64,000 nucleotides of DNA from an uncultured Verrucomicrobiales bacterium (GTDB lineage Bacteria; Verrucomicrobiota; Verrucomicrobiia; Verrucomicrobiales; DEV007): positions 1-64,000 of the forward strand of contig CALAHF010000162.1 of assembly GCA_937891465.1 (NCBI GenBank). Direction: 5' to 3'. Both the position numbers and the translations under genes were made by a program. The notes below the pieces were generated by a model that saw only the letters and a program-made list of their open reading frames with translations, did not search any database and was not told where the DNA came from. Positions 1 to 64,000 of this stretch are shown one piece after another (the stretch's first letter is position 1; each line of letters begins with the position of its first letter).

Positions 1-657
1 ATGATCATAAACAGCAACGGTCGATATCTGCGAAACGCCTTCTCTCTCTTTGAGATACTGACGGTGCTTGCGGTGATCGGCTTGCTGATCGCCCTCTCTA
101 CGGTGGCGCTTTCGAGCTTATCGTCGACTGGCCTATCTACCTCGACTCGGCAAGTGGCGGATTTCATGAATTTGTGCCGAAGTCGGGCGATCGCTGAGCA
201 TACGGTGGTTCGATTCGGCGTGGTGGTCCCACCTGTGACTGGCGACCCAGATGCGGCCTACCGAGCCTACAGTTCCTGGAGTTGGAATAAAATTAACCGG
301 CAATTTGAGCAAAGTTCTAAGTGGCATCAGGTGACTTCTGATATTGTTTTCGCAACTGAAACAAGTGCCCTGATTCGTCAGTCAGAATACGCTCACTTTG
401 ATGCGGCATCGGTTCGCGGTGATCATTTTGTGGATCTCGTTCCCGGCAAAAAATTTCTTGTTGATTCGCCAAACGGTGAAGTTGAAGTGCGTTTCTTTGA
501 ATATACAGCAGCGGGCCGGGCGAGAGTTCCGAATGGTGAAGAGCGAAATATCATTGCTGTGTTGAAGCCTGGAAATCGGGGCGTAAACGATACGCCGAAC
601 TGGGCTCAGATCAATGTTGATCGACTAACAGGGAGGGTCCGGGTCTACCGTCCATGA
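1..657 (+). CDS. vccD: Verru_Chthon cassette protein D (prepilin-like)
   Basis: 218-residue protein with a pilin-like N-terminus: a short basic leader (residues 1-12), the processing motif AFSLFE where type IV prepilins have GFTLIE, then a hydrophobic helix to about residue 38. The rest is a soluble pseudopilin-sized domain. Position as first gene of a four-gene set (two more prepilin-like proteins and a ~1100-residue partner) matches the Verru_Chthon cassette described from Verrucomicrobium and Chthoniobacter; size and sequence fit member D. It probably is cleaved and assembled at the inner membrane like a minor pseudopilin, but function is not established for the family. The ATG is base 1 of the window, so a longer N-terminus cannot be excluded. 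Its stop overlaps the next start (ATGA). Confidence 0.75.
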   Translation: MIINSNGRYLRNAFSLFEILTVLAVIGLLIALSTVALSSLSSTGLSTSTRQVADFMNLCRSRAIAEHTVVRFGVVVPPVTGDPDAAYRAYSSWSWNKINRQFEQSSKWHQVTSDIVFATETSALIRQSEYAHFDAASVRGDHFVDLVPGKKFLVDSPNGEVEVRFFEYTAAGRARVPNGEERNIIAVLKPGNRGVNDTPNWAQINVDRLTGRVRVYRP

Positions 658-1178
658 AAACCAATCGCAACGCTCCTGCGGCTCGAGCTTTCTCTTTGAT
701 TGAGGTCACGATCGCCATGGCTATTGCAGCGGTGGCATTAATTTTGATTGTTGGGCTGTTGCCGCCGGCGCTCACTTCGGCAAGAGACAGCGCGGATCAG
801 ACTGCAATCGGAACGGTGTTGGAAGATGTGCATGATCGATTGGAAGGCTCGCCATTGAAGGTGGGAGTTCCTGATATCAGTCCGCTTTTTTATGATCAGC
901 AGGGCCGCTTTGTTTCCGACGATCATACGGACACATTGGAGTCGCGCCGTTTTTTCAAAGTCGAGCTGGAACTGGCGGAATTTTCCGAAGCGGCGAAGAT
1001 TGAAAATATTAACGGAATGCTAGGGCTGTCTGTCGAGGTCTATTGGCCGCTCAATGAGAGCCGCGATCCGATTGGTTCATCGAGGCCGAAAACAACGATT
1101 AGCTATCCGGTTACTACTTTTACCGGCCCTGACTGGCAGTTGATCGAACCTGAATTTGTTCCGAAAATCGAATTTTAG
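654..1178 (+). CDS. vccB: Verru_Chthon cassette protein B (prepilin-like)
   Basis: 174-residue protein with leader, processing site and helix typical of type IV prepilins: basic leader to residue 12, motif AFSLIE, then hydrophobic segment to about residue 35. The ATG overlaps the stop of the preceding gene by four bases (ATGA), which implies translational coupling. Second prepilin-like gene of the cassette; length and order fit member B. Known of the family: a conserved cassette in Verrucomicrobiota with pilin-type N-termini. Inferred: a structural or minor pseudopilin component exported and processed together with its neighbours. Confidence 0.75.
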   Translation: MKTNRNAPAARAFSLIEVTIAMAIAAVALILIVGLLPPALTSARDSADQTAIGTVLEDVHDRLEGSPLKVGVPDISPLFYDQQGRFVSDDHTDTLESRRFFKVELELAEFSEAAKIENINGMLGLSVEVYWPLNESRDPIGSSRPKTTISYPVTTFTGPDWQLIEPEFVPKIEF

Positions 1179-1187
1179 AAACTACCC

Positions 1188-2192
1188 TTGATTACAAGAT
1201 CACAACTTTCCAGGCAAGTTGAACGCGCGTTTTCGCTTATCGAATTGCTAGTAGCGATGGCGATCACGACGGTCGTGATGGTGTTGCTGTTTGGGGCGCT
1301 CGAAGTGGTATCGAGTGCTTGGATTGATGGTGAGCGCCGAATTGATACGCATCAACGTGCTCGGGGTGCGTTGGAGTTGGTCGCCCGGGAACTGACTCCG
1401 GCAGTGGTTGATACCAGAATGCAATTTGTGATGTTGCCGAGTTATTTGCTGGCTGATGTTGGCGCGACCCATGTGGTGCCGAACTCTCCGGCGATGCTGT
1501 GGATGGCGCCGATCGGAACGAACGGTGAATTGCGTTGTGTGGGGTATTACCTTTACCGGGACACTGAGCGGAAATTCTATCGTCTCAAACGTATTTTTAT
1601 AAAGCCGGACAACGACCTGTATTTTCCGAAGCTGACGAATTACGACAATGCGCGTGATGTTGAAATGCGGACGGATCCGACTTCCGCAAGATGGTTTCTC
1701 GATCGCTGGGATCCACAGGCGTTCGACGAAGAGGATCCGGATAATTACGAAGCGATTGTTTCATCTGCGGCCGACGGGATTATTGCCTTTTGGGTTCAAG
1801 CATATGATCTTCTTGGTAATCCGATTCCCTGGGTGTCCGAATCTGTAAATCATCCGAGTTCAGATCTGATCTACAATTCGGCAGCCTATTTTCAAATGGC
1901 GACGACGACCCCATTCGATAATGGCGAGTCGTTCGCTTACCTCTCAGAATCGCCCATGGTGATGAAGGGAAATAAAGTTCCGGCGGAAATCGAAATTTCG
2001 GTGGTGACAATTGATCGGACGACAATGGCGCGCGATCCCGAGATTCCTGAGATGCAGTTGATTCTTCGGGCCGACGGATCTCTCGACGTAGATGAATCGG
2101 TCGATCTGTTTTTGGAAGAGTTGAAAGCCAACGGTATCAACCGTTCGAAGGTTTTCTCGACACGAGTCAAATTGGTGAATGGGGCGGGATAA
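1188..2192 (+). CDS. vccC: Verru_Chthon cassette protein C (prepilin-like)
   Basis: 334-residue protein starting at a TTG codon nine bases after the previous stop. No ATG exists before the prepilin motif, so TTG is needed to include the leader (MITRSQ...) and the processing site AFSLIE at about residues 14-19, followed by a hydrophobic helix to about residue 38. The large periplasmic part resembles the J-type (GspJ-like) size class of pseudopilins. Third gene of the Verru_Chthon cassette and consistent with member C. Likely an inner-membrane-anchored minor pseudopilin; the partner secretion or pilus machine is not encoded next to it, although an orphan GspD secretin lies at 21727. Confidence 0.75.
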   Translation: MITRSQLSRQVERAFSLIELLVAMAITTVVMVLLFGALEVVSSAWIDGERRIDTHQRARGALELVARELTPAVVDTRMQFVMLPSYLLADVGATHVVPNSPAMLWMAPIGTNGELRCVGYYLYRDTERKFYRLKRIFIKPDNDLYFPKLTNYDNARDVEMRTDPTSARWFLDRWDPQAFDEEDPDNYEAIVSSAADGIIAFWVQAYDLLGNPIPWVSESVNHPSSDLIYNSAAYFQMATTTPFDNGESFAYLSESPMVMKGNKVPAEIEISVVTIDRTTMARDPEIPEMQLILRADGSLDVDESVDLFLEELKANGINRSKVFSTRVKLVNGAG

Positions 2193-2201
2193 AAAAGGGG
2201 T

Positions 2202-5200
2202 ATGAAAATAATTCGTCAGGGATTGAAACAACAACCATATACCTCGAATCGCGGTGCGGCGCTGGTCATGACATTGATCATTGTTGCGATGATGACGATC
2301 CTGGCCGTTGCTTTTTTGGTGAGCATGCAAGTCGAGCAGCGAGCGTCTCACGCTTATGCAAACACCCAGCGAGCGAAAATGATTGCGCAGGGTTCGGTTA
2401 GTCATGCCGTCGAACTGCTTCGCTCCAACATTCCTGAACCGGCTCAAATCGGGGAAAATGCCGAAACAGCTCCCGGTGAAAACTGGGTGAGTAATCCGGG
2501 CCAGCTAACAATTTTTACTAAATCCGGTGAGAAAAAAGTTCCGCTCCATACCGGCGAAGTGGATCGGGATCCGAAAAGCACGACGGATCCCAATGTGTAT
2601 TCAGTCGATTTAAACGAGCCGCTTCCCGGGGAAGAAGAGCCGATGATCGCGATGGCGCTGAACGATGAGGGGGCTCCGGACTACGGACAAGAGAATCCCG
2701 AGATGCGAGTCAAATGGGCGCCGATTTTTCGAAAGCCGGGCGAAAAACCGGGAGCCGAAAACCCTTTGATCGGGCGATATGCATTTTGGATGGATGACGA
2801 AAGCTCCAAACTTAATTTCAACGCCACTCTGGGAAAGCCTTCACCGACAGAAGATGATCCAGAGCAATTTCACAAACAATACAAAATGGGGTTGATGACA
2901 CCATTGTTTCGTCGGGGTGCCGGTGATGTTGAATTCAATCAGTCGAGTGGCGATCGTGAGTGGGCGCTCGGAAAACTCCGTTCCGTCAATCTCGACGTGC
3001 TTTTCGATGATCCTAATGATCTGGATTACAATCAGCTGCTGGCCCATGCCTGGCTTCGTGGTTTTAGTCGTTACCCCGAAGCAATACTCGACTTCGTTCA
3101 CGTTTCTGATCGAGACCAATGGTATGCTGGAAATAAATTCAATCTCACGTTTTACAGCCGTAGCCCTGAGTTCAATGCATTTGGCCGCCCCCGTTTATTC
3201 ACGACAGACATTCCGCTCTCGCTTGAAGCAGGGCCGCTTTATCAGCTTCCGTTTGTTTATGACGACCCAAGCGCCGCCACGATCGACAAACTAGAAGATG
3301 GAACCCTTCACCTTCACTCATTGCTGGGCAGTTTAGGATTTACTCATACAATTGATGACGATGTTGATGGCAGGGTCAATGCTGCAAATATTGTCAATCG
3401 AGCTCAACTTGAAATGCTCATGCGGTATTTTCGGCGTGAATGGCCGGGTTACGATGGGGCGTCTCTCGTTCAAAAATATGGTGAACTCGAGGCTTACCAA
3501 ATGGCGTTGAACATGCTGTTGATGTCTCGAATGGCGACGACAACGATGAACAACAGCCTCAATATCGGTTCTCGAGATTGGGCGTGGCGGACAACGAGCG
3601 TGAACTACTCGCCTCACTCCGAGGAGAGGAAAGGATCGAATCCCGAGCGGTTTTATTGGCAGATAGAACCTGAAAGCCAGCCCGGTAAAAAAGTGCCGAT
3701 GCTTCCACAAACACCCGGTCCGCACATCATGGAAGTGAGGATGATTTTCAAAGCAGTTCAAGGAAACAACCCTACAAAATTCGGAATTCAATACCGCCAC
3801 GAAACCGAAGTCTACATGAACCCGGGTGGCCCCGTTTTGGAACTCTGGCGATTTCCCACTAAAGTCGATTACTTCCACATCAAGGCTAAAGGAGGCGGAA
3901 CTGAGGCCGAGCAACGGTTCGGACCAATTTCTCCTGATGCACCCGATGCAGAAACAAATCCAAGTCGGAATTGGAATCATGGTTATACTCTGGGGCGTTT
4001 GCGAGCGACTGCTCCTCGTCCAATTAATATCGGTCCACGTGGAGGACGCCAAAATTCGCGTAATCGAATCGTGGTTACGTCACAGACCCGCGCAATTGGC
4101 AATGGGCATTCGTGGGTGCCGGCAAGTGGTGGTGTTGAATTCGACCGAAAAAAGGGGAGCAAAGTCAAAATTGATCTCAAATGGAGACTTGGAATGGGAG
4201 TGAACCCTGGTTGGGACCGCCCCCGCCAAATGATTCCTCTTGGGGAGGAAGAAGTCGATACGCTGGATGCCAGTATTGATCTCGATCTTCGCCCTGGTGA
4301 AGAGTATTCGATTTCGTGGCAAATCATCGACCCGCGTCTTAGTTGGAGCAGGGATCAATGGGTCAAAGAGGAGGCCGAAGACGGAACAGCTGGGACTCCG
4401 GGGCAACTGAACACAGGTGAGCCGGGGGAATTTTCGTCAGAGAAAAGCAAGTTTCGATACATCCAACGTGGTCCTGGCAGCATCACTGATCCTGCGAATC
4501 CGGGAAAAGGAAGAGCATTTGGAATCAATCGTCCAGATGAATACAATTCGCGCTCACGGGTCTCATCAATTGGTTATTGGTCGACCATTCATACAGGAAT
4601 CCAGAACCTTGCCCCCTATCGAACCATGAATTTGGGAGGTGGTGTAACCCCCGATACCCAATCGCCTCCGGACTATGTCATGCTCGATTTGCTTGGCGCC
4701 ACTTACCCGATGCAACACGACCAGTGGCGTATCAACTCGACCTTGCCGGATGAATTTTCCACCATTTCCTTCATGCACAGTACGGCAGGTCAAATCAACG
4801 TGAACTCCAAAATTTACCCTGTGAATAACTACTTTGATGCGCCGGTGCGCAAGAAACCCCTTGAAGCGGTTTTCAAACATCTGAGAAGCGATTCTGAAAT
4901 CCGGGATTTCGTAAACGATATCGTCGATAAACAAGAGTCAGGACCCTTTCAATACATCGGCGAAATCGGAACCGTGGCGAGTGCAAATCTTAAGGGGACT
5001 GATGCGACCGAGTTCTTCAACGAGGCTCCGCTTCGGAATATGGCGGGGTGTCTCACCACAAAGTCGAACTGCTTTAGCGTTTGGGGTGTTTCCCAAGTGA
5101 TCAAAAAAATTCCGGGACATACCGAATGGGGAGAATTTGAAGACGGCGACACTGTGCTGGCTGAAAAGCGATATCACGCCATCGTCGAGCGTTATATTTG

Positions 5201-5552
5201 GCCCGGGAAAGATGGCATTCCGGGAAATGGCCATTTCAATAGCCAGGGAATCTGGGATAAGCTGGCTATCCAGCGAGCCGTTATTCCAAAAAACGGAAGC
5301 AACACGGATACCCTGTTTCAGCTTCCCGGTTCACCACCTCTTTTTAAAGCAGGGGAAAATCTACGGCTGCGACTTGACCTTAAAGGCACTTATCCCGTAT
5401 TTGATGGTCCTCAGGAAGTCCTCATGGGCAGATATACCCGACACGCGTTGGGAAATGTGGCATGGGAACGGTCCACTCTTGAAAATGCAATGAATCCACC
5501 TCAGCCTGTCATCAAGTACCGTGTCGTCTATTTTAAATACCTCGATGAATAA
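2202..5552 (+). CDS. vccA: Verru_Chthon cassette protein A (large, PilX-like N-terminus)
   Basis: 1116-residue protein, by far the largest of the cassette. Residues about 18-45 form a PilX/GspK-like hydrophobic segment after a basic stretch (RGAALVMTLIIVAMM...), without the canonical FSLIE motif; the remainder is extracytoplasmic. A purine-rich Shine-Dalgarno-like stretch (AAAGGGGT) precedes the ATG at 2202. Size and position fit Verru_Chthon cassette protein A. By analogy with GspK, it could cap or initiate a pseudopilus built from the three preceding proteins; this is inference. Its stop codon is overlapped by the start of the next gene (ATGAATAA), so the operon continues. Confidence 0.75.
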   Translation: MKIIRQGLKQQPYTSNRGAALVMTLIIVAMMTILAVAFLVSMQVEQRASHAYANTQRAKMIAQGSVSHAVELLRSNIPEPAQIGENAETAPGENWVSNPGQLTIFTKSGEKKVPLHTGEVDRDPKSTTDPNVYSVDLNEPLPGEEEPMIAMALNDEGAPDYGQENPEMRVKWAPIFRKPGEKPGAENPLIGRYAFWMDDESSKLNFNATLGKPSPTEDDPEQFHKQYKMGLMTPLFRRGAGDVEFNQSSGDREWALGKLRSVNLDVLFDDPNDLDYNQLLAHAWLRGFSRYPEAILDFVHVSDRDQWYAGNKFNLTFYSRSPEFNAFGRPRLFTTDIPLSLEAGPLYQLPFVYDDPSAATIDKLEDGTLHLHSLLGSLGFTHTIDDDVDGRVNAANIVNRAQLEMLMRYFRREWPGYDGASLVQKYGELEAYQMALNMLLMSRMATTTMNNSLNIGSRDWAWRTTSVNYSPHSEERKGSNPERFYWQIEPESQPGKKVPMLPQTPGPHIMEVRMIFKAVQGNNPTKFGIQYRHETEVYMNPGGPVLELWRFPTKVDYFHIKAKGGGTEAEQRFGPISPDAPDAETNPSRNWNHGYTLGRLRATAPRPINIGPRGGRQNSRNRIVVTSQTRAIGNGHSWVPASGGVEFDRKKGSKVKIDLKWRLGMGVNPGWDRPRQMIPLGEEEVDTLDASIDLDLRPGEEYSISWQIIDPRLSWSRDQWVKEEAEDGTAGTPGQLNTGEPGEFSSEKSKFRYIQRGPGSITDPANPGKGRAFGINRPDEYNSRSRVSSIGYWSTIHTGIQNLAPYRTMNLGGGVTPDTQSPPDYVMLDLLGATYPMQHDQWRINSTLPDEFSTISFMHSTAGQINVNSKIYPVNNYFDAPVRKKPLEAVFKHLRSDSEIRDFVNDIVDKQESGPFQYIGEIGTVASANLKGTDATEFFNEAPLRNMAGCLTTKSNCFSVWGVSQVIKKIPGHTEWGEFEDGDTVLAEKRYHAIVERYIWPGKDGIPGNGHFNSQGIWDKLAIQRAVIPKNGSNTDTLFQLPGSPPLFKAGENLRLRLDLKGTYPVFDGPQEVLMGRYTRHALGNVAWERSTLENAMNPPQPVIKYRVVYFKYLDE

Positions 5553-6303
5553 AATTGTTAGCGCTGTTCTCATGTTCACTCTGGTGATGTCCCAAGTTCG
5601 CGCTCAGGACGAAACGGAAAAACCAGACAAACCGGAAAAAGACTCGGAGGGAATCATTCCAATTTCACCTGTGAAACTTTTTGATGCGCTTCCGGCAAAT
5701 CCGAAGACATGGGAATTGAAACGGTCGATTGGAACTCGCAGCTATTCTGGGTGGGTTGAATCCCGTGTTCAGCGCATTTTCGAAAAGAAAGTCATCGATC
5801 CCAAAAAGCCGGATGAGCCCGAGAAGGTTCTTGTTACGCGTGTTACCATCACGGATACCGGAAAATTCTCTGAGGCCATTGCTGGATTTGATGACTTTAA
5901 GCCGGAAAAACACGAGGATTACGAAAAGGCGTTTATTCAAAAATACCCTGCAGTCATTGTGCCATACGAAGGTGAGGTGGAAGTGACACTGCTTGTAAAA
6001 GGGCGTTTTAAAGTTGAGTATATTTTGGAAAATCAGCCAAAAAAGTATCTGAAGGAATGGATGCGACATACGAAATTCGATGTCCTCACAAAGATTGCTG
6101 ATACCCCAGTGACGGTCCTTCCAGCTGAGATTAATATTCTAAAAATTGACCAACTCAATCCCAAGAAAAATTCAGTCTATCTGCTCGCGACCAGCTCCAA
6201 TAGTCAACAGGCAAAAGACCTTGCTGAAGAAGAAATCCTTCAGAAAAAAATCGACGGTGAAATTCCAGTGTTGCCGGGCGAACTCGATTTCCTCTTAGAG
6301 TAG
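5545..6303 (+). CDS. Exported protein coupled to the Verru_Chthon cassette
   Basis: 252-residue protein of unrecognised family. The chosen ATG at 5545 overlaps the vccA stop (start and stop share ATGAATAA); it gives a clean signal peptide (MNKIVSAVLMFTLVMSQVRA, cleavage expected before QDE). A GTG start at 5521 would add residues that spoil it. The mature protein begins with a charged Glu/Lys/Pro stretch and has no obvious cysteine or membrane segment, so it is probably periplasmic. Tight coupling to vccA argues it acts with the cassette. The gene ends six bases before a palindromic repeat that separates it from the convergent SDR gene. Confidence 0.6.
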   Translation: MNKIVSAVLMFTLVMSQVRAQDETEKPDKPEKDSEGIIPISPVKLFDALPANPKTWELKRSIGTRSYSGWVESRVQRIFEKKVIDPKKPDEPEKVLVTRVTITDTGKFSEAIAGFDDFKPEKHEDYEKAFIQKYPAVIVPYEGEVEVTLLVKGRFKVEYILENQPKKYLKEWMRHTKFDVLTKIADTPVTVLPAEINILKIDQLNPKKNSVYLLATSSNSQQAKDLAEEEILQKKIDGEIPVLPGELDFLLE

Positions 6304-6315
6304 AAAACGGTTCCA

Positions 6316-6358
6316 CGAACGAATAGGGTATGTTCATCGAACATACCCTATTGGTTCG
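6316..6358. repeat. Hairpin-unit repeat, inverted doublet
   Basis: Two 21-bp units at 22-bp pitch (6316-6336 and 6338-6358) in opposite orientation (core TAGGG then CCCTA). Together they make a nearly perfect palindrome with 14-bp inner arms (6322-6335 and 6339-6352) around a three-base loop. It lies between two convergent genes and could end transcription from both sides, though no T-run follows. Confidence 0.9.
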
Positions 6359-6366
6359 AAAAAGTG

Positions 6367-7137
6367 CTACAATGCTCGGGCAAAGGCTCCGCCGTCGACG
6401 AGTAGGATTTCGCCAGTGATGTAGCTTCCGGCATCGCTCGCGAGCATGATCGCGGGTCCGGCGAGCTCGGGTGGATTGCCCCAGCGTTGTAGGGCGGTTC
6501 GATCGGAGAATTCTTTCTTCTGCTTGTCGTCCAAAAGGCTCATCGGCAGATCGGTTAGAAACGGGCCGGGGCCGATACAGTTCACGGTAATTCCGTGTGG
6601 CCCGAGATCGAGTGCGCTGGCTTTCGCCAAGCCGATGAGCCCGGCTTTGGTCGCTGAATAGACGTTTCGTCCAGGTTTTGAACCCACGCCGAGGACTGAT
6701 GAAATGTGAATGATCCGCCCCCACGAGCGTTCTTTCATGCCGGGAACGAAGGCGCGGGTCAGGCGCATGATTGAGGTCAAATTCAGCTCCATCACGCGAT
6801 CCCACGTTTCATCGTCAATTTCGTCAATCGCCTGCGGGGCATTGGTTCCGGCATTGTTGATCAAGATATCGACTTTCCCCGTGGTTTCCAACGTGTCAGC
6901 TGCAAAGGCGTCGGTCGCGGCGCGATCAAGCATATCGACGACGCGATATTCGACTTTCACATCGAGTCCTTCGCCAATTTCTGCGGCGGCTACTTTCAAC
7001 TCGCCTTCGCTTCGCGAATTGATCATTATATCAGCCCCGCATTCCGCGAGGCCGCGAGCCATTGCTTTTCCCAGTCCTTTACTGCCGCCCGTGATCACTG
7101 CGACCCGTCCTTTTAGATTAAAGAGATTGCATTGCAT
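6367..7137 (-). CDS. SDR family NAD(P)-dependent oxidoreductase
   Basis: 256-residue classical short-chain dehydrogenase. Visible motifs: cofactor-binding TGGSKGLG at about residues 16-23, NNAG in the middle, catalytic Ser in the HISSV segment and the catalytic pair in YSATK. It ends with the typical GEILLVDGG motif. It resembles the gluconate 5-dehydrogenase/KduD type. It is divergent from an altronate dehydratase gene with only 51 bp between the start codons, so the two probably share a control region and a pathway, most simply oxidation or reduction of a hexonate or hexuronate. Exact substrate is not readable from sequence. Confidence 0.85.
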   Translation of the reverse strand: MQCNLFNLKGRVAVITGGSKGLGKAMARGLAECGADIMINSRSEGELKVAAAEIGEGLDVKVEYRVVDMLDRAATDAFAADTLETTGKVDILINNAGTNAPQAIDEIDDETWDRVMELNLTSIMRLTRAFVPGMKERSWGRIIHISSVLGVGSKPGRNVYSATKAGLIGLAKASALDLGPHGITVNCIGPGPFLTDLPMSLLDDKQKKEFSDRTALQRWGNPPELAGPAIMLASDAGSYITGEILLVDGGAFARAL

Positions 7138-7188
7138 GGCGGGATGTTGGACTGATCAATTCCATTTCGCAAGACTCCCTTTTTCAAA

Positions 7189-8838
7189 ATGAATGCTGCT
7201 ATTACTATCGATCCAAAAGATGATCTCGCTGTTGCCCTCCGCGATTTGGAGGCGGGCGAAACAGTGACGGTGAATGGCGAATCGATTACGGTTGTGGAGA
7301 AAATCACAGCAAAGCAAAAATTCGCGATGCACGATTTCGCGATTGATGAGCGGGCAACGCAATATGGGGTGACGGTCGGAAAAGCGACAACTCCAATCGT
7401 AAAGGGTGCCTGGATTTCCACTGCGAATTTGGTTCATGATGCACACGGCTATTCGTTGGCGGATCGCAAAATGACTCAGTGGGAAGCCCCGGATGTTTCG
7501 CATCTTTCTGCGCTTACGTTTGATGGGTTTCACCGTGAGAATGGAGCCGTTGGCACAGCGAATTATTGGATCGTGATCCCAATGGTTTTTTGCGAAAACC
7601 GGAATGTGGGTGTGATGCGTGAGGCTTTGCTAAAGCCGTTCGGATACGCCGCGACGTCGCATTACGAAGCGTTTGGTGAAAAAATTGCGGCGCTCTGTCA
7701 GGGGGATCTGGATGCCGAAGCGATTCGTGCGTTTTCCACGGAAAGCGAAGACATCACTCGTCCACGACAGCTGTTTCCTAATGTCGACGGCGTGAAATTT
7801 CTGACTCACGGGCTTGGGTGTGGCGGGACGCGTGGGGATTCAACTGCGCTTTGTGCGCTGTTGGCTGGATATGCGACCCACCCGAATGTGGCTGGGACTA
7901 CCGTGTTGAGTCTCGGTTGCCAAAATGCGGAGGTCGAAACGTTGCAGGAAGAAGTCAAAAAACGGGATCCGAATTATTCCAAGCCACTTCACATTTTCGA
8001 GCAACAAAGTTGGCCGTCTGAACGCGAGATGATGGAAGCCGCCATCCGTGAAACGGTTGCTGGGATGGCCGAGGCGAACAAGCTGGAACGAAAGCCTGCG
8101 CCACTTTCGAAGATGATTTTCGGAGCGGAATGTGGGGCGAGCGACGGTTTTTCCGGAGTCTCAGCAAATCCAACGGTCGGTCAAGTTTCCGATTTGTTAG
8201 TCGCTCTTGGGGGCAGTGTTATTTTGTCCGAATTCCCCGAGCTTTGCGGCGTCGAGCAGGAGCTGGTAAACCGCTGTGTCACGGACGAGGTCGCACGTGA
8301 TTTCACCACCTTGATGGATGCCTACAATCGCGCGGCTGAAGCGGTTGGCGCCAAATTATCTGAGAATCCAAGCCCCGGGAATATCAGGGATGGTCTGATT
8401 ACCGATGCGATTAAATCAGCGGGAGCCGCAAAAAAAGGGGGGACATCACCCGCGACGGCAGCTTTCGATTATCCAGGCTGGGTGCAAACTCCTGGCCTAA
8501 ATTTGATGAATACCCCTGGGAATGACGTCGAGTCCACCACGGCGATGGCCGGGGCTCATGCCAACGTCATCGCCTTCACGACTGGAATGGGAACGCCGAC
8601 GGGAAATCCGGTGACGCCCGTGATCAAAGTGGCGTCGAACACGGAGCTCGCCGAAAAAATGAGCGACCTGATCGACTTTGATTGTGGCCCGATTATTCGC
8701 GGTGAGCAGGGGATCGAAGCCTTGGGCGAGGCGATGCTGAAGCTCGTGATCGAAGTGGCATCAGGACGCGTGAAAACCAAGGCTCAGCTTCTCGGGCAGG
8801 ACGATTTCCTGCCGTGGAAACGTGGGGTTTCTTTGTGA
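7189..8838 (+). CDS. uxaA: UxaA-family altronate/galactarate dehydratase
   Basis: 549 residues, the length expected for UxaA-type dehydratases that carry an N-terminal SAF domain (about residues 1-75) followed by the large catalytic region. Family signatures visible: the RENGAVGTANYW segment at the domain joint, the Cys-rich HGLGCGGTRGD stretch and a later AECGASDGFSG motif that in this family holds a metal ligand. It dehydrates altronate (or a related sugar acid) to a 2-keto-3-deoxy acid, the central step of galacturonate breakdown. The divergent SDR gene may supply its substrate. No keto-deoxy-gluconate kinase or aldolase gene lies nearby. Confidence 0.85.
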   Translation: MNAAITIDPKDDLAVALRDLEAGETVTVNGESITVVEKITAKQKFAMHDFAIDERATQYGVTVGKATTPIVKGAWISTANLVHDAHGYSLADRKMTQWEAPDVSHLSALTFDGFHRENGAVGTANYWIVIPMVFCENRNVGVMREALLKPFGYAATSHYEAFGEKIAALCQGDLDAEAIRAFSTESEDITRPRQLFPNVDGVKFLTHGLGCGGTRGDSTALCALLAGYATHPNVAGTTVLSLGCQNAEVETLQEEVKKRDPNYSKPLHIFEQQSWPSEREMMEAAIRETVAGMAEANKLERKPAPLSKMIFGAECGASDGFSGVSANPTVGQVSDLLVALGGSVILSEFPELCGVEQELVNRCVTDEVARDFTTLMDAYNRAAEAVGAKLSENPSPGNIRDGLITDAIKSAGAAKKGGTSPATAAFDYPGWVQTPGLNLMNTPGNDVESTTAMAGAHANVIAFTTGMGTPTGNPVTPVIKVASNTELAEKMSDLIDFDCGPIIRGEQGIEALGEAMLKLVIEVASGRVKTKAQLLGQDDFLPWKRGVSL

Positions 8839-8897
8839 AGTGACGACGTGCCCCGATTTTGGTTGAAGTAAGGTTGAGGTTTCCACATTCTATTCTG

Positions 8898-9735
8898 ATG
8901 GATGAGGAATCTGAAAAATTGACGGACGAAAAAATTCCGGCATTGGCGTTGATTGCGATCCTCGTGACGGCCTTTTTTCTGATTGAGGTATCAGTCGGTG
9001 AAGTTGTCAGTCTGATTGCTGAACTCGTTTTCAAAATAGAACTCGAGGAACTTCCGCATTTGCTGAATGTGATCTTCTTCCCGGTGGCCGTTGGGCTAAT
9101 CGTAAGGCAGTTGAAAAAGCGTGGGTGTGCACTTTGGTTGATGGGAATTCCGTTTGTGGTAGCAATTTTCATCGGACCCGTTCTGATTGCTCAAGAGGTT
9201 CAGCTGGACAATTCAATCGAATGGATATTTGTTCTCCAAACATTCGGAATCGTTTTGTTTCTAGGTGCTTCGTGGTGGTCGATAAAGAGATACGCGAGTT
9301 ATTTCGAACCGAATCAGACTGATCGAGTGAAGCAGCTGAATCGGGCTTTGGTTTGGGTTTTTGTCCTGATTTCGATTCTTTATCAATCGAATGAAATCTA
9401 CGCTTATCAGAATAGAATCTATGATTTGGATACAGTGTTTGCGCTCGAAACGGATATCTACGTTTTCGATGAGGTCACGAAAAAGCCGTTGGCAAAAATG
9501 GGGAATTTTATTCGTTCATCATTTGGAAATCACCCTAGGTGCGATGTTTGGAAAGGGTGAGAGTATGGGAGTGGAACCGAATTATATTAGGTTGCGAGGG
9601 CTTGTTGTCGGAGAATACAAATTTGGAATCAGTCACGAGGGATATGAGGATCTTGTGCTCGTGATCGATAAAGATTTTGAGAGTGAACCGTCTGTATTTT
9701 TGAAGCCAATCCCTGTCGATAGGGCGAAAGAGTAG
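8898..9735 (+). pseudogene. Membrane protein with C-terminal beta domain, one frameshift
   Basis: The first reading frame (TTG at 8859 or ATG at 8898) encodes about four hydrophobic helices and then a soluble tail, and stops at 9560. A second frame, offset by one base, stays open to 9735 and continues the tail as a carboxypeptidase-regulatory-like domain (FDEVTKKPLA ... LRGLVVGEYKFGISHEGYED). Removing one C from the CCC run at 9533-9535 joins the frames smoothly (...SSFGNHLGAMFGKGES...). This is either a recent single-base insertion that truncates the protein or a sequencing or assembly error. The membrane part has no recognised family. Confidence 0.6.
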
Positions 9736-10027
9736 CCTTCGTCTTGTCGTCAATCGGGCGACGGTTGCAGACGAAGAGCTGTTTCTGGCAACATTGGACG
9801 GGTTGGGCGCCTTTTTAGGGGAGTGATCGAATTCAAGGGGATGTAGAGCCCACGAAAAAGCAGGGCGGGATTCACCCCTGTTGGATCGCGGCAAATAATT
9901 CTCGCAATTTCAGGAAAGTTGCTTGCTTTAAAGTGGGGGTTCTGATTACGTTCTTTGTTTGCGATAGAGCGTTTTAGTCGTACCTGAATTCATTGTTTCC
10001 GACTGACGGAAACCGTAACCACCCCAT
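9736..10027. other. Intergenic region without identified feature
   Basis: 292 bp between the frameshifted membrane protein and the transposase remnant. No coding signal, tRNA, hairpin repeat unit or convincing insertion-sequence terminal repeat was found. It may hold eroded flanks of the IS30-type element. Confidence 0.5.
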
Positions 10028-10419
10028 TTACCGAGTATGATTATTTTTGTAACCCGAGGAATCACCACCACGCCTGAACGTGGCACTCAAAATGTATCCA
10101 CTACGATTGTGGTCGCAGATCAAATCAACCTCCCAATCGCCGTAGCATCTGCGCTGATCTACGATTTTTGGACGATGCTCAATGCTAACCCGGTTAGGGA
10201 TTTGAAGCCCTCCACGACGACTCGATTTGCTTCGGTGATGACCCGTCTGCGTTTTTTCTTCAAGCGCTGCCAATTGCGTTTCAACTCCCGGCTGACGGTG
10301 CTCTGCGACGTTCCAATGGTGTCGGCAATGTCCTCCTGCTTTTCCCCTCGTTGCTTCATTCGATAGATTACGTCACGGTCTTTCCGGCACAGATGGCTGT
10401 AGGTTTTGGTCTTTTGCAT
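10028..10419 (-). pseudogene. IS30-family transposase remnant
   Basis: Two overlapping minus-strand frames keep pieces of an IS30-type transposase. The first (10419 downward) begins with the typical N-terminal helix-turn-helix: LCRKDRDVIYRMKQRGEKQ, then DIADTIGTSQSTVSRELKRN. The second (from 10273) carries the start of the DDE catalytic core, HRPKIVDQRRCYGDWEVDL, which corresponds to the ERP...GDWE.D region of the family. Roughly 100 residues between them are missing, the frame changes, and everything after the first catalytic Asp is lost. No intact terminal repeats were recognised. Clearly non-functional. Confidence 0.75.
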
Positions 10420-10504
10420 GGCTTTATTTTGAGGCTGGCAACGCAGTAGACCTCATCAGCTCTCCACCAATCTCTTTTATGCAACAGAACGTTGAACTTA
10501 CCGA

Positions 10505-10525
10505 TGAACGGATAGGGTTGGTTCG
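10505..10525. repeat. Hairpin-unit repeat, single
   Basis: One unit (arms TGAACGGA and TTGGTTCG, core TAGGG), six bases beyond the lpxK stop codon. Confidence 0.8.
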
Positions 10526-10531
10526 TGACAC

Positions 10532-11722
10532 TCAGAAAAAGCGGCGAGCCGGCAAGATGGGCCGTGGCTGGCAAATTCGAACGATGCAGTCTTCGAAACT
10601 CTCTTCGTTGCTGAGAATTCCGATTTCGACACGGAGGAAATAAATCGGAACGTCCATCCGCGTGAGTCGCGGAAAGCGAACGTAATCCTTCTCGGTCGTG
10701 ATGATCATGTCGACCTCCTTTTCGACGCAATCATTGATAAACGTAAGGATCTCCTGCTCAGTGAATCGGTGGTGATCCATGAAGCGACACGTTTGTTCAA
10801 TCGTCGCACCCAGCTTTTCCACGCCGTGCTCAAAACTCTCGGGGACGGCGATGGCGCTGACGGTTCCGACGTGCTTTCCCTTTATTTCGTCGAGGGCCAT
10901 GATTTCCCGGTTCTCGATGTTTTCGAGATGCATCGGGCGGTGCTCACATTCGATGATTTCTGCGGTCCGATTGTAAAGTCGGATTCGCTTTTTCAGATCT
11001 TCATTGGAGTCGCCGTTGCATTTGGTGATAAAAATGTAGGAGGCGCGTTTCAGATTTTTCGGGGGTTCACGCAGGGTTCCGCGAGGCAGCATTTTCTCGG
11101 TTCCGAAAGGGTGCCAACGATCTACGAGAACGATATCGAGACGATGCCGGAGGCGCAGGTATTGCAACCCATCGTCCAAAATCAGCGTGTCTGCGTTCAT
11201 TTCTGAAATCGCGTGTCTGCCGCTTTTTACACGGTCTTTGTCGACGATTACTGGTACGTCTTTGAGGTTGGCTGCCAGCATGTAGGGCTCATCACCAGCC
11301 GTTTTGGAATCGAGCAGCAGTGATTTTCCATCGCTGACCACTCGAGGCGGGTTGATCTCGTTTTCGCCCTTCATTTTGCCGATAATTCGCTTCATCAACG
11401 GCGGCTTTTTTGATTTGTAGCCACGGCTTAAAATGACGGGGCGACGACCGCCATCCTTAAGGGAGCGGGCAAACTTTTCGACGACGGGAGTTTTTCCGGT
11501 TCCGCCAACGGTCAGGTTTCCGATCGAAACGACGAGGCATCCGAGGTTTCGCTCGCGGATGATCCGGTTCCGGTAAAGCGAGAGGCGGGCTGATACGACG
11601 ACTCGATAAATCCTCGAAAGCGAACTCAAGAACATGCGCATGCAGTTGGCCTTGAAACCACTCCGGCGATCCAGAATGACATCCACGGCGAACTGTCCGA
11701 ATTGTTCGAGTTGGCGACGCAT
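10532..11722 (-). CDS. lpxK: Tetraacyldisaccharide 4'-kinase
   Basis: 396 residues. The kinase adds the 4'-phosphate to the lipid A disaccharide precursor at the inner membrane. The diagnostic P-loop is plain: [16 protein letters not shown] at about residues 66-81, preceded by a membrane-associated N-terminal helix region, and followed by the conserved LSRGY and later ILDDGLQ motifs. It is longer than the E. coli enzyme (328 residues) at both ends. Its presence shows the organism makes lipopolysaccharide of the usual lipid A type. The gene stands alone, divergent from rph, with a single hairpin-unit repeat just after its stop. Confidence 0.9.
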
Positions 11723-11859
11723 TTAAAAATTGAGAGACTGAGGGGAAGAAGACGGCGCGTAAAGTCGCGGCTTTAGAAAAAGTCGCAAGTCATCAGAAAT
11801 TGAAGATTCCCGAACGACTCGGTTGCATTCTGACGTCATTTCCCCGAAATTCGCGGCCT

Positions 11860-12627
11860 ATGAGCCGAATTGATCGCCGCCAAGTGGATGAAACCCGTCC
11901 TATCACATTTCAGACTGATATCGCCAAGCACGCCCACGGCAGTGTTTTGGTAAGTTTTGGCGACACCCAGGTGATTTGCGCCGCAATGATCGAAGATGGC
12001 GTCCCCGGTTGGATGAAATATCAGGGCGTCGAAGGCGGCTGGCTCACGGCTGAATACAGCATGCTGCCGTATTCGACATTGGGACGGAAGTCACGGGACA
12101 TCAGCCGCGGAAAACTCGATGGCCGTAGTTCGGAAATCCAGCGACTGATCGGGCGTTCACTTCGCGCAGTGATCGATCTGAAAGCGCTCGGTTCACGGAC
12201 ATTGTGGATCGATTGCGATGTTCTACGCGCTGATGGCGGGACGCGCACGGCATCAATCACGGGTGCATCCGTTGCTGTCGAAATGGCAGTGCAGCGGCTT
12301 ATGGTGGCGGGAAAGCTCAAAAAATCTCCGATGAAGCAGCTCGCCACGGCGATTAGCGCGGGAGTTTTTGAAGACGAGTGCGTTCTCGATCTGAATTATC
12401 ACGAAGACGCCGGAGCGACGGTCGATTTTAACTTCGTGATGACCGAGAATCTCGATTTGATCGAAATGCAGGGCAGCGGCGAAGAATCCACCTTTACCGA
12501 AGAGCAAATGCTTGAAATGTTGCGCTACAGCAAAAAAGGCGCCGCAGAGATTGCAGTCCTTCAACGTGAAGCGATTGCAGGGTTTGATGCGGCGGCGGAT
12601 TTGGCGGCGATCGAACGGCTTCGGTAA
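11860..12627 (+). CDS. rph: Ribonuclease PH
   Basis: 255 residues from the ATG at 11860, which places SRIDRRQVDETRPI at the start as in the family; the frame is open 20 codons further upstream but without family similarity. RNase PH is a phosphate-dependent 3'-5' exoribonuclease that trims tRNA 3' ends. Typical segments: GDTQVICAAMIEDGVPGW, the RGKLDGRSSEIQRLIGRSLRA block that contributes RNA and phosphate binding, and CDVLRADGGTRTASITGA. Full length. Located upstream of rpmB and recJ on the same strand. Confidence 0.93.
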   Translation: MSRIDRRQVDETRPITFQTDIAKHAHGSVLVSFGDTQVICAAMIEDGVPGWMKYQGVEGGWLTAEYSMLPYSTLGRKSRDISRGKLDGRSSEIQRLIGRSLRAVIDLKALGSRTLWIDCDVLRADGGTRTASITGASVAVEMAVQRLMVAGKLKKSPMKQLATAISAGVFEDECVLDLNYHEDAGATVDFNFVMTENLDLIEMQGSGEESTFTEEQMLEMLRYSKKGAAEIAVLQREAIAGFDAAADLAAIERLR

Positions 12628-12714
12628 ATCCCGGGTTCGGACTTGACGAATTGGATTTTCCGTGGAAATTCCCCGTCCTGCTGCCTGAAAGGCTTCACGC
12701 GGGACACGAAATTT

Positions 12715-12720
12715 TATAAT
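12715..12720 (+). promoter_or_regulatory. Candidate -10 box for rpmB
   Basis: A perfect TATAAT lies 22 bases before the rpmB ATG, with a weak -35 candidate (CTTCAC, 12693-12698) 16 bases upstream. Consistent with a sigma-70-type promoter; not proven. Confidence 0.4.
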
Positions 12721-12742
12721 TCCTTTTAACTGGCTCAATACC

Positions 12743-13006
12743 ATGTCGAGACAATGCAAAATCACAGGCGCTAAAGTTCACTCAGGTGGACGGATTCATC
12801 GTAGCGGTAAAGCTAAGAAAAAGGGTGGTATCGGCCGTCACGTGACCAAAGTGGTGAAGCGTCAGTTCAAGCCAAACCTTCGCAACAAGCGCGTTTGGGT
12901 TCCAGAACTCGGAAAATACGTTCGTGTTAAAGTCAGCGCTCGCGGTCTCAAAACGATCGATAAAAACGGTGCGTTCAAGACTTTGACGAAAGCAGGATTG
13001 ATTTGA
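12743..13006 (+). CDS. rpmB: 50S ribosomal protein bL28
   Basis: 87 residues, basic, starting MSRQCKITGAK, the standard L28 opening, and containing the conserved HVTKVVKRQFKPNLR and VRVKVSARGLKTIDK segments. The family often has a zinc-binding form with CxxC pairs; here only one Cys (residue 5) is present, so this is the zinc-free type. Structural protein of the large ribosomal subunit. A consensus -10 box precedes it, and a short hairpin (GAAGTTT/AAACTTC, 13022-13040) follows its stop in the gap to recJ. Confidence 0.95.
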   Translation: MSRQCKITGAKVHSGGRIHRSGKAKKKGGIGRHVTKVVKRQFKPNLRNKRVWVPELGKYVRVKVSARGLKTIDKNGAFKTLTKAGLI

Positions 13007-13021
13007 TCCTCCTCTCTGACG

Positions 13022-13040
13022 GAAGTTTGCGAAAAACTTC
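13022..13040 (+). other. Hairpin after rpmB
   Basis: Seven-base inverted repeat GAAGTTT/AAACTTC with a five-base loop in the rpmB-recJ gap. No T-run follows, so it may be an RNA processing or attenuation structure rather than a terminator. Confidence 0.35.
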
Positions 13041-13074
13041 GGCAAAACCCGTTTCTTGTGTCTAAGGTGGCAAA

Positions 13075-14775
13075 ATGCCCTCTCGGACAAAATGGGTCAT
13101 TGCTAAAAAGCCGCCAAAGGATCTGATTGATTCTTTGGCTGAAGAATTCAGCTTGGCCAAAACAGTTGTGTCACTCGCTTGTCAGCGTGGGCACAATACT
13201 CGCGAATTGCTCCCAAAGTTCCTGTATCCCAGGCTTCAGGATCTTTCGGATCCATTTCTGATGCCGGGAATGCAAGCTGCGGTGGATCGAATTCTCATCG
13301 CGGTTCAGCGAAAGGAGCGGGTTGCTCTCTACGGTGATTACGATGTTGATGGCGTCACCTCCATCGCGTTGCTGTATCATATTTTGTCCCAATACGGGCT
13401 GTCACCGACTCAGTTTTTACCTGCTCGGCTCGAAGAAGGCTACGGTCTTTCGATCGATGGAATTGAACGGGTTTTGGAAGATTCGACACCGACACTGCTG
13501 ATTGCAGCGGACTGCGGAACCAATTCCCGTGAAGAAGCAAAGATGCTCCGCGAACTTGGGGTGGATCTGATTGTGCTAGATCACCATGAGCCTTCGCTGG
13601 AAGGAATTGCGGATTGCGTTTCAGTGGTAAATCCAAAACTGGGTAAGGATTATCACTACCTCTGCACTGCCGGGGTGGTTTTTAAAATCGGGCACGCCTT
13701 GCTGAAGCAGTCGCCGGCTCACGGATTTGATTTGCGAGACTATCTCGATCTCGTTGCGATGGGAACGGTGGCAGACATTGTTCCTCTGGTGGATGAAAAT
13801 CGAATTTTTGTTCGTCGCGGACTTCAGCAATTGGATCGTACGATCCATCCCGGCGTTCAGGCATTGAAAAATATTTCAGGCGCGGGAACGCCTGCTCGCA
13901 CGGCGGATATTGGTTTTAAATTGGGGCCGAGATTGAATGCGGCTGGCCGATTGGATACTGCGATGGCTTCATTGGATTTAATTTTGTCTCAAGGAATGGT
14001 CGATGCCGAGGGGTTTGCAGCCGATCTCGATGAGCGAAATCGGGAGCGGCAAAACCTCGAAATGAAGACGCGGGAAGAGGCTGAAGCGATGATCGAAGCG
14101 CTCGATCCTTCCGATCGAAATCATGGAATCGTGGTGGGCGCGCCTGGTTGGCACCCCGGCGTGGTTGGGATTGTTGCGTCGCGAATTTCGAAATTTTACC
14201 ATCGCCCTACGTTTGTTGTCGCCTTTGACGAAAATGGAATTGGAAAAGGCAGCGGTCGCAGTATTGAAGGTATTTCGCTCGTTCAAGCGCTCGATTCCTG
14301 TCGTGAACTGATTCTTGCCGGAGGTGGCCACGACATGGCTGCCGGCGTTAGTTTGAAGCAGGAAAATCTCGCTGATTTCAGCAAGGCGTTTTCAAAATAC
14401 ATCGCTGATGTCAGTACGAACGATGTCATGACTCAAAAACTCCGCATTGATGCGCAGACGACGCTTGCGGAGCTCACGATTGATTTACTCGACAGCTATG
14501 AGCTGCTCCGGCCGTTCGGTTCGAACAATCCGCAGCCCGTTTTCATGTGTCGCGGTGTGGAGCTTGCGATTCCGGGACGATTAATCAAAGAGAAGCACCA
14601 GAAATTTCGTCTCATGCAGGGAGCCACGCACCGGGAGGCGATGTATTTCAATTCGGCGCACATCGATTTACCTAAACCGCCGTGGGACGTGGCGTTTACG
14701 ATTGATCGCAATGAATTTCGCGGGCTTACCGGGATTCAAATTGTGATCCAGGGAATTCGGAAATCTACCGCGTAA
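13075..14775 (+). CDS. recJ: Single-stranded-DNA-specific exonuclease RecJ
   Basis: 566 residues, close to the usual RecJ length. A 5'-3' single-strand exonuclease used in recombinational and mismatch repair. Key motifs: ALYGDYDVDGVTS (metal-binding Asp residues), the AADCGT segment, VLDHHE (the DHH motif), the conserved block LGPRLNAAGRL, and the DHHA1 domain with GWHPGVVGIVASRI and GSGRSIEG. The C-terminal OB fold (RPFGSNNPQPVF ...) is present, so the enzyme looks complete. It converges with the lysR gene 12 bases downstream. Confidence 0.95.
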   Translation: MPSRTKWVIAKKPPKDLIDSLAEEFSLAKTVVSLACQRGHNTRELLPKFLYPRLQDLSDPFLMPGMQAAVDRILIAVQRKERVALYGDYDVDGVTSIALLYHILSQYGLSPTQFLPARLEEGYGLSIDGIERVLEDSTPTLLIAADCGTNSREEAKMLRELGVDLIVLDHHEPSLEGIADCVSVVNPKLGKDYHYLCTAGVVFKIGHALLKQSPAHGFDLRDYLDLVAMGTVADIVPLVDENRIFVRRGLQQLDRTIHPGVQALKNISGAGTPARTADIGFKLGPRLNAAGRLDTAMASLDLILSQGMVDAEGFAADLDERNRERQNLEMKTREEAEAMIEALDPSDRNHGIVVGAPGWHPGVVGIVASRISKFYHRPTFVVAFDENGIGKGSGRSIEGISLVQALDSCRELILAGGGHDMAAGVSLKQENLADFSKAFSKYIADVSTNDVMTQKLRIDAQTTLAELTIDLLDSYELLRPFGSNNPQPVFMCRGVELAIPGRLIKEKHQKFRLMQGATHREAMYFNSAHIDLPKPPWDVAFTIDRNEFRGLTGIQIVIQGIRKSTA

Positions 14776-14787
14776 TTGGCTGAAAGC

Positions 14788-15690
14788 TCACACCGCTTTC
14801 ATCAACGTGGCTGCGTATTTTTTTGCCACTTCTACGAAGTTCGCGGCGACCGATTTTAAATTGCCAGTGTGCAGAATACCGACGACGACGGGCCCGAAGT
14901 CGGCCGCGGGCAATGGGATGGCTCGAACTTTGTCTCCCCACGGAATTCCTGGAATTTGCAGCGTCACGCCGTAGCCAAATCCGCTCGCAACGTAGCGTTC
15001 GATCAAGCCAACCTCTGAAACTTCCATCGAAGGTTCCCAGGCCAGATTGCGTTTGGCCAAGCCATCCTGAAAAAGTTGGGCGAGCCGTTCGCTCGGCGGA
15101 AGGGTAATGAGCGGTTGGCAAATGCTTCCGCCGACTGCTGAATCGAGGATCTCTTTGATTTTTTTGACCGGTGCATCGGTGGGGACCAGCAACACCTGAG
15201 GCAATTCCAGCAGTTTGGTGGATTTGACTCCCGGTGTGGTTTTCCGATGCAAAATTGTGATCGCGACGTCGGCCTCCTGTTTTTGCAGGGCGGCTTCCAT
15301 TTCAGTGGAAGTTACTTCCCGCAATGTCACTCGTAGGTCAGGGAATTTTTCTTTCACGGCTTGGAGGACGCCAGGCAGGTGGTGTCGTAAAACCGTTCCC
15401 GAAGCTGCCAATCTCAAATGCTGACTTTCTTCGCCGCGCAGGCGTTCTGAAACTTGATCGAGCCGCGAGAAAAACGGATACACAAAATCGTAGAGATCGT
15501 CGCCGGCGGGAGTCAGCGCAAAAGGCCGCCGATGAAACAATTTTACCCCGAGGCTTTTTTCTAATTGAAGGATTTGACCGCTCACTGCCGGCTGCTGAAT
15601 CCCGTAAGGCATTTTGCGCACCGCTTCGGTAATTCCTTCGTATTTTGCTACGAAATAAAACAGTTCGAGGTGATGGACGTTCAGGCTCAT
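14788..15690 (-). CDS. LysR-family transcriptional regulator
   Basis: 300 residues from the ATG at 15690. N-terminal winged helix-turn-helix (HHLELFYFVAKYEGITEA ... QQPAVSGQILQLEKSLG), then a periplasmic-binding-protein-like effector domain from about residue 90. A TTG start at 15702 would begin inside a repeat unit and adds only four residues. Only four bases separate the start codon from a four-unit hairpin repeat, so the leader of any mRNA starting further upstream would consist of that repeat. Target genes are unclear: recJ converges with it and the neighbour on the other side is a decayed chaperone operon. Confidence 0.88.
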   Translation of the reverse strand: MSLNVHHLELFYFVAKYEGITEAVRKMPYGIQQPAVSGQILQLEKSLGVKLFHRRPFALTPAGDDLYDFVYPFFSRLDQVSERLRGEESQHLRLAASGTVLRHHLPGVLQAVKEKFPDLRVTLREVTSTEMEAALQKQEADVAITILHRKTTPGVKSTKLLELPQVLLVPTDAPVKKIKEILDSAVGGSICQPLITLPPSERLAQLFQDGLAKRNLAWEPSMEVSEVGLIERYVASGFGYGVTLQIPGIPWGDKVRAIPLPAADFGPVVVGILHTGNLKSVAANFVEVAKKYAATLMKAV

Positions 15691-15694
15691 TTTA

Positions 15695-15791
15695 CGAATC
15701 AATAGGGTCGGTTCATCGAACGAACCCTATTGATTCGAAACGGCTCCACGAACCAACCCTGTTGGATCGTTAGACTAACCCTATTGGATCG
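15695..15791. repeat. Hairpin-unit repeat, four units
   Basis: Units at 15695-15715, 15717-15737, 15749-15769 and 15771-15791, giving pitches of 22, 32 and 22 bp. Cores in order: TAGGG, CCCTA, CCCTG, CCCTA. The 11-bp spacer between the doublets is AAACGGCTCCA. The same layout recurs at 35266-35362. Confidence 0.92.
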
Positions 15792-15792
15792 T

Positions 15793-15816
15793 AAAACGCC
15801 ATTCTAAAATGTGGCG
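15793..15816 (-). terminator. Weak rho-independent terminator of the chaperone-remnant operon
   Basis: On the minus strand CGCCA and TGGCG pair across a ten-base loop and are followed by TTTT (15793-15796), just downstream of the small gene ending at 15830. The five-base stem is short. Confidence 0.45.
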
Positions 15817-15829
15817 CTCTTCGGAAAAA

Positions 15830-16206
15830 TCACTTCTTGATGCCGTCGATGTATTTTTCGCGGCAAGCGACGATGGCATCGAGCATTTTCTCTGCCTCTT
15901 CGCGAAGCTCGGAGCTGAGGCTTCCAGCCGTGTGGTTATGGCGGCGATAAAATTCTGCGAGCTTTTCTTTGATCTCGTCCTTCTTCATCTTTTTGGGCTC
16001 GATTCCGCAAAGGGCTTCTGGAGTCTTCGCCGCCAAATTGGGTTTGTTCGAAACCGTTGGAGGCGGACCTGTGGGCTTCTTTTTCTTGCCTGCAGCGGCC
16101 GCTTTTTTCTTCGGAGTCGCTGTGGATTTTGTAGCAGAGGCGTTTTTTTGTCTTCACCGGCGGCAGAGCCGTGAAGCAATTTTTTGAACATTGTCCGAAT
16201 ACTCAT
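15830..16206 (-). pseudogene. Small Lys/Ala-rich protein, frameshifted in an A7 tract
   Basis: The frame from ATG 16206 (MSIRTMFKKLLHGSAAGEDKK) runs into an A7 tract (minus strand of 16143-16149), after which it becomes an atypical Arg-rich sequence. One extra A would lead into the other open frame: NASATKSTATPKKK ... KTPEALCGIEPKKMKKDEI ... to the stop at 15830. The rejoined product would be about 126 residues, with a Lys/Ala/Pro-rich linker and an acidic helical C-terminus. Either a mutation, a homopolymer sequencing error or slippage during expression. Family not recognised. It is last in a minus-strand operon after a GrpE-like gene and an Hsp70 remnant. Confidence 0.5.
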
Positions 16207-16244
16207 GAGGGTCCGAAAGGAAAAATTTGAAAGTTTGCGCTACA

Positions 16245-16880
16245 TCAGGCGATCTTGATTTGTTTGAGGTAGGCGGTTTTGCGTTCGACATCTTCGTCCG
16301 ATAGGACGCCTTCTCCACGATACTCGATGGCGACGTCTTTTTTGAGGCCGGATTCGGCATCGTAAATCTGAGCGCGAACGCGCTGGTTTTCGTCGTAGGA
16401 ATAGGTGACCGTTACCTCGCAGCCCGCTTTTCGTCCGGCGGGGACTTCGAGTGCGATTTTCCCAACGATATCAACGTAGCGAGGATCTTTGTCCTCACCC
16501 TGGGGGATTTCGACTTCGATCAATTCTTCGTTGTCTTCAGGCGTAATATAAGTCTGCGACATGGAACATGGGATCGGTGTATTCTTTGGAATCACGACTG
16601 AGTTTTGCACGACCGCTTTGCCGGTTTTTGCATCTTCAATGATAGCGAGGGTACCGTAGCTGTGGTTGCAGACTTCGGAAACCCGGCGGCTACGCTACGC
16701 AAACAGTGCCGCTCCGAGAGCAACGCACTCATCCACATTTCCGCACGTGAGAGGCTTCTTGCCGAATTGGGCTTCGAGAATATCGGAGACTTTTGGAATA
16801 CGGTTCGAACCGCCAACCAAAACGACGTTGTCGATGTCTTCCGGGAGCAAATCGATGCCGACAAATCTCGCTTTAGCCAT
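16245..16880 (-). pseudogene. Hsp70 (DnaK-like) gene with internal deletion and amber stop
   Basis: Reads MAKARFVGIDL, the normal Hsp70 opening (as in MAK.IGIDLGT), but jumps directly into the end of the ATPase domain: PEDIDNVVLVGGSNRIPKVS ... NVDECVALGAALFA. Some 300 residues of the ATPase domain are missing without loss of frame. An in-frame TAG at 16695-16697 then interrupts the gene. After it the same frame stays open for 150 codons of substrate-binding-domain-like beta sequence (VCNHSYGT ... IPKNTPIPCSMSQTYIT ...) to 16245. There is no room for ATP hydrolysis, so the gene is dead as an Hsp70. It follows a GrpE-like gene. Confidence 0.75.
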
Positions 16881-17014
16881 AAAAAACGTCGAGTGGAGAG
16901 CGTTCTAAAAATGGAAGTTTAGAGAGAGGGTATAGTCGTTCGCAACGATCAGGTTGCAATCTGATTTGTGGCCATTTTGCGGTTCATCCGGCAGTAGTGC
17001 CTGAGCTTTAGACG

Positions 17015-17545
17015 TCAAGCATGAGTGACTACTTCAGCCTTTCGGATAATAACTTCGCCGCCCTCATCATCTGCGCAGGTGTAGCCGGGAGTGACCGTTT
17101 CAACAATTCGAGTGATTCCATCCTCGGCCCGCTGTTTGGTCGACACGATTTTGATTTTCCTTCGAAGATCCATTTCTAACTCTGTTCTCGGCGCAAATTC
17201 AAAGGCATTCACTGAATTGTCGGATAGAAAATCGAGGAAGCTTTTCCGAAGGATCGTGAGTTGTTGGGAAACTTCTTTGTTCTTTTTGGTTTTGGAATAC
17301 CGCGAGATCAGGTCGTCGATAAGATCGATTTTCTTGATCAACTGGCTACTCAAAACGCGAACGGTTGCGCTGTCCGGCCGAATTGATTCACGAAGGATCT
17401 TCTGATAATCCTCGTATTCTTTAATCTGTTCTTGAAGCTCAGTAAGTTTCGCTTCGTCTTCCCCGGTGTTTCCATTGAGGCGAGGTCCACCGGGCATCTT
17501 GTCAAAGTCCGTTTTCATTTCACGGATCGACTGGCTTATCTTCAT
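17015..17545 (-). CDS. GrpE-like nucleotide exchange factor
   Basis: 176 residues from the ATG at 17545 (a TTG six codons upstream is possible). A predicted long helical and coiled-coil N-terminal half (DEAKLTELQEQIKEYEDYQ ...) is followed by a small C-terminal domain ending TRIVETVTPGYTCADDEG and VIIRKAEV, which parallels the GY...R.A.V end of GrpE. GrpE proteins reset Hsp70s by releasing ADP. It is too diverged to be the housekeeping GrpE and leads an operon whose Hsp70 gene is broken, so it has probably lost its partner. The reading frame itself is intact. Confidence 0.6.
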   Translation of the reverse strand: MKISQSIREMKTDFDKMPGGPRLNGNTGEDEAKLTELQEQIKEYEDYQKILRESIRPDSATVRVLSSQLIKKIDLIDDLISRYSKTKKNKEVSQQLTILRKSFLDFLSDNSVNAFEFAPRTELEMDLRRKIKIVSTKQRAEDGITRIVETVTPGYTCADDEGGEVIIRKAEVVTHA

Positions 17546-17775
17546 TTTGGGTCTTGATCGCAAGTCTCAACATGGAAAAGACAAATTGGCCTAATTGGAG
17601 AGGGTGGGTATAGCCTTCAGATTATAACAAATTCGGAACATTTTAAAAGCTCGAAGCCTTATCCATACACGCAAAAATACGAACTTATTATAAATTTGAT
17701 AATTAATCGAGTCAAACATCCCGAATGTTGCAATTTGTGGCTCGTCCGCAATGTTGAGGCCGATTTCGACACCCT

Positions 17776-19215
17776 ATGAAGTTATTCGATACCCTGACCC
17801 GAAAGCCCCTTGAATTGAAGCCCCGCGATGGAGACACGTTTCGATTCTACTGCTGTGGACCAACGGTTTATGGCCTCGCTCATATCGGAAATTTTCGGAC
17901 ATTTGTCCTCCAGGATGTCTTTCGGCGGACGCTCGAGTTGTCCGGCCAAAAGTGCCTACACGTGCGCAATTTGACTGATCTCGACGACAAGACGATTCGC
18001 GATTCTCAGGCAAACGGGAAAACGCTCAAAGAATTCACTGATCAGCATCGCGACAAGTTTCACGAAGATTGCGAAGAGCTGAATTTGCTGAAGCCGCATG
18101 TTGAGCCCAGTGCGGTTGAGCACATTCCGCATCAGATCGCGATGATTGAAGATCTCATCAGTAAAGGTCACGCCTACTCTGCAGAGGATGGTTCCGTCTA
18201 TTTCAAAATTAGTTCGTTTGATGGGTACGGCAAACTTTCTCATCTCGATAAACGCGAGCTGCGTTCCGGCGCCAGCGGTGTGACTGATGATGAATACGAC
18301 AAAGAAAGCGCATCCGATTTTGTTCTGTGGAAAGCGCGACGAGACGATGACGGTGAGAATTTCTGGGAAAGTCCTTGGGGGCAGGGCCGTCCCGGCTGGC
18401 ACTTGGAATGCTCGGCAATGAGCCGTGAATATCTCGGTGAAACATTCGATCTTCATTCCGGCGGCGTTGATTTGATTTTCCCGCATCACGAAAACGAAAT
18501 CGCACAGAGCGAAGCGTGCACCGGTTGCACGATGGCGGACCACTGGTTTCACCTGACGCATTTGCTCGTGGATGGGGGTAAAATGTCGAAAAGCGCAAAT
18601 AACTTCTACACGATCGATCAGTTGGCTAAAGCCGGATTCAGTGGGGCTGAGGTTCGCTACGTTTTGATTGCTGCGAATTATCGGCAGCCGCTCAATTTCG
18701 TTGCTAAAGATAAATCAGGAAACGAAACCTTCCCGTCACTTTCCGGGGCGAAACAGGCGCTCGAAAAACTCGCTAAATTTGAAGCGGCCCTTCTTACGAT
18801 CCAACAGGGTACGTTCGACGAATCAATAGGGTTGGTTCGTTTTGTCGGCGCGGAGAAAGCTGGTTCGTTTGGAAAAGCATTCAGTGCGCTATTGAACGAC
18901 TTGAATACTCCTGAGGCGCTCGGGCAGGTTTTTACCGCGATGAAGTCGATCGATCTGGATTCACTTTCTCCCGAGGAAGCGAAAACGGAGTGGCTGGGTT
19001 TTCGTCAGGTGATTGACTCAATTGGTTTGCGACTCCCTGAAATTGCTGAAGTAGACGGCAATGTGCCTGCTGATGTTGCGGCCTTGGCCGAGAAGCGCTG
19101 GCAGGCAAAACAGGACAAAGATTGGGCCGCCTCCGATGCGCTTCGTGATGAAGTTGCGGCTTTGGGATGGGTCATCAAAGACACTGCAGACAGCTACGAA
19201 GTAGTTCCGAAATAG
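17776..19215 (+). CDS. cysS: Cysteine--tRNA ligase
   Basis: 479 residues. Charges tRNA-Cys with cysteine in the cytoplasm. Class I motifs: [14 protein letters not shown] (a zinc-ligand Cys plus the HIGH-type signature), zinc ligands in LECSAM and in [11 protein letters not shown], and KMSKSANN (KMSKS loop). After the catalytic domain come the helical and C-terminal domains. Residues about 341-355 ([15 protein letters not shown]) are encoded by a doublet of the dispersed hairpin repeat at 18797-18839, inserted in frame in the variable linker ahead of the FNTPEAL-like segment (here LNTPEAL). All catalytic motifs are intact, so the enzyme should be functional. Confidence 0.95.
18797..18839. repeat. 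Hairpin-unit repeat doublet inside cysS
   Basis: Units 18797-18817 (core CAGGG) and 18819-18839 (core TAGGG), same orientation, 22-bp pitch, wholly inside the cysS reading frame and translated as [15 protein letters not shown]. In the reading frame used, the first unit carries CAG where the TAGGG variant would give a TAG stop. Confidence 0.9.
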
Positions 19216-19255
19216 CTTTTTGCTTCGTCGGTTTTGTTCTTAAATAAAAGCAACC

Positions 19256-19645
19256 ATGGCGCGCATCCTTTTAGTCGAAGACGAACCCGATAACCTCGAA
19301 CTCCTCACGCGATTGCTCACGCGTAAGGGGCACGATATTATTTCCGCAGAGAATGCGGCGGATGCTGTCACGTTGGCGATTAAGGAAGTTCCGGAGCTGA
19401 TCCTGATGGATCTGCAATTACCGACGGATGCAAACAGTCCAACGGATCCCAATGCGGGACTCGATGCTACGCGTTTGATCAAAGCTGATACGGCCACCAA
19501 GGACGTGCCGGTTATTGCTCTGACGGCCCACACCATGGCTGATCATCGGAAACGGATTTCCGAAGCGGGTTGCGATGATTTTCAGGAAAAGCCAATTTAT
19601 CCGTTCACCAATTTATTGGATAAAATCGATAAGTTTACCGGCTGA
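19256..19645 (+). CDS. Receiver-domain response regulator (CheY-like)
   Basis: 129 residues comprising a single receiver domain. Visible: acidic pair in LLVEDEPDN near the N-terminus, phosphoacceptor Asp in LILMDLQLP, conserved Thr/Ala in IALTAH, and Lys in QEKPI. There is no DNA-binding or enzymatic output domain, so it acts through protein contact or in a phosphorelay. An insertion after the phosphorylation site (TDANSPTDPNAG) lengthens the beta3-alpha3 loop. No histidine kinase gene is adjacent. Confidence 0.9.
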   Translation: MARILLVEDEPDNLELLTRLLTRKGHDIISAENAADAVTLAIKEVPELILMDLQLPTDANSPTDPNAGLDATRLIKADTATKDVPVIALTAHTMADHRKRISEAGCDDFQEKPIYPFTNLLDKIDKFTG

Positions 19646-19672
19646 AAATCTTCCCCAGCCGTAAGTCTTCGT

Positions 19673-20110
19673 ATGAAAACCGCGATGAAAGCCCTGACCG
19701 TCACAATCCTTTTGTTACTCTCTCAGGGATTGATCGCCGGCGAGCTATCGGTTGTCGTGAAAGGTATTACCACGCCAGAAGGAACCTTGATGGTGGGGAT
19801 TTTTGACAGCAAAAAAACCTTCAAAAAAGACGCGATTGATCAATCAACGAAAGATGCCGTCATCGAAGCGGGAGAAATGACTATCGTCGTTAAGGATCTC
19901 AAACCTGGCATCTACGCTTTCATTGCGTTTCACGATCTGAACGAAAATCTAACCTGCGATATCGGGAAGTGGGGAATTCCAACAGAACCAGTCGCGTTTT
20001 CGAACGAACCTAAAATGAGGTTTGGGCCTCCGAGTTTTAAAGCCTGTTCGTTCACGGTCACCGACGAAACACCTGTAAAATTGGAGGTCACCCTTCAATC
20101 GCGAAAGTAA
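19673..20110 (+). CDS. DUF2141 domain-containing exported protein
   Basis: 145 residues with a signal peptide (residues 1-22, ending LIAG) and a DUF2141 domain, recognised by GTLMVGIFDSKKTF, PGIYAFIAFHDLNENLTCD and the downstream PTEPVAFSN ... FGPPSF pattern. Function of this beta-sandwich family is unknown; it is periplasmic or outer-membrane associated. It converges with the DUF1501 gene, leaving 10 bp between the stops. Confidence 0.88.
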   Translation: MKTAMKALTVTILLLLSQGLIAGELSVVVKGITTPEGTLMVGIFDSKKTFKKDAIDQSTKDAVIEAGEMTIVVKDLKPGIYAFIAFHDLNENLTCDIGKWGIPTEPVAFSNEPKMRFGPPSFKACSFTVTDETPVKLEVTLQSRK

Positions 20111-20120
20111 TTGCTCTCGA

Positions 20121-21578
20121 TTACGCCAAGATATCGTGAACGACTTTAGCATCGGGGTTTTGAATCAAACCCTGGTCGGCACCATTCCGTTTGTAAGTGA
20201 GCTTGTTAGGCTCCAGCCCGAAGAGATGAAGAAGCGTGGCGTGATAATCGTAGTGATTCACAACATTTTCGACCGCTTTGTGTCCAAATTCATCTGTTGC
20301 CCCATGGATGTGACCACCTTTGAAGCCGCCGCCTGCCATCCACATGCTGAAGCCGTAAGTGTTGTGATCACGGCCGACTTTTGCACGCTCGCCTCTAGGG
20401 GCACCCGCCCGATTTTGAATCACCGGAAGTCGTCCCATTTCGCCACCCCAATGAACCACGGTTGAATCGAGGAGCCCTCTTTGCTTCAGATCCGTAACCA
20501 GCGCAGCGGCAGGTTTGTCGACGTAACGACAGGCGGTTGGAAGACTAGTGATCATGCTTGAATGGTGATCCCACGTCTGATTTCCGGTAAAAACTGAAAC
20601 GAATCGGACTCCGCGCTCCACCAATCGGCGGGCAATCAAACAACGGGTTCCAAAATCATTGGTCTCCTTTTTGTCGATCCCATAAAGCCGCTTCGTGGCC
20701 TCGCTTTCCCGGCTTAAATCGAGTGCATCTTTGGCTTCCGTTTGCATTCGAGCGGCCAGTTCGAAAGACTGAATTCGAGCATCTAAATCTGTTTCACCGG
20801 GACGTTCAGCGAGGTGCTTTTTATTCAGTCGATCGACAAATCCAAGATACCGCTCCTGAGCTTCGCCTTTCAAAGAAACCGGCGGGTCGAGGTTTAGAAT
20901 GCGCGGTTCGGTGGGGCGAATCACGGTTCCCTGAAACATGGACGGCAGCCATCCGTTTGAAAAGTTATCGACCCCAACCACCGGAAGGCCGCGTGGATCA
21001 GTCAGCGCAACATACGCAGGCAAATTTCGATTTTCCGATCCCAATCCGTAAGTGAGCCAACTTCCCAACGTAGGCCGCCCTGCCAGACTCGTTCCGTTGT
21101 GCATCGCGTAGATCGATTGGCCGTGATTGTTCACGCCGGTATGCATCGAGCGGATCATCGTGATGTCATCCGCGATCGAACCCATGTGCGGGACCAGTTC
21201 GCTGAAGTCCATGCCGCACTCACCATGCTTCGAAAATTTCCAGGGTGATCCCATGACTTCTCGCGAAGCTCCCGCTGCATCGTCGTATTTTACTTCACCG
21301 GGGAAATCTTTTCCATCGAGCCGATTCAGTTCCGGCTTCGGATCGAACATATCGATATGACTCGGTCCGCCTTGCATAAACATCGAGATCATTGCTTTTG
21401 CCTGACCAAAACCATGCGGCGGTTTTGGTTTCAGATCAAAATGCTGATGCCCGCCCGTAATAGCTGGGTTAGCCAAAAGCCCCTGTTCTTTCAGCAGAGT
21501 CGCCACCGCGATCGCTCCCATTCCATAACTGGATTGCAGAAACTTACGGCGGGAATATTCGGCAAGCGGACCGTTCAT
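20121..21578 (-). CDS. DUF1501 domain-containing protein (Tat-exported, sulfatase-like)
   Basis: 485 residues from the ATG at 21578 (MNGPLAEYSRRKFLQS), which puts a twin-arginine signal at the N-terminus; the frame is open for 46 more codons upstream but that would bury the signal. DUF1501 is an alkaline-phosphatase-fold relative very common in PVC bacteria. Seen here: MFMQGGPSHIDMFDPKP, the SIYAMHNGTS region and HWGGEMGRLP. It is usually paired with a DUF1549/DUF1553 cytochrome gene; none is next to it here. Substrate unknown. Confidence 0.88.
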   Translation of the reverse strand: MNGPLAEYSRRKFLQSSYGMGAIAVATLLKEQGLLANPAITGGHQHFDLKPKPPHGFGQAKAMISMFMQGGPSHIDMFDPKPELNRLDGKDFPGEVKYDDAAGASREVMGSPWKFSKHGECGMDFSELVPHMGSIADDITMIRSMHTGVNNHGQSIYAMHNGTSLAGRPTLGSWLTYGLGSENRNLPAYVALTDPRGLPVVGVDNFSNGWLPSMFQGTVIRPTEPRILNLDPPVSLKGEAQERYLGFVDRLNKKHLAERPGETDLDARIQSFELAARMQTEAKDALDLSRESEATKRLYGIDKKETNDFGTRCLIARRLVERGVRFVSVFTGNQTWDHHSSMITSLPTACRYVDKPAAALVTDLKQRGLLDSTVVHWGGEMGRLPVIQNRAGAPRGERAKVGRDHNTYGFSMWMAGGGFKGGHIHGATDEFGHKAVENVVNHYDYHATLLHLFGLEPNKLTYKRNGADQGLIQNPDAKVVHDILA

Positions 21579-21726
21579 GATTTTAAAGATTCCACGATTC
21601 GACAAAGCCACCATGTGCGGATGTGCGCCGGTCGAAAGAGAAAGTTGAGGGCTGCTGGAGGGTTTCTTTAGCCTTGTTGAAATCTCAATTCTCTCTTTAA
21701 GTAGAAGCGAAACCAAAACACAGACA

Positions 21727-24066
21727 ATGGATGGAATAACACGACGCTGGGTGAGTGCGTCGTTCTTTGGGCTGATAATTGCTCTCGGAATTTTCGGGAG
21801 CGAGTGTATCCGCGCACAGAATGATGCTGCTGACGAAAAGATTCACCTGATTCAAACCACCTTGCAGGAGGCGCTTCTCGATTACGAGGCGCTGACTGGT
21901 AAGCGTGTTATTACAGATTTCGCCGATTTGGAGGAAGCGGTTGCAATCGATACTCGAGGCGAAATCCCTCACGACGAAGCGATTGTTTTTATCGAAAAGA
22001 GCTTACTTCTGAACGGATACGTTTTTGTTCCAAGTGGTGAAAAAACAGTGAAGCTCATCAAATCCGCCAATGCTCCCAGAGCTGAGGGCGTTCCGATCGT
22101 GACGCGGGAAGAAGATCTTCCAGAAACAGACACTCTGGTAACTTATGTGATGCACTTCGACCACGTGCAGGCGGCAGATGTGGTGGCTTCTTTTTCATCC
22201 ATCGCCCCGAATCACACCTATGGAGCGATCACCGCATTGCCGGACGGAAAAACCCTGGCGATCACTGAAAATACGGCGGTGATCCGGAAATACATCGAAC
22301 TTCAAAGTTACGTGGATGTTCCTCTTGAAGAGCAAGCCGTAAAAACGGTGGTCTTGGAGCGAGCCAAGGCTTCGGAAGTCGCTGAAGAGTTGATCGATAT
22401 TCTCGATCTTGGTGGCTCTTCCGCAGGAAATGGTGGCGGAAATGCTTCGAGTCCGCAGGCGAATCGAAATCCCAATGTTGGAAATGTCCGGGTGAACTCT
22501 GCAGAAAATAGCGCTAATCAAGTTGATGGCGGAGCTGGAGGTCAGCGAATCGCCCGCGATCCAAAAATTAAAGCTATTGATCGGACAAACTCGATTTTGA
22601 TCATGGCGCATCCTGCGCAGATGTCTTTCATCGAAAGTTTGGTCACTGAATTTGATGCTCCTGCATTAACTCGAAATTACATGACGGTCAGGTTACGCTA
22701 CAAGCCGGTCCTTGAGTTTTTGAATGTGGCTCGCGAAGCCCTTTCGGGCGGTGATGCTGAAGGAGGTGCCGGTGGCGGATCTTCAAATTCAACTCCAAGT
22801 CGAACGGCAACAACCACGCAATCCAATCCGGTTTCGAATTCAGGTTTTGGTGGCGATAGCGGTTTTGGCTCAAATAGCGGCCTGGGCGGCGCATCATCAA
22901 GCGGTTCAAGAGGCGGGACGTCGTTGCAAGCGACCGAAGTCGGAGAACCCCAGGTCTTTGTAGTTGGGGAAACTCGCCTGATTGCTGATCCGGCTTCAAA
23001 TGAAATTTTCGTTTCCGGTCCTCCTGAGCATTTGGAAGCCATTCAGCAATTGATCGAACACCTCGATAAGAAGCCACGTCAGGTGTATCTGAAAACCGTA
23101 ATTGGCCAGCTCACCCTTGGTGAAAACGTGAACTTTGGGCTCGACCTCGTTCGTGAAGTGGATCAATTCGAAATCGGTAATGAACTTGCGAATGCAGCGG
23201 GAGTTTTGCGAAGTCGGAGTGCTGGAGGAGATAATCAGGGGATTCTTGATCCTCGAACGCTCACCAGCGTAGCCAGTTTTCTCCCGGCCGCTCAAGGACT
23301 GGCGCTTTATGGGACCTACGGCGATCATTTGAATGCATTTGTCGATCTGCTCGAAACCACCAGTCGTTTCAAAGTCGTGCAGCGACCGTCAGTCGTGTGC
23401 ACCAACAACGAAAAAGCCGTCATTCAAACCGGACAGCGGATCGCGGTTCCAAGCAGCACCCTGACATCGCTGAATACAGGCAACCAGGGAGCGGTGACGT
23501 CGAACATTCAATATCAGGATGTCGTTTTGCGATTGGAAGTGGTGCCGCTCATCAATTCCGACGACGAGGTTTCACTGACGATTTCGCAGATCAATGACAA
23601 CATCATCGGTTCGACAAATATTAGCGGCAATGATATTCCCACAATTGGAACTCAGGAATTGGTGACCAAGGTTATCGTGCCAAATAAAGCGACCGTTCTT
23701 TTAGGGGGGCTGATTTCGGAAGACTCTCGCGAATCGAGAGCGGGCATTCCAAAGCTGATCAACATTCCCCTTTTGAAGCACCTGGCGGGTTCGAAGTCCG
23801 ATGCTGTGAACCGTCAGGAACTGCTTATTTTTATCGAGCCGCATATTGTTCAAGACGGTGCTGATATGGCAGATGCTAACTATGACTTGATCGAGAGTAC
23901 GGAAGTAATCGTTGGATCTGAAGATATCGTCCAACCAGGGCCACTCAACCGACTCATTCCCAAAGGCGACGAAACTCCGTATTCGAGGGCCCGTCCAGTT
24001 AGCGAGGTGAGGCCCGTGAAAAAGCGTGGATGGCCTTGGAATAAGATTTTTAGAGATCGAAACTAA
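21727..24066 (+). CDS. gspD: Type II secretion-type secretin GspD (orphan)
   Basis: 779 residues with signal peptide (to about residue 30), an N0 domain (about 37-110), repeated N domains separated by Gly/Ser/Asn-rich linkers (about 228-275 and 340-398), and a C-terminal secretin domain from about residue 510 (VVLRLEVVPLINSDDEV, VPNKATVLLGGLI, IPKLINIPLLKHL, ELLIFIEPHIV). It forms the outer-membrane ring of a type II secretion or pilus-like system. No other gsp or pil gene is adjacent; the prepilin-like Verru_Chthon proteins at 1-5552 are the only candidate partners in the window. Ends in a basic tail and is followed by a terminator. Confidence 0.9.
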   Translation: MDGITRRWVSASFFGLIIALGIFGSECIRAQNDAADEKIHLIQTTLQEALLDYEALTGKRVITDFADLEEAVAIDTRGEIPHDEAIVFIEKSLLLNGYVFVPSGEKTVKLIKSANAPRAEGVPIVTREEDLPETDTLVTYVMHFDHVQAADVVASFSSIAPNHTYGAITALPDGKTLAITENTAVIRKYIELQSYVDVPLEEQAVKTVVLERAKASEVAEELIDILDLGGSSAGNGGGNASSPQANRNPNVGNVRVNSAENSANQVDGGAGGQRIARDPKIKAIDRTNSILIMAHPAQMSFIESLVTEFDAPALTRNYMTVRLRYKPVLEFLNVAREALSGGDAEGGAGGGSSNSTPSRTATTTQSNPVSNSGFGGDSGFGSNSGLGGASSSGSRGGTSLQATEVGEPQVFVVGETRLIADPASNEIFVSGPPEHLEAIQQLIEHLDKKPRQVYLKTVIGQLTLGENVNFGLDLVREVDQFEIGNELANAAGVLRSRSAGGDNQGILDPRTLTSVASFLPAAQGLALYGTYGDHLNAFVDLLETTSRFKVVQRPSVVCTNNEKAVIQTGQRIAVPSSTLTSLNTGNQGAVTSNIQYQDVVLRLEVVPLINSDDEVSLTISQINDNIIGSTNISGNDIPTIGTQELVTKVIVPNKATVLLGGLISEDSRESRAGIPKLINIPLLKHLAGSKSDAVNRQELLIFIEPHIVQDGADMADANYDLIESTEVIVGSEDIVQPGPLNRLIPKGDETPYSRARPVSEVRPVKKRGWPWNKIFRDRN

Positions 24067-24093
24067 GAATTTTAATAGAGCTAGAAATCTAAA

Positions 24094-24128
24094 AAAGAGC
24101 TTAAAATTTAATTTAGCTCTTTATTTTT
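24094..24128 (+). terminator. Rho-independent terminator after gspD
   Basis: AAAGAGCT (24094-24101) pairs with AGCTCTTT (24115-24122) and is followed by ATTTTT. The loop is A/T-rich and can pair further. Confidence 0.75.
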
Positions 24129-24152
24129 CTGTTTTTTAGCGCATAGTCGGGC

Positions 24153-24851
24153 ATGAAAAAATCCCGCAGCCCCCGATTCCCGTTTATTCCACTCCCACAG
24201 GCCGTTCGTCTTTTGACTAAGCTTTCCGAAGCTGGTGTCAAAAAAGACTTCGCGCCTCATGAGGCGATGAAGGCACTCGACTTCAGCAGCATGCACGGTC
24301 GTGCCATAAAAATCTTCGCTGCTTTTCGCGCTTATGATTTGGTTGATAAATCAGCCGGAGCATCTATCTCCGAACGCCGTTTCTCAATTACAGAAACGGG
24401 GCTAAAAATTCTGGAAGCTAGCCAAAACGAGAGTGTTCGGATGCCATTTCTTCAACGAGCCGCTTTGTCACCTCTCACGTTCCGTCGAATTTGGGAGCGC
24501 AATGCCTATGTGAGCGAAGAAGAGCTTGAGCAAAGGCTTCTTAATCGTGAATTCACCGAAAACGGAGCTAAACGCGCCGCGAAGGTTTATGCCAAAAACA
24601 GAGAATTTGCGAACCTTCCCGAGCTTTCGGAACTTCCTGCGAATCTTCCGGAACGTGGACCTAAAACGTCCCGTGAAAATCGAGGCTGCTCTCCGGCTGG
24701 CGAGGGAAATCAGGATCAGAGACAGAGAATGGGCTTGAACCTGCCGCTCTCATCCGGTCGCGCGATGATTCCAGCTGGAATTACTGAGGAAGATTTCCAA
24801 CTGCTCATGCAAACGTTGCGTCTCTGGAAAGATCGCCTGATCGCAGGCTGA
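24153..24851 (+). CDS. Winged-helix-like hypothetical protein
   Basis: 232 residues, no signal peptide. Residues about 8-90 (FIPLPQAVRLLTKLSEAGVK ... AFRAYDLVDKSAG ... FSITETGLKIL) look like a winged-helix domain of a family found in many bacteria, often described only as hypothetical; the middle part (RIWERN ... EELEQRLLNREFTENGAKRA) is also shared by that family. A low-complexity Pro/Arg-rich linker and a short C-terminal helix (ITEEDFQLLMQTLRLW) follow. DNA binding is plausible but not shown. Two repeat units lie just after its stop. Confidence 0.55.
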   Translation: MKKSRSPRFPFIPLPQAVRLLTKLSEAGVKKDFAPHEAMKALDFSSMHGRAIKIFAAFRAYDLVDKSAGASISERRFSITETGLKILEASQNESVRMPFLQRAALSPLTFRRIWERNAYVSEEELEQRLLNREFTENGAKRAAKVYAKNREFANLPELSELPANLPERGPKTSRENRGCSPAGEGNQDQRQRMGLNLPLSSGRAMIPAGITEEDFQLLMQTLRLWKDRLIAG

Positions 24852-24863
24852 AGATCAAGTTTT

Positions 24864-24938
24864 CGAACTGATAGGGTAGGTTCGCTGAACCAATAGGGTA
24901 CGTGCGAATTGGACTTTCGAACCAACGTCAACGGAATG
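24864..24938. repeat. Hairpin-unit repeat, direct doublet plus degenerate third unit
   Basis: Units 24864-24884 and 24886-24906 (both core TAGGG, same orientation, 22-bp pitch); an 11-bp gap and a decayed unit beginning CGAACCAA at 24918 keep the 32-bp pitch. Confidence 0.8.
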
Positions 24939-24990
24939 TATAGACGACTGAGAGTGGCCTGGAATTGATCATCGCCGCCTCGTTCTGTAC

Positions 24991-25200
24991 CTATATTTTG
25001 TGTCCTTCTGAATCCTTAAATTCACCAAAGAGGATGATTATGAAATCGATAATACTCCAAATTCCAAGCCCTCCTATAGTGAGTAACTGGACAATGCCGG
25101 TGCCGAACTTCCCCGCGTAAAAACGATGAGCTCCGAAGACACCAAAGAAAAAAGCAAGAATTGCTGCTAATCCACGACTCTTGCTATTGCTCGTTTTCAT
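24991..25200 (-). CDS. TM2 domain-containing protein
   Basis: 69 residues. Two predicted membrane helices linked by the TM2 family signature: LAAILAFFFGVFGAHRFYAG, then TGIVQLLT, then IWSIIDFIIIL. TM2 proteins are small inner-membrane proteins of unknown role. Short charged C-terminus (FKDSEGHKI). Stands alone downstream of the yej operon, on the same strand. Confidence 0.88.
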   Translation of the reverse strand: MKTSNSKSRGLAAILAFFFGVFGAHRFYAGKFGTGIVQLLTIGGLGIWSIIDFIIILFGEFKDSEGHKI

Positions 25201-25279
25201 GGGATTAAACTAGGGTTTTCTCCAACTACAAAATAAGGGCGCATTTACACTGAACAGCGTGTTTGCTGTGCTTGGTAAA

Positions 25280-26980
25280 TCACGCGTTCCCGCGAGCTTG
25301 AGCCTTGGCGCGCTTTTTCGTGTCTCCGGGAATGGGGACTGCCTCGATCAGAGATTTGGTGTATTCGGATTGCGGATTGTTGACCACATCCGTGGTGAAT
25401 CCGGCTTCGGCAACCTTGCCATGCCGCATCACGACGACGCGATCACAAATCCGTTTCACGACGCTGAGATCATGGGAAATGAAGAGATACGAAAGTCCCA
25501 GTTTGTCTTTCAGCTCCATGAGAAGGTCGATGACCTGCGCCTGGATGGTGACGTCGAGGGCGGAAACAGCTTCGTCGCAGACGACAAACTCCGGCTCGAC
25601 GGCGATGGCGCGGGCAACGCAAATCCGCTGACGTTGACCACCTGAAAATTCGTGCGGATAGCGATTCATGGTGTCAGCAGGCAAGCCAACTTCTTCCAGC
25701 CAGTGAGCGGCGGCATCCTTCTTATTTTCGAAAATCAGCCGACTCGTTTTTTCGTCTCCGTCCATCTCTATTGGTCCTAATAGCCCGTGTTCAATGAGGC
25801 CTTCGGTTAAAATATCGATGACCGTCATCCGCGGATTGAGAGAGGAATACGGATCCTGAAAGATCATCTGCAGATCCTGCCGGTAAGGACGCATTGCGTG
25901 ATAACCCAGGTCGCGAATATTTTGGCCTTTGAACAATATTTCGCCCTCGCGCGCATTATCCAGTCCAAGAATAGTGCGTCCGAGGGTGGTCTTGCCACTG
26001 CCTGATTCTCCGACGAGCCCGAGGCATTCCCCGGGGAAAATTTCGAGCGATACATCGTCGACGGCTTTCACGTGATCAACCGTTCGGGCGAAAACGCCGC
26101 GCTTCACAGGGAACCACGTCTTCAGGTTTTTCACCTCGATGATCGCTTCATCTTCTTCTGAATAGGTGCGGCGTTGGATAGGCTCATCTGTGAGTCTCGG
26201 AACGGCGGCGAGAAGTTTCTGGGTGTATTCAACCTGAGGGTTCGCAAAAAGATCTTCGACATCACCGCGTTCAACGATGTTGCTGTCTTTCATCACGAGC
26301 ACCCGATCTGACAGTTCCCAGATCACACCCATATCGTGAGTGATGAACAGAATCGAAGTGTCCTCAGATTTCATTTTGAGAATGAGATCGAAAATCTGAG
26401 CCTGCAATGTAACATCAAGCGCAGTCGTTGGCTCATCGGCAATGATCAGCTTGGGCTGAAGAATGAGTGCCATGGCAATCATGACTCTTTGCCGCATTCC
26501 CCCCGAGAATTGAAACGGATAGGCCTTGGCCCGCTCTTCGGGATCAGGGATTCCCACTTTATCGAGCCACTCCACTGCTATGTTCCACGCCTCTTCTTTC
26601 GAAATGTTCGGGTCGTGAATTTGCACGACCTCTGCCAGCTGCTTGCCAACTGAATGCAGCGGCGACAGAGCCGTCATGGGCTCCTGAAAAATCACACTGA
26701 TGTCTTTTCCCCGAATCTTGCGGAGTTCATCAACCGGCATTTCGAGCAGATTCTTGCCTTCGAAGAGGATTTCGCCGGACTCCAGATTTCCCGGAGGCAT
26801 GGGAACCAAACGCACGACCGACATGGCAGACACCGACTTGCCACTGCCGGATTCACCGACAAGGCCCACGATTTCCCCGGGCTTAATATCAAACGAAATG
26901 TCATTGACTGCAGGGATACGCTTCCCTTCTACTTCGAAGGAAATCGTCAGATTCTTAACGCTGAGCAACGGATCGGACAT
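25280..26980 (-). CDS. yejF: Oligopeptide ABC transporter, fused ATP-binding protein
   Basis: 566 residues with two complete ABC ATPase domains in tandem, as in YejF (functionally DppD+DppF in one chain). First domain: Walker A GESGSGKS at about residues 42-49, signature SGGMRQRV, Walker B LIIADEPTTALD. Second domain: GESGSGKTT, SGGQRQRI, FVVCDEAVSALD. Each domain is followed by the oligopeptide-family C-terminal extension. Powers import of oligopeptides or microcin C-like molecules together with YejA, YejB and YejE encoded upstream. Its start codon directly follows the yejE stop. Confidence 0.93.
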   Translation of the reverse strand: MSDPLLSVKNLTISFEVEGKRIPAVNDISFDIKPGEIVGLVGESGSGKSVSAMSVVRLVPMPPGNLESGEILFEGKNLLEMPVDELRKIRGKDISVIFQEPMTALSPLHSVGKQLAEVVQIHDPNISKEEAWNIAVEWLDKVGIPDPEERAKAYPFQFSGGMRQRVMIAMALILQPKLIIADEPTTALDVTLQAQIFDLILKMKSEDTSILFITHDMGVIWELSDRVLVMKDSNIVERGDVEDLFANPQVEYTQKLLAAVPRLTDEPIQRRTYSEEDEAIIEVKNLKTWFPVKRGVFARTVDHVKAVDDVSLEIFPGECLGLVGESGSGKTTLGRTILGLDNAREGEILFKGQNIRDLGYHAMRPYRQDLQMIFQDPYSSLNPRMTVIDILTEGLIEHGLLGPIEMDGDEKTSRLIFENKKDAAAHWLEEVGLPADTMNRYPHEFSGGQRQRICVARAIAVEPEFVVCDEAVSALDVTIQAQVIDLLMELKDKLGLSYLFISHDLSVVKRICDRVVVMRHGKVAEAGFTTDVVNNPQSEYTKSLIEAVPIPGDTKKRAKAQARGNA

Positions 26981-28570
26981 TTAGGTGAGGCGTGAATTGG
27001 TTCGCGGATCGAAGGCGGCGCGGACACCTTCACCAATGAAAATTCCCAGAAGACTGACGATGAAAAGCGCCAGCGTCGGATAGAGGACCAGCCACCAGGC
27101 ATACGATTGTGTTTGGCCCTGGCTGAGGAGATCCCCCCAGCTCGGAGTTCCGGCTGGCAAACCAAAGCCGAGAAAATCCAGTGATGTGAGAATAAAAATG
27201 GCACCGACAAGCGAGAATGGGAAAAATGTGATCACTGGCACCAGCGCATTCGGCAAAATGTGTCGAAACATAATCTTCCAACGCCCGATGCCCATGACTT
27301 TGGCTGATTCGACAAATGGCTGCTTCCGCAGTCGCAGGAACTCAGCGCGCATGTAATAGGAAATTCCGATCCAACTAAATCCGCCATATAACAGTCCCAA
27401 CAGCCAGAAGCTGCGACCATAGATCGAGCTCATCAAAATCATGATAAGCAGGAAGGGCATTGATTCCCAAATCTCCGTGAGCCGTTGGCCGAAGATGTCG
27501 ATCTTTTGTCCGAAATAGCCCTGCACTGCTCCGACAAAGATCCCGATCAGGTAGGTAATAATCACCAGCGCAATACTGAAGATCAATGCCGTCCGCGTGG
27601 CGTATAAGATCCGCACGCCGACGTCGCGTCCACTGTTATCCAGGCCGAAGGAGTGGCCTTTCACGGGGCGAAACGGGAATTCAATTGTCTCGCGATCAAA
27701 GTGCACTGAAAGCCTTCCGATAGGGGAATTAACGCCGAGATCTTCCTTGGGAACGGCCATGGCTTGCTTGGCGCGTTCCAGAATCGCAGTTCTTCCCTCA
27801 TCACTCAGCTTGCTCCAAATCGCGGGCTCTTTCAAAAACTCCATCTCAGGCGTCAGGATTCCTTTCTGGTCAGCCCCTTCCCCGGCGATTTGTTTCATCG
27901 TCAGGCGTACCAGTTTTGAAGCCCGACTTCGCGGCTTGTAGGCATCCAATTCAAAGGCGACACCATTCGCGTTCTTAACCGAGAGCACATCCGCCTGCTT
28001 GTTCTCGAATCGTGCAGCAAGCGCAACTTTTACGGACTCTGGAATGGGTACTGCCTCAGTTTCAAGCGGCTTGCGACGCAATGCCGTTTCAGATTCGACT
28101 CCGAAAAATCCCGCAGCATCTCTGCTTCGTTGAATGTTCGATGAGGAATCCACATCCACCGTCGCGATTCGTGCTTCACGGGAAAACGTCAGCGTCAGCG
28201 TGGGATCCACCTCAATCTGGGTAGGGGCGAGAGATTCCTCGGGGCCGTTCTTAATCATGGGCCACAGCATCCAGTTCTTCTTGTTCTGGGTGAACAAGTC
28301 ATTCTTATCCAACTGCTTGTAGCGCGGGCGCGTGTTGATTCCGTTTTTAAGAAAGGCGTCTTCCGGGTAAAACTTCGCCACCGGGAAATAGAGCTTTCCG
28401 TCAGCCTTCACGATCATCGGTTTTTCGTTGGCGATGAAATTCGAGAAAATACTGACCAGAAAAATCGCCAGCAGAATATAGAGCGACCACTTGGCACGCT
28501 TGATCTTCCCGAACCGGCGAAGCCGCCGGCGGGTATTGGGATCGAGAATGCTGATTAGTTTTTGGAACAT
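26981..28570 (-). CDS. yejE: ABC transporter permease YejE, with large extra domain
   Basis: 529 residues; E. coli YejE is about 340. One N-terminal membrane helix (residues about 30-48) is followed by roughly 270 residues of probable periplasmic sequence before the usual permease core (GRDVGVRILYATRTALIFSIAL ... then the EAA-like loop VESAKVMGIGRWKIMFRHILPNAL). The extra segment starts with the conserved NEKPMIVKADGKLYFP element and contains repeated sequence enriched in charged residues. Forms the membrane channel with YejB. C-terminus ends FDPRTNSRL as in the family. Confidence 0.9.
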   Translation of the reverse strand: MFQKLISILDPNTRRRLRRFGKIKRAKWSLYILLAIFLVSIFSNFIANEKPMIVKADGKLYFPVAKFYPEDAFLKNGINTRPRYKQLDKNDLFTQNKKNWMLWPMIKNGPEESLAPTQIEVDPTLTLTFSREARIATVDVDSSSNIQRSRDAAGFFGVESETALRRKPLETEAVPIPESVKVALAARFENKQADVLSVKNANGVAFELDAYKPRSRASKLVRLTMKQIAGEGADQKGILTPEMEFLKEPAIWSKLSDEGRTAILERAKQAMAVPKEDLGVNSPIGRLSVHFDRETIEFPFRPVKGHSFGLDNSGRDVGVRILYATRTALIFSIALVIITYLIGIFVGAVQGYFGQKIDIFGQRLTEIWESMPFLLIMILMSSIYGRSFWLLGLLYGGFSWIGISYYMRAEFLRLRKQPFVESAKVMGIGRWKIMFRHILPNALVPVITFFPFSLVGAIFILTSLDFLGFGLPAGTPSWGDLLSQGQTQSYAWWLVLYPTLALFIVSLLGIFIGEGVRAAFDPRTNSRLT

Positions 28571-28584
28571 GGATCAAATAAGAA

Positions 28585-29628
28585 TCAGGCTTCCTTTCCA
28601 AAACTGATGCGTGGGTCGACCAGGACGTAGCAGAAATCAGACAGGATTCTGCCGAGCAATCCCATGATTGTCGTGAGCGACAATGTGCCCATGAAGACCA
28701 TGTAATCGCGGCCGATGATGGCATCGAGCGTAAGCAGCCCAATACCGTTGATAGAAAAGACCCGCTCGATCAAAACCGAACCGGCAAACATAATTGTGAG
28801 TATTCCGCCAATGCCGGTGACGATTGGAATCAGTGCGTTCCGTAAAGCGTGACCCCAGATGGCGCGGCGCATCGTTCCACCCTTTGCTAAAACCGTGCGC
28901 ACATAATCTTGCGATATCTGATCAAGCAACGAGTTCTTCATCAGCATCGTCAGCACCGCGAAGTTACCGATCACATAGCAGAGGACTGGTAAAAACATAT
29001 GCCACGTCTGATCTTTCACTTTCTCCCAGGTGGAAAGGTCAGCCCAGTCCTCGGATCGGAAGCCGCCGATAGGAAAGATGTCCCAGAAATTATCAGAGGT
29101 GCCTGCCAGCAGTGTTTTCAGAATCATGCCGAAGGCAAAAGCCGGGATGGCATAGAGCACCAAAACAACAACCGATGACGCCATGTCAAAGTGAGTTCCA
29201 TTGCGGAGGGCTTTGGCAATTCCCAGCGGCACGCAGATTAGATAAGTCAGAATAAAGCTGATGATGCCAAAGGTCAGTGAAATCGGAAAGCGCTCCTTCA
29301 CCAACTGCCAGACCGTTTTGTTATTATATTTGTAGGACACCGATTTCATCCCAACCACATTGGGAATCAGCCATTCGTAGTAGCGTAGGTGGATCGGCTT
29401 ATCGAAACCGAACTCCTTCATAATCGCCTTGCGCTGGTCTTCTGAAATTGTGACGAGCGATCCATTGCCGCCCGCTTCCCCTCCACCCATGCCACGCATT
29501 CGGGCGATTTGCTGCTCGACCGGTCCCCCGGGGACAAATTGCGTCAGGCCAAAGACGATGATGGTGATTCCCAGAAATGTGGGGATCACCAACAACAGAC
29601 GCCGGATAAAATAGCTGAGGCGCTCCAT
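28585..29628 (-). CDS. yejB: ABC transporter permease YejB
   Basis: 347 residues, the usual YejB/OppB length. N-terminal helix (RRLLLVIPTFLGITIIVFGL), periplasmic segment, then five predicted helices including the EAA loop region VRTVLAKGGTMRRAIWGHALRN and the C-terminal DPRISFG motif. Second permease subunit of the importer, lying between the genes for the binding protein and YejE with gaps of 3 and 14 bases, which fits one operon. Confidence 0.93.
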   Translation of the reverse strand: MERLSYFIRRLLLVIPTFLGITIIVFGLTQFVPGGPVEQQIARMRGMGGGEAGGNGSLVTISEDQRKAIMKEFGFDKPIHLRYYEWLIPNVVGMKSVSYKYNNKTVWQLVKERFPISLTFGIISFILTYLICVPLGIAKALRNGTHFDMASSVVVLVLYAIPAFAFGMILKTLLAGTSDNFWDIFPIGGFRSEDWADLSTWEKVKDQTWHMFLPVLCYVIGNFAVLTMLMKNSLLDQISQDYVRTVLAKGGTMRRAIWGHALRNALIPIVTGIGGILTIMFAGSVLIERVFSINGIGLLTLDAIIGRDYMVFMGTLSLTTIMGLLGRILSDFCYVLVDPRISFGKEA

Positions 29629-29631
29629 GGA

Positions 29632-31434
29632 TCAGCGAGTCGGCTCGACAAAATCAACCTTGGCTGCCGATGGGGCAAAAACTTCACTGAAACGCACTAC
29701 GCGGGGAGGTGCCGGTAGAGCATCTCCGTCTTCGCGTGCCGCTTCAAGGTCTTCTGCCTGCAGCTCATCATTCCACCAATAATCAACTGAGGCCCATTCC
29801 TCGGTGAATTTTCCGAGAACGTGATCCGGCATTCCAAATTTATTCCAGTAGAGCAAACGCACGTAATCGATATTCCACAGCAACACGTAGGGCGTTTCTT
29901 CGTAAACGATTTCGTCAATCTTACGGATGATTTCGTGTCGCTTTTCCACGTCGAACATCTCCCGGGTTTCTCCGATCAGAGCATCGACTTTCTCGTTCTT
30001 AAATCCGGTGATGTTATTACTCGCTTTCACATCGGCAGCCGAAGAATGCCACATTGGCTCCGCGTCTTTGATTGGGACGGCTCCCCATGACGCCCAGGTC
30101 ATATCATAGTTAAACTCGTCCATATCACGAGTCCATGCCGCCCAGTCTTTCTGATCGATCTTTAGATCGATGCCGACATCGTTGAGCGCTTCTTCATAGA
30201 TCAGAAGATATTTCGTAGTAGTGGGAGTGCGAGTGAGGAAGGTGATCACGAACGGCTTGCCATCTTTTTCCAGCTTGCCTGTGTCGGCGTTCACTATCCA
30301 ACCGGATTCTTTCAAAAGAGCCCGGGCCTTGTCCACATCGAATTCGATCAGCTTATTCGGATTTGGGTGATCGGCATCCCACAGGTCTGCCCAGAATGAG
30401 TTCGACAGAATGTATTGATTGAACATCATCGTCGAGTTGATCCGATTGCGATCGAGCAAATGAGCAAGCGCTTTGCGAACTCGTTTGTCATCAAACGGCT
30501 TTTTCCGCATATTCATGGCAAAGCCCTGAAAGCCGAGCGGGTGCTGATTGTAGACGGATTGTTTGACGATCCAGTTCTTATCGAAACGGTCGCCCTTCGT
30601 TTCCTTCACCCAACGGCTCGAAGTGTAAATGGCAAAGACGTCGACTTCGTTTTTCTTGAAGGCTTCAAACGCAATGTCGCGCTGACTATAGAAACGATAC
30701 TCAACCGTGTCGAAGTTGAGCTCTCCCTTTATTGATGGAGCACCAGCATTCCAGTAGTCCTCTCGTTTTTCCAGGCGGGCGAAGTTCGGTTCGTTCACTT
30801 CACCAAGACTGTAGGGGCCTGACACCACGGGAAACTCGAAGTTCACTTTGTTGAAGTCCTGACCTTCCCACCAGTGTTTCGGCAACACATAAAAAGAGGT
30901 GCAGGCCAGAAGGTTTTTCCAGTGCACCTCAGTCGCTGTGATTTTGAAACCATTGCCACCAACCTTCTCGATTTTGGTGAGGCGTTTCATGACCGTCTGG
31001 AGAGAACCCGTTAAATGATCCGGGTTTTTGGCTGCCTCAAAACTCCATATCACGTCTTCTGTCGTAATTGGTTTTCCGTCGCTCCACTTGGCTTTGGGAT
31101 CGAGCCAAAAAGTGAATTCCTTTTTGTCCCCGGAGATTTCCCATTTGTTGGCCAGCCCCGGAGCATCCTCAAGCGTCACTGGATCCATCTTCAGCAGTTG
31201 CTCAAACATCAGTCGGAAGATCTCGCGTGAGAAGACATTACCGTCGATTTGGTAGTTGAAGCTTTTCGGATACTGCGAGGAGTACATCGAAATTTTACCG
31301 CCGGGCTCAGCAAATTCAGAAGCAAGCTGTGACGACTGTTCTTTCCATCCGTCTGGCGGAAACGTCGTTTGAGCAGTCGCGGAAACTGCAATCAGGCAGC
31401 AGATGAAAACGGGGGAAATAATGCGGGAAATCAT
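29632..31434 (-). CDS. yejA: Extracellular solute-binding protein, family 5 (YejA-like)
   Basis: 600 residues from the ATG at 31434, which gives a signal peptide MISRIISPVFICCLIAVSATA. The frame is open 15 codons further but that start would not improve it. Family-5 signature region: KMDPVTLEDAPGLANKWEIS and DGKPITTEDVIWSFEA. Captures peptides in the periplasm and delivers them to YejB/E. First gene of a four-gene operon (yejA-yejB-yejE-yejF). A single hairpin-unit repeat lies about 100 bp upstream, between it and tdh. Confidence 0.92.
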   Translation of the reverse strand: MISRIISPVFICCLIAVSATAQTTFPPDGWKEQSSQLASEFAEPGGKISMYSSQYPKSFNYQIDGNVFSREIFRLMFEQLLKMDPVTLEDAPGLANKWEISGDKKEFTFWLDPKAKWSDGKPITTEDVIWSFEAAKNPDHLTGSLQTVMKRLTKIEKVGGNGFKITATEVHWKNLLACTSFYVLPKHWWEGQDFNKVNFEFPVVSGPYSLGEVNEPNFARLEKREDYWNAGAPSIKGELNFDTVEYRFYSQRDIAFEAFKKNEVDVFAIYTSSRWVKETKGDRFDKNWIVKQSVYNQHPLGFQGFAMNMRKKPFDDKRVRKALAHLLDRNRINSTMMFNQYILSNSFWADLWDADHPNPNKLIEFDVDKARALLKESGWIVNADTGKLEKDGKPFVITFLTRTPTTTKYLLIYEEALNDVGIDLKIDQKDWAAWTRDMDEFNYDMTWASWGAVPIKDAEPMWHSSAADVKASNNITGFKNEKVDALIGETREMFDVEKRHEIIRKIDEIVYEETPYVLLWNIDYVRLLYWNKFGMPDHVLGKFTEEWASVDYWWNDELQAEDLEAAREDGDALPAPPRVVRFSEVFAPSAAKVDFVEPTR

Positions 31435-31534
31435 AGCGTTTAAAAGAAGCGTTGCGAGTTGGACGATCTTTCCACCCATTTTAACCGGATTTTAAGAAAG
31501 GTGAAGCACTTAGAATTACCACAATTGAGGTTTT

Positions 31535-31555
31535 CGAAGTAACAGGGTTGGTTCG
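31535..31555. repeat. Hairpin-unit repeat, single
   Basis: One unit (core CAGGG) in the divergent region between the yej operon and tdh, 57 bp before the tdh start codon. Confidence 0.8.
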
Positions 31556-31612
31556 TGAAATGACACATTACGCATTTCCAAAATCCCCACTGTCACGCAT
31601 CTTCTGTGAACA

Positions 31613-32635
31613 ATGAAAGCGCTCGTCAAAAGAGAATCCGCCCCGGGGTTGTGGCTCGAAGATGTCCCTGAACCCAAAATCGGGATCAATGATGTCTTGA
31701 TCAAAGTCGATCGCACGGGGATTTGCGGGACGGATGTGCATATTCACAATTGGGATGCCTGGGCGCAAAAAACAGTGCCGGTCCCCATGGTTGTCGGGCA
31801 TGAGTTCGTTGGCGAGATCGTTGAAACCGGCGCGAATGTTTCCGATTTTTCAATCGGCGATGTCGTTTCGGGTGAAGGTCACGTCGTTTGCGGTCGCTGC
31901 CGAAATTGCATGGCGGGTCGGCGTCACTTGTGTGCTGATACAAAAGGAATTGGCGTGAATCGTCCCGGCGCTTTTGCCGAATACTTGTCGTTGCCAATGG
32001 CCAACGTCTGGCATCACGCAGACGATATCGATCGCGATTTGGCTTCGATTTTTGATCCCTTTGGAAACGCCGTTCACACCGCGCTGACCTACGACTTATT
32101 GGGTGAAGACGTTCTCATTACCGGAGCTGGCCCAATCGGAGTCATGGCTGCAGCCGTTGCCCAATATGCGGGCGCTCGTTACGTTGTTGTGACCGATGTA
32201 AATCCCTGGCGGCTCGATTTAGCGAAAAAAATGGGAGCAGATCGCGTCGTTGATGTTCGCACGGAAAACCTCGCTGACGTTCAGGCTGAACTCGGGATGA
32301 AAGAGGGCTTCGACGTAGGTATGGAAATGTCAGGCAATCCATCCGCGTTTCGCGATTTGTTGTCAAACATGTGTCATGGCGGGAATATTGCGATGCTGGG
32401 AATTCCGCCGGAAGAAATTGCGATCGATTGGAATACGGTCGTTTTTAACATGCTGACGATCAAAGGCATTTATGGCCGTCGCATGTATGAAACCTGGTAT
32501 AAAATGACCGTGATGCTCCAAGGAGGACTCGATATCACGCCTGTGATCACCCATCATTTCGATTACACCGAATTCGAAGAAGGCTTCGAAGTCATGAAAT
32601 CAGGTGAGTCTGGAAAAGTGATCCTAAACTGGTGA
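31613..32635 (+). CDS. tdh: L-threonine 3-dehydrogenase
   Basis: 340 residues, zinc-dependent medium-chain dehydrogenase that oxidises threonine to 2-amino-3-ketobutyrate. Visible: GICGTDVHI (catalytic zinc Cys), [10 protein letters not shown], the four-Cys structural zinc site ([15 protein letters not shown]), [16 protein letters not shown] (NAD-binding) and [16 protein letters not shown] near the C-terminus, which is specific to Tdh. The usual partner kbl is not adjacent. Its last 12 bases overlap the convergent HAD gene. Confidence 0.95.
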
Positions 32636-33229
32636 TTTAATCGCCGCGAGCAAGGCGTCGTGATTTCGAAAATCGTAGCAAAACGTTTGAAATCCGGCTT
32701 TTTTACCGGCTTCACAGTTTGCTGGAAGATCGTCGATGTAAATTGTCGTGCCGGCCTCTAAGCCGAGTTTCTTGATCGCGATTTCGAAAATTTTCGGAGC
32801 TGGCTTCATGCAGCCCGATTCGTAAGAATAGATCGCACCGTCGAATTTCGCGAAAACTGGGAATTTTTTCGTAAAAAACGGGACGTGAATCGCGTTGGTG
32901 TTTGATAGCAAAAACAGCGGTGTTTTCGCTTCAGAAAGTTTTTCAATCAGGTCAGCGATCGGTTGATTAAGTTCGAAAATATCTTCAAAGGCCGCAATAA
33001 ACTCCTCAGGAGTTCCCGAAAACCCCGTCACCTCCGCCGCTGCTTCGACGAATTCAAGGACACCGAGTTGTCCCATTTCCAGTTGATCCGTCAGCGGCTG
33101 GAGATTCGGCAAAATGTGTTCCGGGGCAAGCGTGCATCGATCCGCGACGCGGCCGATCGCCAGCCTGAAATCGAATCGAATGATCACATTGCCGATATCA
33201 AAGAGGAAAGCAGTTGTCGGATTTTTCAT
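32624..33229 (-). CDS. HAD-family hydrolase (YihX-like)
   Basis: 201 residues of the HAD-IA type. Motif I is FDIGNVII (nucleophile Asp followed by Gly-Asn, as in YihX-like sugar phosphatases, rather than DxD), motif II LLSNTNA, motif III Lys in MKPAPKIF and motif [15 protein letters not shown]. Probable phosphatase for a small sugar phosphate; substrate not readable. Its 3' end overlaps tdh tail to tail by 12 bp. A short gap of 88 bp divides it from the divergent cytochrome/LRR gene. Confidence 0.88.
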
Positions 33230-33317
33230 AAAAAAGGCACCTTACGCACAAAAGTGCGCCGTTGATACGGTATTTGACCCTGACATCGTCCTGCTGAAAG
33301 TTATGGTCTAGAAAATT

Positions 33318-35258
33318 ATGAGCAAAATGATCAGTCATGGAAAAGACAAAGAAGTCTCGGCGAAAAATATAAAATTCGCCTTGGTGCTGGCCATTATTTG
33401 GGCGGCCATTCTAGGAGGACTTTGGATCGCGATGCGGAATGCCAGCGGAGAGGGTGGTGGCTTCTTGAATTTCGTCGGCCGCCTTCATCCCTTGATTGTC
33501 CACATCCCGATTGGCATTTTGGTCGTCGTGGGAGTGATTGAAATCTTTGGACGGGGCAAAAAAGGCGAGACCGTTCGCGGTTCCGTCCCGATGCTGTTGT
33601 GGTTCAGCTTCCTCGGCGGAATCGGGTCAACCATCATCGGTTATTTGCTTATGCGGAGCGAGGGAATCGCTGGGCTGGCCATGCCGCTTCATATGTGGAC
33701 AGGAATTGCCGTGGTGGTTTTTAATCTTTTGGCGCTCATCACCAAACTTGCTGGAAAAAGCGGTGCTTACGCGCTGTCGCTGTTTTTAGCCATCGCAGCG
33801 GTTGGTGCTGCTGGTCACTACGGTGGCGCACTGGTCCACGGAAAAAATTACCTCACCGAAAACGCGCCGGAGCCGATCAAGAAGGTCCTTGAACCGATTA
33901 TGTTTCTTGGCCTTGGGGGAGTCGAAAATGATGAGATCGACGGCGAAGAAACCGAAACAGAAATCGCGCTCGAGCAACAAGTGGCCTACACCGCTTTTGT
34001 TCAGCCAATTTTGAAGGCGAAATGCACCGAGTGCCACAACGAAGACAAGATTAAAGGCAAGCTGCGAATGGATACGCATGAGTTGCTCCTCGCAGGGGCA
34101 GAGGGGTCTGATTACCCAACGGTAGAGCCGGGCGATGCGGAAAATTCCGAGATGATCGTGCGCGCGACATTGGAGCCAGATGACGATGATTTCATGCCTC
34201 CGGGCGAAAACGATCCGCTCACTCCGGAGGAAATTAAGATTCTCAGTTGGTGGATCGACACCGGAGCATCTGTTGACGAAACCGTCGCCGAACTTGGACA
34301 TGAAGATGAAATTCTCGGAGCACTCGCCGTGATGGATGCGACACGAAAAGGGGCCGAAGTTGAGAAAATTGTTTGGCTTCCCGAGTGGGAAATTCTTTCC
34401 GATGAAGAACGCGAAACCCGCCTCGCCGATGCGCATGTTGCCGCAGATCAGTTCAATTTCTCGCTCATGCCGATTTCCGCCGAAGACAATCGTCTTCGCG
34501 TAAACGTAATCAACGCGTCCAAAGAATTTGGAGACGAGCAGCTGAAAACGCTGGAGCCGATCGCCGAGCACATCCTTTGGCTGGATATCGCCCGAAGCCA
34601 AATCACCGACGAAGGTATGAAAACGGTGAATAAAATGCGGAACCTTGAGCGACTTCACCTCGAGGGCACTAAAATTACAGATTCAGGAATTGCGGAGATC
34701 GAGCCGCTCGAAAACCTGCAGTATTTAAATTTGTATGGCACCGAAATCACGGATGCGTTGTTCACACACCTTCAGGGCATACCGAAATTGCAAAAATTGT
34801 TTGTCTGGCAAACTAAAATCAATCCGGCAACAGCCCGTTCTTTCGAGCGCAGCGTGAATCTGGAAGTGAATACCGGCATTGATCTGGTGGCCGTTGCAGC
34901 CGCGAAAGTAGTAGCTGAAAAAGAAGCAGCAGACAAGGCGGCTGCGGAGAAAGCGGCCGCTGATAAAGTCGCTGCAGATAAGAAGGTGGCAGATGCAAAA
35001 GCCGCTGCTGCGAAAACGGCTGCGGAAGATAAGAAAAAGGCGGACGCGGCCAAGAAAGTCGCTGAAGAAAAAGCCAAGGCTGATGCAGCAGCTAAAATGG
35101 CCGCCGAAAAGAAAGCTGCGGCGAAAGCCATCAAGGACGCGGCTGACAAAGCTGCCGCTGCAAAAAGTTCCGCTGAGGAAAAAGGAACGCCACCCGCCGC
35201 TCCGGCTCCGAAACCAGAGCCGACTGCGGCACCGAAAGAGCAGCCAAAGGCACAATGA
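33318..35258 (+). CDS. DUF2231 / cytochrome c / leucine-rich-repeat fusion protein
   Basis: 646 residues. Residues about 20-175 carry several membrane helices of the DUF2231 type (GRLHPLIVHIPIGILVVVGV is its hallmark). A PVC-type cytochrome c domain follows with heme motif CTECH at 236-240 and GKLRMD and PPGENDPLTPEE segments. Residues about 400-515 form leucine-rich repeats (LERLHLEGTKITDSGIAEI ...). The C-terminus from about 525 is Ala/Lys/Glu-rich low complexity like a TolA linker, ending in a Pro/Ala tail. Heme is expected in the periplasm. Such fusions are typical of Planctomycetes/Verrucomicrobia; role unknown, perhaps electron transfer tied to envelope binding. Confidence 0.85.
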   Translation: MSKMISHGKDKEVSAKNIKFALVLAIIWAAILGGLWIAMRNASGEGGGFLNFVGRLHPLIVHIPIGILVVVGVIEIFGRGKKGETVRGSVPMLLWFSFLGGIGSTIIGYLLMRSEGIAGLAMPLHMWTGIAVVVFNLLALITKLAGKSGAYALSLFLAIAAVGAAGHYGGALVHGKNYLTENAPEPIKKVLEPIMFLGLGGVENDEIDGEETETEIALEQQVAYTAFVQPILKAKCTECHNEDKIKGKLRMDTHELLLAGAEGSDYPTVEPGDAENSEMIVRATLEPDDDDFMPPGENDPLTPEEIKILSWWIDTGASVDETVAELGHEDEILGALAVMDATRKGAEVEKIVWLPEWEILSDEERETRLADAHVAADQFNFSLMPISAEDNRLRVNVINASKEFGDEQLKTLEPIAEHILWLDIARSQITDEGMKTVNKMRNLERLHLEGTKITDSGIAEIEPLENLQYLNLYGTEITDALFTHLQGIPKLQKLFVWQTKINPATARSFERSVNLEVNTGIDLVAVAAAKVVAEKEAADKAAAEKAAADKVAADKKVADAKAAAAKTAAEDKKKADAAKKVAEEKAKADAAAKMAAEKKAAAKAIKDAADKAAAAKSSAEEKGTPPAAPAPKPEPTAAPKEQPKAQ

Positions 35259-35265
35259 TTTCTCG

Positions 35266-35362
35266 CGAACCAACAGGGTGCGTTCGACGAACCAACCCTG
35301 TTGCTTCGAAACACGATTTCGATCGAATAAGGTAAGTTCGATGAACCAACCCTATCAAATCG
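35266..35362. repeat. Hairpin-unit repeat, four units
   Basis: Units at 35266-35286, 35288-35308, 35320-35340 and 35342-35362: pitches 22, 32, 22, identical to the locus at 15695-15791. Cores: CAGGG, CCCTG, TAAGG (diverged), CCCTA. Spacer AAACACGATTT. Starts seven bases after the stop of the cytochrome/LRR gene. Confidence 0.92.
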
Positions 35363-35450
35363 CGTCAGAGTTAACTTGCGGTATTTGAACAAAAAAACGT
35401 AGTCGCGAATTGGTGGGGTTCTGGCAGGCGGTATCGCCGGTCTAATGTTA

Positions 35451-35461
35451 CTGTTGGTTCG
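35451..35461. repeat. Half hairpin unit
   Basis: CTGTTGGTTCG, the right half of a repeat unit, followed by TGAAAC as at several other loci. It lies 15 bases before the globin start codon. Confidence 0.5.
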
Positions 35462-35476
35462 TGAAACTTATTTTTC

Positions 35477-35845
35477 ATGGAAGAAACGATTTTTCAGCAA
35501 CTTGGCGAAGACGGTTTTGAACGTCTGATTGCTGCATTTTATCGCCGTGTGAAAACGGATGATTTGATAGGGCCAATGTATCCTGATGACGATTGGGAGG
35601 GATCCGAAAAGCGACTTCGCGACTTTTTAGTGGGTCGTTTTGGCGGTCCTCAAAGATATATTGAGGAGCGTGGCCACCCTCGTTTACGGATGCGCCACGC
35701 GCCGTTTTCGATCGGCGAGGCGGAGCGCGATCGCTGGCTGGAACTGATGTCAGCCTCGCTCGACGAAGCGGAAATCGCCGATGCACCGAAGGCTGTTTTG
35801 TTAGAGTTTTTTTCCGCCACGGCAGGCTTTATGCGAAACCAATGA
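35477..35845 (+). CDS. Truncated hemoglobin, group II
   Basis: 122 residues, full length for a group II (trHbO-type) truncated globin. Recognisable by FGGPQRYIEERGHPRLRMRHAPFSIG, where the His of RMRHAPF is the proximal heme ligand, and by the Trp in RDRWLELM (group II G8 Trp). Likely binds O2 or NO in the cytoplasm and may serve in NO or oxidative-stress handling. Flanked by repeat units and divergent from nothing; it precedes the heavy-metal efflux locus but is separated from it by 52 bp. Confidence 0.92.
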   Translation: MEETIFQQLGEDGFERLIAAFYRRVKTDDLIGPMYPDDDWEGSEKRLRDFLVGRFGGPQRYIEERGHPRLRMRHAPFSIGEAERDRWLELMSASLDEAEIADAPKAVLLEFFSATAGFMRNQ

Positions 35846-35897
35846 ATGAACGCGATTTGACATCGTCTAATTCATACGGCTATCTTTAGCCTACCAA

Positions 35898-36245
35898 ATG
35901 TTTTCCAAATTCCAGTTTCGATTTCTGATCAACGCCCTCGTGGCGATTGGGGTCATGTCTGGTTTTTCGCATCAGATGTTCGCTCAATTTTCTGAGTATC
36001 ATCATTCTGCGTGCGAACATTCTCAATCTGGACACGATCATCAAGACGGCGACGAAGATCAAGATTCTTCGAACCAACATGACGACTGTGCGTGCTTGAT
36101 GTGCGGTGTTTCGATGACGACACCACTTTCTGCGTCGGTTTCGTTTCGCGCGCCGATGTTCTCGCTCTCAGAAATTTCTGAAAGCCTGATCAACAAAAAC
36201 CCTGTGCTGGTCGTACAGGGGATTTATCACCCTCCGCAGGGCTGA
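35898..36245 (+). CDS. Small exported His/Asp-rich protein at metal-efflux locus
   Basis: 115 residues with an N-terminal signal or anchor segment (about 10-30, ending MFAQF). A His/Asp-rich stretch follows (EYHHSACEHSQSGHDHQDGD ... NQHDDCACLMCG), containing CxC and CxxC spacing suited to Cu, Zn or Co. The C-terminal third is ordinary. Its position directly before a TolC/adaptor/RND pump set suggests periplasmic metal binding. Loosely like the DUF2946-type proteins of copper loci; family assignment uncertain. Confidence 0.6.
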   Translation: MFSKFQFRFLINALVAIGVMSGFSHQMFAQFSEYHHSACEHSQSGHDHQDGDEDQDSSNQHDDCACLMCGVSMTTPLSASVSFRAPMFSLSEISESLINKNPVLVVQGIYHPPQG

Positions 36246-36385
36246 TTCTGCAGGTCTAGACACCTGTAATCTTTTCTAAAGATACGCTTTTATCAAAGCA
36301 AAGCCTCACTATGGTCGGGCGATTGCTTTCAGACCGGAACGATCCGAAACCCGTTCCTCTGCAACCACGAAACACTTTTTTACCC

Positions 36386-37660
36386 ATGCAATTTTATCAA
36401 AAAATATTCCTGATTCCCATCCTTGCCGCGACACAATCGGCCGGGTTTGCCGAATCAACCATCACTCCCGAGGAGGCCATTCAAATGGCTTTGCGGAACA
36501 ATCGTGAACTAGCGATTGCAAAATCTGAAGTCGCCCGGGCCGAGTCTCGCGCCAGGTGGGCTGGACGCCTCGATAATCCGGAACTCGAAATTTCCGCGAC
36601 CGACGATAGCATCGGTTTGGACGACAGCGAAAGTGTTCTCGAAATCGGATTCAGCCAAAAATTTCCGCTCACGGCCCGACTTCGCGAAGAGAAGAATGTT
36701 CGCAAAACGCAAGTGATGCTGGCGGAAGCCGAAATCGTGGAACGCCGTCGACACCTTGCTTTCGAAGTTGATCAGCAGGCGACCGAATTGTTGGCCACGC
36801 GAAATAAACTCACCCTCAGCGACGAGCTGGTCGCCTTGAACAAAAAAGTCGTCAATTTCTTGAAGGAACAGGTTAAACGCGGCGAAGTTTCCAATTTGGA
36901 TGTGACCCAAGCGATTCTCAGCGGACGATCTCTGGAGCAACAAGCGATGGCATTGCGCAACGAGGCGAAGCGCGAAGCATTGGCGTTGAAAAAAATTCTC
37001 GGCGTCGAGCCCAGCTCGGAAATCAGACTCGGGGGCAATCTCCCGACTCCCGTTTCAAAACCTGATCATCGAGATGATCTGGATGCGATTTTACAACGCC
37101 GACCGGATTATCTATTGGCGCTTGCACAGACAGATGTTGCGAAAGCTGAAATCGCGCTCGCTGAAGCAGACACATGGGAGGACGTGACGATTCGCGTTTT
37201 TCTGGAAAGCGAAAAGTCAGTCGATGAACCGGATGGGCTTGAGCGAAATACGTTTGCCGGCGTTGGTTTTTCAATTCCACTCCCACTTCGCGATCGTAAT
37301 CAGGAGGGGATTGAGCAGGCCGAAATTGGAATCGATGTGGCTGATCAAACGGTCGAAGCCAACGTTTTTAATATCCGAAGCGAATACGAAGCTGCCTTTC
37401 AAGAGCGCCTTTCCGCTTATGAAATTGCGACTGAATCAACTGGCGAAGTTATTGATCTTGCCGAGAAGAATCTCGAAGATTTTCGGACAGCCTATGAGCA
37501 AGGGCAGGCCAGTCTGATTCAAGTCCAGCGAGCTCAGGAGCAGCTTTTGGAATTGCGCAATGCCTCGGTCGATATGCTCGAAGCTTTTCATCTCGCTGAA
37601 GCCCGTCTCCGCTTTGTCGCAGGGAATTATCCTGAAATCCAAACGTCTCACGCTAAATGA
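36386..37660 (+). CDS. TolC-family outer-membrane protein of a metal efflux pump (CzcC/CusC-like)
   Basis: 424 residues from the ATG at 36386, which yields a signal peptide (MQFYQKIFLIPILAATQSAGFA). TolC/OEP family traits: ITPEEAIQMALRNNRELAIA at the N-terminus and a second repeat after residue 200, with long helices rich in Glu, Ala and Arg (ARLREEKNVR, LATRNKLTLSDELVALN). Forms the outer-membrane duct of the tripartite pump encoded with the next two genes. Stop codon overlaps the adaptor start (ATGA). Confidence 0.88.
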   Translation: MQFYQKIFLIPILAATQSAGFAESTITPEEAIQMALRNNRELAIAKSEVARAESRARWAGRLDNPELEISATDDSIGLDDSESVLEIGFSQKFPLTARLREEKNVRKTQVMLAEAEIVERRRHLAFEVDQQATELLATRNKLTLSDELVALNKKVVNFLKEQVKRGEVSNLDVTQAILSGRSLEQQAMALRNEAKREALALKKILGVEPSSEIRLGGNLPTPVSKPDHRDDLDAILQRRPDYLLALAQTDVAKAEIALAEADTWEDVTIRVFLESEKSVDEPDGLERNTFAGVGFSIPLPLRDRNQEGIEQAEIGIDVADQTVEANVFNIRSEYEAAFQERLSAYEIATESTGEVIDLAEKNLEDFRTAYEQGQASLIQVQRAQEQLLELRNASVDMLEAFHLAEARLRFVAGNYPEIQTSHAK

Positions 37661-38817
37661 AATCACTTTTCAAAATATCTTGTATCCTGCTTGCCTCTAT
37701 TTTTTCGCATCAGGTCGCGCTTGCTCAGGAAGGTCCGATTGATGCGGATCGTGCGGCCAACACGGTCATTCTGGATAACATCGGTGTTAAAAATCTCAAT
37801 ATCGAAACCGAAATGGTTGAGGAACGGGATTTTGAATCAACGGTTTTTTCGATTGGCCGCCTTGAAGAGTTGCCGGAAAACCGGGCGGTGCTTTCGTCAC
37901 GGATCGCGGGCCGGGTTGTTGAATTGAATGCCTACATTGGCGATGCGGTTAAGAAAGGACAAGTCATTGCACGAGTTGAAAGTCGTCAGCCGGGGAGTCC
38001 TCCCCCAGTGATTGATTTAAAAGCCCCAATCGATGGGGTAGTCGTCGAATCTCACGTTCGTCTCGGTGAACCTGTTGAGCCGGCTCAGGAATTGATTGAT
38101 ATTTCCGACCGAACAAAAATGTGGGCGGTCGCAAAAATTCCGGAAAATGAATCGGATCAAATTGTGCCGGGGACAACGACGAGAATTCACATCCCGTCGC
38201 TGGGTGATGACTTGTTCGAAGTGACCATGGCGAAATATGGTGTCGAAGCAAATCGTGAAGCGGGAACGATCGACGGAATTTTCATTCTCGAAAATAAGGA
38301 CGGACGGATGAAACCGGGAATGCGTGCTGAGTTCGCCATTGTCACTTCATCTAGAGAAGACGTCATGGCGGTTCCCCGAACATCTGTTCAGGGCGACCCG
38401 ACAAAACGCGTCGTGTTCGTCAAAGACTTCGACCTTCCGAATGCATTCGTGAAGGTGCCTCTGGTTCTCGGTGAGAGAAATGATCGCTATTTCGAGGTGA
38501 AGAATGGACTATTCCCTGGAGACGAAGTGGTCACTGAGGGGGCGTATTCATTGAGCTTCGCCGGGAGTGGTAGTGGAATTTCACTGAAGGAAGCGCTCGA
38601 TATGGCACACGGCCATGAACACAACGAGGATGGATCTGAATTGTCCGAGGCCGATAAAAAGGCCAAAGAGGCGGAAAAATCAGGACAAGATGGAAACGTC
38701 GGAACGCCCGGGGTTGTCGATTGGTTCATTCGTGCGTGGGCAATTGTGGCAACCATTCTGTTTCTGATTGCGATTCAGGCTGTCCTTCGCAATCGCAACC
38801 GAACTGCAACCGCTTAA
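37657..38817 (+). CDS. RND efflux periplasmic adaptor (CzcB/CusB-like)
   Basis: 386 residues. Signal peptide, then barrel-sandwich halves (GRLEELPENRAVLSSRIAGRVVELNAYIGDAVKKGQ and IDLKAPIDGVVVESHVRLGEPVE). Beta-barrel and membrane-proximal domains follow. An acidic His-containing segment near the C-terminus (MAHGHEHNEDGSE) and, unusually for an adaptor, a final hydrophobic helix (VDWFIRAWAIVATILFLIAI) suggest anchoring at both ends. Links the TolC-type duct to the RND pump. Overlaps the previous stop, and the pump gene begins seven bases after its own stop. Confidence 0.88.
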   Translation: MKSLFKISCILLASIFSHQVALAQEGPIDADRAANTVILDNIGVKNLNIETEMVEERDFESTVFSIGRLEELPENRAVLSSRIAGRVVELNAYIGDAVKKGQVIARVESRQPGSPPPVIDLKAPIDGVVVESHVRLGEPVEPAQELIDISDRTKMWAVAKIPENESDQIVPGTTTRIHIPSLGDDLFEVTMAKYGVEANREAGTIDGIFILENKDGRMKPGMRAEFAIVTSSREDVMAVPRTSVQGDPTKRVVFVKDFDLPNAFVKVPLVLGERNDRYFEVKNGLFPGDEVVTEGAYSLSFAGSGSGISLKEALDMAHGHEHNEDGSELSEADKKAKEAEKSGQDGNVGTPGVVDWFIRAWAIVATILFLIAIQAVLRNRNRTATA

Positions 38818-38823
38818 TCTATC

Positions 38824-41800
38824 ATGCTGAACGCACTCATACGATTCAGTCTGGCACAGCGGGCGCTCATTCTCGCCATCGCGCTGGTTTTGCTGGTCCT
38901 CGGAATCAAAAAAACAATCGAGCTTCCCGTTGAGGTGTTGCCGGATTTGACGAAGCCGACAGTCACGATTCTCACTGAAGCCCCGGGTTATGCGCCCGAG
39001 GAGGTTGAAACGTTAATCACCGTCCCGCTCGAAGCGACCCTCATGGGCGTGACCGGCGTAAACCGGCTTCGCTCGACCAATGATATTTCGCTCTCGCTCG
39101 TTTTTGTCGAGTTTGATTGGGGAACGGATATTTATCAGGCGCGTCAGTTCGTGCAGGAACGACTCACCGGTGCGGCGGAAATTTTGCCCGAAGGCGTGAC
39201 GCCGTATATGACGCCGGTTGCATCATTGATGGGCGATATTTTGCTCGTCGGACTTCGCGATCCTACGGGAAAAACCAGTGAGCGAGATTTGCGAGTTTAC
39301 GCAGACTGGGTCGTTGCGCGGCGTTTCCAATCCATTCCCGGAATTGCTGAAGTGCTCTCCATGGGGGGCGGAGTAAAGCAGTTGCAGATTCAGCCAAACC
39401 CCAATGAAATGCTCGCCCTCGGCGTGACGTTCGAAGAGCTTCACAAAGCGGCTGAGAATTCAGTCAAAAATACGACCGGCGGATTTTTAACGGAACGCGA
39501 TCAGGAAATCATGGTGCGAAATCTCGCGATGACGACCGACCTCGAAGCGATCGGGAAAACCGTCGTGACTTATGAAAACGATCGGGCCATTCGAATCTCC
39601 GACATTGCCGAAGTGAAGTGGGATATCGAACCGATGCGCGGTGATGCGGGCATGGGAACCAACAAACACAGCGGCGAAGAAACCGGTGCGAAAGGGAATT
39701 CAGGGATCATCATGAGCGTGAGGAAATCGCCGGATTTTGGTACTTCTGCTCTCACGAAAGAAGTCGAAAAGGCCATCGAGGAATTGCAAAAATCGCTCCC
39801 CGAAGGCGCTGAGTTGCTCACGGTTTATCGTCAGCAGGATTTCATTAATCTATCGATCGGAAACCTCGGTGAAGCGTTGCGGGACGGAGCTATCATGGTT
39901 TCGATTGTTCTGTTTCTCTTTCTATTCAACTTTCGGATCACGCTGATCACGCTGACGGCTATCCCGCTCTCGCTGGGAATTACCATTTTGGTCTTCGACG
40001 TATTCGGTTTGAGCGTGAACTCAATGACCCTTGGCGGACTCGCTGTTGCGATCGGGATGGTCGTGGATGACGCCATTGTCGATGTCGAAAACGTGTTCCG
40101 CCGACTCCGGGAAAACGCTAACCTGGATGAGCCTCAACCAAAATTGGAAGTCATTGCCTTAGCTTCTGCCGAGGTCCGTTCATCCATACTCTATGCCACT
40201 GTTTTGATCATTCTGGTTTTCCTACCGCTCATAGCGTTGAGCGGAGTCGAAGGCCGATTGTTTACCCCGATTGCGCTCGCAACGATTATCAGCATGGCGG
40301 CATCGTTCGTCGTTTCGCTCACGGTAATCCCGGTTCTGAGTTCATATTCGCTCAATCCAAAGGCTGGAAAAGATCATGGTGATGCCAAAGTCGTTCAGTG
40401 GCTGAAACAATTATTCACCGCAACATGGCTGCGTTTTGCGTTGTCTCAGCCTTTGCTCCTGCTCGGAATCACTGTTGGTTTGATGGTCTTTGCCGGATTT
40501 TCATACACTCAAATGGGAGGGAATTTCCTCCCTGCATTCAAAGAGCCCTCAGCCTTAATTGCGACCACCATGGCACCGGGAACTTCCCTGAGGACCACCT
40601 CCCGGGTTTCCAGAACCGCACAGGATCTCCTACTCGGTGTTCGCGGAATTGAAACTGTTGGGTATCGAGTGGGGCGTGCCGAACGGGGGGATCACGTCGT
40701 CCCCGTATCTACCGTCGAATTTGAACTTTTGTTCAGTGAATACGGTCAGGAAAATCGCGAAGAGGTGATGGCGAATGTGAAAGCGGCCATGAAAAGCATT
40801 CCTGGGACTTTCAGCGCCCACAGCACTCCGCTGGCAGATCGTATTGGCCACATGTTGAGCGGAGTTTCTGCAAAAATCGCCATTAAAATCTTCGGTCCCG
40901 ACCTTAATGAGTTGCGAAAAATCGGCACCGATATTGTGACCATTGCGCGGGCTATTCCCGGCCTTGAAGAAGCTCGCACTGAACAACAGGCTGCCATTCC
41001 TCAGCTGCGCATCGAAATCGATCGTGACCGCGCGCTCGCATATGGCGTCACGCCGGGGGAGTTGAACGAACAACTTGCCACGTTGATTGGCGGCGGTGAA
41101 GTCGCTGAAGTCTACGAAGATCAGCGCGTTTACGATCTCGTAGTACGGTTACCAGTCGAATGGCGGGAAGATCCGGATCGCCTGCGAAATTTCTACATCG
41201 ACACTAAAAGTGGTCAGCGCATTCCATTGAGTTACGTGGCTGAACTTCGTCAGGCCACCGGACCGAATACAATTCTCCGGGAAAACACCCGCCGCCGGTT
41301 TGTGGTTTCGATCAATCCTACAACTTCGGATTTGAATGCCGCAGTTGAACAGCTGGAGCGTGAAGTCAGCGAAAAACTGAAACTCCCTGAAGGATATTCG
41401 CTTTCTTTTGAGGGAGAGTATCAAGCGCAACAGGAAGCGCGGCGAACGATTCTCGTTATGTCAGGAGTCATTCTACTCGTCATCACATTCCTTCTGTTCA
41501 GCTTTTTTAAAAGCTTCAGCTTCGTGTTGTTGGTCCTCTCGAATATCCCAATTTCTATTATCGGTGGAATTTTTCTGACCCGATATACCCTCGATAACAT
41601 CAGCATCGCGACGCTCGTCGGGTTTATCGCCATCTCTGGAATCGCCGCGCGAAATTCGATCATGATGATTTCCCACTACTTGCATCTAATGGAGCACGAA
41701 GGGGAAAAATTCGACATGAAAATGGTGATTCGGGGAACCGAAGAGCGACTCGTCCCTGTTTTAATGACGGCGATCTCCGCCGGTATTGCTCTCATTCCGC

Positions 41801-41979
41801 TGGTGCTTGCAGCAGATGAACCGGGCAAAGAAATTCTCAATCCGGTAGCCATTGTCATCGTCGGCGGGCTCGTTAGTTCAACGCTGCTGGGCCTGGCGGT
41901 AACGCCTGCTGTTTTCTACACGTTTTGCCGGAAATCCGCATTTCGTGCACTGGAACGCGGGGCCTCTGCCGCTGGATAA
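38824..41979 (+). CDS. Heavy-metal efflux RND permease (CzcA/CusA family)
   Basis: 1051 residues, typical for HME-RND pumps. Twelve-helix architecture with two large periplasmic loops. The TM4 signature GMVVDDAIVDVENVFRRLREN carries the acidic residues of the heavy-metal subfamily. N-terminal IELPVEVLPDLTKPTV and the AISGIAARNSIMMISHY segment near TM10-11 also fit. Exports divalent or monovalent metal ions from periplasm or cytoplasm by proton antiport. Sequence alone does not settle Cu/Ag versus Co/Zn/Cd; neighbouring His/Cys-rich proteins are compatible with either. Confidence 0.93.
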   Translation: MLNALIRFSLAQRALILAIALVLLVLGIKKTIELPVEVLPDLTKPTVTILTEAPGYAPEEVETLITVPLEATLMGVTGVNRLRSTNDISLSLVFVEFDWGTDIYQARQFVQERLTGAAEILPEGVTPYMTPVASLMGDILLVGLRDPTGKTSERDLRVYADWVVARRFQSIPGIAEVLSMGGGVKQLQIQPNPNEMLALGVTFEELHKAAENSVKNTTGGFLTERDQEIMVRNLAMTTDLEAIGKTVVTYENDRAIRISDIAEVKWDIEPMRGDAGMGTNKHSGEETGAKGNSGIIMSVRKSPDFGTSALTKEVEKAIEELQKSLPEGAELLTVYRQQDFINLSIGNLGEALRDGAIMVSIVLFLFLFNFRITLITLTAIPLSLGITILVFDVFGLSVNSMTLGGLAVAIGMVVDDAIVDVENVFRRLRENANLDEPQPKLEVIALASAEVRSSILYATVLIILVFLPLIALSGVEGRLFTPIALATIISMAASFVVSLTVIPVLSSYSLNPKAGKDHGDAKVVQWLKQLFTATWLRFALSQPLLLLGITVGLMVFAGFSYTQMGGNFLPAFKEPSALIATTMAPGTSLRTTSRVSRTAQDLLLGVRGIETVGYRVGRAERGDHVVPVSTVEFELLFSEYGQENREEVMANVKAAMKSIPGTFSAHSTPLADRIGHMLSGVSAKIAIKIFGPDLNELRKIGTDIVTIARAIPGLEEARTEQQAAIPQLRIEIDRDRALAYGVTPGELNEQLATLIGGGEVAEVYEDQRVYDLVVRLPVEWREDPDRLRNFYIDTKSGQRIPLSYVAELRQATGPNTILRENTRRRFVVSINPTTSDLNAAVEQLEREVSEKLKLPEGYSLSFEGEYQAQQEARRTILVMSGVILLVITFLLFSFFKSFSFVLLVLSNIPISIIGGIFLTRYTLDNISIATLVGFIAISGIAARNSIMMISHYLHLMEHEGEKFDMKMVIRGTEERLVPVLMTAISAGIALIPLVLAADEPGKEILNPVAIVIVGGLVSSTLLGLAVTPAVFYTFCRKSAFRALERGASAAG

Positions 41980-42041
41980 ATAATTAAATAAAAACCGCTA
42001 AACAAACTATCGGCTCGTCTAATAAGTAACCCAATACTATA

Positions 42042-42557
42042 ATGAAAAATAATATCTCAAGAATCACTAAGACATGTGTTGCTTTTGCAGTCACGGCAGC
42101 TCTCTCAAGTTCGGTTGGAATCCAGGCACAAGACAAGGATCACAAGCACGATCATGACAAAATCGAAGCTGGTCCCAATGGCGGAAGGGTTCTCAATGTT
42201 GTCGAACCTCACCTTGAATTTTTCGTGACAAAAGATCGCAAAGTCCAAATCACCGCAATGGGTGAAGATGGAAAAGCGGTTCCGATTGATAAGCAGGTTG
42301 TAAAAGTCATTGGCGGCGATCGGTCAAATCCAACCCGGATGAAATTCGAAAAGAAAGGCGATGTTCTCGTCTCCACCATCGCATTTCCTGCGGGCAATGA
42401 CTTTCCTGTTGTTGTGCAGATCAAAAAGAACAAGGTAGGCAAAACGGTGATGGAAAAATTCAATTTGAATCTCACCCAGTGCCCGACTTGCGACTTTGCG
42501 GAATATGCCTGCGCTTGCGACCACGGGCATGGTGATCACAAAGGCCACAAACACTAA
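42042..42557 (+). CDS. Exported metal-binding-type protein with CPTC / CxC-His tail (copy 1)
   Basis: 171 residues with signal peptide (ending GIQAQ). After it come a His/Asp/Lys cluster (DKDHKHDHDK), a domain beginning AGPNGGRVLNVVEPHLEFFVT (with conserved GGDRSNPTRMKF), and a C-terminus with CPTCDFAEYACACDHGHGD ending in His/Lys. Most similar to the next gene at 42676, so the pair is a tandem duplication. Lies 62 bp after the RND pump. Inferred role: periplasmic metal carrier or buffer for the pump; family not recognised. Confidence 0.7.
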   Translation: MKNNISRITKTCVAFAVTAALSSSVGIQAQDKDHKHDHDKIEAGPNGGRVLNVVEPHLEFFVTKDRKVQITAMGEDGKAVPIDKQVVKVIGGDRSNPTRMKFEKKGDVLVSTIAFPAGNDFPVVVQIKKNKVGKTVMEKFNLNLTQCPTCDFAEYACACDHGHGDHKGHKH

Positions 42558-42582
42558 TGTTTAAATTTTAAAACGACATCTG

Positions 42583-42625
42583 CGATCAGATAGGGTTGGT
42601 TCATCGGACCGACCCTGTTTGATTG
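42583..42625. repeat. Hairpin-unit repeat, inverted doublet
   Basis: Units 42583-42603 (TAGGG) and 42605-42625 (CCCTG), 22-bp pitch, between two tandem paralogous genes, 50 bases before the second gene's ATG. Confidence 0.88.
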
Positions 42626-42675
42626 TAAATGCGTTTCCCGAGCGACTGAAAATCAAACGTAAATACCAAAATTTA

Positions 42676-43290
42676 ATGAAATCAAAATTACTCAAACAAC
42701 TCACCGTGCTCATCCTTGCCGCTGCTGTGCCAGTGGTTTTCACATCTTGTGGCGAAGCTGGTCACGACGGTCATGATGACCACGAACATCACGAAGGTGA
42801 TGGCCATGATCACGAAAAAGTCGGCGAAGATCACGATAAAGCAGGCGATGAACATGCCGGACACGATCATGCTGATAGCAAGAATGTTCGTCCTGCTGGA
42901 CCGAACGGCGGCCGCATCATCACTGATGTCGAGCCTCACGTTGAGTTTCTCGTCACTGAAGATCGCAAAGTGAAATTCACCTCCCTAAACGATGACAATA
43001 AACCTTCTGGGACTGCTCCGGCTTTCGAAGTGGCGCTTACTGGTGGCGATCGCTCAAACCCAACCCGATTGCAGTTCGCTGCTGAGGGAACAAGCCTCGT
43101 CTCAAGCGCTGCTCTTCCCAAAGGTAAAATGATTCCGGTTGTACTTCAGTTCAAAAGTGGAGAAGACAAGCCCACGATGACGAAGTTCAATATCGATCTC
43201 AACGATTGTCCGACCTGCAAGTACAAAGAGTATGCCTGTACCTGCGCTCACGCTGGAGATCATGATGATCATGATCACAAACACGAGTGA
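42676..43290 (+). CDS. Lipoprotein paralogue with His-rich and CPTC / CxC-His segments (copy 2)
   Basis: 204 residues from the ATG at 42676. An upstream in-frame start at 42619 would lie in the repeat and is not credible. N-terminus MKSKLLKQLTVLILAAAVPV followed by VFTSCG, a likely lipobox. A long His/Asp/Glu run follows (GHDGHDDHEHHEGDGHDHEK...), then the same domain as copy 1 (AGPNGGRIITDVEPHVEFLVT, GGDRSNPTRLQF) and a C-terminus CPTCKYKEYACTCAHAGDHD. It is the lipid-anchored counterpart of the soluble copy 1. Stop is immediately followed by the convergent SDR stop. Confidence 0.7.
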   Translation: MKSKLLKQLTVLILAAAVPVVFTSCGEAGHDGHDDHEHHEGDGHDHEKVGEDHDKAGDEHAGHDHADSKNVRPAGPNGGRIITDVEPHVEFLVTEDRKVKFTSLNDDNKPSGTAPAFEVALTGGDRSNPTRLQFAAEGTSLVSSAALPKGKMIPVVLQFKSGEDKPTMTKFNIDLNDCPTCKYKEYACTCAHAGDHDDHDHKHE

Positions 43291-43995
43291 TTAAAATAAC
43301 TTGAGAGACGACATCCCTCCATCCACTTGGAGGATCTGGCCGGTGATGAAGCCAGAGTTGATTCCCAATAGAAATTCCACCAGAGCGGCGACCTCTTTCG
43401 GGTCGCCGATTCTTTTTAGCGGATGACGATTCGCGGAGGCCTCCAGCTTTTCCGGAGTGCTTACGAGATTTCCGGCGAGGGGTGTGTTGGTGAGGGAAGG
43501 GGCAATGCAATTCACTCGAATGCCAGGCGACAATTCTGCGGCGAGCGAACGGGTCAGCCCCTCGATGGCACCTTTTGAAGCTGCAATACTAGCGTGGAAC
43601 GGCATCCCGGTTTGAACCGCTACGGTTGAGAAAAGCACGATCGCCGCACTCTCCGATTTTTTCAACGCGGGCAGCGCTTTGTTAATCAGCCTAATCGCTC
43701 CCATCAAATTCACTTGGAGATCGTTGAGGAAATCCTCCTCGGTCAGACGATGAAAGGGCTTCAAATTAATCGTGCCGGGACAGTAGACCAATCCGTCGAT
43801 TGCTTCAGGAAGCGCATTTGGAATGATCGAAGAATCAGTCGCATCAAACGTTTCGAAAGACACACCTGAAATGGCATCAATCTGTTCATGGCTTCGTCCC
43901 ACGCAATGAAGCGTGTGACCTGCCTTCGAGAGGTTTTTTACCGTCTCCAGTCCGATACCGCTGTTTCCGCCAGCGATGAGAAATGTCTTAGCCAT
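43291..43995 (-). CDS. SDR-fold protein lacking the catalytic Tyr
   Basis: 234 residues with a clear short-chain dehydrogenase fold: cofactor loop AGGNSGIG, VYCPGTI in place of NNAG, ending GQILQVDGGM. Where the classical YxxxK motif is expected the sequence reads IAASK (within PFHASIAASKGAIEGL), so the Tyr is Ile. The active-site Lys is kept. I recall the HASIAA(A/S)KGA arrangement as a recurring subgroup, so this is unlikely to be a random error. Catalysis, if any, must differ from classical SDRs. Adjacent but convergent to the metal-binding proteins; no functional link evident. Confidence 0.8.
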   Translation of the reverse strand: MAKTFLIAGGNSGIGLETVKNLSKAGHTLHCVGRSHEQIDAISGVSFETFDATDSSIIPNALPEAIDGLVYCPGTINLKPFHRLTEEDFLNDLQVNLMGAIRLINKALPALKKSESAAIVLFSTVAVQTGMPFHASIAASKGAIEGLTRSLAAELSPGIRVNCIAPSLTNTPLAGNLVSTPEKLEASANRHPLKRIGDPKEVAALVEFLLGINSGFITGQILQVDGGMSSLKLF

Positions 43996-44031
43996 AGTGC
44001 TAAGACTACGTCGACGGACCTGCTTTCGGAC

Positions 44032-46917
44032 CTACTTTTGCAAAAATCCTATCAGGTCACGCACATCGTCTTCGCTGATCGCGTTCAGCAATCCTTCCGG
44101 CATAATCGATTGCTCCAGCGTCTCCCGCTTCACAACGTCATCCAAATTGATGGTCTGTTCATCGGTCAGTGTTTTGATCGTAATTGAATATTCGTTTTCT
44201 TTTTGGATCATTCCTGAAACCACCGTGCCATCTTTTTTCGTGACCACCGTCATGCGGAAGTCAGCTGGCAACGTGGCACTTGGATCGATGATATTTTCGA
44301 GGAGGTAATAGACTTCCCCGCGATTCGCTCCAGTCAACTCTGGCCCAATCGCACCGCCTTCGCCGTGAAGATTGTGGCATGCCATGCAGAGCTGCTGGTA
44401 TTTTGCATGCCCATTTTTTAGATCGGCTTTTGCCAACACATCGGGAAGCAACTGATCCTGCCACTTCTTGGTCTCATCTCTTTTCTCTTTCGAAGTTGAA
44501 CCGGTTTTCCCCCACGTTTTCGCGAGCTGCTTTTTCAGCGCATCATCTTTGTAGGTCAAGATTTGGCGTGCGTGGAACGCTGTCACGGCATGACGCGGAA
44601 TTGTTTTGGCTTCGATAGCATCCAGAAGTTTGGATGCGTATCGCGGATTTCCACTGAGTGCATTTACTGCCTGAATTCGCGACTTAGCGCTCAGTTTTTC
44701 GTAACTCGTGATCAAAGTGTCTCCGACTTTTGGGTCTCTCGATTTGGCGGCAATCGGAATCGCATCCGAGCCCAGAACCGGATCGGAAATCAGCGGGGTA
44801 AGTTGCTCTAAAACATTCACCGCCGGTAAATCTGCCAGCACGGCCAACGCAGTCTTCTTGTCTTCGACAGAATCACTTTCTAACAAGGTAATAATTTTCC
44901 CACGACTACCCGCCGCGTCAAAAGCAAGATTGATCGTCAACGCATTCAACCGGAAATCCGGATGATCGGCGTACGATTCAAAAACCTCACTCCATCCATC
45001 AACCGGTTTCAGCTCTGAGCTGCCTTTAACTCCCGCCGCAAAGCCAGTGAGAATTGAATTTGCGACCGCTTCGTTGTCTGAGTTTTTTAGAATCGAGATC
45101 AGCGGTTCGAGCACTCCATTTTCGGCAAGGTTTTGCGAAACATTTTTCGTGAACACCGAGCTCGTATCTGCTGCGGCTTTGAGCAACTCTCGAACTTTTT
45201 CCGGGTGGCTGCCGACCTCGTCTTTGATGGCGTAATAGATCAGCAATTGAATAACGTCGCTTTCGTGAGTCCCGCTTTTCCCGAGCAACAAACCGGCGAT
45301 TTTCCATTGATTCTCGGGGCTGTAATCAGGCAATTCCGATGCATACACTCGGAGGATTGCCGCATGCTCAACAGCGTCCATCGACTCCACTGCATTCTTT
45401 TCATTCATCGCTAAGTATTCGTCAGCTTTGAATCCGAAGTTCGTCATCATGTAGCGAGGCGCAAACTTTCCACTCAACTTATCCTCGACCTTCGGCATGT
45501 CGTGAAGCGGGAAATAATTGGTCCAGGCTTCTTCGGTAAACTCGCCTTTTGCCGCCCGCTCCAGCAAAATCCAGCGAGCCGTCCGCGCGTACCACTCATT
45601 TTTGTGCTCATGCATGGCGAGCAATTCCTCGTTCGTCATCTCCCACAATTTTTCCTTCATCGGCGGACTCGGATCGCCGTAGATGATTTTGTAAATTCTG
45701 CCGGAAGTCCGGTGCACTCCGTCATGATCATGGCACTCGCCGTTGTCCACCCAGTCACTCACGTAAACGTCGCCGTCTGGTCCGTAGAGTAACTGCACCC
45801 CGCGAAACCACGGGTTGTTTGCCTTCATAAAATCAGGATCGTGCTTTCCGACATAAGTCGCGCCAGCTTCTTCCAACCGATCGACATTCACACGACGACC
45901 GTGTGTGTTGTTCATGAACATTTTGTCGTGATATTTTTCGGGCCATTTTCCGCCGAGATAAATCATGCCGCCGCAGTGCGAATGCCCGCCGCCGAGCTTG
46001 TCATGAACGCCTTTTCCGTCGCGGGTTTTTGTCCAATCCGTGTGCGAGCCTGCATGATGCAAATGATCGCAGCACATTCCGATTCGATCGTAGACGAACG
46101 GTGCAAACGGCGTTTCCCGATTGCCCATTCGAGGATAAAACGCTCCGGGGATTCCGTGCCACAAATGACCGTTCACGTTGTTGGTGAAAAACAGGTCACC
46201 TTTGGAATTCCAATCCAAGCCCCACGGATTGGTGGTTCCCTGACAAACCACTTCGAATTTTTTCGTCACGGGATGATACCGCCAAATCGCGACGTCAAAT
46301 CCGACACGTTCTTCCTCTGGTGTCCTCGGAGCCCCGATGAAGCATGGCGCTGTGATTCCATGACGTCCGTAAAGCCAACCGTCCGGCCCCCACGTCAGCC
46401 CATTCACAAAATTGTGCTTCGCTTTCAACGACCAGCCATCGAGAACGACCACCGGCTCTCCATCCGGAACATCGTCGCGATTTTTGTCAGGATAGAAAAG
46501 TAAATTCGGCGCAGAACACACCCAGACGCCGCCCCAGCCAACCGTCATTCCCGACATGTGATCAATGCCGCTCACAAAAATCTTGCGCGAATCATGAACC
46601 CCATCGTTGTCGGTATCTTCAAGAATGATGACGCGGTCTTCGCCCTTTTTTTCCCACTCGTGATACGAATAAGCTTCAGCAACAAAAAGCCGTCCGCGAT
46701 CGTCCAATGCCATCGCCACGGGTTGCCGAACGTCGGGATCACCCGCGAAAAGCTTCACCTGAAATCCTTCGGGGACGGTGATCATGTCCGCCGCTTCCTG
46801 CGCCGTCGGCGGCTCTTCGTCCGGAGCCTGCGTGTTTCGCGGCTGGTAAGTGTCCTCAGCAAAAAGTAATGAACAAAAAATAGTGGGGAAAAGAAAACAG
46901 GGAATCAACTTCGACAT
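44032..46917 (-). CDS. PVC-type heme-binding propeller/HEAT/cytochrome c protein
   Basis: 961 residues. Signal peptide; N-terminal beta-propeller of the sorbosone/glucose dehydrogenase-like PVC type (ITVPEGFQVKLFAGDPDVRQPVAMALDDRGRLFVAEAYSY), a middle of alpha-helical HEAT-like repeats, and a C-terminal cytochrome c with heme motif CMACH at residue 844, then the family tail (GEVYYLLENIIDPSATLP..., MTVVTKKDGTVVSG). Periplasmic, probably oxidising a sugar or polymer-derived substrate and passing electrons through the heme. A second such protein is encoded at 58934. Substrate unknown. Confidence 0.92.
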   Translation of the reverse strand: MSKLIPCFLFPTIFCSLLFAEDTYQPRNTQAPDEEPPTAQEAADMITVPEGFQVKLFAGDPDVRQPVAMALDDRGRLFVAEAYSYHEWEKKGEDRVIILEDTDNDGVHDSRKIFVSGIDHMSGMTVGWGGVWVCSAPNLLFYPDKNRDDVPDGEPVVVLDGWSLKAKHNFVNGLTWGPDGWLYGRHGITAPCFIGAPRTPEEERVGFDVAIWRYHPVTKKFEVVCQGTTNPWGLDWNSKGDLFFTNNVNGHLWHGIPGAFYPRMGNRETPFAPFVYDRIGMCCDHLHHAGSHTDWTKTRDGKGVHDKLGGGHSHCGGMIYLGGKWPEKYHDKMFMNNTHGRRVNVDRLEEAGATYVGKHDPDFMKANNPWFRGVQLLYGPDGDVYVSDWVDNGECHDHDGVHRTSGRIYKIIYGDPSPPMKEKLWEMTNEELLAMHEHKNEWYARTARWILLERAAKGEFTEEAWTNYFPLHDMPKVEDKLSGKFAPRYMMTNFGFKADEYLAMNEKNAVESMDAVEHAAILRVYASELPDYSPENQWKIAGLLLGKSGTHESDVIQLLIYYAIKDEVGSHPEKVRELLKAAADTSSVFTKNVSQNLAENGVLEPLISILKNSDNEAVANSILTGFAAGVKGSSELKPVDGWSEVFESYADHPDFRLNALTINLAFDAAGSRGKIITLLESDSVEDKKTALAVLADLPAVNVLEQLTPLISDPVLGSDAIPIAAKSRDPKVGDTLITSYEKLSAKSRIQAVNALSGNPRYASKLLDAIEAKTIPRHAVTAFHARQILTYKDDALKKQLAKTWGKTGSTSKEKRDETKKWQDQLLPDVLAKADLKNGHAKYQQLCMACHNLHGEGGAIGPELTGANRGEVYYLLENIIDPSATLPADFRMTVVTKKDGTVVSGMIQKENEYSITIKTLTDEQTINLDDVVKRETLEQSIMPEGLLNAISEDDVRDLIGFLQK

Positions 46918-46981
46918 GCGGGGATTCTACCATTCCGAGGTTCGAAGGGATATGGCGCAAAAAGGAATTTGGCGTGCTTAA

Positions 46982-47056
46982 CGAGTCAATAGGGTTGGTT
47001 CATCGAACATACCCTATTGGATCGAAAAGCCGTTTCGAACATACCCTGTTGGATCG
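46982..47056. repeat. Hairpin-unit repeat, three units
   Basis: Units 46982-47002, 47004-47024 and 47036-47056 (pitches 22 and 32), cores TAGGG, CCCTA, CCCTG, spacer AAAAGCCGTTT. The array ends six bases before the stop codon of the next minus-strand gene. Confidence 0.92.
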
Positions 47057-47062
47057 TGAAAT

Positions 47063-48418
47063 TTACTTCAGCTCGCGGATTTTTACGTCTTTGAACCAAA
47101 CTATTTGGCCGTGATTTTGGAATCCTATTTTTCCGGTTCGCGGAAGATCCTTTCTCGCGGTTTTGAATTTGTTGGTCGTGCCGTCCGGGTTTTTTCCTGC
47201 GGTGTCCCAATCGTCGACGTTGACGGAGAAAGTCTCAGTGCCATTGATTTTGAGAGAGATCATTGGCCCGTCACATTTCAACGTGAGCGTGTTCCATTCG
47301 CCGATGGGATTTTGCGGATCGCTGGATGGTGCCTTGCAGTCGTAGAACGAGCCGTTCAGTTTGCGGGCGTCTTTTTTGCCGTGCGTTTTTTGAAATCCGA
47401 CGTTGTCCATCAGTTGAATCTCGAAGCCGCCCTGAACTTTATCATTCATGTTGGAGCGGTAGAAAACGCCGCTGTTGGCCCCTTCGGAAAGCTTGTAGCT
47501 GAGCGTCAGCTCGAAGTCGCCATATTCCTTTTCGGAGAAAATATCGCCTTTGGACTTGGCTTTCTTTTTGCCGGTTTTCTTGTCATTGACGAAGTCCATT
47601 TTGCAGACCATGGAACTATCGCTTTCGATGACCCACGAACCTTCGGGAACGATCCAGCCGTCGAAATTGGTGCCATCAAAAAGCACGGAGGCCCCGGCGA
47701 CGTATGGCTTTCCGGGCCTTGGAGGCAGGTGCTCTACAATGGATTTAGCGACTTGTTTGGCGAGCATAGCGGAGCCTTCTTCTTTGAAGTGAACGTCGCC
47801 GGCCTTTTTAGCGTATTTCGGCATTTTGCCAGCCATCACTGCATGCAGATCATTCACAGTGATGTCGTGTTTTTTCATGACGGCAACGGCACCCGCGTTG
47901 TATTTGGCGTCGTCTCCGACAATGCGTCCGGCCTCGGATTCGGGGACTGGGGTGGTCGTAGCGAAAATCAAGGTGGCCCCCGTTTTCTGCAGCGTTTTGA
48001 CGATCGCTTCTAAATTCGCAGCGTATTTTTCAACGGAGTGAGTGACGGTGCCGTTTACTTTGTCGCGATTACCTTGCGTTTTCGATTCCGGATTGCGATA
48101 GCACAAATCCCAGAGTCCGAAATTGAAGTGGATCACGTCCCACTTGCCGTTTTTATCATCAAGCCATTTTGGCAAACCGCTGATGCCCATTCCGGTGTGG
48201 CCTGAGTTCGTCGGGATTCGATGAAGGTTCACTTTTCCGGCTAATTCTTCGCGAACAGCGAGGGTGTAGCCGATTGAAATGGAGTCGCCAATAATAAGGA
48301 CACGCGGCAGTGCGGGATCGTCTTCGATTTTAGCAAAGACCTTGTTTTTCTGCGCAAACCCGGAGGTGGCGATCAGGCCAACAACGAGGGCGATGAACAG
48401 TTGGAACGTGAGTTTCAT
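47063..48418 (-). CDS. SGNH hydrolase fused to DUF1080 (3-keto-disaccharide hydrolase) domain
   Basis: 451 residues from the ATG at 48418, giving signal peptide MKLTFQLFIALVVGLIATSG. Residues about 30-230 are an SGNH/GDSL esterase domain: RVLIIGDSISIGY (nucleophile Ser), NFGLWDL and DVHFKEEG (catalytic Asp/His). Residues about 240-451 are DUF1080, a concanavalin-like domain (LFDGTNFDGWIV, GGFEIQLMDN, GEWNTLTLKCDG, IGFQNHG). This pairing suits deacylation plus binding or cleavage of an acylated glycan in the periplasm. A TTG- or ATG-type start 12 codons upstream is less likely. Confidence 0.88.
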   Translation of the reverse strand: MKLTFQLFIALVVGLIATSGFAQKNKVFAKIEDDPALPRVLIIGDSISIGYTLAVREELAGKVNLHRIPTNSGHTGMGISGLPKWLDDKNGKWDVIHFNFGLWDLCYRNPESKTQGNRDKVNGTVTHSVEKYAANLEAIVKTLQKTGATLIFATTTPVPESEAGRIVGDDAKYNAGAVAVMKKHDITVNDLHAVMAGKMPKYAKKAGDVHFKEEGSAMLAKQVAKSIVEHLPPRPGKPYVAGASVLFDGTNFDGWIVPEGSWVIESDSSMVCKMDFVNDKKTGKKKAKSKGDIFSEKEYGDFELTLSYKLSEGANSGVFYRSNMNDKVQGGFEIQLMDNVGFQKTHGKKDARKLNGSFYDCKAPSSDPQNPIGEWNTLTLKCDGPMISLKINGTETFSVNVDDWDTAGKNPDGTTNKFKTARKDLPRTGKIGFQNHGQIVWFKDVKIRELK

Positions 48419-48460
48419 TCCTAAGACTGTGACGGTTGGAGTTTTCGCCGTCAAGAATGG

Positions 48461-49744
48461 CTAACCCGCACGATCAATGACCAGCCGTTTCTCGACGCCT
48501 TTTTGCCACGTCTCAATTTGTTTGGCGGTGGCTTCTTCAACTTCGTTGGAAAAGAACTTTTTCAATCTAAGTAAAATTTCCGCACGGACGTCGTCGGTCA
48601 TCAGATCCGGCTGCGCAAAACGTTCAGGTTTCGGGCTGACGTGTTGGGCGACACAGCGATAGAGGAAGATTCGGTCGTAGGTGCTTTTCAGCGGCAAACT
48701 GCCGAGCTCTTTCAGCGAGGCGCGGACGGTTTTGTTGGAAAATTCGACTACGCTGACGAGGTGAGCGAGTTCGAGGGCGTAAATCCAATCAGGATTCCGA
48801 TAGCGGTAGGTGCGGTCGAAAATTCCTGCGGTTTCCCACGTAATGATCCCGAGCATTTGCCGGACGAGACTGAGCAAATAAGCGTCGATTGTCTTTTTAC
48901 CGTATTTTTTTCCGCCTTTCCAAAAAAGCTCGGATCCAGCGATCCAGCCTGCGGCGAGAAGGGGATTCGAGGCGAGCAGGAGTTTACTTCCCTGCCACAA
49001 ATAACGAACCGGCTCGAGGTAGGGAGAAAGCTCTTCGTATTTGCGATAGACTTGAGAAGCTTTGCGGACACGGTCAGAAATTTTCTTTAAGTTGAGCTCT
49101 TTAACGTCAATTAGCGGAAGTTCTTCGAGGAGCAAAATCACCTGAAGTGAAGCGCGGTTAATGGCTTTGAAAATAGATTCTAGATTGGTCTCCAAGAGCG
49201 GGCGCTCCGATTCCGGCCGGTACACTTTGGATATTTTTTCGATGTAGGAATAAAGATCGAGCAGAAGCGGCCGAGCCCGGAATTTCTTATCCTCCCAGTA
49301 GACGCCCTGAGAAAAGCGCGCCAACATCGCGTCGGCCTCGGCATCGAGCATGTCAGCGACCATTTTATCTTCGATCGTTTTTTCAACCGTGGCCCACTCT
49401 TCTTTCTGCAGCGAGTCAAAGTCAGGATATTCCATCAGCTCGCCGTAGGCCATGAGCACATTCTCGAGCTTCAACCGCTTGGAATCCATTCGTTCGGCTT
49501 CGGCCCGGATGGCGTTTTTCGTGACTTCGATAATGTCCTCTTCGGCGAGCTCCTCTTTATCCTCCGATTTCCAGAATGAAAGGACCATGATTCCGAGAAC
49601 GGCGATCGAGAGAAAGACCCAAGACATCCATTTTGGCTCGATCTCGGCAACCATTGCCCCGACTCCCAACAGGGCCAACGCAACGCCCACTCCAAAGCGG
49701 CCGCCGCGGGAGAGATGAGAGCGTTTTGTGAGTTCGAGCGGCAT
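48461..49744 (-). CDS. Membrane-anchored hypothetical protein
   Basis: 427 residues, family not recognised. Two predicted helices near the N-terminus (about 18-34 and 38-58: GVGVALALLGVGAMV, WVFLSIAVLGIMVLSFW) are followed by a large, mostly helical cytoplasmic domain rich in Leu, Arg and Glu. A second weakly hydrophobic stretch includes LLASNPLLAAGWIAGSELFW. No catalytic motif was seen. It lies 42 bp upstream of the SGNH/DUF1080 gene on the same strand, possibly one transcript. Upstream is a 336-bp non-coding stretch. Confidence 0.6.
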   Translation of the reverse strand: MPLELTKRSHLSRGGRFGVGVALALLGVGAMVAEIEPKWMSWVFLSIAVLGIMVLSFWKSEDKEELAEEDIIEVTKNAIRAEAERMDSKRLKLENVLMAYGELMEYPDFDSLQKEEWATVEKTIEDKMVADMLDAEADAMLARFSQGVYWEDKKFRARPLLLDLYSYIEKISKVYRPESERPLLETNLESIFKAINRASLQVILLLEELPLIDVKELNLKKISDRVRKASQVYRKYEELSPYLEPVRYLWQGSKLLLASNPLLAAGWIAGSELFWKGGKKYGKKTIDAYLLSLVRQMLGIITWETAGIFDRTYRYRNPDWIYALELAHLVSVVEFSNKTVRASLKELGSLPLKSTYDRIFLYRCVAQHVSPKPERFAQPDLMTDDVRAEILLRLKKFFSNEVEEATAKQIETWQKGVEKRLVIDRAG

Positions 49745-50080
49745 CAGCTATTGATTCTACAAATCAACAGCAGAAATACCACCTGTCAAAACCCCACCTA
49801 ACCGCGACAATGGTTTTGTTAAAATTCAACGAGTTAACCCTGACGCGATTTGGTAGGGTAGGTTCGAGCGATCAAACCGATTTTGAGGGAAAAATTTTAT
49901 AAAATTATTGTCTTCTTTGTGGCCGATTTTAATCTGAATGGCTGACTGTCAGTTATTTAGCGACCCTTTTTAGGGTGTTTTTTAGGCGAGACAAATGTGT
50001 CTCAAAGTGTTAAACTCTCGAGTCGTTTGAAACGCGGGTGCAAATTTAGGTGAATTTGCCAAACGAAACACACTGTTAAC
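49745..50080. other. Intergenic region with repeat unit and inverted repeats
   Basis: 336-bp divergent gap. It contains one hairpin-repeat unit at 49846-49866, a short hairpin ACCCT/AGGGT (49963-49976) followed by six T, and an inverted repeat GAGACA/TGTCTC (49988-50003). The last two are in the leader of the gene at 50081 and could be regulatory; no clear promoter was identified. Confidence 0.5.
49846..49866. repeat. Hairpin-unit repeat, single
   Basis: One unit with diverged left arm (CGATTTGG) and core TAGGG. Confidence 0.7.
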
Positions 50081-52315
50081 ATGATTGCTGAAACACGAGC
50101 TTTCCGTGGAATTTGCGCACTTTTCGCTGCTATGGCGGGGATTGCGGCCATGGTTGGAGCAGGGATGACTCCCGCCTACGGGCAGGGAGATGGGGAATCG
50201 GATGTTTCTGACATTTGGTATCGCGGCTATATGCTGAATAAACTGGCTGAAGAGAAATTCGAGGCCGGAGATTATGTAAGGGCGTTGAGCACTTATAATC
50301 AAGCGGAACCATTGCTGCGGGCAGTGGCTGAGCAATATCCGACGTTTCACCCGGAAATCGTGAAAAAGCGGATTCGCTTGATTCGAGAGCGGCAGACTGA
50401 AGTGAGAAATTTAATGCGCGAGAAGTCGCGTCCGAAAAATAGTGATGCTCCCAATGTCCCAAAAGGGCCGAAGCCAGGGGAGACGCAGGATTTGAACAAT
50501 GGAGAATTTGATGGATTGCCGACGTGGGATGATCCAGCAGGAAATACTCCGGGACCGGGAACGGTTCCGAATCCACAGAGAGGGAACACGCCGCCTCAGC
50601 CGCGGACGCAAGTGGCTCCGCCTCAAGGTGGTGGCAATCAAGTTCAAAATCCGGCTCCGGCGACTATTTACCCTCAGGGAGGCTCAATTGTTGAGCAGTT
50701 GGTGAATCAGGAGCGTCAGCGTGAGCAGCAGATTGCCTGGCAAAATCAGCAAATTTCGGCATTGCAGCAAAAAGTCAGAGATGGGGACACCCGTTATGAG
50801 CAACTGCGAGTAGAATTGAATCGATCGTTGAGCGCAAATCAACAGATCAAGGCTGGCGCGGGTTCGACGACGGATTCAGCTGAGTGGGGCCGGATTGTCG
50901 ATGAACTCACGGGAATGCTGGATTCAGCGAATCAGCGAAATAGCGCTCTGATTGGGGAATTGAAAGCGTCACGTAAGGAAGTGGCTGCGTTGAGCCAACA
51001 AATTCGTGATCTCAAAGCAAGCCGGAATTCAGTGATCAACGGCAACGAAGGTGAAGGGTTACGTGAGTTGGTTCAGCAAAATGAAGAGTTGCGAAATCAG
51101 TTGGAAAAAATTCAAAAATACGCCGAAACCGTCAACGGACTGGATCGCGAAAAGAGTAAAGAAATCGCAATGTTGAAAAACGAGCTCGAAGCGGTGAATT
51201 CAAAGTGGCAATCGGTGAAAGAGTTGAATGAGACTTATCAAACTCGGATCGAAGAACTGCAGAATAAGCTGACGTTGTTCCAGAATGGGCTGAATTCAGA
51301 GGAAGCACTTCTATTGGCGGATGCAAATCCAGTTGTGGCGGCGGAGAATGATTTGCTGCAAGGGGTTGTCGTTAAACAGCTTCAGCGTCAGGCGCAGCGG
51401 AAAATGGCGACCGATTTGTTGTTGGCTCAGTTGGATAAAATTGGTGTCCGGACGGAATCGCTCGATGCCCTAATTGAAGATATTGCAACGGGCGCTCAGT
51501 TTACTGACACTCAGAAAAACCTGTTCAAGGGACCTGAAATTTCTGAACTGATTGCCGATGCTGAGTCTCGGGCATTGAGTTATCAGCCTCCGACTACTCC
51601 AAAGGTAAAAATTCCTACGGCAAACGGAGGGGTTGAAGAACAAAAATTAGGCAAGGAACTCTCACAAATTCAGAAATCGGCGCGGCTTGATTTCGTTGAG
51701 GGCCGTTTTCTTGAGGCTGAACAGGGATACGAGCAGTATCTCAAATACCGCCCGAACAATGTGCCGTGCCTCTGCAACTTGGCTTTAGTGAACATCACCG
51801 TGAAGCGTTACGATGAAGCTCAAGAGCATCTCAAGAAAGCGATTGAAATCGATGGCAATTCTGGTGCGGCTCATTATTTGCTGGGACGCACCTACTTCGT
51901 TCAAGGTCGTCACGATGATGCCCTGACGAGTCTGGAAACTGGATTGACCCATGATCCGAAAAATCCAAAGGCTCACAATTGCGTTGGAGTGATTGCCAGT
52001 CAGAAGGGATGGGTGGATCGTGCGGAAGATTCTTTCAATGAGGCTGTGAAAATCGATCCTGATTTTGGAGACGCCCATTTCAACCTTGCGGTGCTTTTCG
52101 CAACGCGGGATGACGCAAACGCTTTGAAAACTAAGGAGCACTATTTCAAGGCACTGCACCTCGGAATTCCGCGGGATGCATCGATTGAGACCTTTCTCAA
52201 GCAGCAGAACGTGCCTTCTTCCTCTGAACCTACCGACATCACGCCGCCTCGAATCCCCGGTCCCAACCTTCCAACCAGTGGCGTTAGCAATGTGAGTGTT
52301 GGAATGGTTCACTAA
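50081..52315 (+). CDS. Exported coiled-coil and TPR protein
   Basis: 744 residues. Signal peptide to about residue 35 (AYGQG). A first short TPR-like stretch (ALSTYNQAEPLLRAVAEQYP) is followed by Pro/Gly/Gln-rich low complexity (about 120-205), long coiled coil rich in Gln and Glu (about 210-420) and C-terminal tetratricopeptide repeats from about residue 555 (RLDFVEGRFLEAEQGYEQYL, LVNITVKRYDEAQEHLKKAI, HYLLGRTYFVQGRHDDALTS...). Likely a periplasmic scaffold. First of three genes on this strand (next: SurA/PpiD-like chaperone, then a TPR protein). Confidence 0.75.
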   Translation: MIAETRAFRGICALFAAMAGIAAMVGAGMTPAYGQGDGESDVSDIWYRGYMLNKLAEEKFEAGDYVRALSTYNQAEPLLRAVAEQYPTFHPEIVKKRIRLIRERQTEVRNLMREKSRPKNSDAPNVPKGPKPGETQDLNNGEFDGLPTWDDPAGNTPGPGTVPNPQRGNTPPQPRTQVAPPQGGGNQVQNPAPATIYPQGGSIVEQLVNQERQREQQIAWQNQQISALQQKVRDGDTRYEQLRVELNRSLSANQQIKAGAGSTTDSAEWGRIVDELTGMLDSANQRNSALIGELKASRKEVAALSQQIRDLKASRNSVINGNEGEGLRELVQQNEELRNQLEKIQKYAETVNGLDREKSKEIAMLKNELEAVNSKWQSVKELNETYQTRIEELQNKLTLFQNGLNSEEALLLADANPVVAAENDLLQGVVVKQLQRQAQRKMATDLLLAQLDKIGVRTESLDALIEDIATGAQFTDTQKNLFKGPEISELIADAESRALSYQPPTTPKVKIPTANGGVEEQKLGKELSQIQKSARLDFVEGRFLEAEQGYEQYLKYRPNNVPCLCNLALVNITVKRYDEAQEHLKKAIEIDGNSGAAHYLLGRTYFVQGRHDDALTSLETGLTHDPKNPKAHNCVGVIASQKGWVDRAEDSFNEAVKIDPDFGDAHFNLAVLFATRDDANALKTKEHYFKALHLGIPRDASIETFLKQQNVPSSSEPTDITPPRIPGPNLPTSGVSNVSVGMVH

Positions 52316-52411
52316 AATATTGGCTCAGCCAAATGCCGCATCAAAAAGCAGTTGATGATTGGCCTTCTGTTTCCTACAATTCCAGCCCGCGCTTCATAGC
52401 GTCTCCTTATC

Positions 52412-53977
52412 ATGCTTACACAGATTCGACACTTCCAAAAAGGGATCCTTATCGCTGTTACGATTATCATCGTGATCGCCTTCACCGTTTCATATTCTTC
52501 TTACGATGCCTCGAGAAAAAATCTAGGCACCGAGGAATGCGTCTTCCGTGCCTACGGAAAATGTTATCGCCTGAAAGAAGCTCAGAAGCTCAGTAATACC
52601 ATGAAGGTTGCGATGCAGTTCGGTATGTATGAGTTTGCGATGGATCTTTTCGGACGTAACCGCCTCGATCAAGATGACACGAACTTCATCATGAGTTTGG
52701 TGATTTTGCGTAAAGAAGCGGCGAAAATGGGCATTGAGCCGAGTTTTCAAGAAATTCAGGAAGCGATCCCGAATTTGCCTGCGCTGAAAAGTCAGCCTTG
52801 GATGAATGAAGATATCATCCAGAACATGCTTTCTTCGAACGGGTTCACTATGGGAGATTTTCAGGACCTCGTGAGTGATTATCTTTCCTGGCAGAAACTC
52901 CGCGAATTGGTGGCATCAGGCGTTGAACCTGTCCCAAGTGAAGTGGAGCGCCTCTACAAAGATGAATACCAGCGCTTTGAAGCGATGGTGGTTGATTTCA
53001 AGCGAGCTTCATTCGAAGAAAAAGTGAAGCCTACGGATGAAGAAATTCAGACATTTTATGACGAAAATAAAGAATCGCTCAATTCTGAGCTCAAGCGGGC
53101 TTTCGAAATGGTGACATTTACCCAGGGAGCGCTTGCTGAGAATGCGACGGAAGAGCAGAAGGCAAATGCCCGACTCGATTTCGAAAAGTTTGTTGGCAAA
53201 GTTTACGGTGACATTGCGACGACTCCGTCTGATTTCCTAAAGATCGCCAATGCTCAGAAGAACGCCGTTTCTGTGAATCAGGTGAAAGTCAAAAAAATCG
53301 AGGCTCTGGCCGCAAGCGACGCGCCTGAGCGTTTCACATCAGAGTCCGGACTGATGCAGGGATTGTTCACTAAGACTCTTGGAAAGGGTAATATTACCAA
53401 GTTGTTCAAACTGAAAGATGGCAGCTCGGCTGTTTTCCTGATTTCTGATCAGATGGATCCACGGCCGCTTTCTCTTGAAGAAGCCAAAGAGCAGATTGTG
53501 AAAGTTCTCAAATTGCGGACTTCAAATGAGATGGCGCAAGATGCAGCTAATGAAGCTCGGAACACGTTGCTCGAGGCGATCAAAGCAGGGAAGTCATTTG
53601 CTGAAGCTGCCAAGGGCGCAGGACTTGAAGTTCGTAAAATCCCGAACTTTTCTCAGTCAGAGCCACCGGCAGAGACGGAAGATGCGAATGCGATTTTGTA
53701 TTCAGTTTCTGGAACAAGTGCGGGTGAGCTTGGAGAAGTGGTCGCCAAACCAAACGGAGGCGGATATTTGCTCTCTTACGTTGATAAGATCGAGATTTAC
53801 GGAGATTCTTCCAAGGAAACTAAATTGGGACTGTTGAGCTCAGCGCAGAAGCGGGAAGATCAGAACAACCTCTTTGCTGCCTGGTTCAATCAGCGTCGAT
53901 CCGAAGCGGGTGCTCAGCGCAGGGGACGCATCGTTCCTGAAGAAGAAATTCCTAACGAAGAAAGTCCTGCCAGCTGA
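52412..53977 (+). CDS. SurA/PpiD-type periplasmic chaperone-like protein
   Basis: 521 residues, anchored by one N-terminal helix (GILIAVTIIIVIAFTVSYSS), as in PpiD. A SurA_N-like helical region follows (about 60-190; IMSLVILRKEAAKMGIEPSFQEIQ), then a middle and C-terminal part with SurA-type composition (SDEV-like PSEVERLYKDEYQRFEA, PLSLEEAKEQIVKVLK). I see no unambiguous parvulin active-site motif, so prolyl isomerase activity is uncertain. Inferred role: folding of outer-membrane or secreted proteins. Start codon at 52412 follows an unused 96-bp gap. Confidence 0.75.
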   Translation: MLTQIRHFQKGILIAVTIIIVIAFTVSYSSYDASRKNLGTEECVFRAYGKCYRLKEAQKLSNTMKVAMQFGMYEFAMDLFGRNRLDQDDTNFIMSLVILRKEAAKMGIEPSFQEIQEAIPNLPALKSQPWMNEDIIQNMLSSNGFTMGDFQDLVSDYLSWQKLRELVASGVEPVPSEVERLYKDEYQRFEAMVVDFKRASFEEKVKPTDEEIQTFYDENKESLNSELKRAFEMVTFTQGALAENATEEQKANARLDFEKFVGKVYGDIATTPSDFLKIANAQKNAVSVNQVKVKKIEALAASDAPERFTSESGLMQGLFTKTLGKGNITKLFKLKDGSSAVFLISDQMDPRPLSLEEAKEQIVKVLKLRTSNEMAQDAANEARNTLLEAIKAGKSFAEAAKGAGLEVRKIPNFSQSEPPAETEDANAILYSVSGTSAGELGEVVAKPNGGGYLLSYVDKIEIYGDSSKETKLGLLSSAQKREDQNNLFAAWFNQRRSEAGAQRRGRIVPEEEIPNEESPAS

Positions 53978-54004
53978 ACCTGAAACTGCATCACGCAATC
54001 GATT

Positions 54005-54352
54005 ATGTCCGACGCTCCCGATTTGGACGAAATGTTCGACGACGCCAATGGTGAATTGGCGATCGGCGATTTGGAGTCTGCCGTGGCAAAGTATCGAAAA
54101 TGCGTAGAACTGGATCCCGATTTCTTTGACGGCTGGCACGCCCTTGGAATGGCTTTGATGAAGACCGGTGAGATCAAATCTGCAATCGGAGCAGGGCTTC
54201 AGGCGACGACGCTCCAGCCAAACGATCTGTTGGCATGGACGGGGCTATCGCAAATGTATGTTCAAGACGGGCAGATTGGGGAGGCCGAATTCGCGAAAGG
54301 CAATGCGCGAATTCTATCTTTGGGCGGAAAAGTCGTGAAGGACGAAGGCTAA
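54005..54352 (+). CDS. Small TPR protein
   Basis: 115 residues with three TPR-like helical pairs (GDLESAVAKYRKCVELDPDF, FDGWHALGMALMKTGEIKSAI, LLAWTGLSQMYVQDGQIGEAE). No signal peptide, so probably cytoplasmic. 27 bases after the SurA/PpiD-like gene and likely co-transcribed. Function unknown, an adaptor for its neighbours being the simplest guess. Confidence 0.8.
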   Translation: MSDAPDLDEMFDDANGELAIGDLESAVAKYRKCVELDPDFFDGWHALGMALMKTGEIKSAIGAGLQATTLQPNDLLAWTGLSQMYVQDGQIGEAEFAKGNARILSLGGKVVKDEG

Positions 54353-54358
54353 GCTGAA

Positions 54359-55750
54359 TTATTTAGCCGCTGGATTTTTCTTCTTGGTTTTGTTCTTTTG
54401 ATTCTTCTTCGCCTTCACTTTGTCCGGTCCTCTTTTGGCGCTTTGAATTGGGTCGCTCGCAATTGTCGTTTTTACATGTTCGTCGAGCGCGGATTGGAGT
54501 GAAGCGATGACAGACTGTTCGGCGTCACTCAATTTATTTTTTTCGAGTGGAGATTTTTCGAAAGGGTCAGCAGCAGTGTCAAAAATCTTTCCGTTGGCGT
54601 AGACTTTGAATCGCTGATTCCGCACGTGTTGGCTGGCTTTCTCTCGTTTTCCGTCACGCTCATACCAGCAGTAAATGTGATCTTTTTTCCGATCCTCTCC
54701 TTTAAAAAGCGGGACTAGGCTGACGCCATCTGCGGTGTCAGGGATTTTGGCACCACCGATTTCAGCAACCGTGGGGAAGACGTCTGAGAAATCGACTAAA
54801 TCATCTTTCACCTGTCCGGCCTTGATGGTTCCCGGCCAACTGGCTACGAATCCGACGTGGGTTCCATTGTCCACTGGACTTCCTTTACCTCCCTTGTATT
54901 CGCGCCCGTCCAATTCAGACGTCACTCCTGTGTAGGTGCCGTTATCTCCCGTCCACATGACAAGCGTATTTTCCCGAATCCCGAGCGCATCCAAATTATC
55001 GACGAGTTTTCCGACCATTTTATCGGTGTAGCGAACCATCGCGTCCCAGTATTTTTGATCTTTAAAACCGCCTGGCTCGTTTTTTTGATCACGCCACATT
55101 TCAGGATCCCAATCGGGGTGATCCGGAGTTGGGACAAAAGGCCAATGCGGAGCAATCATCGGGTAATACACGAAGAAGGGTGCCTCATCATCTTTGTGAG
55201 TTTTTACGTAATCGTTGATGTAATCCGTAACTACATTCGGTCCGAATTCTCCGTTTTTGAAATCCCGTTCTTTGCCGTCAATTTCGAGCCCTGGATTGGG
55301 ATAGCGGCTTGGACGACGGGTGAGTTGCCAGAGGCAATAATTATCAAAGCCAAATTTAGCAGGGCCTTCAAATCCGCCGCCCAGCTGCCACTTACCGGCA
55401 ATCATGGTTTTGTAGCCGGCGTTTTTCATCGCGTGCCCGAACGTGTGCGCTTCAGGATCGAGAAGCCCAAATTTGATATAATTCCGATTGTTGTAAATTC
55501 CGGTCATGATCTGAACCCGGGACGGAGTGCAGATTGGCTGCGAATGGGCATGGTTGAATCGAATTCCCGAAGCAGCCAGCTTATCAATGTTAGGCGTTTC
55601 ATACATCGCACTGCCGTAACAGGAGAGACACTCGTATCCGATGTCATCGGCCATGATCATGATGACGTTTGGCCTTTCAGTTGCACCCCCGTTTCCGAAA
55701 GCTACAAAAATGAGTGCGGTCGTGAGAGCAATAAAGCTGCGGAAATTCAT
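54359..55750 (-). CDS. Sulfatase (formylglycine-dependent family)
   Basis: 463 residues. Signal peptide (residues 1-23, ...NGGATERP), then NVIMIMADDIGYE with the metal-binding Asp pair (35, 36). The active-site motif CTPSR spans residues 74-78: Cys74 would be converted to formylglycine. Later metal and substrate residues lie in MWTGDNGTY. Family S1, common in marine PVC bacteria that digest sulfated polysaccharides. The C-terminus is very Lys/Asn-rich (KAKKNQKNKTKKK). No anaerobic-type maturase is adjacent. The stop lies seven bases beyond the convergent TPR gene stop. Confidence 0.93.
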   Translation of the reverse strand: MNFRSFIALTTALIFVAFGNGGATERPNVIMIMADDIGYECLSCYGSAMYETPNIDKLAASGIRFNHAHSQPICTPSRVQIMTGIYNNRNYIKFGLLDPEAHTFGHAMKNAGYKTMIAGKWQLGGGFEGPAKFGFDNYCLWQLTRRPSRYPNPGLEIDGKERDFKNGEFGPNVVTDYINDYVKTHKDDEAPFFVYYPMIAPHWPFVPTPDHPDWDPEMWRDQKNEPGGFKDQKYWDAMVRYTDKMVGKLVDNLDALGIRENTLVMWTGDNGTYTGVTSELDGREYKGGKGSPVDNGTHVGFVASWPGTIKAGQVKDDLVDFSDVFPTVAEIGGAKIPDTADGVSLVPLFKGEDRKKDHIYCWYERDGKREKASQHVRNQRFKVYANGKIFDTAADPFEKSPLEKNKLSDAEQSVIASLQSALDEHVKTTIASDPIQSAKRGPDKVKAKKNQKNKTKKKNPAAK

Positions 55751-55879
55751 GTCTTATTATCCATACTTTTCTTAATCGGGAGGATAAAATATCATCCCAC
55801 GAAGAGGTGGCAGATTTGAAGGCCTTAAATCTCAAAAAATTCCTGTATTCCAAATATTATCGTGGCTTATTCCCTTTCG

Positions 55880-56893
55880 ATGAAAATCCCTTCAAAGAAG
55901 TCGCCATTTTTCCACCGCCTGATTGCGGCGGCTTTGGGCGTTCTGTTAGCGGGGATTTCGGGCTGCCAAAAAAGTGAGCCTCCTCCGCCGGCGGCAACTG
56001 ATACGGCTTTGTTGCAACGGGCGATGGACTTGCAACGGCAAGTCTACGCCTTGGAGATCGAAAAGCAGAAGTTTCAGCAAGACGCATCGCAGGCTGAATC
56101 GTTGCGGAAGCAATTCGCAGAAGAAATTACAGAATTTGAACGCGCCAAGCTTGAACGCGATAAAATCAAACAAGATTTCGCGTCGCTGGATCGGGACTAC
56201 AAAGAGTTGATCGAGCAACTGAAACCGATCAACGAGCTTCTGACGAAGTATGAAAATCAGCTGCGACAGAATTTGAAAGGCGAGGAACTCGGCAACGTTG
56301 AACTTCGCGACGGGCGGATTCTGGAATCCGCATTTGTAGAAAAGGTGGCCGCCGAATGGGTCTCGTTGAAACATTCAGCAGGGATCTCCAATATCGATTT
56401 CAACATGTTGCCGGACAATCTACAGCGGAAATTCTCTTTTCGCCCCGCGATGGTCTCGACCGATAGTTTAATGGCTCAGGAGCCGGTCACCAGGGAGTCG
56501 ACCAAGCCAGTTTTTAGCCCGGAGGACGCCGCAAAAGCCATGCATGAAGCTATGGCGGCTGAGCGGGAAAATACCCATCGAAAGCAACAAACCGAATATC
56601 GTGAAAAAATTGCGAAACTAACGGAAGAAATCGGGAATTATAAAGCGCTTGTCTCCAGAATCTCGAAAGAGCGCTCCGCAAACCGATCCGAAATGGGCCG
56701 GTCCAGGAAGATTAAGATTTCTCAGGCTGACAAAGATAAGGCGATGAGGGGTTACGATTATAGAATTCAGCAAGCAGAACGTGAGGTAATGGCTCGCGAG
56801 GCCAAGCTTTCCGCATTAAAAAGTATGCTGGCTCCCATTCCTAAAAAGTCGGGGCCTTCCACAAAAGCTGAGTCGGATCCTTTTGCCGGATAA
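55880..56893 (+). CDS. Coiled-coil lipoprotein
   Basis: 337 residues from the ATG at 55880 (GTG at 55862 would add six residues). Signal with lipobox LLAGISGC, then a Pro-rich stretch (KSEPPPPAAT), long coiled coil (about 45-130; DLQRQVYALEIEKQKFQQ) and a second helical half from about 225 that is rich in Lys, Glu and Arg. Family not recognised. Membrane-anchored periplasmic scaffold is the likely role. Ends at a bidirectional terminator. Confidence 0.65.
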   Translation: MKIPSKKSPFFHRLIAAALGVLLAGISGCQKSEPPPPAATDTALLQRAMDLQRQVYALEIEKQKFQQDASQAESLRKQFAEEITEFERAKLERDKIKQDFASLDRDYKELIEQLKPINELLTKYENQLRQNLKGEELGNVELRDGRILESAFVEKVAAEWVSLKHSAGISNIDFNMLPDNLQRKFSFRPAMVSTDSLMAQEPVTRESTKPVFSPEDAAKAMHEAMAAERENTHRKQQTEYREKIAKLTEEIGNYKALVSRISKERSANRSEMGRSRKIKISQADKDKAMRGYDYRIQQAEREVMAREAKLSALKSMLAPIPKKSGPSTKAESDPFAG

Positions 56894-56910
56894 AATCGAT
56901 GGAGACAAAA

Positions 56911-56944
56911 AAAGAGCCCGACGATTTTCACCGTCGAGCTCTTT
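56911..56944. terminator. Bidirectional rho-independent terminator
   Basis: AAAGAGCCCGACG (56911-56923) pairs with CGTCGAGCTCTTT (56932-56944) with one mismatch and an eight-base loop. A/T-rich flanks on both sides serve the convergent genes at 55880 and 56974. Confidence 0.8.
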
Positions 56945-56973
56945 ATTAAAAGTTAGATCAATAGACGATCAAC

Positions 56974-57270
56974 TTACGCCGCTTTTTTCTTCTTAGCCGC
57001 GATTTTTACTGAATCGGCCTTCTCGTGCTCGTGGACGATTTCAACGCGCTTTCCGTCGAGATCTTCGATCTTCGCTTCAGCTCCGTCTTTGCCGGTAATT
57101 TTGGTGCCAGCTTGCAGGGTGATTGGCTTTTTAGCCCCTTTTACGGTCAGGGTTTTTGCGTCTGCGTCATAAGTGAGTTTGCCTTCGACTGTGACTTTTT
57201 TACCGCAACCGGCATATGAAGATGTGGCTGCAAGTGCAACAACAGCAAGAATTGAAAGAATTTTTTTCAT
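56974..57270 (-). CDS. Small exported protein, unknown
   Basis: 98 residues: signal peptide (MKKILSILAVVALAATSSYA), a small beta-rich domain (KKVTVEGKLTYDADAKTLTV ... KKPITLQAGTKITGKDG) and an Ala/Lys tail. One Cys after the cleavage site (AGCGKK) is not in a lipobox context. Possibly a small OB- or beta-sandwich periplasmic protein; function not recognised. Confidence 0.65.
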   Translation of the reverse strand: MKKILSILAVVALAATSSYAGCGKKVTVEGKLTYDADAKTLTVKGAKKPITLQAGTKITGKDGAEAKIEDLDGKRVEIVHEHEKADSVKIAAKKKKAA

Positions 57271-57432
57271 GTTGAGATTCTGGATTTGGTTTGTGAAAGT
57301 AGAGATTTTCTCAGCTTTTCGTTAAGGATATAATCTCAAAAATTACAGGACGAACAAGAGAATAATTTCACACGAAGAGGTGCTAAGAATTACCTCAACC
57401 CATTCGTTGCAAATAGCGTATGGTGAGTCCAG

Positions 57433-58086
57433 ATGAATTTTCGCTTAACTGTCATCGTTATTATTACCCTGGTCTTTGGAACCGTTGTTATGGCTCATCC
57501 CATACCGGACATTCCGGTTCGGGCTTTTTTTTATGGTAGTGGAAAAGCGCGGATTGAAGTTGAAATCGATCCCCGCTGTTTTCTGGAAGACCCAAACGAA
57601 GAGCTCTACATGCTGTATTGGTATTTTCAGCGGTGCGACGAGGCTGAGAAGCAGAAAATGATCGACGACGCAATTGCGTTTGTTCCTACGCGTCTGAAAT
57701 TCGCTTTTGAGTCAAGTCAGGGCGTTCGGAAACCAAAATACGAAGTCGACTTTACAACTCATGACGGTCGTCCGCTCGAGAAGCTGGATGACCCGGTGGT
57801 GATGCGATTGGTTTGGGAAACCGTTCTTCCTAAAACTGCAAAAACCTATCAGATCCAGACAAAAAAAGTGGGTATTCTCAGTGTCATTCCTTTGAATCAC
57901 GTGAACAACGAAGCTGTCGAAAAAGTTCAAGTTCTGTTTCCCGGAGAAGACAGCTACGTATTGGACCTTCCCGAGAGACTTTCCGAAGAAGAGATTCGTT
58001 CCATAATGACGAAACCGTTGATTTTCGGAGTGGGTCTCTTGATTGCGTTTATTTTTCTCCGGACTTTTCGCCGGTTTTCCAAGTAG
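57433..58086 (+). CDS. Exported protein with C-terminal membrane anchor
   Basis: 217 residues. Signal peptide to about residue 21 (VVMAHPIPD), a soluble domain of about 160 residues starting DIPVRAFFYGSGKARIEVEID, and a C-terminal helix (ITMTKPLIFGVGLLIAFIFL region) followed by Arg/Lys, so it faces the periplasm and is anchored at its C-terminus. Its beginning resembles exported metal-homeostasis or HupE-like leader domains (AHPI.D.PV motif), but the rest is not recognised. Followed by a cNMP-binding protein gene 65 bp downstream. Confidence 0.65.
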   Translation: MNFRLTVIVIITLVFGTVVMAHPIPDIPVRAFFYGSGKARIEVEIDPRCFLEDPNEELYMLYWYFQRCDEAEKQKMIDDAIAFVPTRLKFAFESSQGVRKPKYEVDFTTHDGRPLEKLDDPVVMRLVWETVLPKTAKTYQIQTKKVGILSVIPLNHVNNEAVEKVQVLFPGEDSYVLDLPERLSEEEIRSIMTKPLIFGVGLLIAFIFLRTFRRFSK

Positions 58087-58151
58087 TGGATTTTTCGTTC
58101 GAATACTATCTGATCGTTGCGGATTTTGGCGGTCCGATATAGATTTCGCCC

Positions 58152-58577
58152 ATGGCCAACCTACTTGATTTATGCAGTGACCTTGCGGTGCGTTCGTTTC
58201 AAAAAAGAGACGTTGTCTTAAAGGAGGATGAAAAGGACGGCGAAATCCTGATCCTGAAATCCGGCACGCTTGAAATTCAAAAAAGCGGCACAGTAGTGAC
58301 CACGGTCGCTAACCCAGGTTCCATTGTAGGGGAAATTGCTGTGTTGTTGGATCGGGGGCATTCAGCGACTGCCATCGCACTCTCCGATTGCGAACTGTAT
58401 GTCATGGAAGCAGCCAAAGCAGAATTGGCGGCGCATCCCGAGCTTTACCGCGAAGTTGCCCGTGTATTGGCGAATAGATTGATGCGCGTCAGTGATGCGA
58501 TTGTCGAGCTCCGCAACCGCGTCGAAGTTGAAAAAGAATTCAGCGATTTTGAATTATCGATGTTCTGGGATCTATGA
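58152..58577 (+). CDS. Cyclic-nucleotide-binding domain protein
   Basis: 141 residues with a cNMP-binding (Crp-like) fold: SFQKRDVVLKEDEKDGEILILKSG, then PGSIVGEIAVLLDRGHSATAIA, which corresponds to the phosphate-binding cassette, with GE and the Ser/Ala of the RSAT-like segment (here HSAT). A helical C-terminus follows but no helix-turn-helix. It may sense a nucleotide and act by protein contact. It overlaps the convergent zinc-ribbon gene by six bases. Confidence 0.85.
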   Translation: MANLLDLCSDLAVRSFQKRDVVLKEDEKDGEILILKSGTLEIQKSGTVVTTVANPGSIVGEIAVLLDRGHSATAIALSDCELYVMEAAKAELAAHPELYREVARVLANRLMRVSDAIVELRNRVEVEKEFSDFELSMFWDL

Positions 58578-58907
58578 TTCTGCAGCCGGTCCAGTTTCCG
58601 GCCGGATCGTTCCACAATTCCAGCACTCGCCGAATTCCTTTCCCACGTCTTCTTTGCACTTTTGGCAAACCCAGTCGGTGAGATCTTCAGTTTCAGGGGG
58701 CTCGTAGCTTTCCAAAACGGAAATTGCGCGAGGGTAATCCGCTTCGTCGACGACCCACAATTCAGGCCAGACTTCGTGGAACGGAATTTCACCGGATGCG
58801 CCTGAAGCCCCGAGGTTTTTGATGTGTGTTGTGATTCCCGCGTGTTCCAGAATCGATTGGAAATGCCCCACCCGCGAAAAGTCGATGTGTTCGAAGATTT
58901 TTTTCAT
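58572..58907 (-). CDS. DUF2007-like protein with C-terminal zinc ribbon
   Basis: 111 residues. The N-terminal half resembles DUF2007 putative signal-transducing proteins (IFEHIDFSRVGHFQSILEHAGI, then ELWVVDEADYPRAISVLE). A CxxC pair on either side of a short loop (CQKCKEDVGKEFGECWNCG) forms a zinc ribbon. Cytoplasmic. Its 3' end overlaps the cNMP-binding gene tail to tail by six bases. Role unknown. Confidence 0.78.
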   Translation of the reverse strand: MKKIFEHIDFSRVGHFQSILEHAGITTHIKNLGASGASGEIPFHEVWPELWVVDEADYPRAISVLESYEPPETEDLTDWVCQKCKEDVGKEFGECWNCGTIRPETGPAAES

Positions 58908-58933
58908 CTAGGTGTGGATCAATTTCTCGCGGC

Positions 58934-61663
58934 TCAGTTGTCCTTTAAAAAGGCAACGATATCCGCCACATCTTGATTAGTCAGTCCGAGCTGGGCACCC
59001 GACATCATCAATGATCGGTTCAGCTTGCCCTTCGATTTGATCTTCTTCTTCGGGATCAACTGGCGAATGCCACCGTTGCTCAGAATAATGACCGGATCAC
59101 CCTCAGCAAGCGGCAGGCCGTGAACGGTTTTGCCGCCTTTGGTTTTCACTACAATCGCATCGTAGCCGTGAGCAATGTCAGCACTTGGTTCGATGATCGA
59201 ACGGGCGATCACATCGCTGGTTTGCGTTGCGCCCCATCCGTCCAGAGTTGGGCCAACTTCCATTCCGATCTCGCCAATCTTGTGGCACATGATGCAGCGC
59301 TGAGCAGCAATCTTCCCCTTCTCTACGTCGCCAGTCAGTTTCAGAACAGCCGCCACATCGAGTGTGTTTTCAGGTCCGTCCTTTGGATCGGCAGACAGAA
59401 TTTCCTGAATCTCAATTTTGTCGGGATCATAAATTCCGCGATCTTTCAGCGCAGGTCCCAAATTGTAATCTTTCCAGTTATTGGTGGACCTGTTGATCAA
59501 CCACCAAACCGCATCCGCTTTCAACGGGCCATCCAACTGTCCAATCGTCATCATCGCCTCTGCGGCTGTCTTGGTATTGATAAATGCCAGCGCGTCCATG
59601 GAACGCTTCCGCTCCTCATACGAAAGCCCTTCCGTCTGCGCCCGCACGAGGAGATCGTTCGTCGCTTTTGGTGGATGAAGCCGCCACGCGATGTCAGCAA
59701 ATGCCTTGCTCCAAGCACGTGAATCATCACTGCCCAGTTCTTTCTTCGCGGCCGTATAAATAGCCTCTTCTTTGCCTGTCGCGCCCGTTCCGAAAGCTTC
59801 CAAATAGCTCCGGTCTTCGCCGTCATATCCTTTTGCGATATCGAGGAGAATCTCTTTCGCGATGTCCAACGGCTGATCCCGCATCGCGAGGGCAACCTCA
59901 CGACGAACCGCCGGATCCGGATCATTGGCGAGTCGAATCGCACTGCCCGTAAAATCGAGATTTGCCCGACGCATCGCACGAAATGCAGCGATTCTCATCT
60001 GAGGCTCAATCTGCTCTTCAGGATAACCAGCCTTGCGAGGACCGCTGATTCCCAGTTGATAAAGCAAGTGAATGGCCCGGCCGCGAATGTAAGGATTGTC
60101 TTCGGTGAGAAGCTCGGCAACTGCATCAAGCGATGCGCGTCCCTTTGCTTTCAGGGCCGTAAATCCGATCGCGCGAACGTTGCTTGCGGGAGATTTCAGA
60201 GCTTCGATTTGTCCCTCCGTAGTCGTCAGATCCAATTTCGGAACTACTGATTTAAAGCCTTTTGGGGCAATTCGGTAAATCGCGCCTGAGCAAGTTTCAT
60301 CCAGATCCGAATGGCCGCCAACACGCGGGTCATACCAATCGGAAACGTAAAGCGCTCCGTCGGGACCAATCGCAATGTCACTCGGACGGAACAGTGTTTT
60401 CACCTCCTTATTTACACTGTCGCTGCCGCCGAGAAAATCTGATCCCGCAAAATCTTTCTCTGCATTCGAAGTCAGAAAATCGTTTTGGTTCAATTCAAAT
60501 CCCGCACCTTTCAATTCAGGTTGGTAGGAGAAAACCGTGTTTCGACCAGGCTCGCAGGCCAAAAACGTTCCGATGAAATCTTCACCTAACGCGCCGTTTT
60601 CGTAATACACATTACCCGTTGGAGAGCCGCCACCGTAAATGTCACCCGCCGGAGTTGAACCCGGATCTTCCTGACGCCATTCTGCAATCTGAGTTGATTG
60701 GCCGGGGCGCTTGTCAGCTTTCCATGAGCGCTGACCGTCATTCGATGCAAAACCGAAGTTCGCATATTCCATCACCCAGCTGACGCGACATGCCGGAGGG
60801 TCATCATTATCATTTTGGAAAACGTCGCCGAGCGAAGAGATCGACTGCTCGTAACTGTTCCGATAATTGTGACCGATGATTTCCGCGTTCGTTCCGTCAG
60901 GATTCATCCGCACCGTAAATCCACCGACGTAAATGTGCCCGTCATCGGAAGGAAGGCCTGCATATTTCGAACCATCATGAGGATAAGGAAAAGGGCCGAT
61001 CGGCTTGGGGCGGTAGGCACCGAAAATCCGGAACGTTTTGCCGCTTTTATCCGTGAACATCCCGCCAGTGTTACCTGAGTTAAAATACCATTTTCCATCG
61101 GGACCAACGGTGACCGAGTGAAGTGAGTGGTCATGATTCTGGCCGTTGAAACCCGTGAGCAAAATTTCGCGAGTGTCTCCTTTTTCGGCATCGAATTTCA
61201 AATCGCGATCGTTGTCGGTGTAAACCAGCAGGTGAGGCGGCTGCGAAACCACGATTTTATTATCAATCACCGCAACGCCGAGCGGAGCCACCAATGCAGG
61301 CTCTTGAACAAACGTGTGGGTCGAATCTGCAGTTCCATCGCCATTCGTATCTTCCAACACCACGATGCGATCACCTTCCGGCTGGCGCTCATGATTTCGG
61401 CGATAACGAACGCCTTCAGCAATCCAAATACGACCATCTTTGTCGATGTCGATATTGGTGGGGTTAAAAAACATGGGGGCAGATGCCCATTTAGTGACCT
61501 CCAGCCCATCGGGAACCGTGAACAGATCGAGCGGCACCGTTTCGTGTTTTGCATCCCGGAAGTTGCCGGGCTTTGCCGGGTCAGCGGGACTATTTTGCGC
61601 CATCGCAGAGAAGCCAGTCACCCCTGCAAGAGCGGAAAGAAGAAGGTTTTTATAAAGTGCCAT
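58934..61663 (-). CDS. PVC-type heme-binding propeller/HEAT/cytochrome c protein
   Basis: 909 residues with the same architecture as the protein at 44032: signal peptide (ending AMAQ), propeller region (LFTVPDGLEVTKWASAPMF, GRIWIAEGVRYRRNHERQP), HEAT-like repeats (SLDAVAELLTEDNPYIRGRA ...) and a C-terminal cytochrome c with heme motif CIMCH at residue 790. The two share layout more than sequence. Periplasmic electron-transfer enzyme, probably oxidising a carbohydrate; substrate unknown. Divergent from hisS, with 139 bp between. Confidence 0.92.
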   Translation of the reverse strand: MALYKNLLLSALAGVTGFSAMAQNSPADPAKPGNFRDAKHETVPLDLFTVPDGLEVTKWASAPMFFNPTNIDIDKDGRIWIAEGVRYRRNHERQPEGDRIVVLEDTNGDGTADSTHTFVQEPALVAPLGVAVIDNKIVVSQPPHLLVYTDNDRDLKFDAEKGDTREILLTGFNGQNHDHSLHSVTVGPDGKWYFNSGNTGGMFTDKSGKTFRIFGAYRPKPIGPFPYPHDGSKYAGLPSDDGHIYVGGFTVRMNPDGTNAEIIGHNYRNSYEQSISSLGDVFQNDNDDPPACRVSWVMEYANFGFASNDGQRSWKADKRPGQSTQIAEWRQEDPGSTPAGDIYGGGSPTGNVYYENGALGEDFIGTFLACEPGRNTVFSYQPELKGAGFELNQNDFLTSNAEKDFAGSDFLGGSDSVNKEVKTLFRPSDIAIGPDGALYVSDWYDPRVGGHSDLDETCSGAIYRIAPKGFKSVVPKLDLTTTEGQIEALKSPASNVRAIGFTALKAKGRASLDAVAELLTEDNPYIRGRAIHLLYQLGISGPRKAGYPEEQIEPQMRIAAFRAMRRANLDFTGSAIRLANDPDPAVRREVALAMRDQPLDIAKEILLDIAKGYDGEDRSYLEAFGTGATGKEEAIYTAAKKELGSDDSRAWSKAFADIAWRLHPPKATNDLLVRAQTEGLSYEERKRSMDALAFINTKTAAEAMMTIGQLDGPLKADAVWWLINRSTNNWKDYNLGPALKDRGIYDPDKIEIQEILSADPKDGPENTLDVAAVLKLTGDVEKGKIAAQRCIMCHKIGEIGMEVGPTLDGWGATQTSDVIARSIIEPSADIAHGYDAIVVKTKGGKTVHGLPLAEGDPVIILSNGGIRQLIPKKKIKSKGKLNRSLMMSGAQLGLTNQDVADIVAFLKDN

Positions 61664-61802
61664 AATGAATTCTTATTCTCCGCAACTGTCACGGAAGCAC
61701 AGGAAAACTGCAAGCCTGTTACGGGTGGCGCAATGACATGGTTGAAACCTCAAGTTGCCTTTTCCTCAAACCTACACACATTCACTAACACCCCGATTTT
61801 TC

Positions 61803-63059
61803 ATGGCTCAGACCTTCCAGACCCTCAAAGGATTTCGCGATTTCTTCCCCGAAGATTGCGCAGCACGAAACTATGTTTTCGACACGTGGCGTCGCGTCGC
61901 GAGCCGCTACGGCTTTCAAGAATATGAAGGCCCCATTCTCGAGCCAACTGATTTGTATCGTAAAAAAAGCGGCGACGAGATTGCCGGCCAGCTCTTTTGT
62001 TTTGAAGACAAAGGTAAGCGTGATGTTTCGATGCGCCCCGAGCTGACCCCAACGCTTGCCCGCATGGCTGCCGCTCGTCAGCGTGATTTTAAAAAGCCGC
62101 TCAAGTGGTTTTCAATCGGCCAGTTTTTTCGCTACGAAAAACACCAAAAAGGTCGGGGTCGCGAATTTTATCAGTTCAATTGCGATATTCTGGGTGAAGA
62201 ATCTGTCGCTGCAGACGCCGAGTTAATTGCCCTTTCGATCGACTTGATGCGCGAACTCGGTTTCACTCCCGATGATTTTTCGATTCGTCTCAGTGATCGA
62301 AATGCATGGACAGATTTCGCTGCGTTGAACGGAGTAACGGAAGAAAAGGCCAACGATTTCCTTCAAATTATCGATAAGCTCGAGCGCGAGCGTCCTGAAA
62401 GATCAGATGAATTGCTCGGCGAGCTTGGTCTGTCTCTTCAACAAATTCGCGATTTCATCGCTACTGGCGAAGCTGCCTCTGAGCGGATTGCGGCGATCAA
62501 AGCTGATCTGACTGGCCGTGGACTCGCTGAATTTGTGAAAGTTGATCTCAACATCGTTCGCGGCCTAGCCTACTACACCGGGGCCGTTTTCGAAGTCTTC
62601 GACGTCAGTAAAGGAATGCGTGCCGTCGCGGGTGGTGGTCGATACGATCAGCTCGTAAAACTTATCGGCAACGTCGATATGCCCGCTTGCGGGTTCGCGA
62701 TGGGTGACATGGTCATCACTGATCTCATTCGTGAAACTGCCCACACCAATGAAAAGCTTGAAGCCGCCGTAGGCGAAGCGTCCGCGATTGACGTATTTGT
62801 TGTCGTCGCTGACGAAGAAAAACGGGCGGATGCATTGGGTGTCGTTCAAAAACTCCGCAATGCCGGATTCCGAACCGGTTTGCCGCTGTCACCTGCAAAA
62901 GTCGGCAAGCAATTTCAATCAGCTGAGCAAAGCGGCGCGAAACACGCGGTCATCGTTGGATCAGAATTCCCAACCGTTTCTCTAAAAAATCTGGCCGCTC
63001 GCGAGGGAGAATCCTGCGATGCGGGTGAGTTGGTCGTAAAACTTTCCACGATCCAATAG
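61803..63059 (+). CDS. hisS: Histidine--tRNA ligase
   Basis: 418 residues from the ATG at 61803 (MAQTFQTLKGFRDFFPEDC); a TTG at 61755 is not supported. Class II motif 2 FRYEKHQKGRGREFYQFNCD, histidine-binding segment RGLAYYTGAVFEVFD and motif 3 AGGGRYDQLV are present. The C-terminal anticodon-binding domain is intact. The last residues (KLSTIQ) and the TAG stop come from the first unit of a hairpin-repeat doublet at 63049, so the gene ends in a mobile or degenerate repeat. The lost or altered tail, if any, is beyond the conserved fold. Confidence 0.94.
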   Translation: MAQTFQTLKGFRDFFPEDCAARNYVFDTWRRVASRYGFQEYEGPILEPTDLYRKKSGDEIAGQLFCFEDKGKRDVSMRPELTPTLARMAAARQRDFKKPLKWFSIGQFFRYEKHQKGRGREFYQFNCDILGEESVAADAELIALSIDLMRELGFTPDDFSIRLSDRNAWTDFAALNGVTEEKANDFLQIIDKLERERPERSDELLGELGLSLQQIRDFIATGEAASERIAAIKADLTGRGLAEFVKVDLNIVRGLAYYTGAVFEVFDVSKGMRAVAGGGRYDQLVKLIGNVDMPACGFAMGDMVITDLIRETAHTNEKLEAAVGEASAIDVFVVVADEEKRADALGVVQKLRNAGFRTGLPLSPAKVGKQFQSAEQSGAKHAVIVGSEFPTVSLKNLAAREGESCDAGELVVKLSTIQ

Positions 63060-63091
63060 GGTTGATTCGTCGAACCAACAGGGTTAGATCG
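63049..63091. repeat. Hairpin-unit repeat doublet forming the hisS stop
   Basis: Units 63049-63069 (TAGGG) and 63071-63091 (CAGGG), same orientation, 22-bp pitch. The first core TAGGG supplies the hisS TAG stop at 63057-63059. The rest fills most of the gap to upp. Confidence 0.92.
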
Positions 63092-63107
63092 TGGAACCGG
63101 TTAATTT

Positions 63108-63737
63108 ATGAGCGCAGAAAATCTCACCATCGTTGATCACCCGTTGATCCGCACCCGGCTCGCGGTGATTCGCCAAGCAAGCACGGAGACGGCCGCTTTT
63201 CGTGAGGCGTTGCACGATGTCGCTCGGTTGATGACTTTTGAAGTGACTCGTGATTTAGAAACAAAGCCGCTTGAGGTGGAAACGCCGATTACGAAGATGC
63301 AGGCAGATGAACTGAAACGGCCGATTATTTTCGTTCCGATTCTGCGAGCTGGAATCGGGCTGCAAAACGGATTTTCCGATATCGTTTCGGAATCGCATGT
63401 CGGCTACATCGGGCTGTTTCGAGATGAAGAAACGCTTCAGCCCAAGAAATATTACTGCAAGCTTCCCGACAATATCACGGACGGAGATGTCTTTCTGATC
63501 GATCCCATGCTGGCAACCGGGGGAAGCGCAATCGAAGCGGCTTCTCAGTTGAAGGAGGCGGGCGCGACGCGAATTCGTTTTGTCTGCCTGATCGCTGCGC
63601 CGGAAGGTGTGGCTGAGTTTCACAAAGCACATCCTGACGTGCCGATTTTTACGGCGGCGCTGGATGAATGTCTCAACGAAAAATCCTACATCGTTCCGGG
63701 ACTTGGCGATGCTGGTGACCGATATTTTGGCACGTGA
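63108..63737 (+). CDS. upp: Uracil phosphoribosyltransferase
   Basis: 209 residues, normal family length. Converts uracil and PRPP to UMP in pyrimidine salvage. Signatures: VDHPLIRTRLAVIRQASTET at the N-terminus, FVPILRAGIGL, PRPP-binding loop DPMLATGGSA, and the C-terminal PGLGDAGDRYFGT. Begins 16 bases after a hairpin-repeat doublet. Its stop overlaps the GTG start of the following gene. Confidence 0.95.
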   Translation: MSAENLTIVDHPLIRTRLAVIRQASTETAAFREALHDVARLMTFEVTRDLETKPLEVETPITKMQADELKRPIIFVPILRAGIGLQNGFSDIVSESHVGYIGLFRDEETLQPKKYYCKLPDNITDGDVFLIDPMLATGGSAIEAASQLKEAGATRIRFVCLIAAPEGVAEFHKAHPDVPIFTAALDECLNEKSYIVPGLGDAGDRYFGT

Positions 63738-64000
63738 AAATTGGTCTCGTCAGACGCGGTTACTCGGCGACGGGTGGTGCCGAAAAATACCTGCTTCGGT
63801 TTGCCGATGCGGTTGAAGCTGCAGGGCACAGCGTGATTCTTTTCTGCGATAAACGCTGGCCGGAGTCGGTGTGGAAAAACAGGCAAACGATCACGTTCGA
63901 CAGCGTTGGGAAATCGCCGCGCTGCTTTGCGGATGCACTCGAAAAGGCGAATCCGAAATCGCATTGCGATCTGGTTTTCTCGCTTGAACGCATTTGGAAC
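63734..64000 (+). CDS. Glycosyltransferase, N-terminal part (runs off window)
   Basis: 89 codons to the window end, from a GTG that overlaps the upp stop (GTGA). The translation opens MKIGLVRRGYSATGGAEKYL, with the Gly-rich loop typical of GT-B family 4 enzymes of the WaaG type (RRGYSATGGAE...). Probably an LPS core or exopolysaccharide glycosyltransferase. Only the first part is visible. Confidence 0.7.
   Translation, partial: MKIGLVRRGYSATGGAEKYLLRFADAVEAAGHSVILFCDKRWPESVWKNRQTITFDSVGKSPRCFADALEKANPKSHCDLVFSLERIWN

Follow-up and report, generated by a model that had tools for sequence, protein, structure and literature searches.

A repeat doublet inside cysS of an uncultured Verrucomicrobiales bacterium is probably one station in a family of evenly spaced DNA recognition sites

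We find that a repeat doublet inside cysS, the cysteinyl-tRNA synthetase (CysRS) gene of an uncultured Verrucomicrobiales bacterium, is on balance best explained as one of about a thousand double-stranded recognition-site stations, set roughly every 6 kb for a putative oligomeric DNA-binding protein. More tentatively, and with somewhat less than even confidence, we suggest that members of a Verrucomicrobiales family mark their chromosomes with a 22-bp-phased, genus-spelled dyad at intervals of about 6 kb; this would be a system for uptake signalling or chromosome marking that lies outside the Pasteurellaceae and Neisseriaceae and has entered core proteins such as CysRS and PanC by substitution, not insertion. 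If this is true, loops of core enzymes in this lineage have been shaped by a requirement at the level of the DNA, and behind the sites lies an extensive DNA-recognition system that has genus dialects.

Results

The doublet and its protein context

The window, the whole stretch of 64,000 nt that was analysed, is part of contig C162 of a 5.97-Mb draft genome (G000), whose kin are uncultured Verrucomicrobiales. An earlier note on this DNA had described a repeat doublet in frame within cysS, in a linker of CysRS, with all catalytic motifs intact. That description holds. The doublet consists of two same-strand 21-nt units (Table 1), translated as T341-R355, and a pattern for the unit, allowing at most two mismatches, has 1519 matches in the genome (770 + 749) and none in a reversed control. 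Pfam places the catalytic domain (PF01406) at residues 18-310 and CysS_C at 429-472; across the 22 sequences compared HIGN and the Cys/His residues are invariant and KMSKS nearly so, and the motifs are intact in the window. An AlphaFold2 model shows the doublet residues as a loop of low confidence (pLDDT <50 at 348-353), with helices 320-342 and 363-373 on either side. Several small gaps make this segment shorter in E. coli CysRS (1li5), and 8qhp is nearly equal in length; the segment holding the doublet is a generally variable, permissive linker.

Table 1. Coordinates of the cysS doublet, the other elements of the window and a transposase remnant elsewhere in the genome
Feature	Position	Strand	Basis and remarks
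cysS, cysteinyl-tRNA synthetase, 479 aa	17776..19215	+	Host gene of the doublet; ORF, PF01406 + CysS_C; matches in 54/57 related genomes
Doublet unit 1, CGATCCAACAGGGTACGTTCG, CAG core = Gln	18797..18817	+	PWM score 31.4; unit has orthologues in G001 and in four g12 genomes
Doublet unit 2, CGAATCAATAGGGTTGGTTCG, 22 nt from unit 1	18819..18839	+	PWM score 33.6; unit has orthologues in G001 and in four g12 genomes
Decayed third unit, CGGAGAAAGCTGGTTCGTTTG	18851..18871	+	32 nt from cysS unit 2; G001 counterpart intact, CGAACGAACAGGGTTCGTTCG
+- doublet, intergenic, behind gene ending at 6303	6316..6358		
Single unit, intergenic	10505..10525	+	PWM
Four-unit element, 22, 32, 22 spacing, intergenic	15695..15791		PWM
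++ doublet, intergenic	24864..24906	+	PWM
Single unit, intergenic	31535..31555	+	PWM
Four-unit element, intergenic, behind gene ending at 35258	35266..35362		
+- doublet, intergenic	42583..42625		PWM
Three-unit element, intergenic	46982..47056		PWM
Single unit, weaker (20 bits), intergenic	49846..49866	+	PWM
++ doublet, hisS 3' end	63049..63091	+	Core TAG of first unit = hisS stop codon
L118, broken Y1_Tnp (RAYT-type) transposase gene	G000:C171:2452-2754		Single match found in G000

Anatomy and spelling of the family

A position-weight matrix (PWM) trained on 464 kb was run over 864 kb, where it returned 139 strong elements (75 doublets, 24 quadruples, 18 triples and 22 singles). Because a pattern seeded the matrix, conservation at the seeded positions is partly by construction, and the covariation test given below leans mainly on unseeded positions. 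The unit is a 21-bp dyad with symmetric arms and an asymmetric core, CGAWC-NN-A-YAGGG-T-NN-GTTCG in genus g1, to which G000 belongs. Over the 864 kb, units follow one another at exactly 22 nt in 146 cases and at 32 nt in 32, with almost no other value. Orientations in G000 at 22 nt are +- 84, ++ 36, -- 24 and -+ 2, and at 32 nt -+ 14, -- 10 and ++ 8; in G012, of genus g12, 22 nt is the sole recurring spacing (++ 9, +- 9, -+ 8, -- 5). A T-rich tract (-2 to -5) and an A-rich tract (-11 to -14) flank the elements, and these outside AT tracts are separated by about one turn of the helix. The 11-nt linker of units spaced by 32 nt is often similar to AAAAGCCGTTT, for example at 15738-15748 and 47025-47035.

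By gene calls from in-house codon-usage ORF scoring on draft genomes, 119 of the 139 elements are intergenic, with the nearest upstream stop codon at a median of 15 nt. Outside genes the variable core base is T in 139 units and C in 130. The earlier note had observed that a TAGGG core would place a stop codon in the cysS frame, which the C of the first unit avoids; over the 864 kb, all eight in-gene units read in that sense frame have C, and other frames show both bases. The same note had placed the hisS stop codon within a repeat, and indeed the TAG at 63057-63059 is the core of the unit at 63049-63069. The hisS product (61803-63091 region) ends ...STIQ*, with the unit core as its stop; in G001, a genome of the same genus, the element starts 3 nt past the hisS stop. 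The units listed from G001 mostly have a CAGGG core, as against about half with TAGGG in G000, as if the core spelling of the lineage were shifting. Searching the literature for the motif letters gave unrelated matches only, and there was no Rfam match in the window.

Gap test in genes

The earlier note had also read the doublet as an insertion, for which a repeat-sized gap is expected in relatives. The CysRS linker has 39 residues in the window and 37 in three doublet-free g2 genomes; among relatives free of the family it has 38 in G016, 37 in g18, g13 and g4 genomes and 39 in G007. Since the linker of family-free relatives is 37-38 residues long against 39, only 1-2 residues shorter and with no repeat-sized gap, these alignments do not support insertion into cysS.

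Nine further in-gene elements were aligned with relatives in the same way, the set having been found partly through one doublet pattern. From their sequences we take the hosts to be PanC, DnaE, a HEAT-like repeat protein (C97a), the N-terminus of a large protein (C18a), a beta-helix-like (L133), an ATP-grasp-like (L126), an AsmA-like (L045) and a hydantoinase-like protein (L035), and a membrane protein (L120). Repeat-encoded peptides are found in unrelated proteins (CysRS, PanC, DnaE, HEAT-like, AsmA-like, ATP-grasp-like and others), and the peptide TIQQG[TK]FDESIG[LF]VR occurs also in PanC and a beta-helix-like protein. Linkers with the element differ from those without it by -10 to +6 residues in cysS, panC (39 vs 41-42), C97a (vs g2), L133 (39 vs 40), L126 (46 vs 56), L045 (41 vs 39) and L120 (39 vs 33). 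The exceptions are dnaE (+19 residues) and C97a compared with G016 (+18), which could be insertions. L035 is too variable for a comparison of lengths, and the C18a element forms an N-terminal extension.

Conservation and genus dialects

A doublet stands at the orthologous place of cysS in G001 and in the g12 genomes G012, G023, G029 and G035 (the G029 copy of unit 2 being weak, just below 12 bits). The cysS doublet is thus older than the genus. The match is not an accidental one, a possibility that the earlier note had allowed for. Among the in-gene sites, an element is found at the orthologous place in 8/8 in G001, 13/18 in g12, 1/17 in g2 and 0/9 in g16 and g18 together. Between G000 and G001 the element-bearing genes share 30-47% of their third codon positions, and persistence of the motif in G001 exceeds a neutral simulation at each of the eight in-gene sites (p<=0.001 each); the G001 sites were not picked for having the motif, and in three cases (dnaE, L045 and L126) the second unit in G001 is either weak or cut off. 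In panC, dnaE, L120 and L126 the orientation of the unit at one site varies across genomes, so that the peptide is changed and the DNA dyad kept, as would be permitted at a dimer site whose core is tolerant.

The arms around ACAGGGT follow dialects: CGAWC/GTTCG in g1, CGATC/GATCG in G012 and a weak GACC/GGTC in G078 (g2). Where in-gene sites are orthologous, 8 of 11 G012 units carry T..A at arm positions 3 and 17, and 14 of 16 G001 units carry T at arm position 17, so that the dialect tracks the genus at the same loci. Within the genome there is no arm covariation (181 units, 34 direct and 45 inverted doublets); arms vary independently within and between units. A dyad kept between genera without covariation inside a genome is more in line with a recogniser that changes than with a base-paired stem.

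Intergenic stations lie behind the same gene in G001 in 3/5 cases (controls 2/4) and in G012/G035 in 1/10 (controls 0/7). In these small numbers individual intergenic stations turn over, and their positional conservation is weak. The family is abundant in just part of the bacterial family.

Spacing along the genome

Elements are on average 6.1 kb apart, with a CV of 0.60 over 864 kb (0.47 in the first 464 kb), as against 0.92 for random gene ends and 0.87 for intergenic gaps; none of 3000 null sets was as low as 0.60. G012 has a CV of 0.48 against a uniform null of 0.92 (0/3000). The idea that in-gene elements fill intergenic gaps was tried and rejected, as the span across them (10.7 vs 11.2 kb) is not above average. 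Elements are missing over the longest distances in G000:C164:11016-37594, the largest gap, which carries EF-Tu, SecE and NusG-like genes, and in C80:171246-192629, with DUF1501-like genes; neither stretch is an obvious foreign island.

Signs of copying or mobility

Mutual information between variable positions is strong mainly between neighbours and at most weak over distance. Near-identical copies are not in excess of column-shuffled expectation, either among direct doublets (4 observed with at least 38/42 identities, 3.0 expected) or among inverted ones (7 observed, 5.8 expected). We found no target-site duplications at the elements and no GTAG or CGTC terminal tag in the PWM or flanks. Matches to Y1_Tnp are one broken in G000 (Table 1), one partial in G001, a shortfall that may partly reflect assembly incompleteness, and 2-17 in genomes of g12, g2, g16 and g18; an intact cognate RAYT transposase was not found in the incomplete assemblies of G000 or G001.

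Discussion

The sites share one anatomy, are conserved and evenly spaced, follow genus dialects and lack signals of insertion and of copying. We infer that a dimeric or oligomeric protein reads them, because the motif is a dyad, is phased, shows no base-pair covariation and has dialects. Each 21-bp unit would probably be bound by a dimer of this putative protein, and as 22 bp is two helical turns and 32 bp three, the bound dimers would sit on one face of the helix, in stations of one to four units kept about every 6 kb. The cysS site would have been born in place, in a tolerant surface loop, before g1 and g12 split, and has since been upheld at the DNA level while the encoded peptide drifts.

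Alternatively, the repeats could be an untagged mobile palindrome similar to REP/BIME or Rickettsia palindromic elements (RPE), in which a transposase spreads inverted 43-bp pairs, mostly behind genes and some in frame, that then decay with loop flips. The palindromic units, their intergenic excess, the short median distance to the upstream stop codon and the mostly +- pairs would all suit such an origin, and REPs in frame have been described in Rickettsia and in the verrucomicrobium O. terrae, with cases in dnaE and tRNA synthetases of various species (PMC3733652). We nevertheless consider it unlikely: most orthologues have no repeat-sized gaps, arm covariation, long-distance linkage, near-identical copies, target duplications and the GTAG tag are all absent, spacing is even, and the repeat-richest g1 genomes have one broken or partial Y1_Tnp match each while repeat-poor relatives have several, which disfavours a RAYT-driven REP in particular. 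Because in-gene elements can be read across divergent species, the DNA-site and mobile-repeat hypotheses are separable here, unlike with intergenic repeats. An RNA hairpin with a terminator or stabiliser role behind genes, and present in cysS by accident, seems very improbable; +- pairs could fold a long hairpin and sites do lie behind stop codons, but ++ pairs with unpaired cores are common, elements are conserved inside several core genes, the window gave no Rfam match, and we reject this explanation for its lack of covariation and compensatory changes.

The recognition-site reading has two special cases, which we hold about equally likely, each on its own being possible but doubtful. By analogy with DNA-uptake signals (USS/DUS type), a surface receptor may prefer the motif, with transformation enriching and standardising sites in place and giving genus dialects; the gap test, regular spacing, non-coding preference, close inverted pairs, dialects and AT tracts all match USS/DUS traits. 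ComEC is present in all seven genomes checked, which lends weak support, ComEC being near-universal. Against uptake, there is about one station per 6 kb and not per 1 kb, rigid 22/32-bp arrays are unnecessary for it, and both a receptor and competence are hypothetical in these bacteria. The sites may instead organise the chromosome or its topology once per ~6 kb (nucleoid protein, SMC or gyrase loading), in keeping with helically phased dyads and with spacing that stays even despite turnover of single sites, but here the dialect change over about a thousand sites, the lack of a known protein and the abundance in only part of the family count against. Recognition sites of either kind face objections of their own: no candidate binding protein was found, and unless something drives it, an essential DNA-binding protein can hardly switch its specificity in concert at about a thousand sites. 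Stations between genes are subject to turnover, conserved positions are favoured when sites are found from a seed, and the longer linkers of dnaE, and of C97a compared with G016, would suit insertion. The skewed G000 orientation (+- over -+ at 22 nt) looks as if stations began as perfect inverted pairs, and a mobile palindrome would give the same.

Comparison with known systems

The earlier note likened the doublet to RPEs, and the likeness stands for the repeat-derived peptides in unrelated proteins but not for their origin: RPEs are insertions, whereas here most loci lack a repeat-sized gap, the site is ancestral and maintained, and the sequence statistics resemble recognition sites and not hairpins that were copied. 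With REP/BIME and intragenic REPs (GTAG and CGTC families) the family shares short palindromic units and pairs or clusters behind genes, some in frame, and as intragenic REPs have been reported before, O. terrae among the Verrucomicrobia included (PMC3733652), in-frame repeats alone are not new; the differences are the lack of a GTAG/CGTC tag, of an intact RAYT and of arm covariation, the even spacing and, at most loci, the lack of insertion gaps. HIP1 (GCGATCGC) of cyanobacteria is likewise a highly iterated palindrome with intragenic copies, but it is 8 bp long, far denser and linked to methyltransferases (PMC4390886).

As a set, the features match the USS of Pasteurellaceae and the DUS of Neisseriaceae more closely than REPs. 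Shared are many copies, in-place gap-free origin in genes (here 10 genes, with exceptions), even spacing, intergenic preference, close inverted pairs, clade dialects and flanking AT tracts (PMC1626085, PMC1939737, PMC3630211). For USS, Redfield et al. showed by the same gap test that they are not insertions, and reported spacing somewhat more regular than random, a bias towards non-coding DNA, pairs in opposite orientation and two types that go by clade (PMC1626085); DUS have eight dialects, with dyad pairs in Simonsiella (PMC3630211). We do not file the family as USS/DUS, since a 21-bp dyad in rigid 22/32-bp arrays of one to four units differs from their 9-12-bp core, as does the density of one station per 6 kb, in another phylum and with an uptake role that is putative. 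Uptake and chromosome-organisation ideas are still argued for USS/DUS, and the regular spacing seen here offers a direct handle on that debate (PMC1939737).
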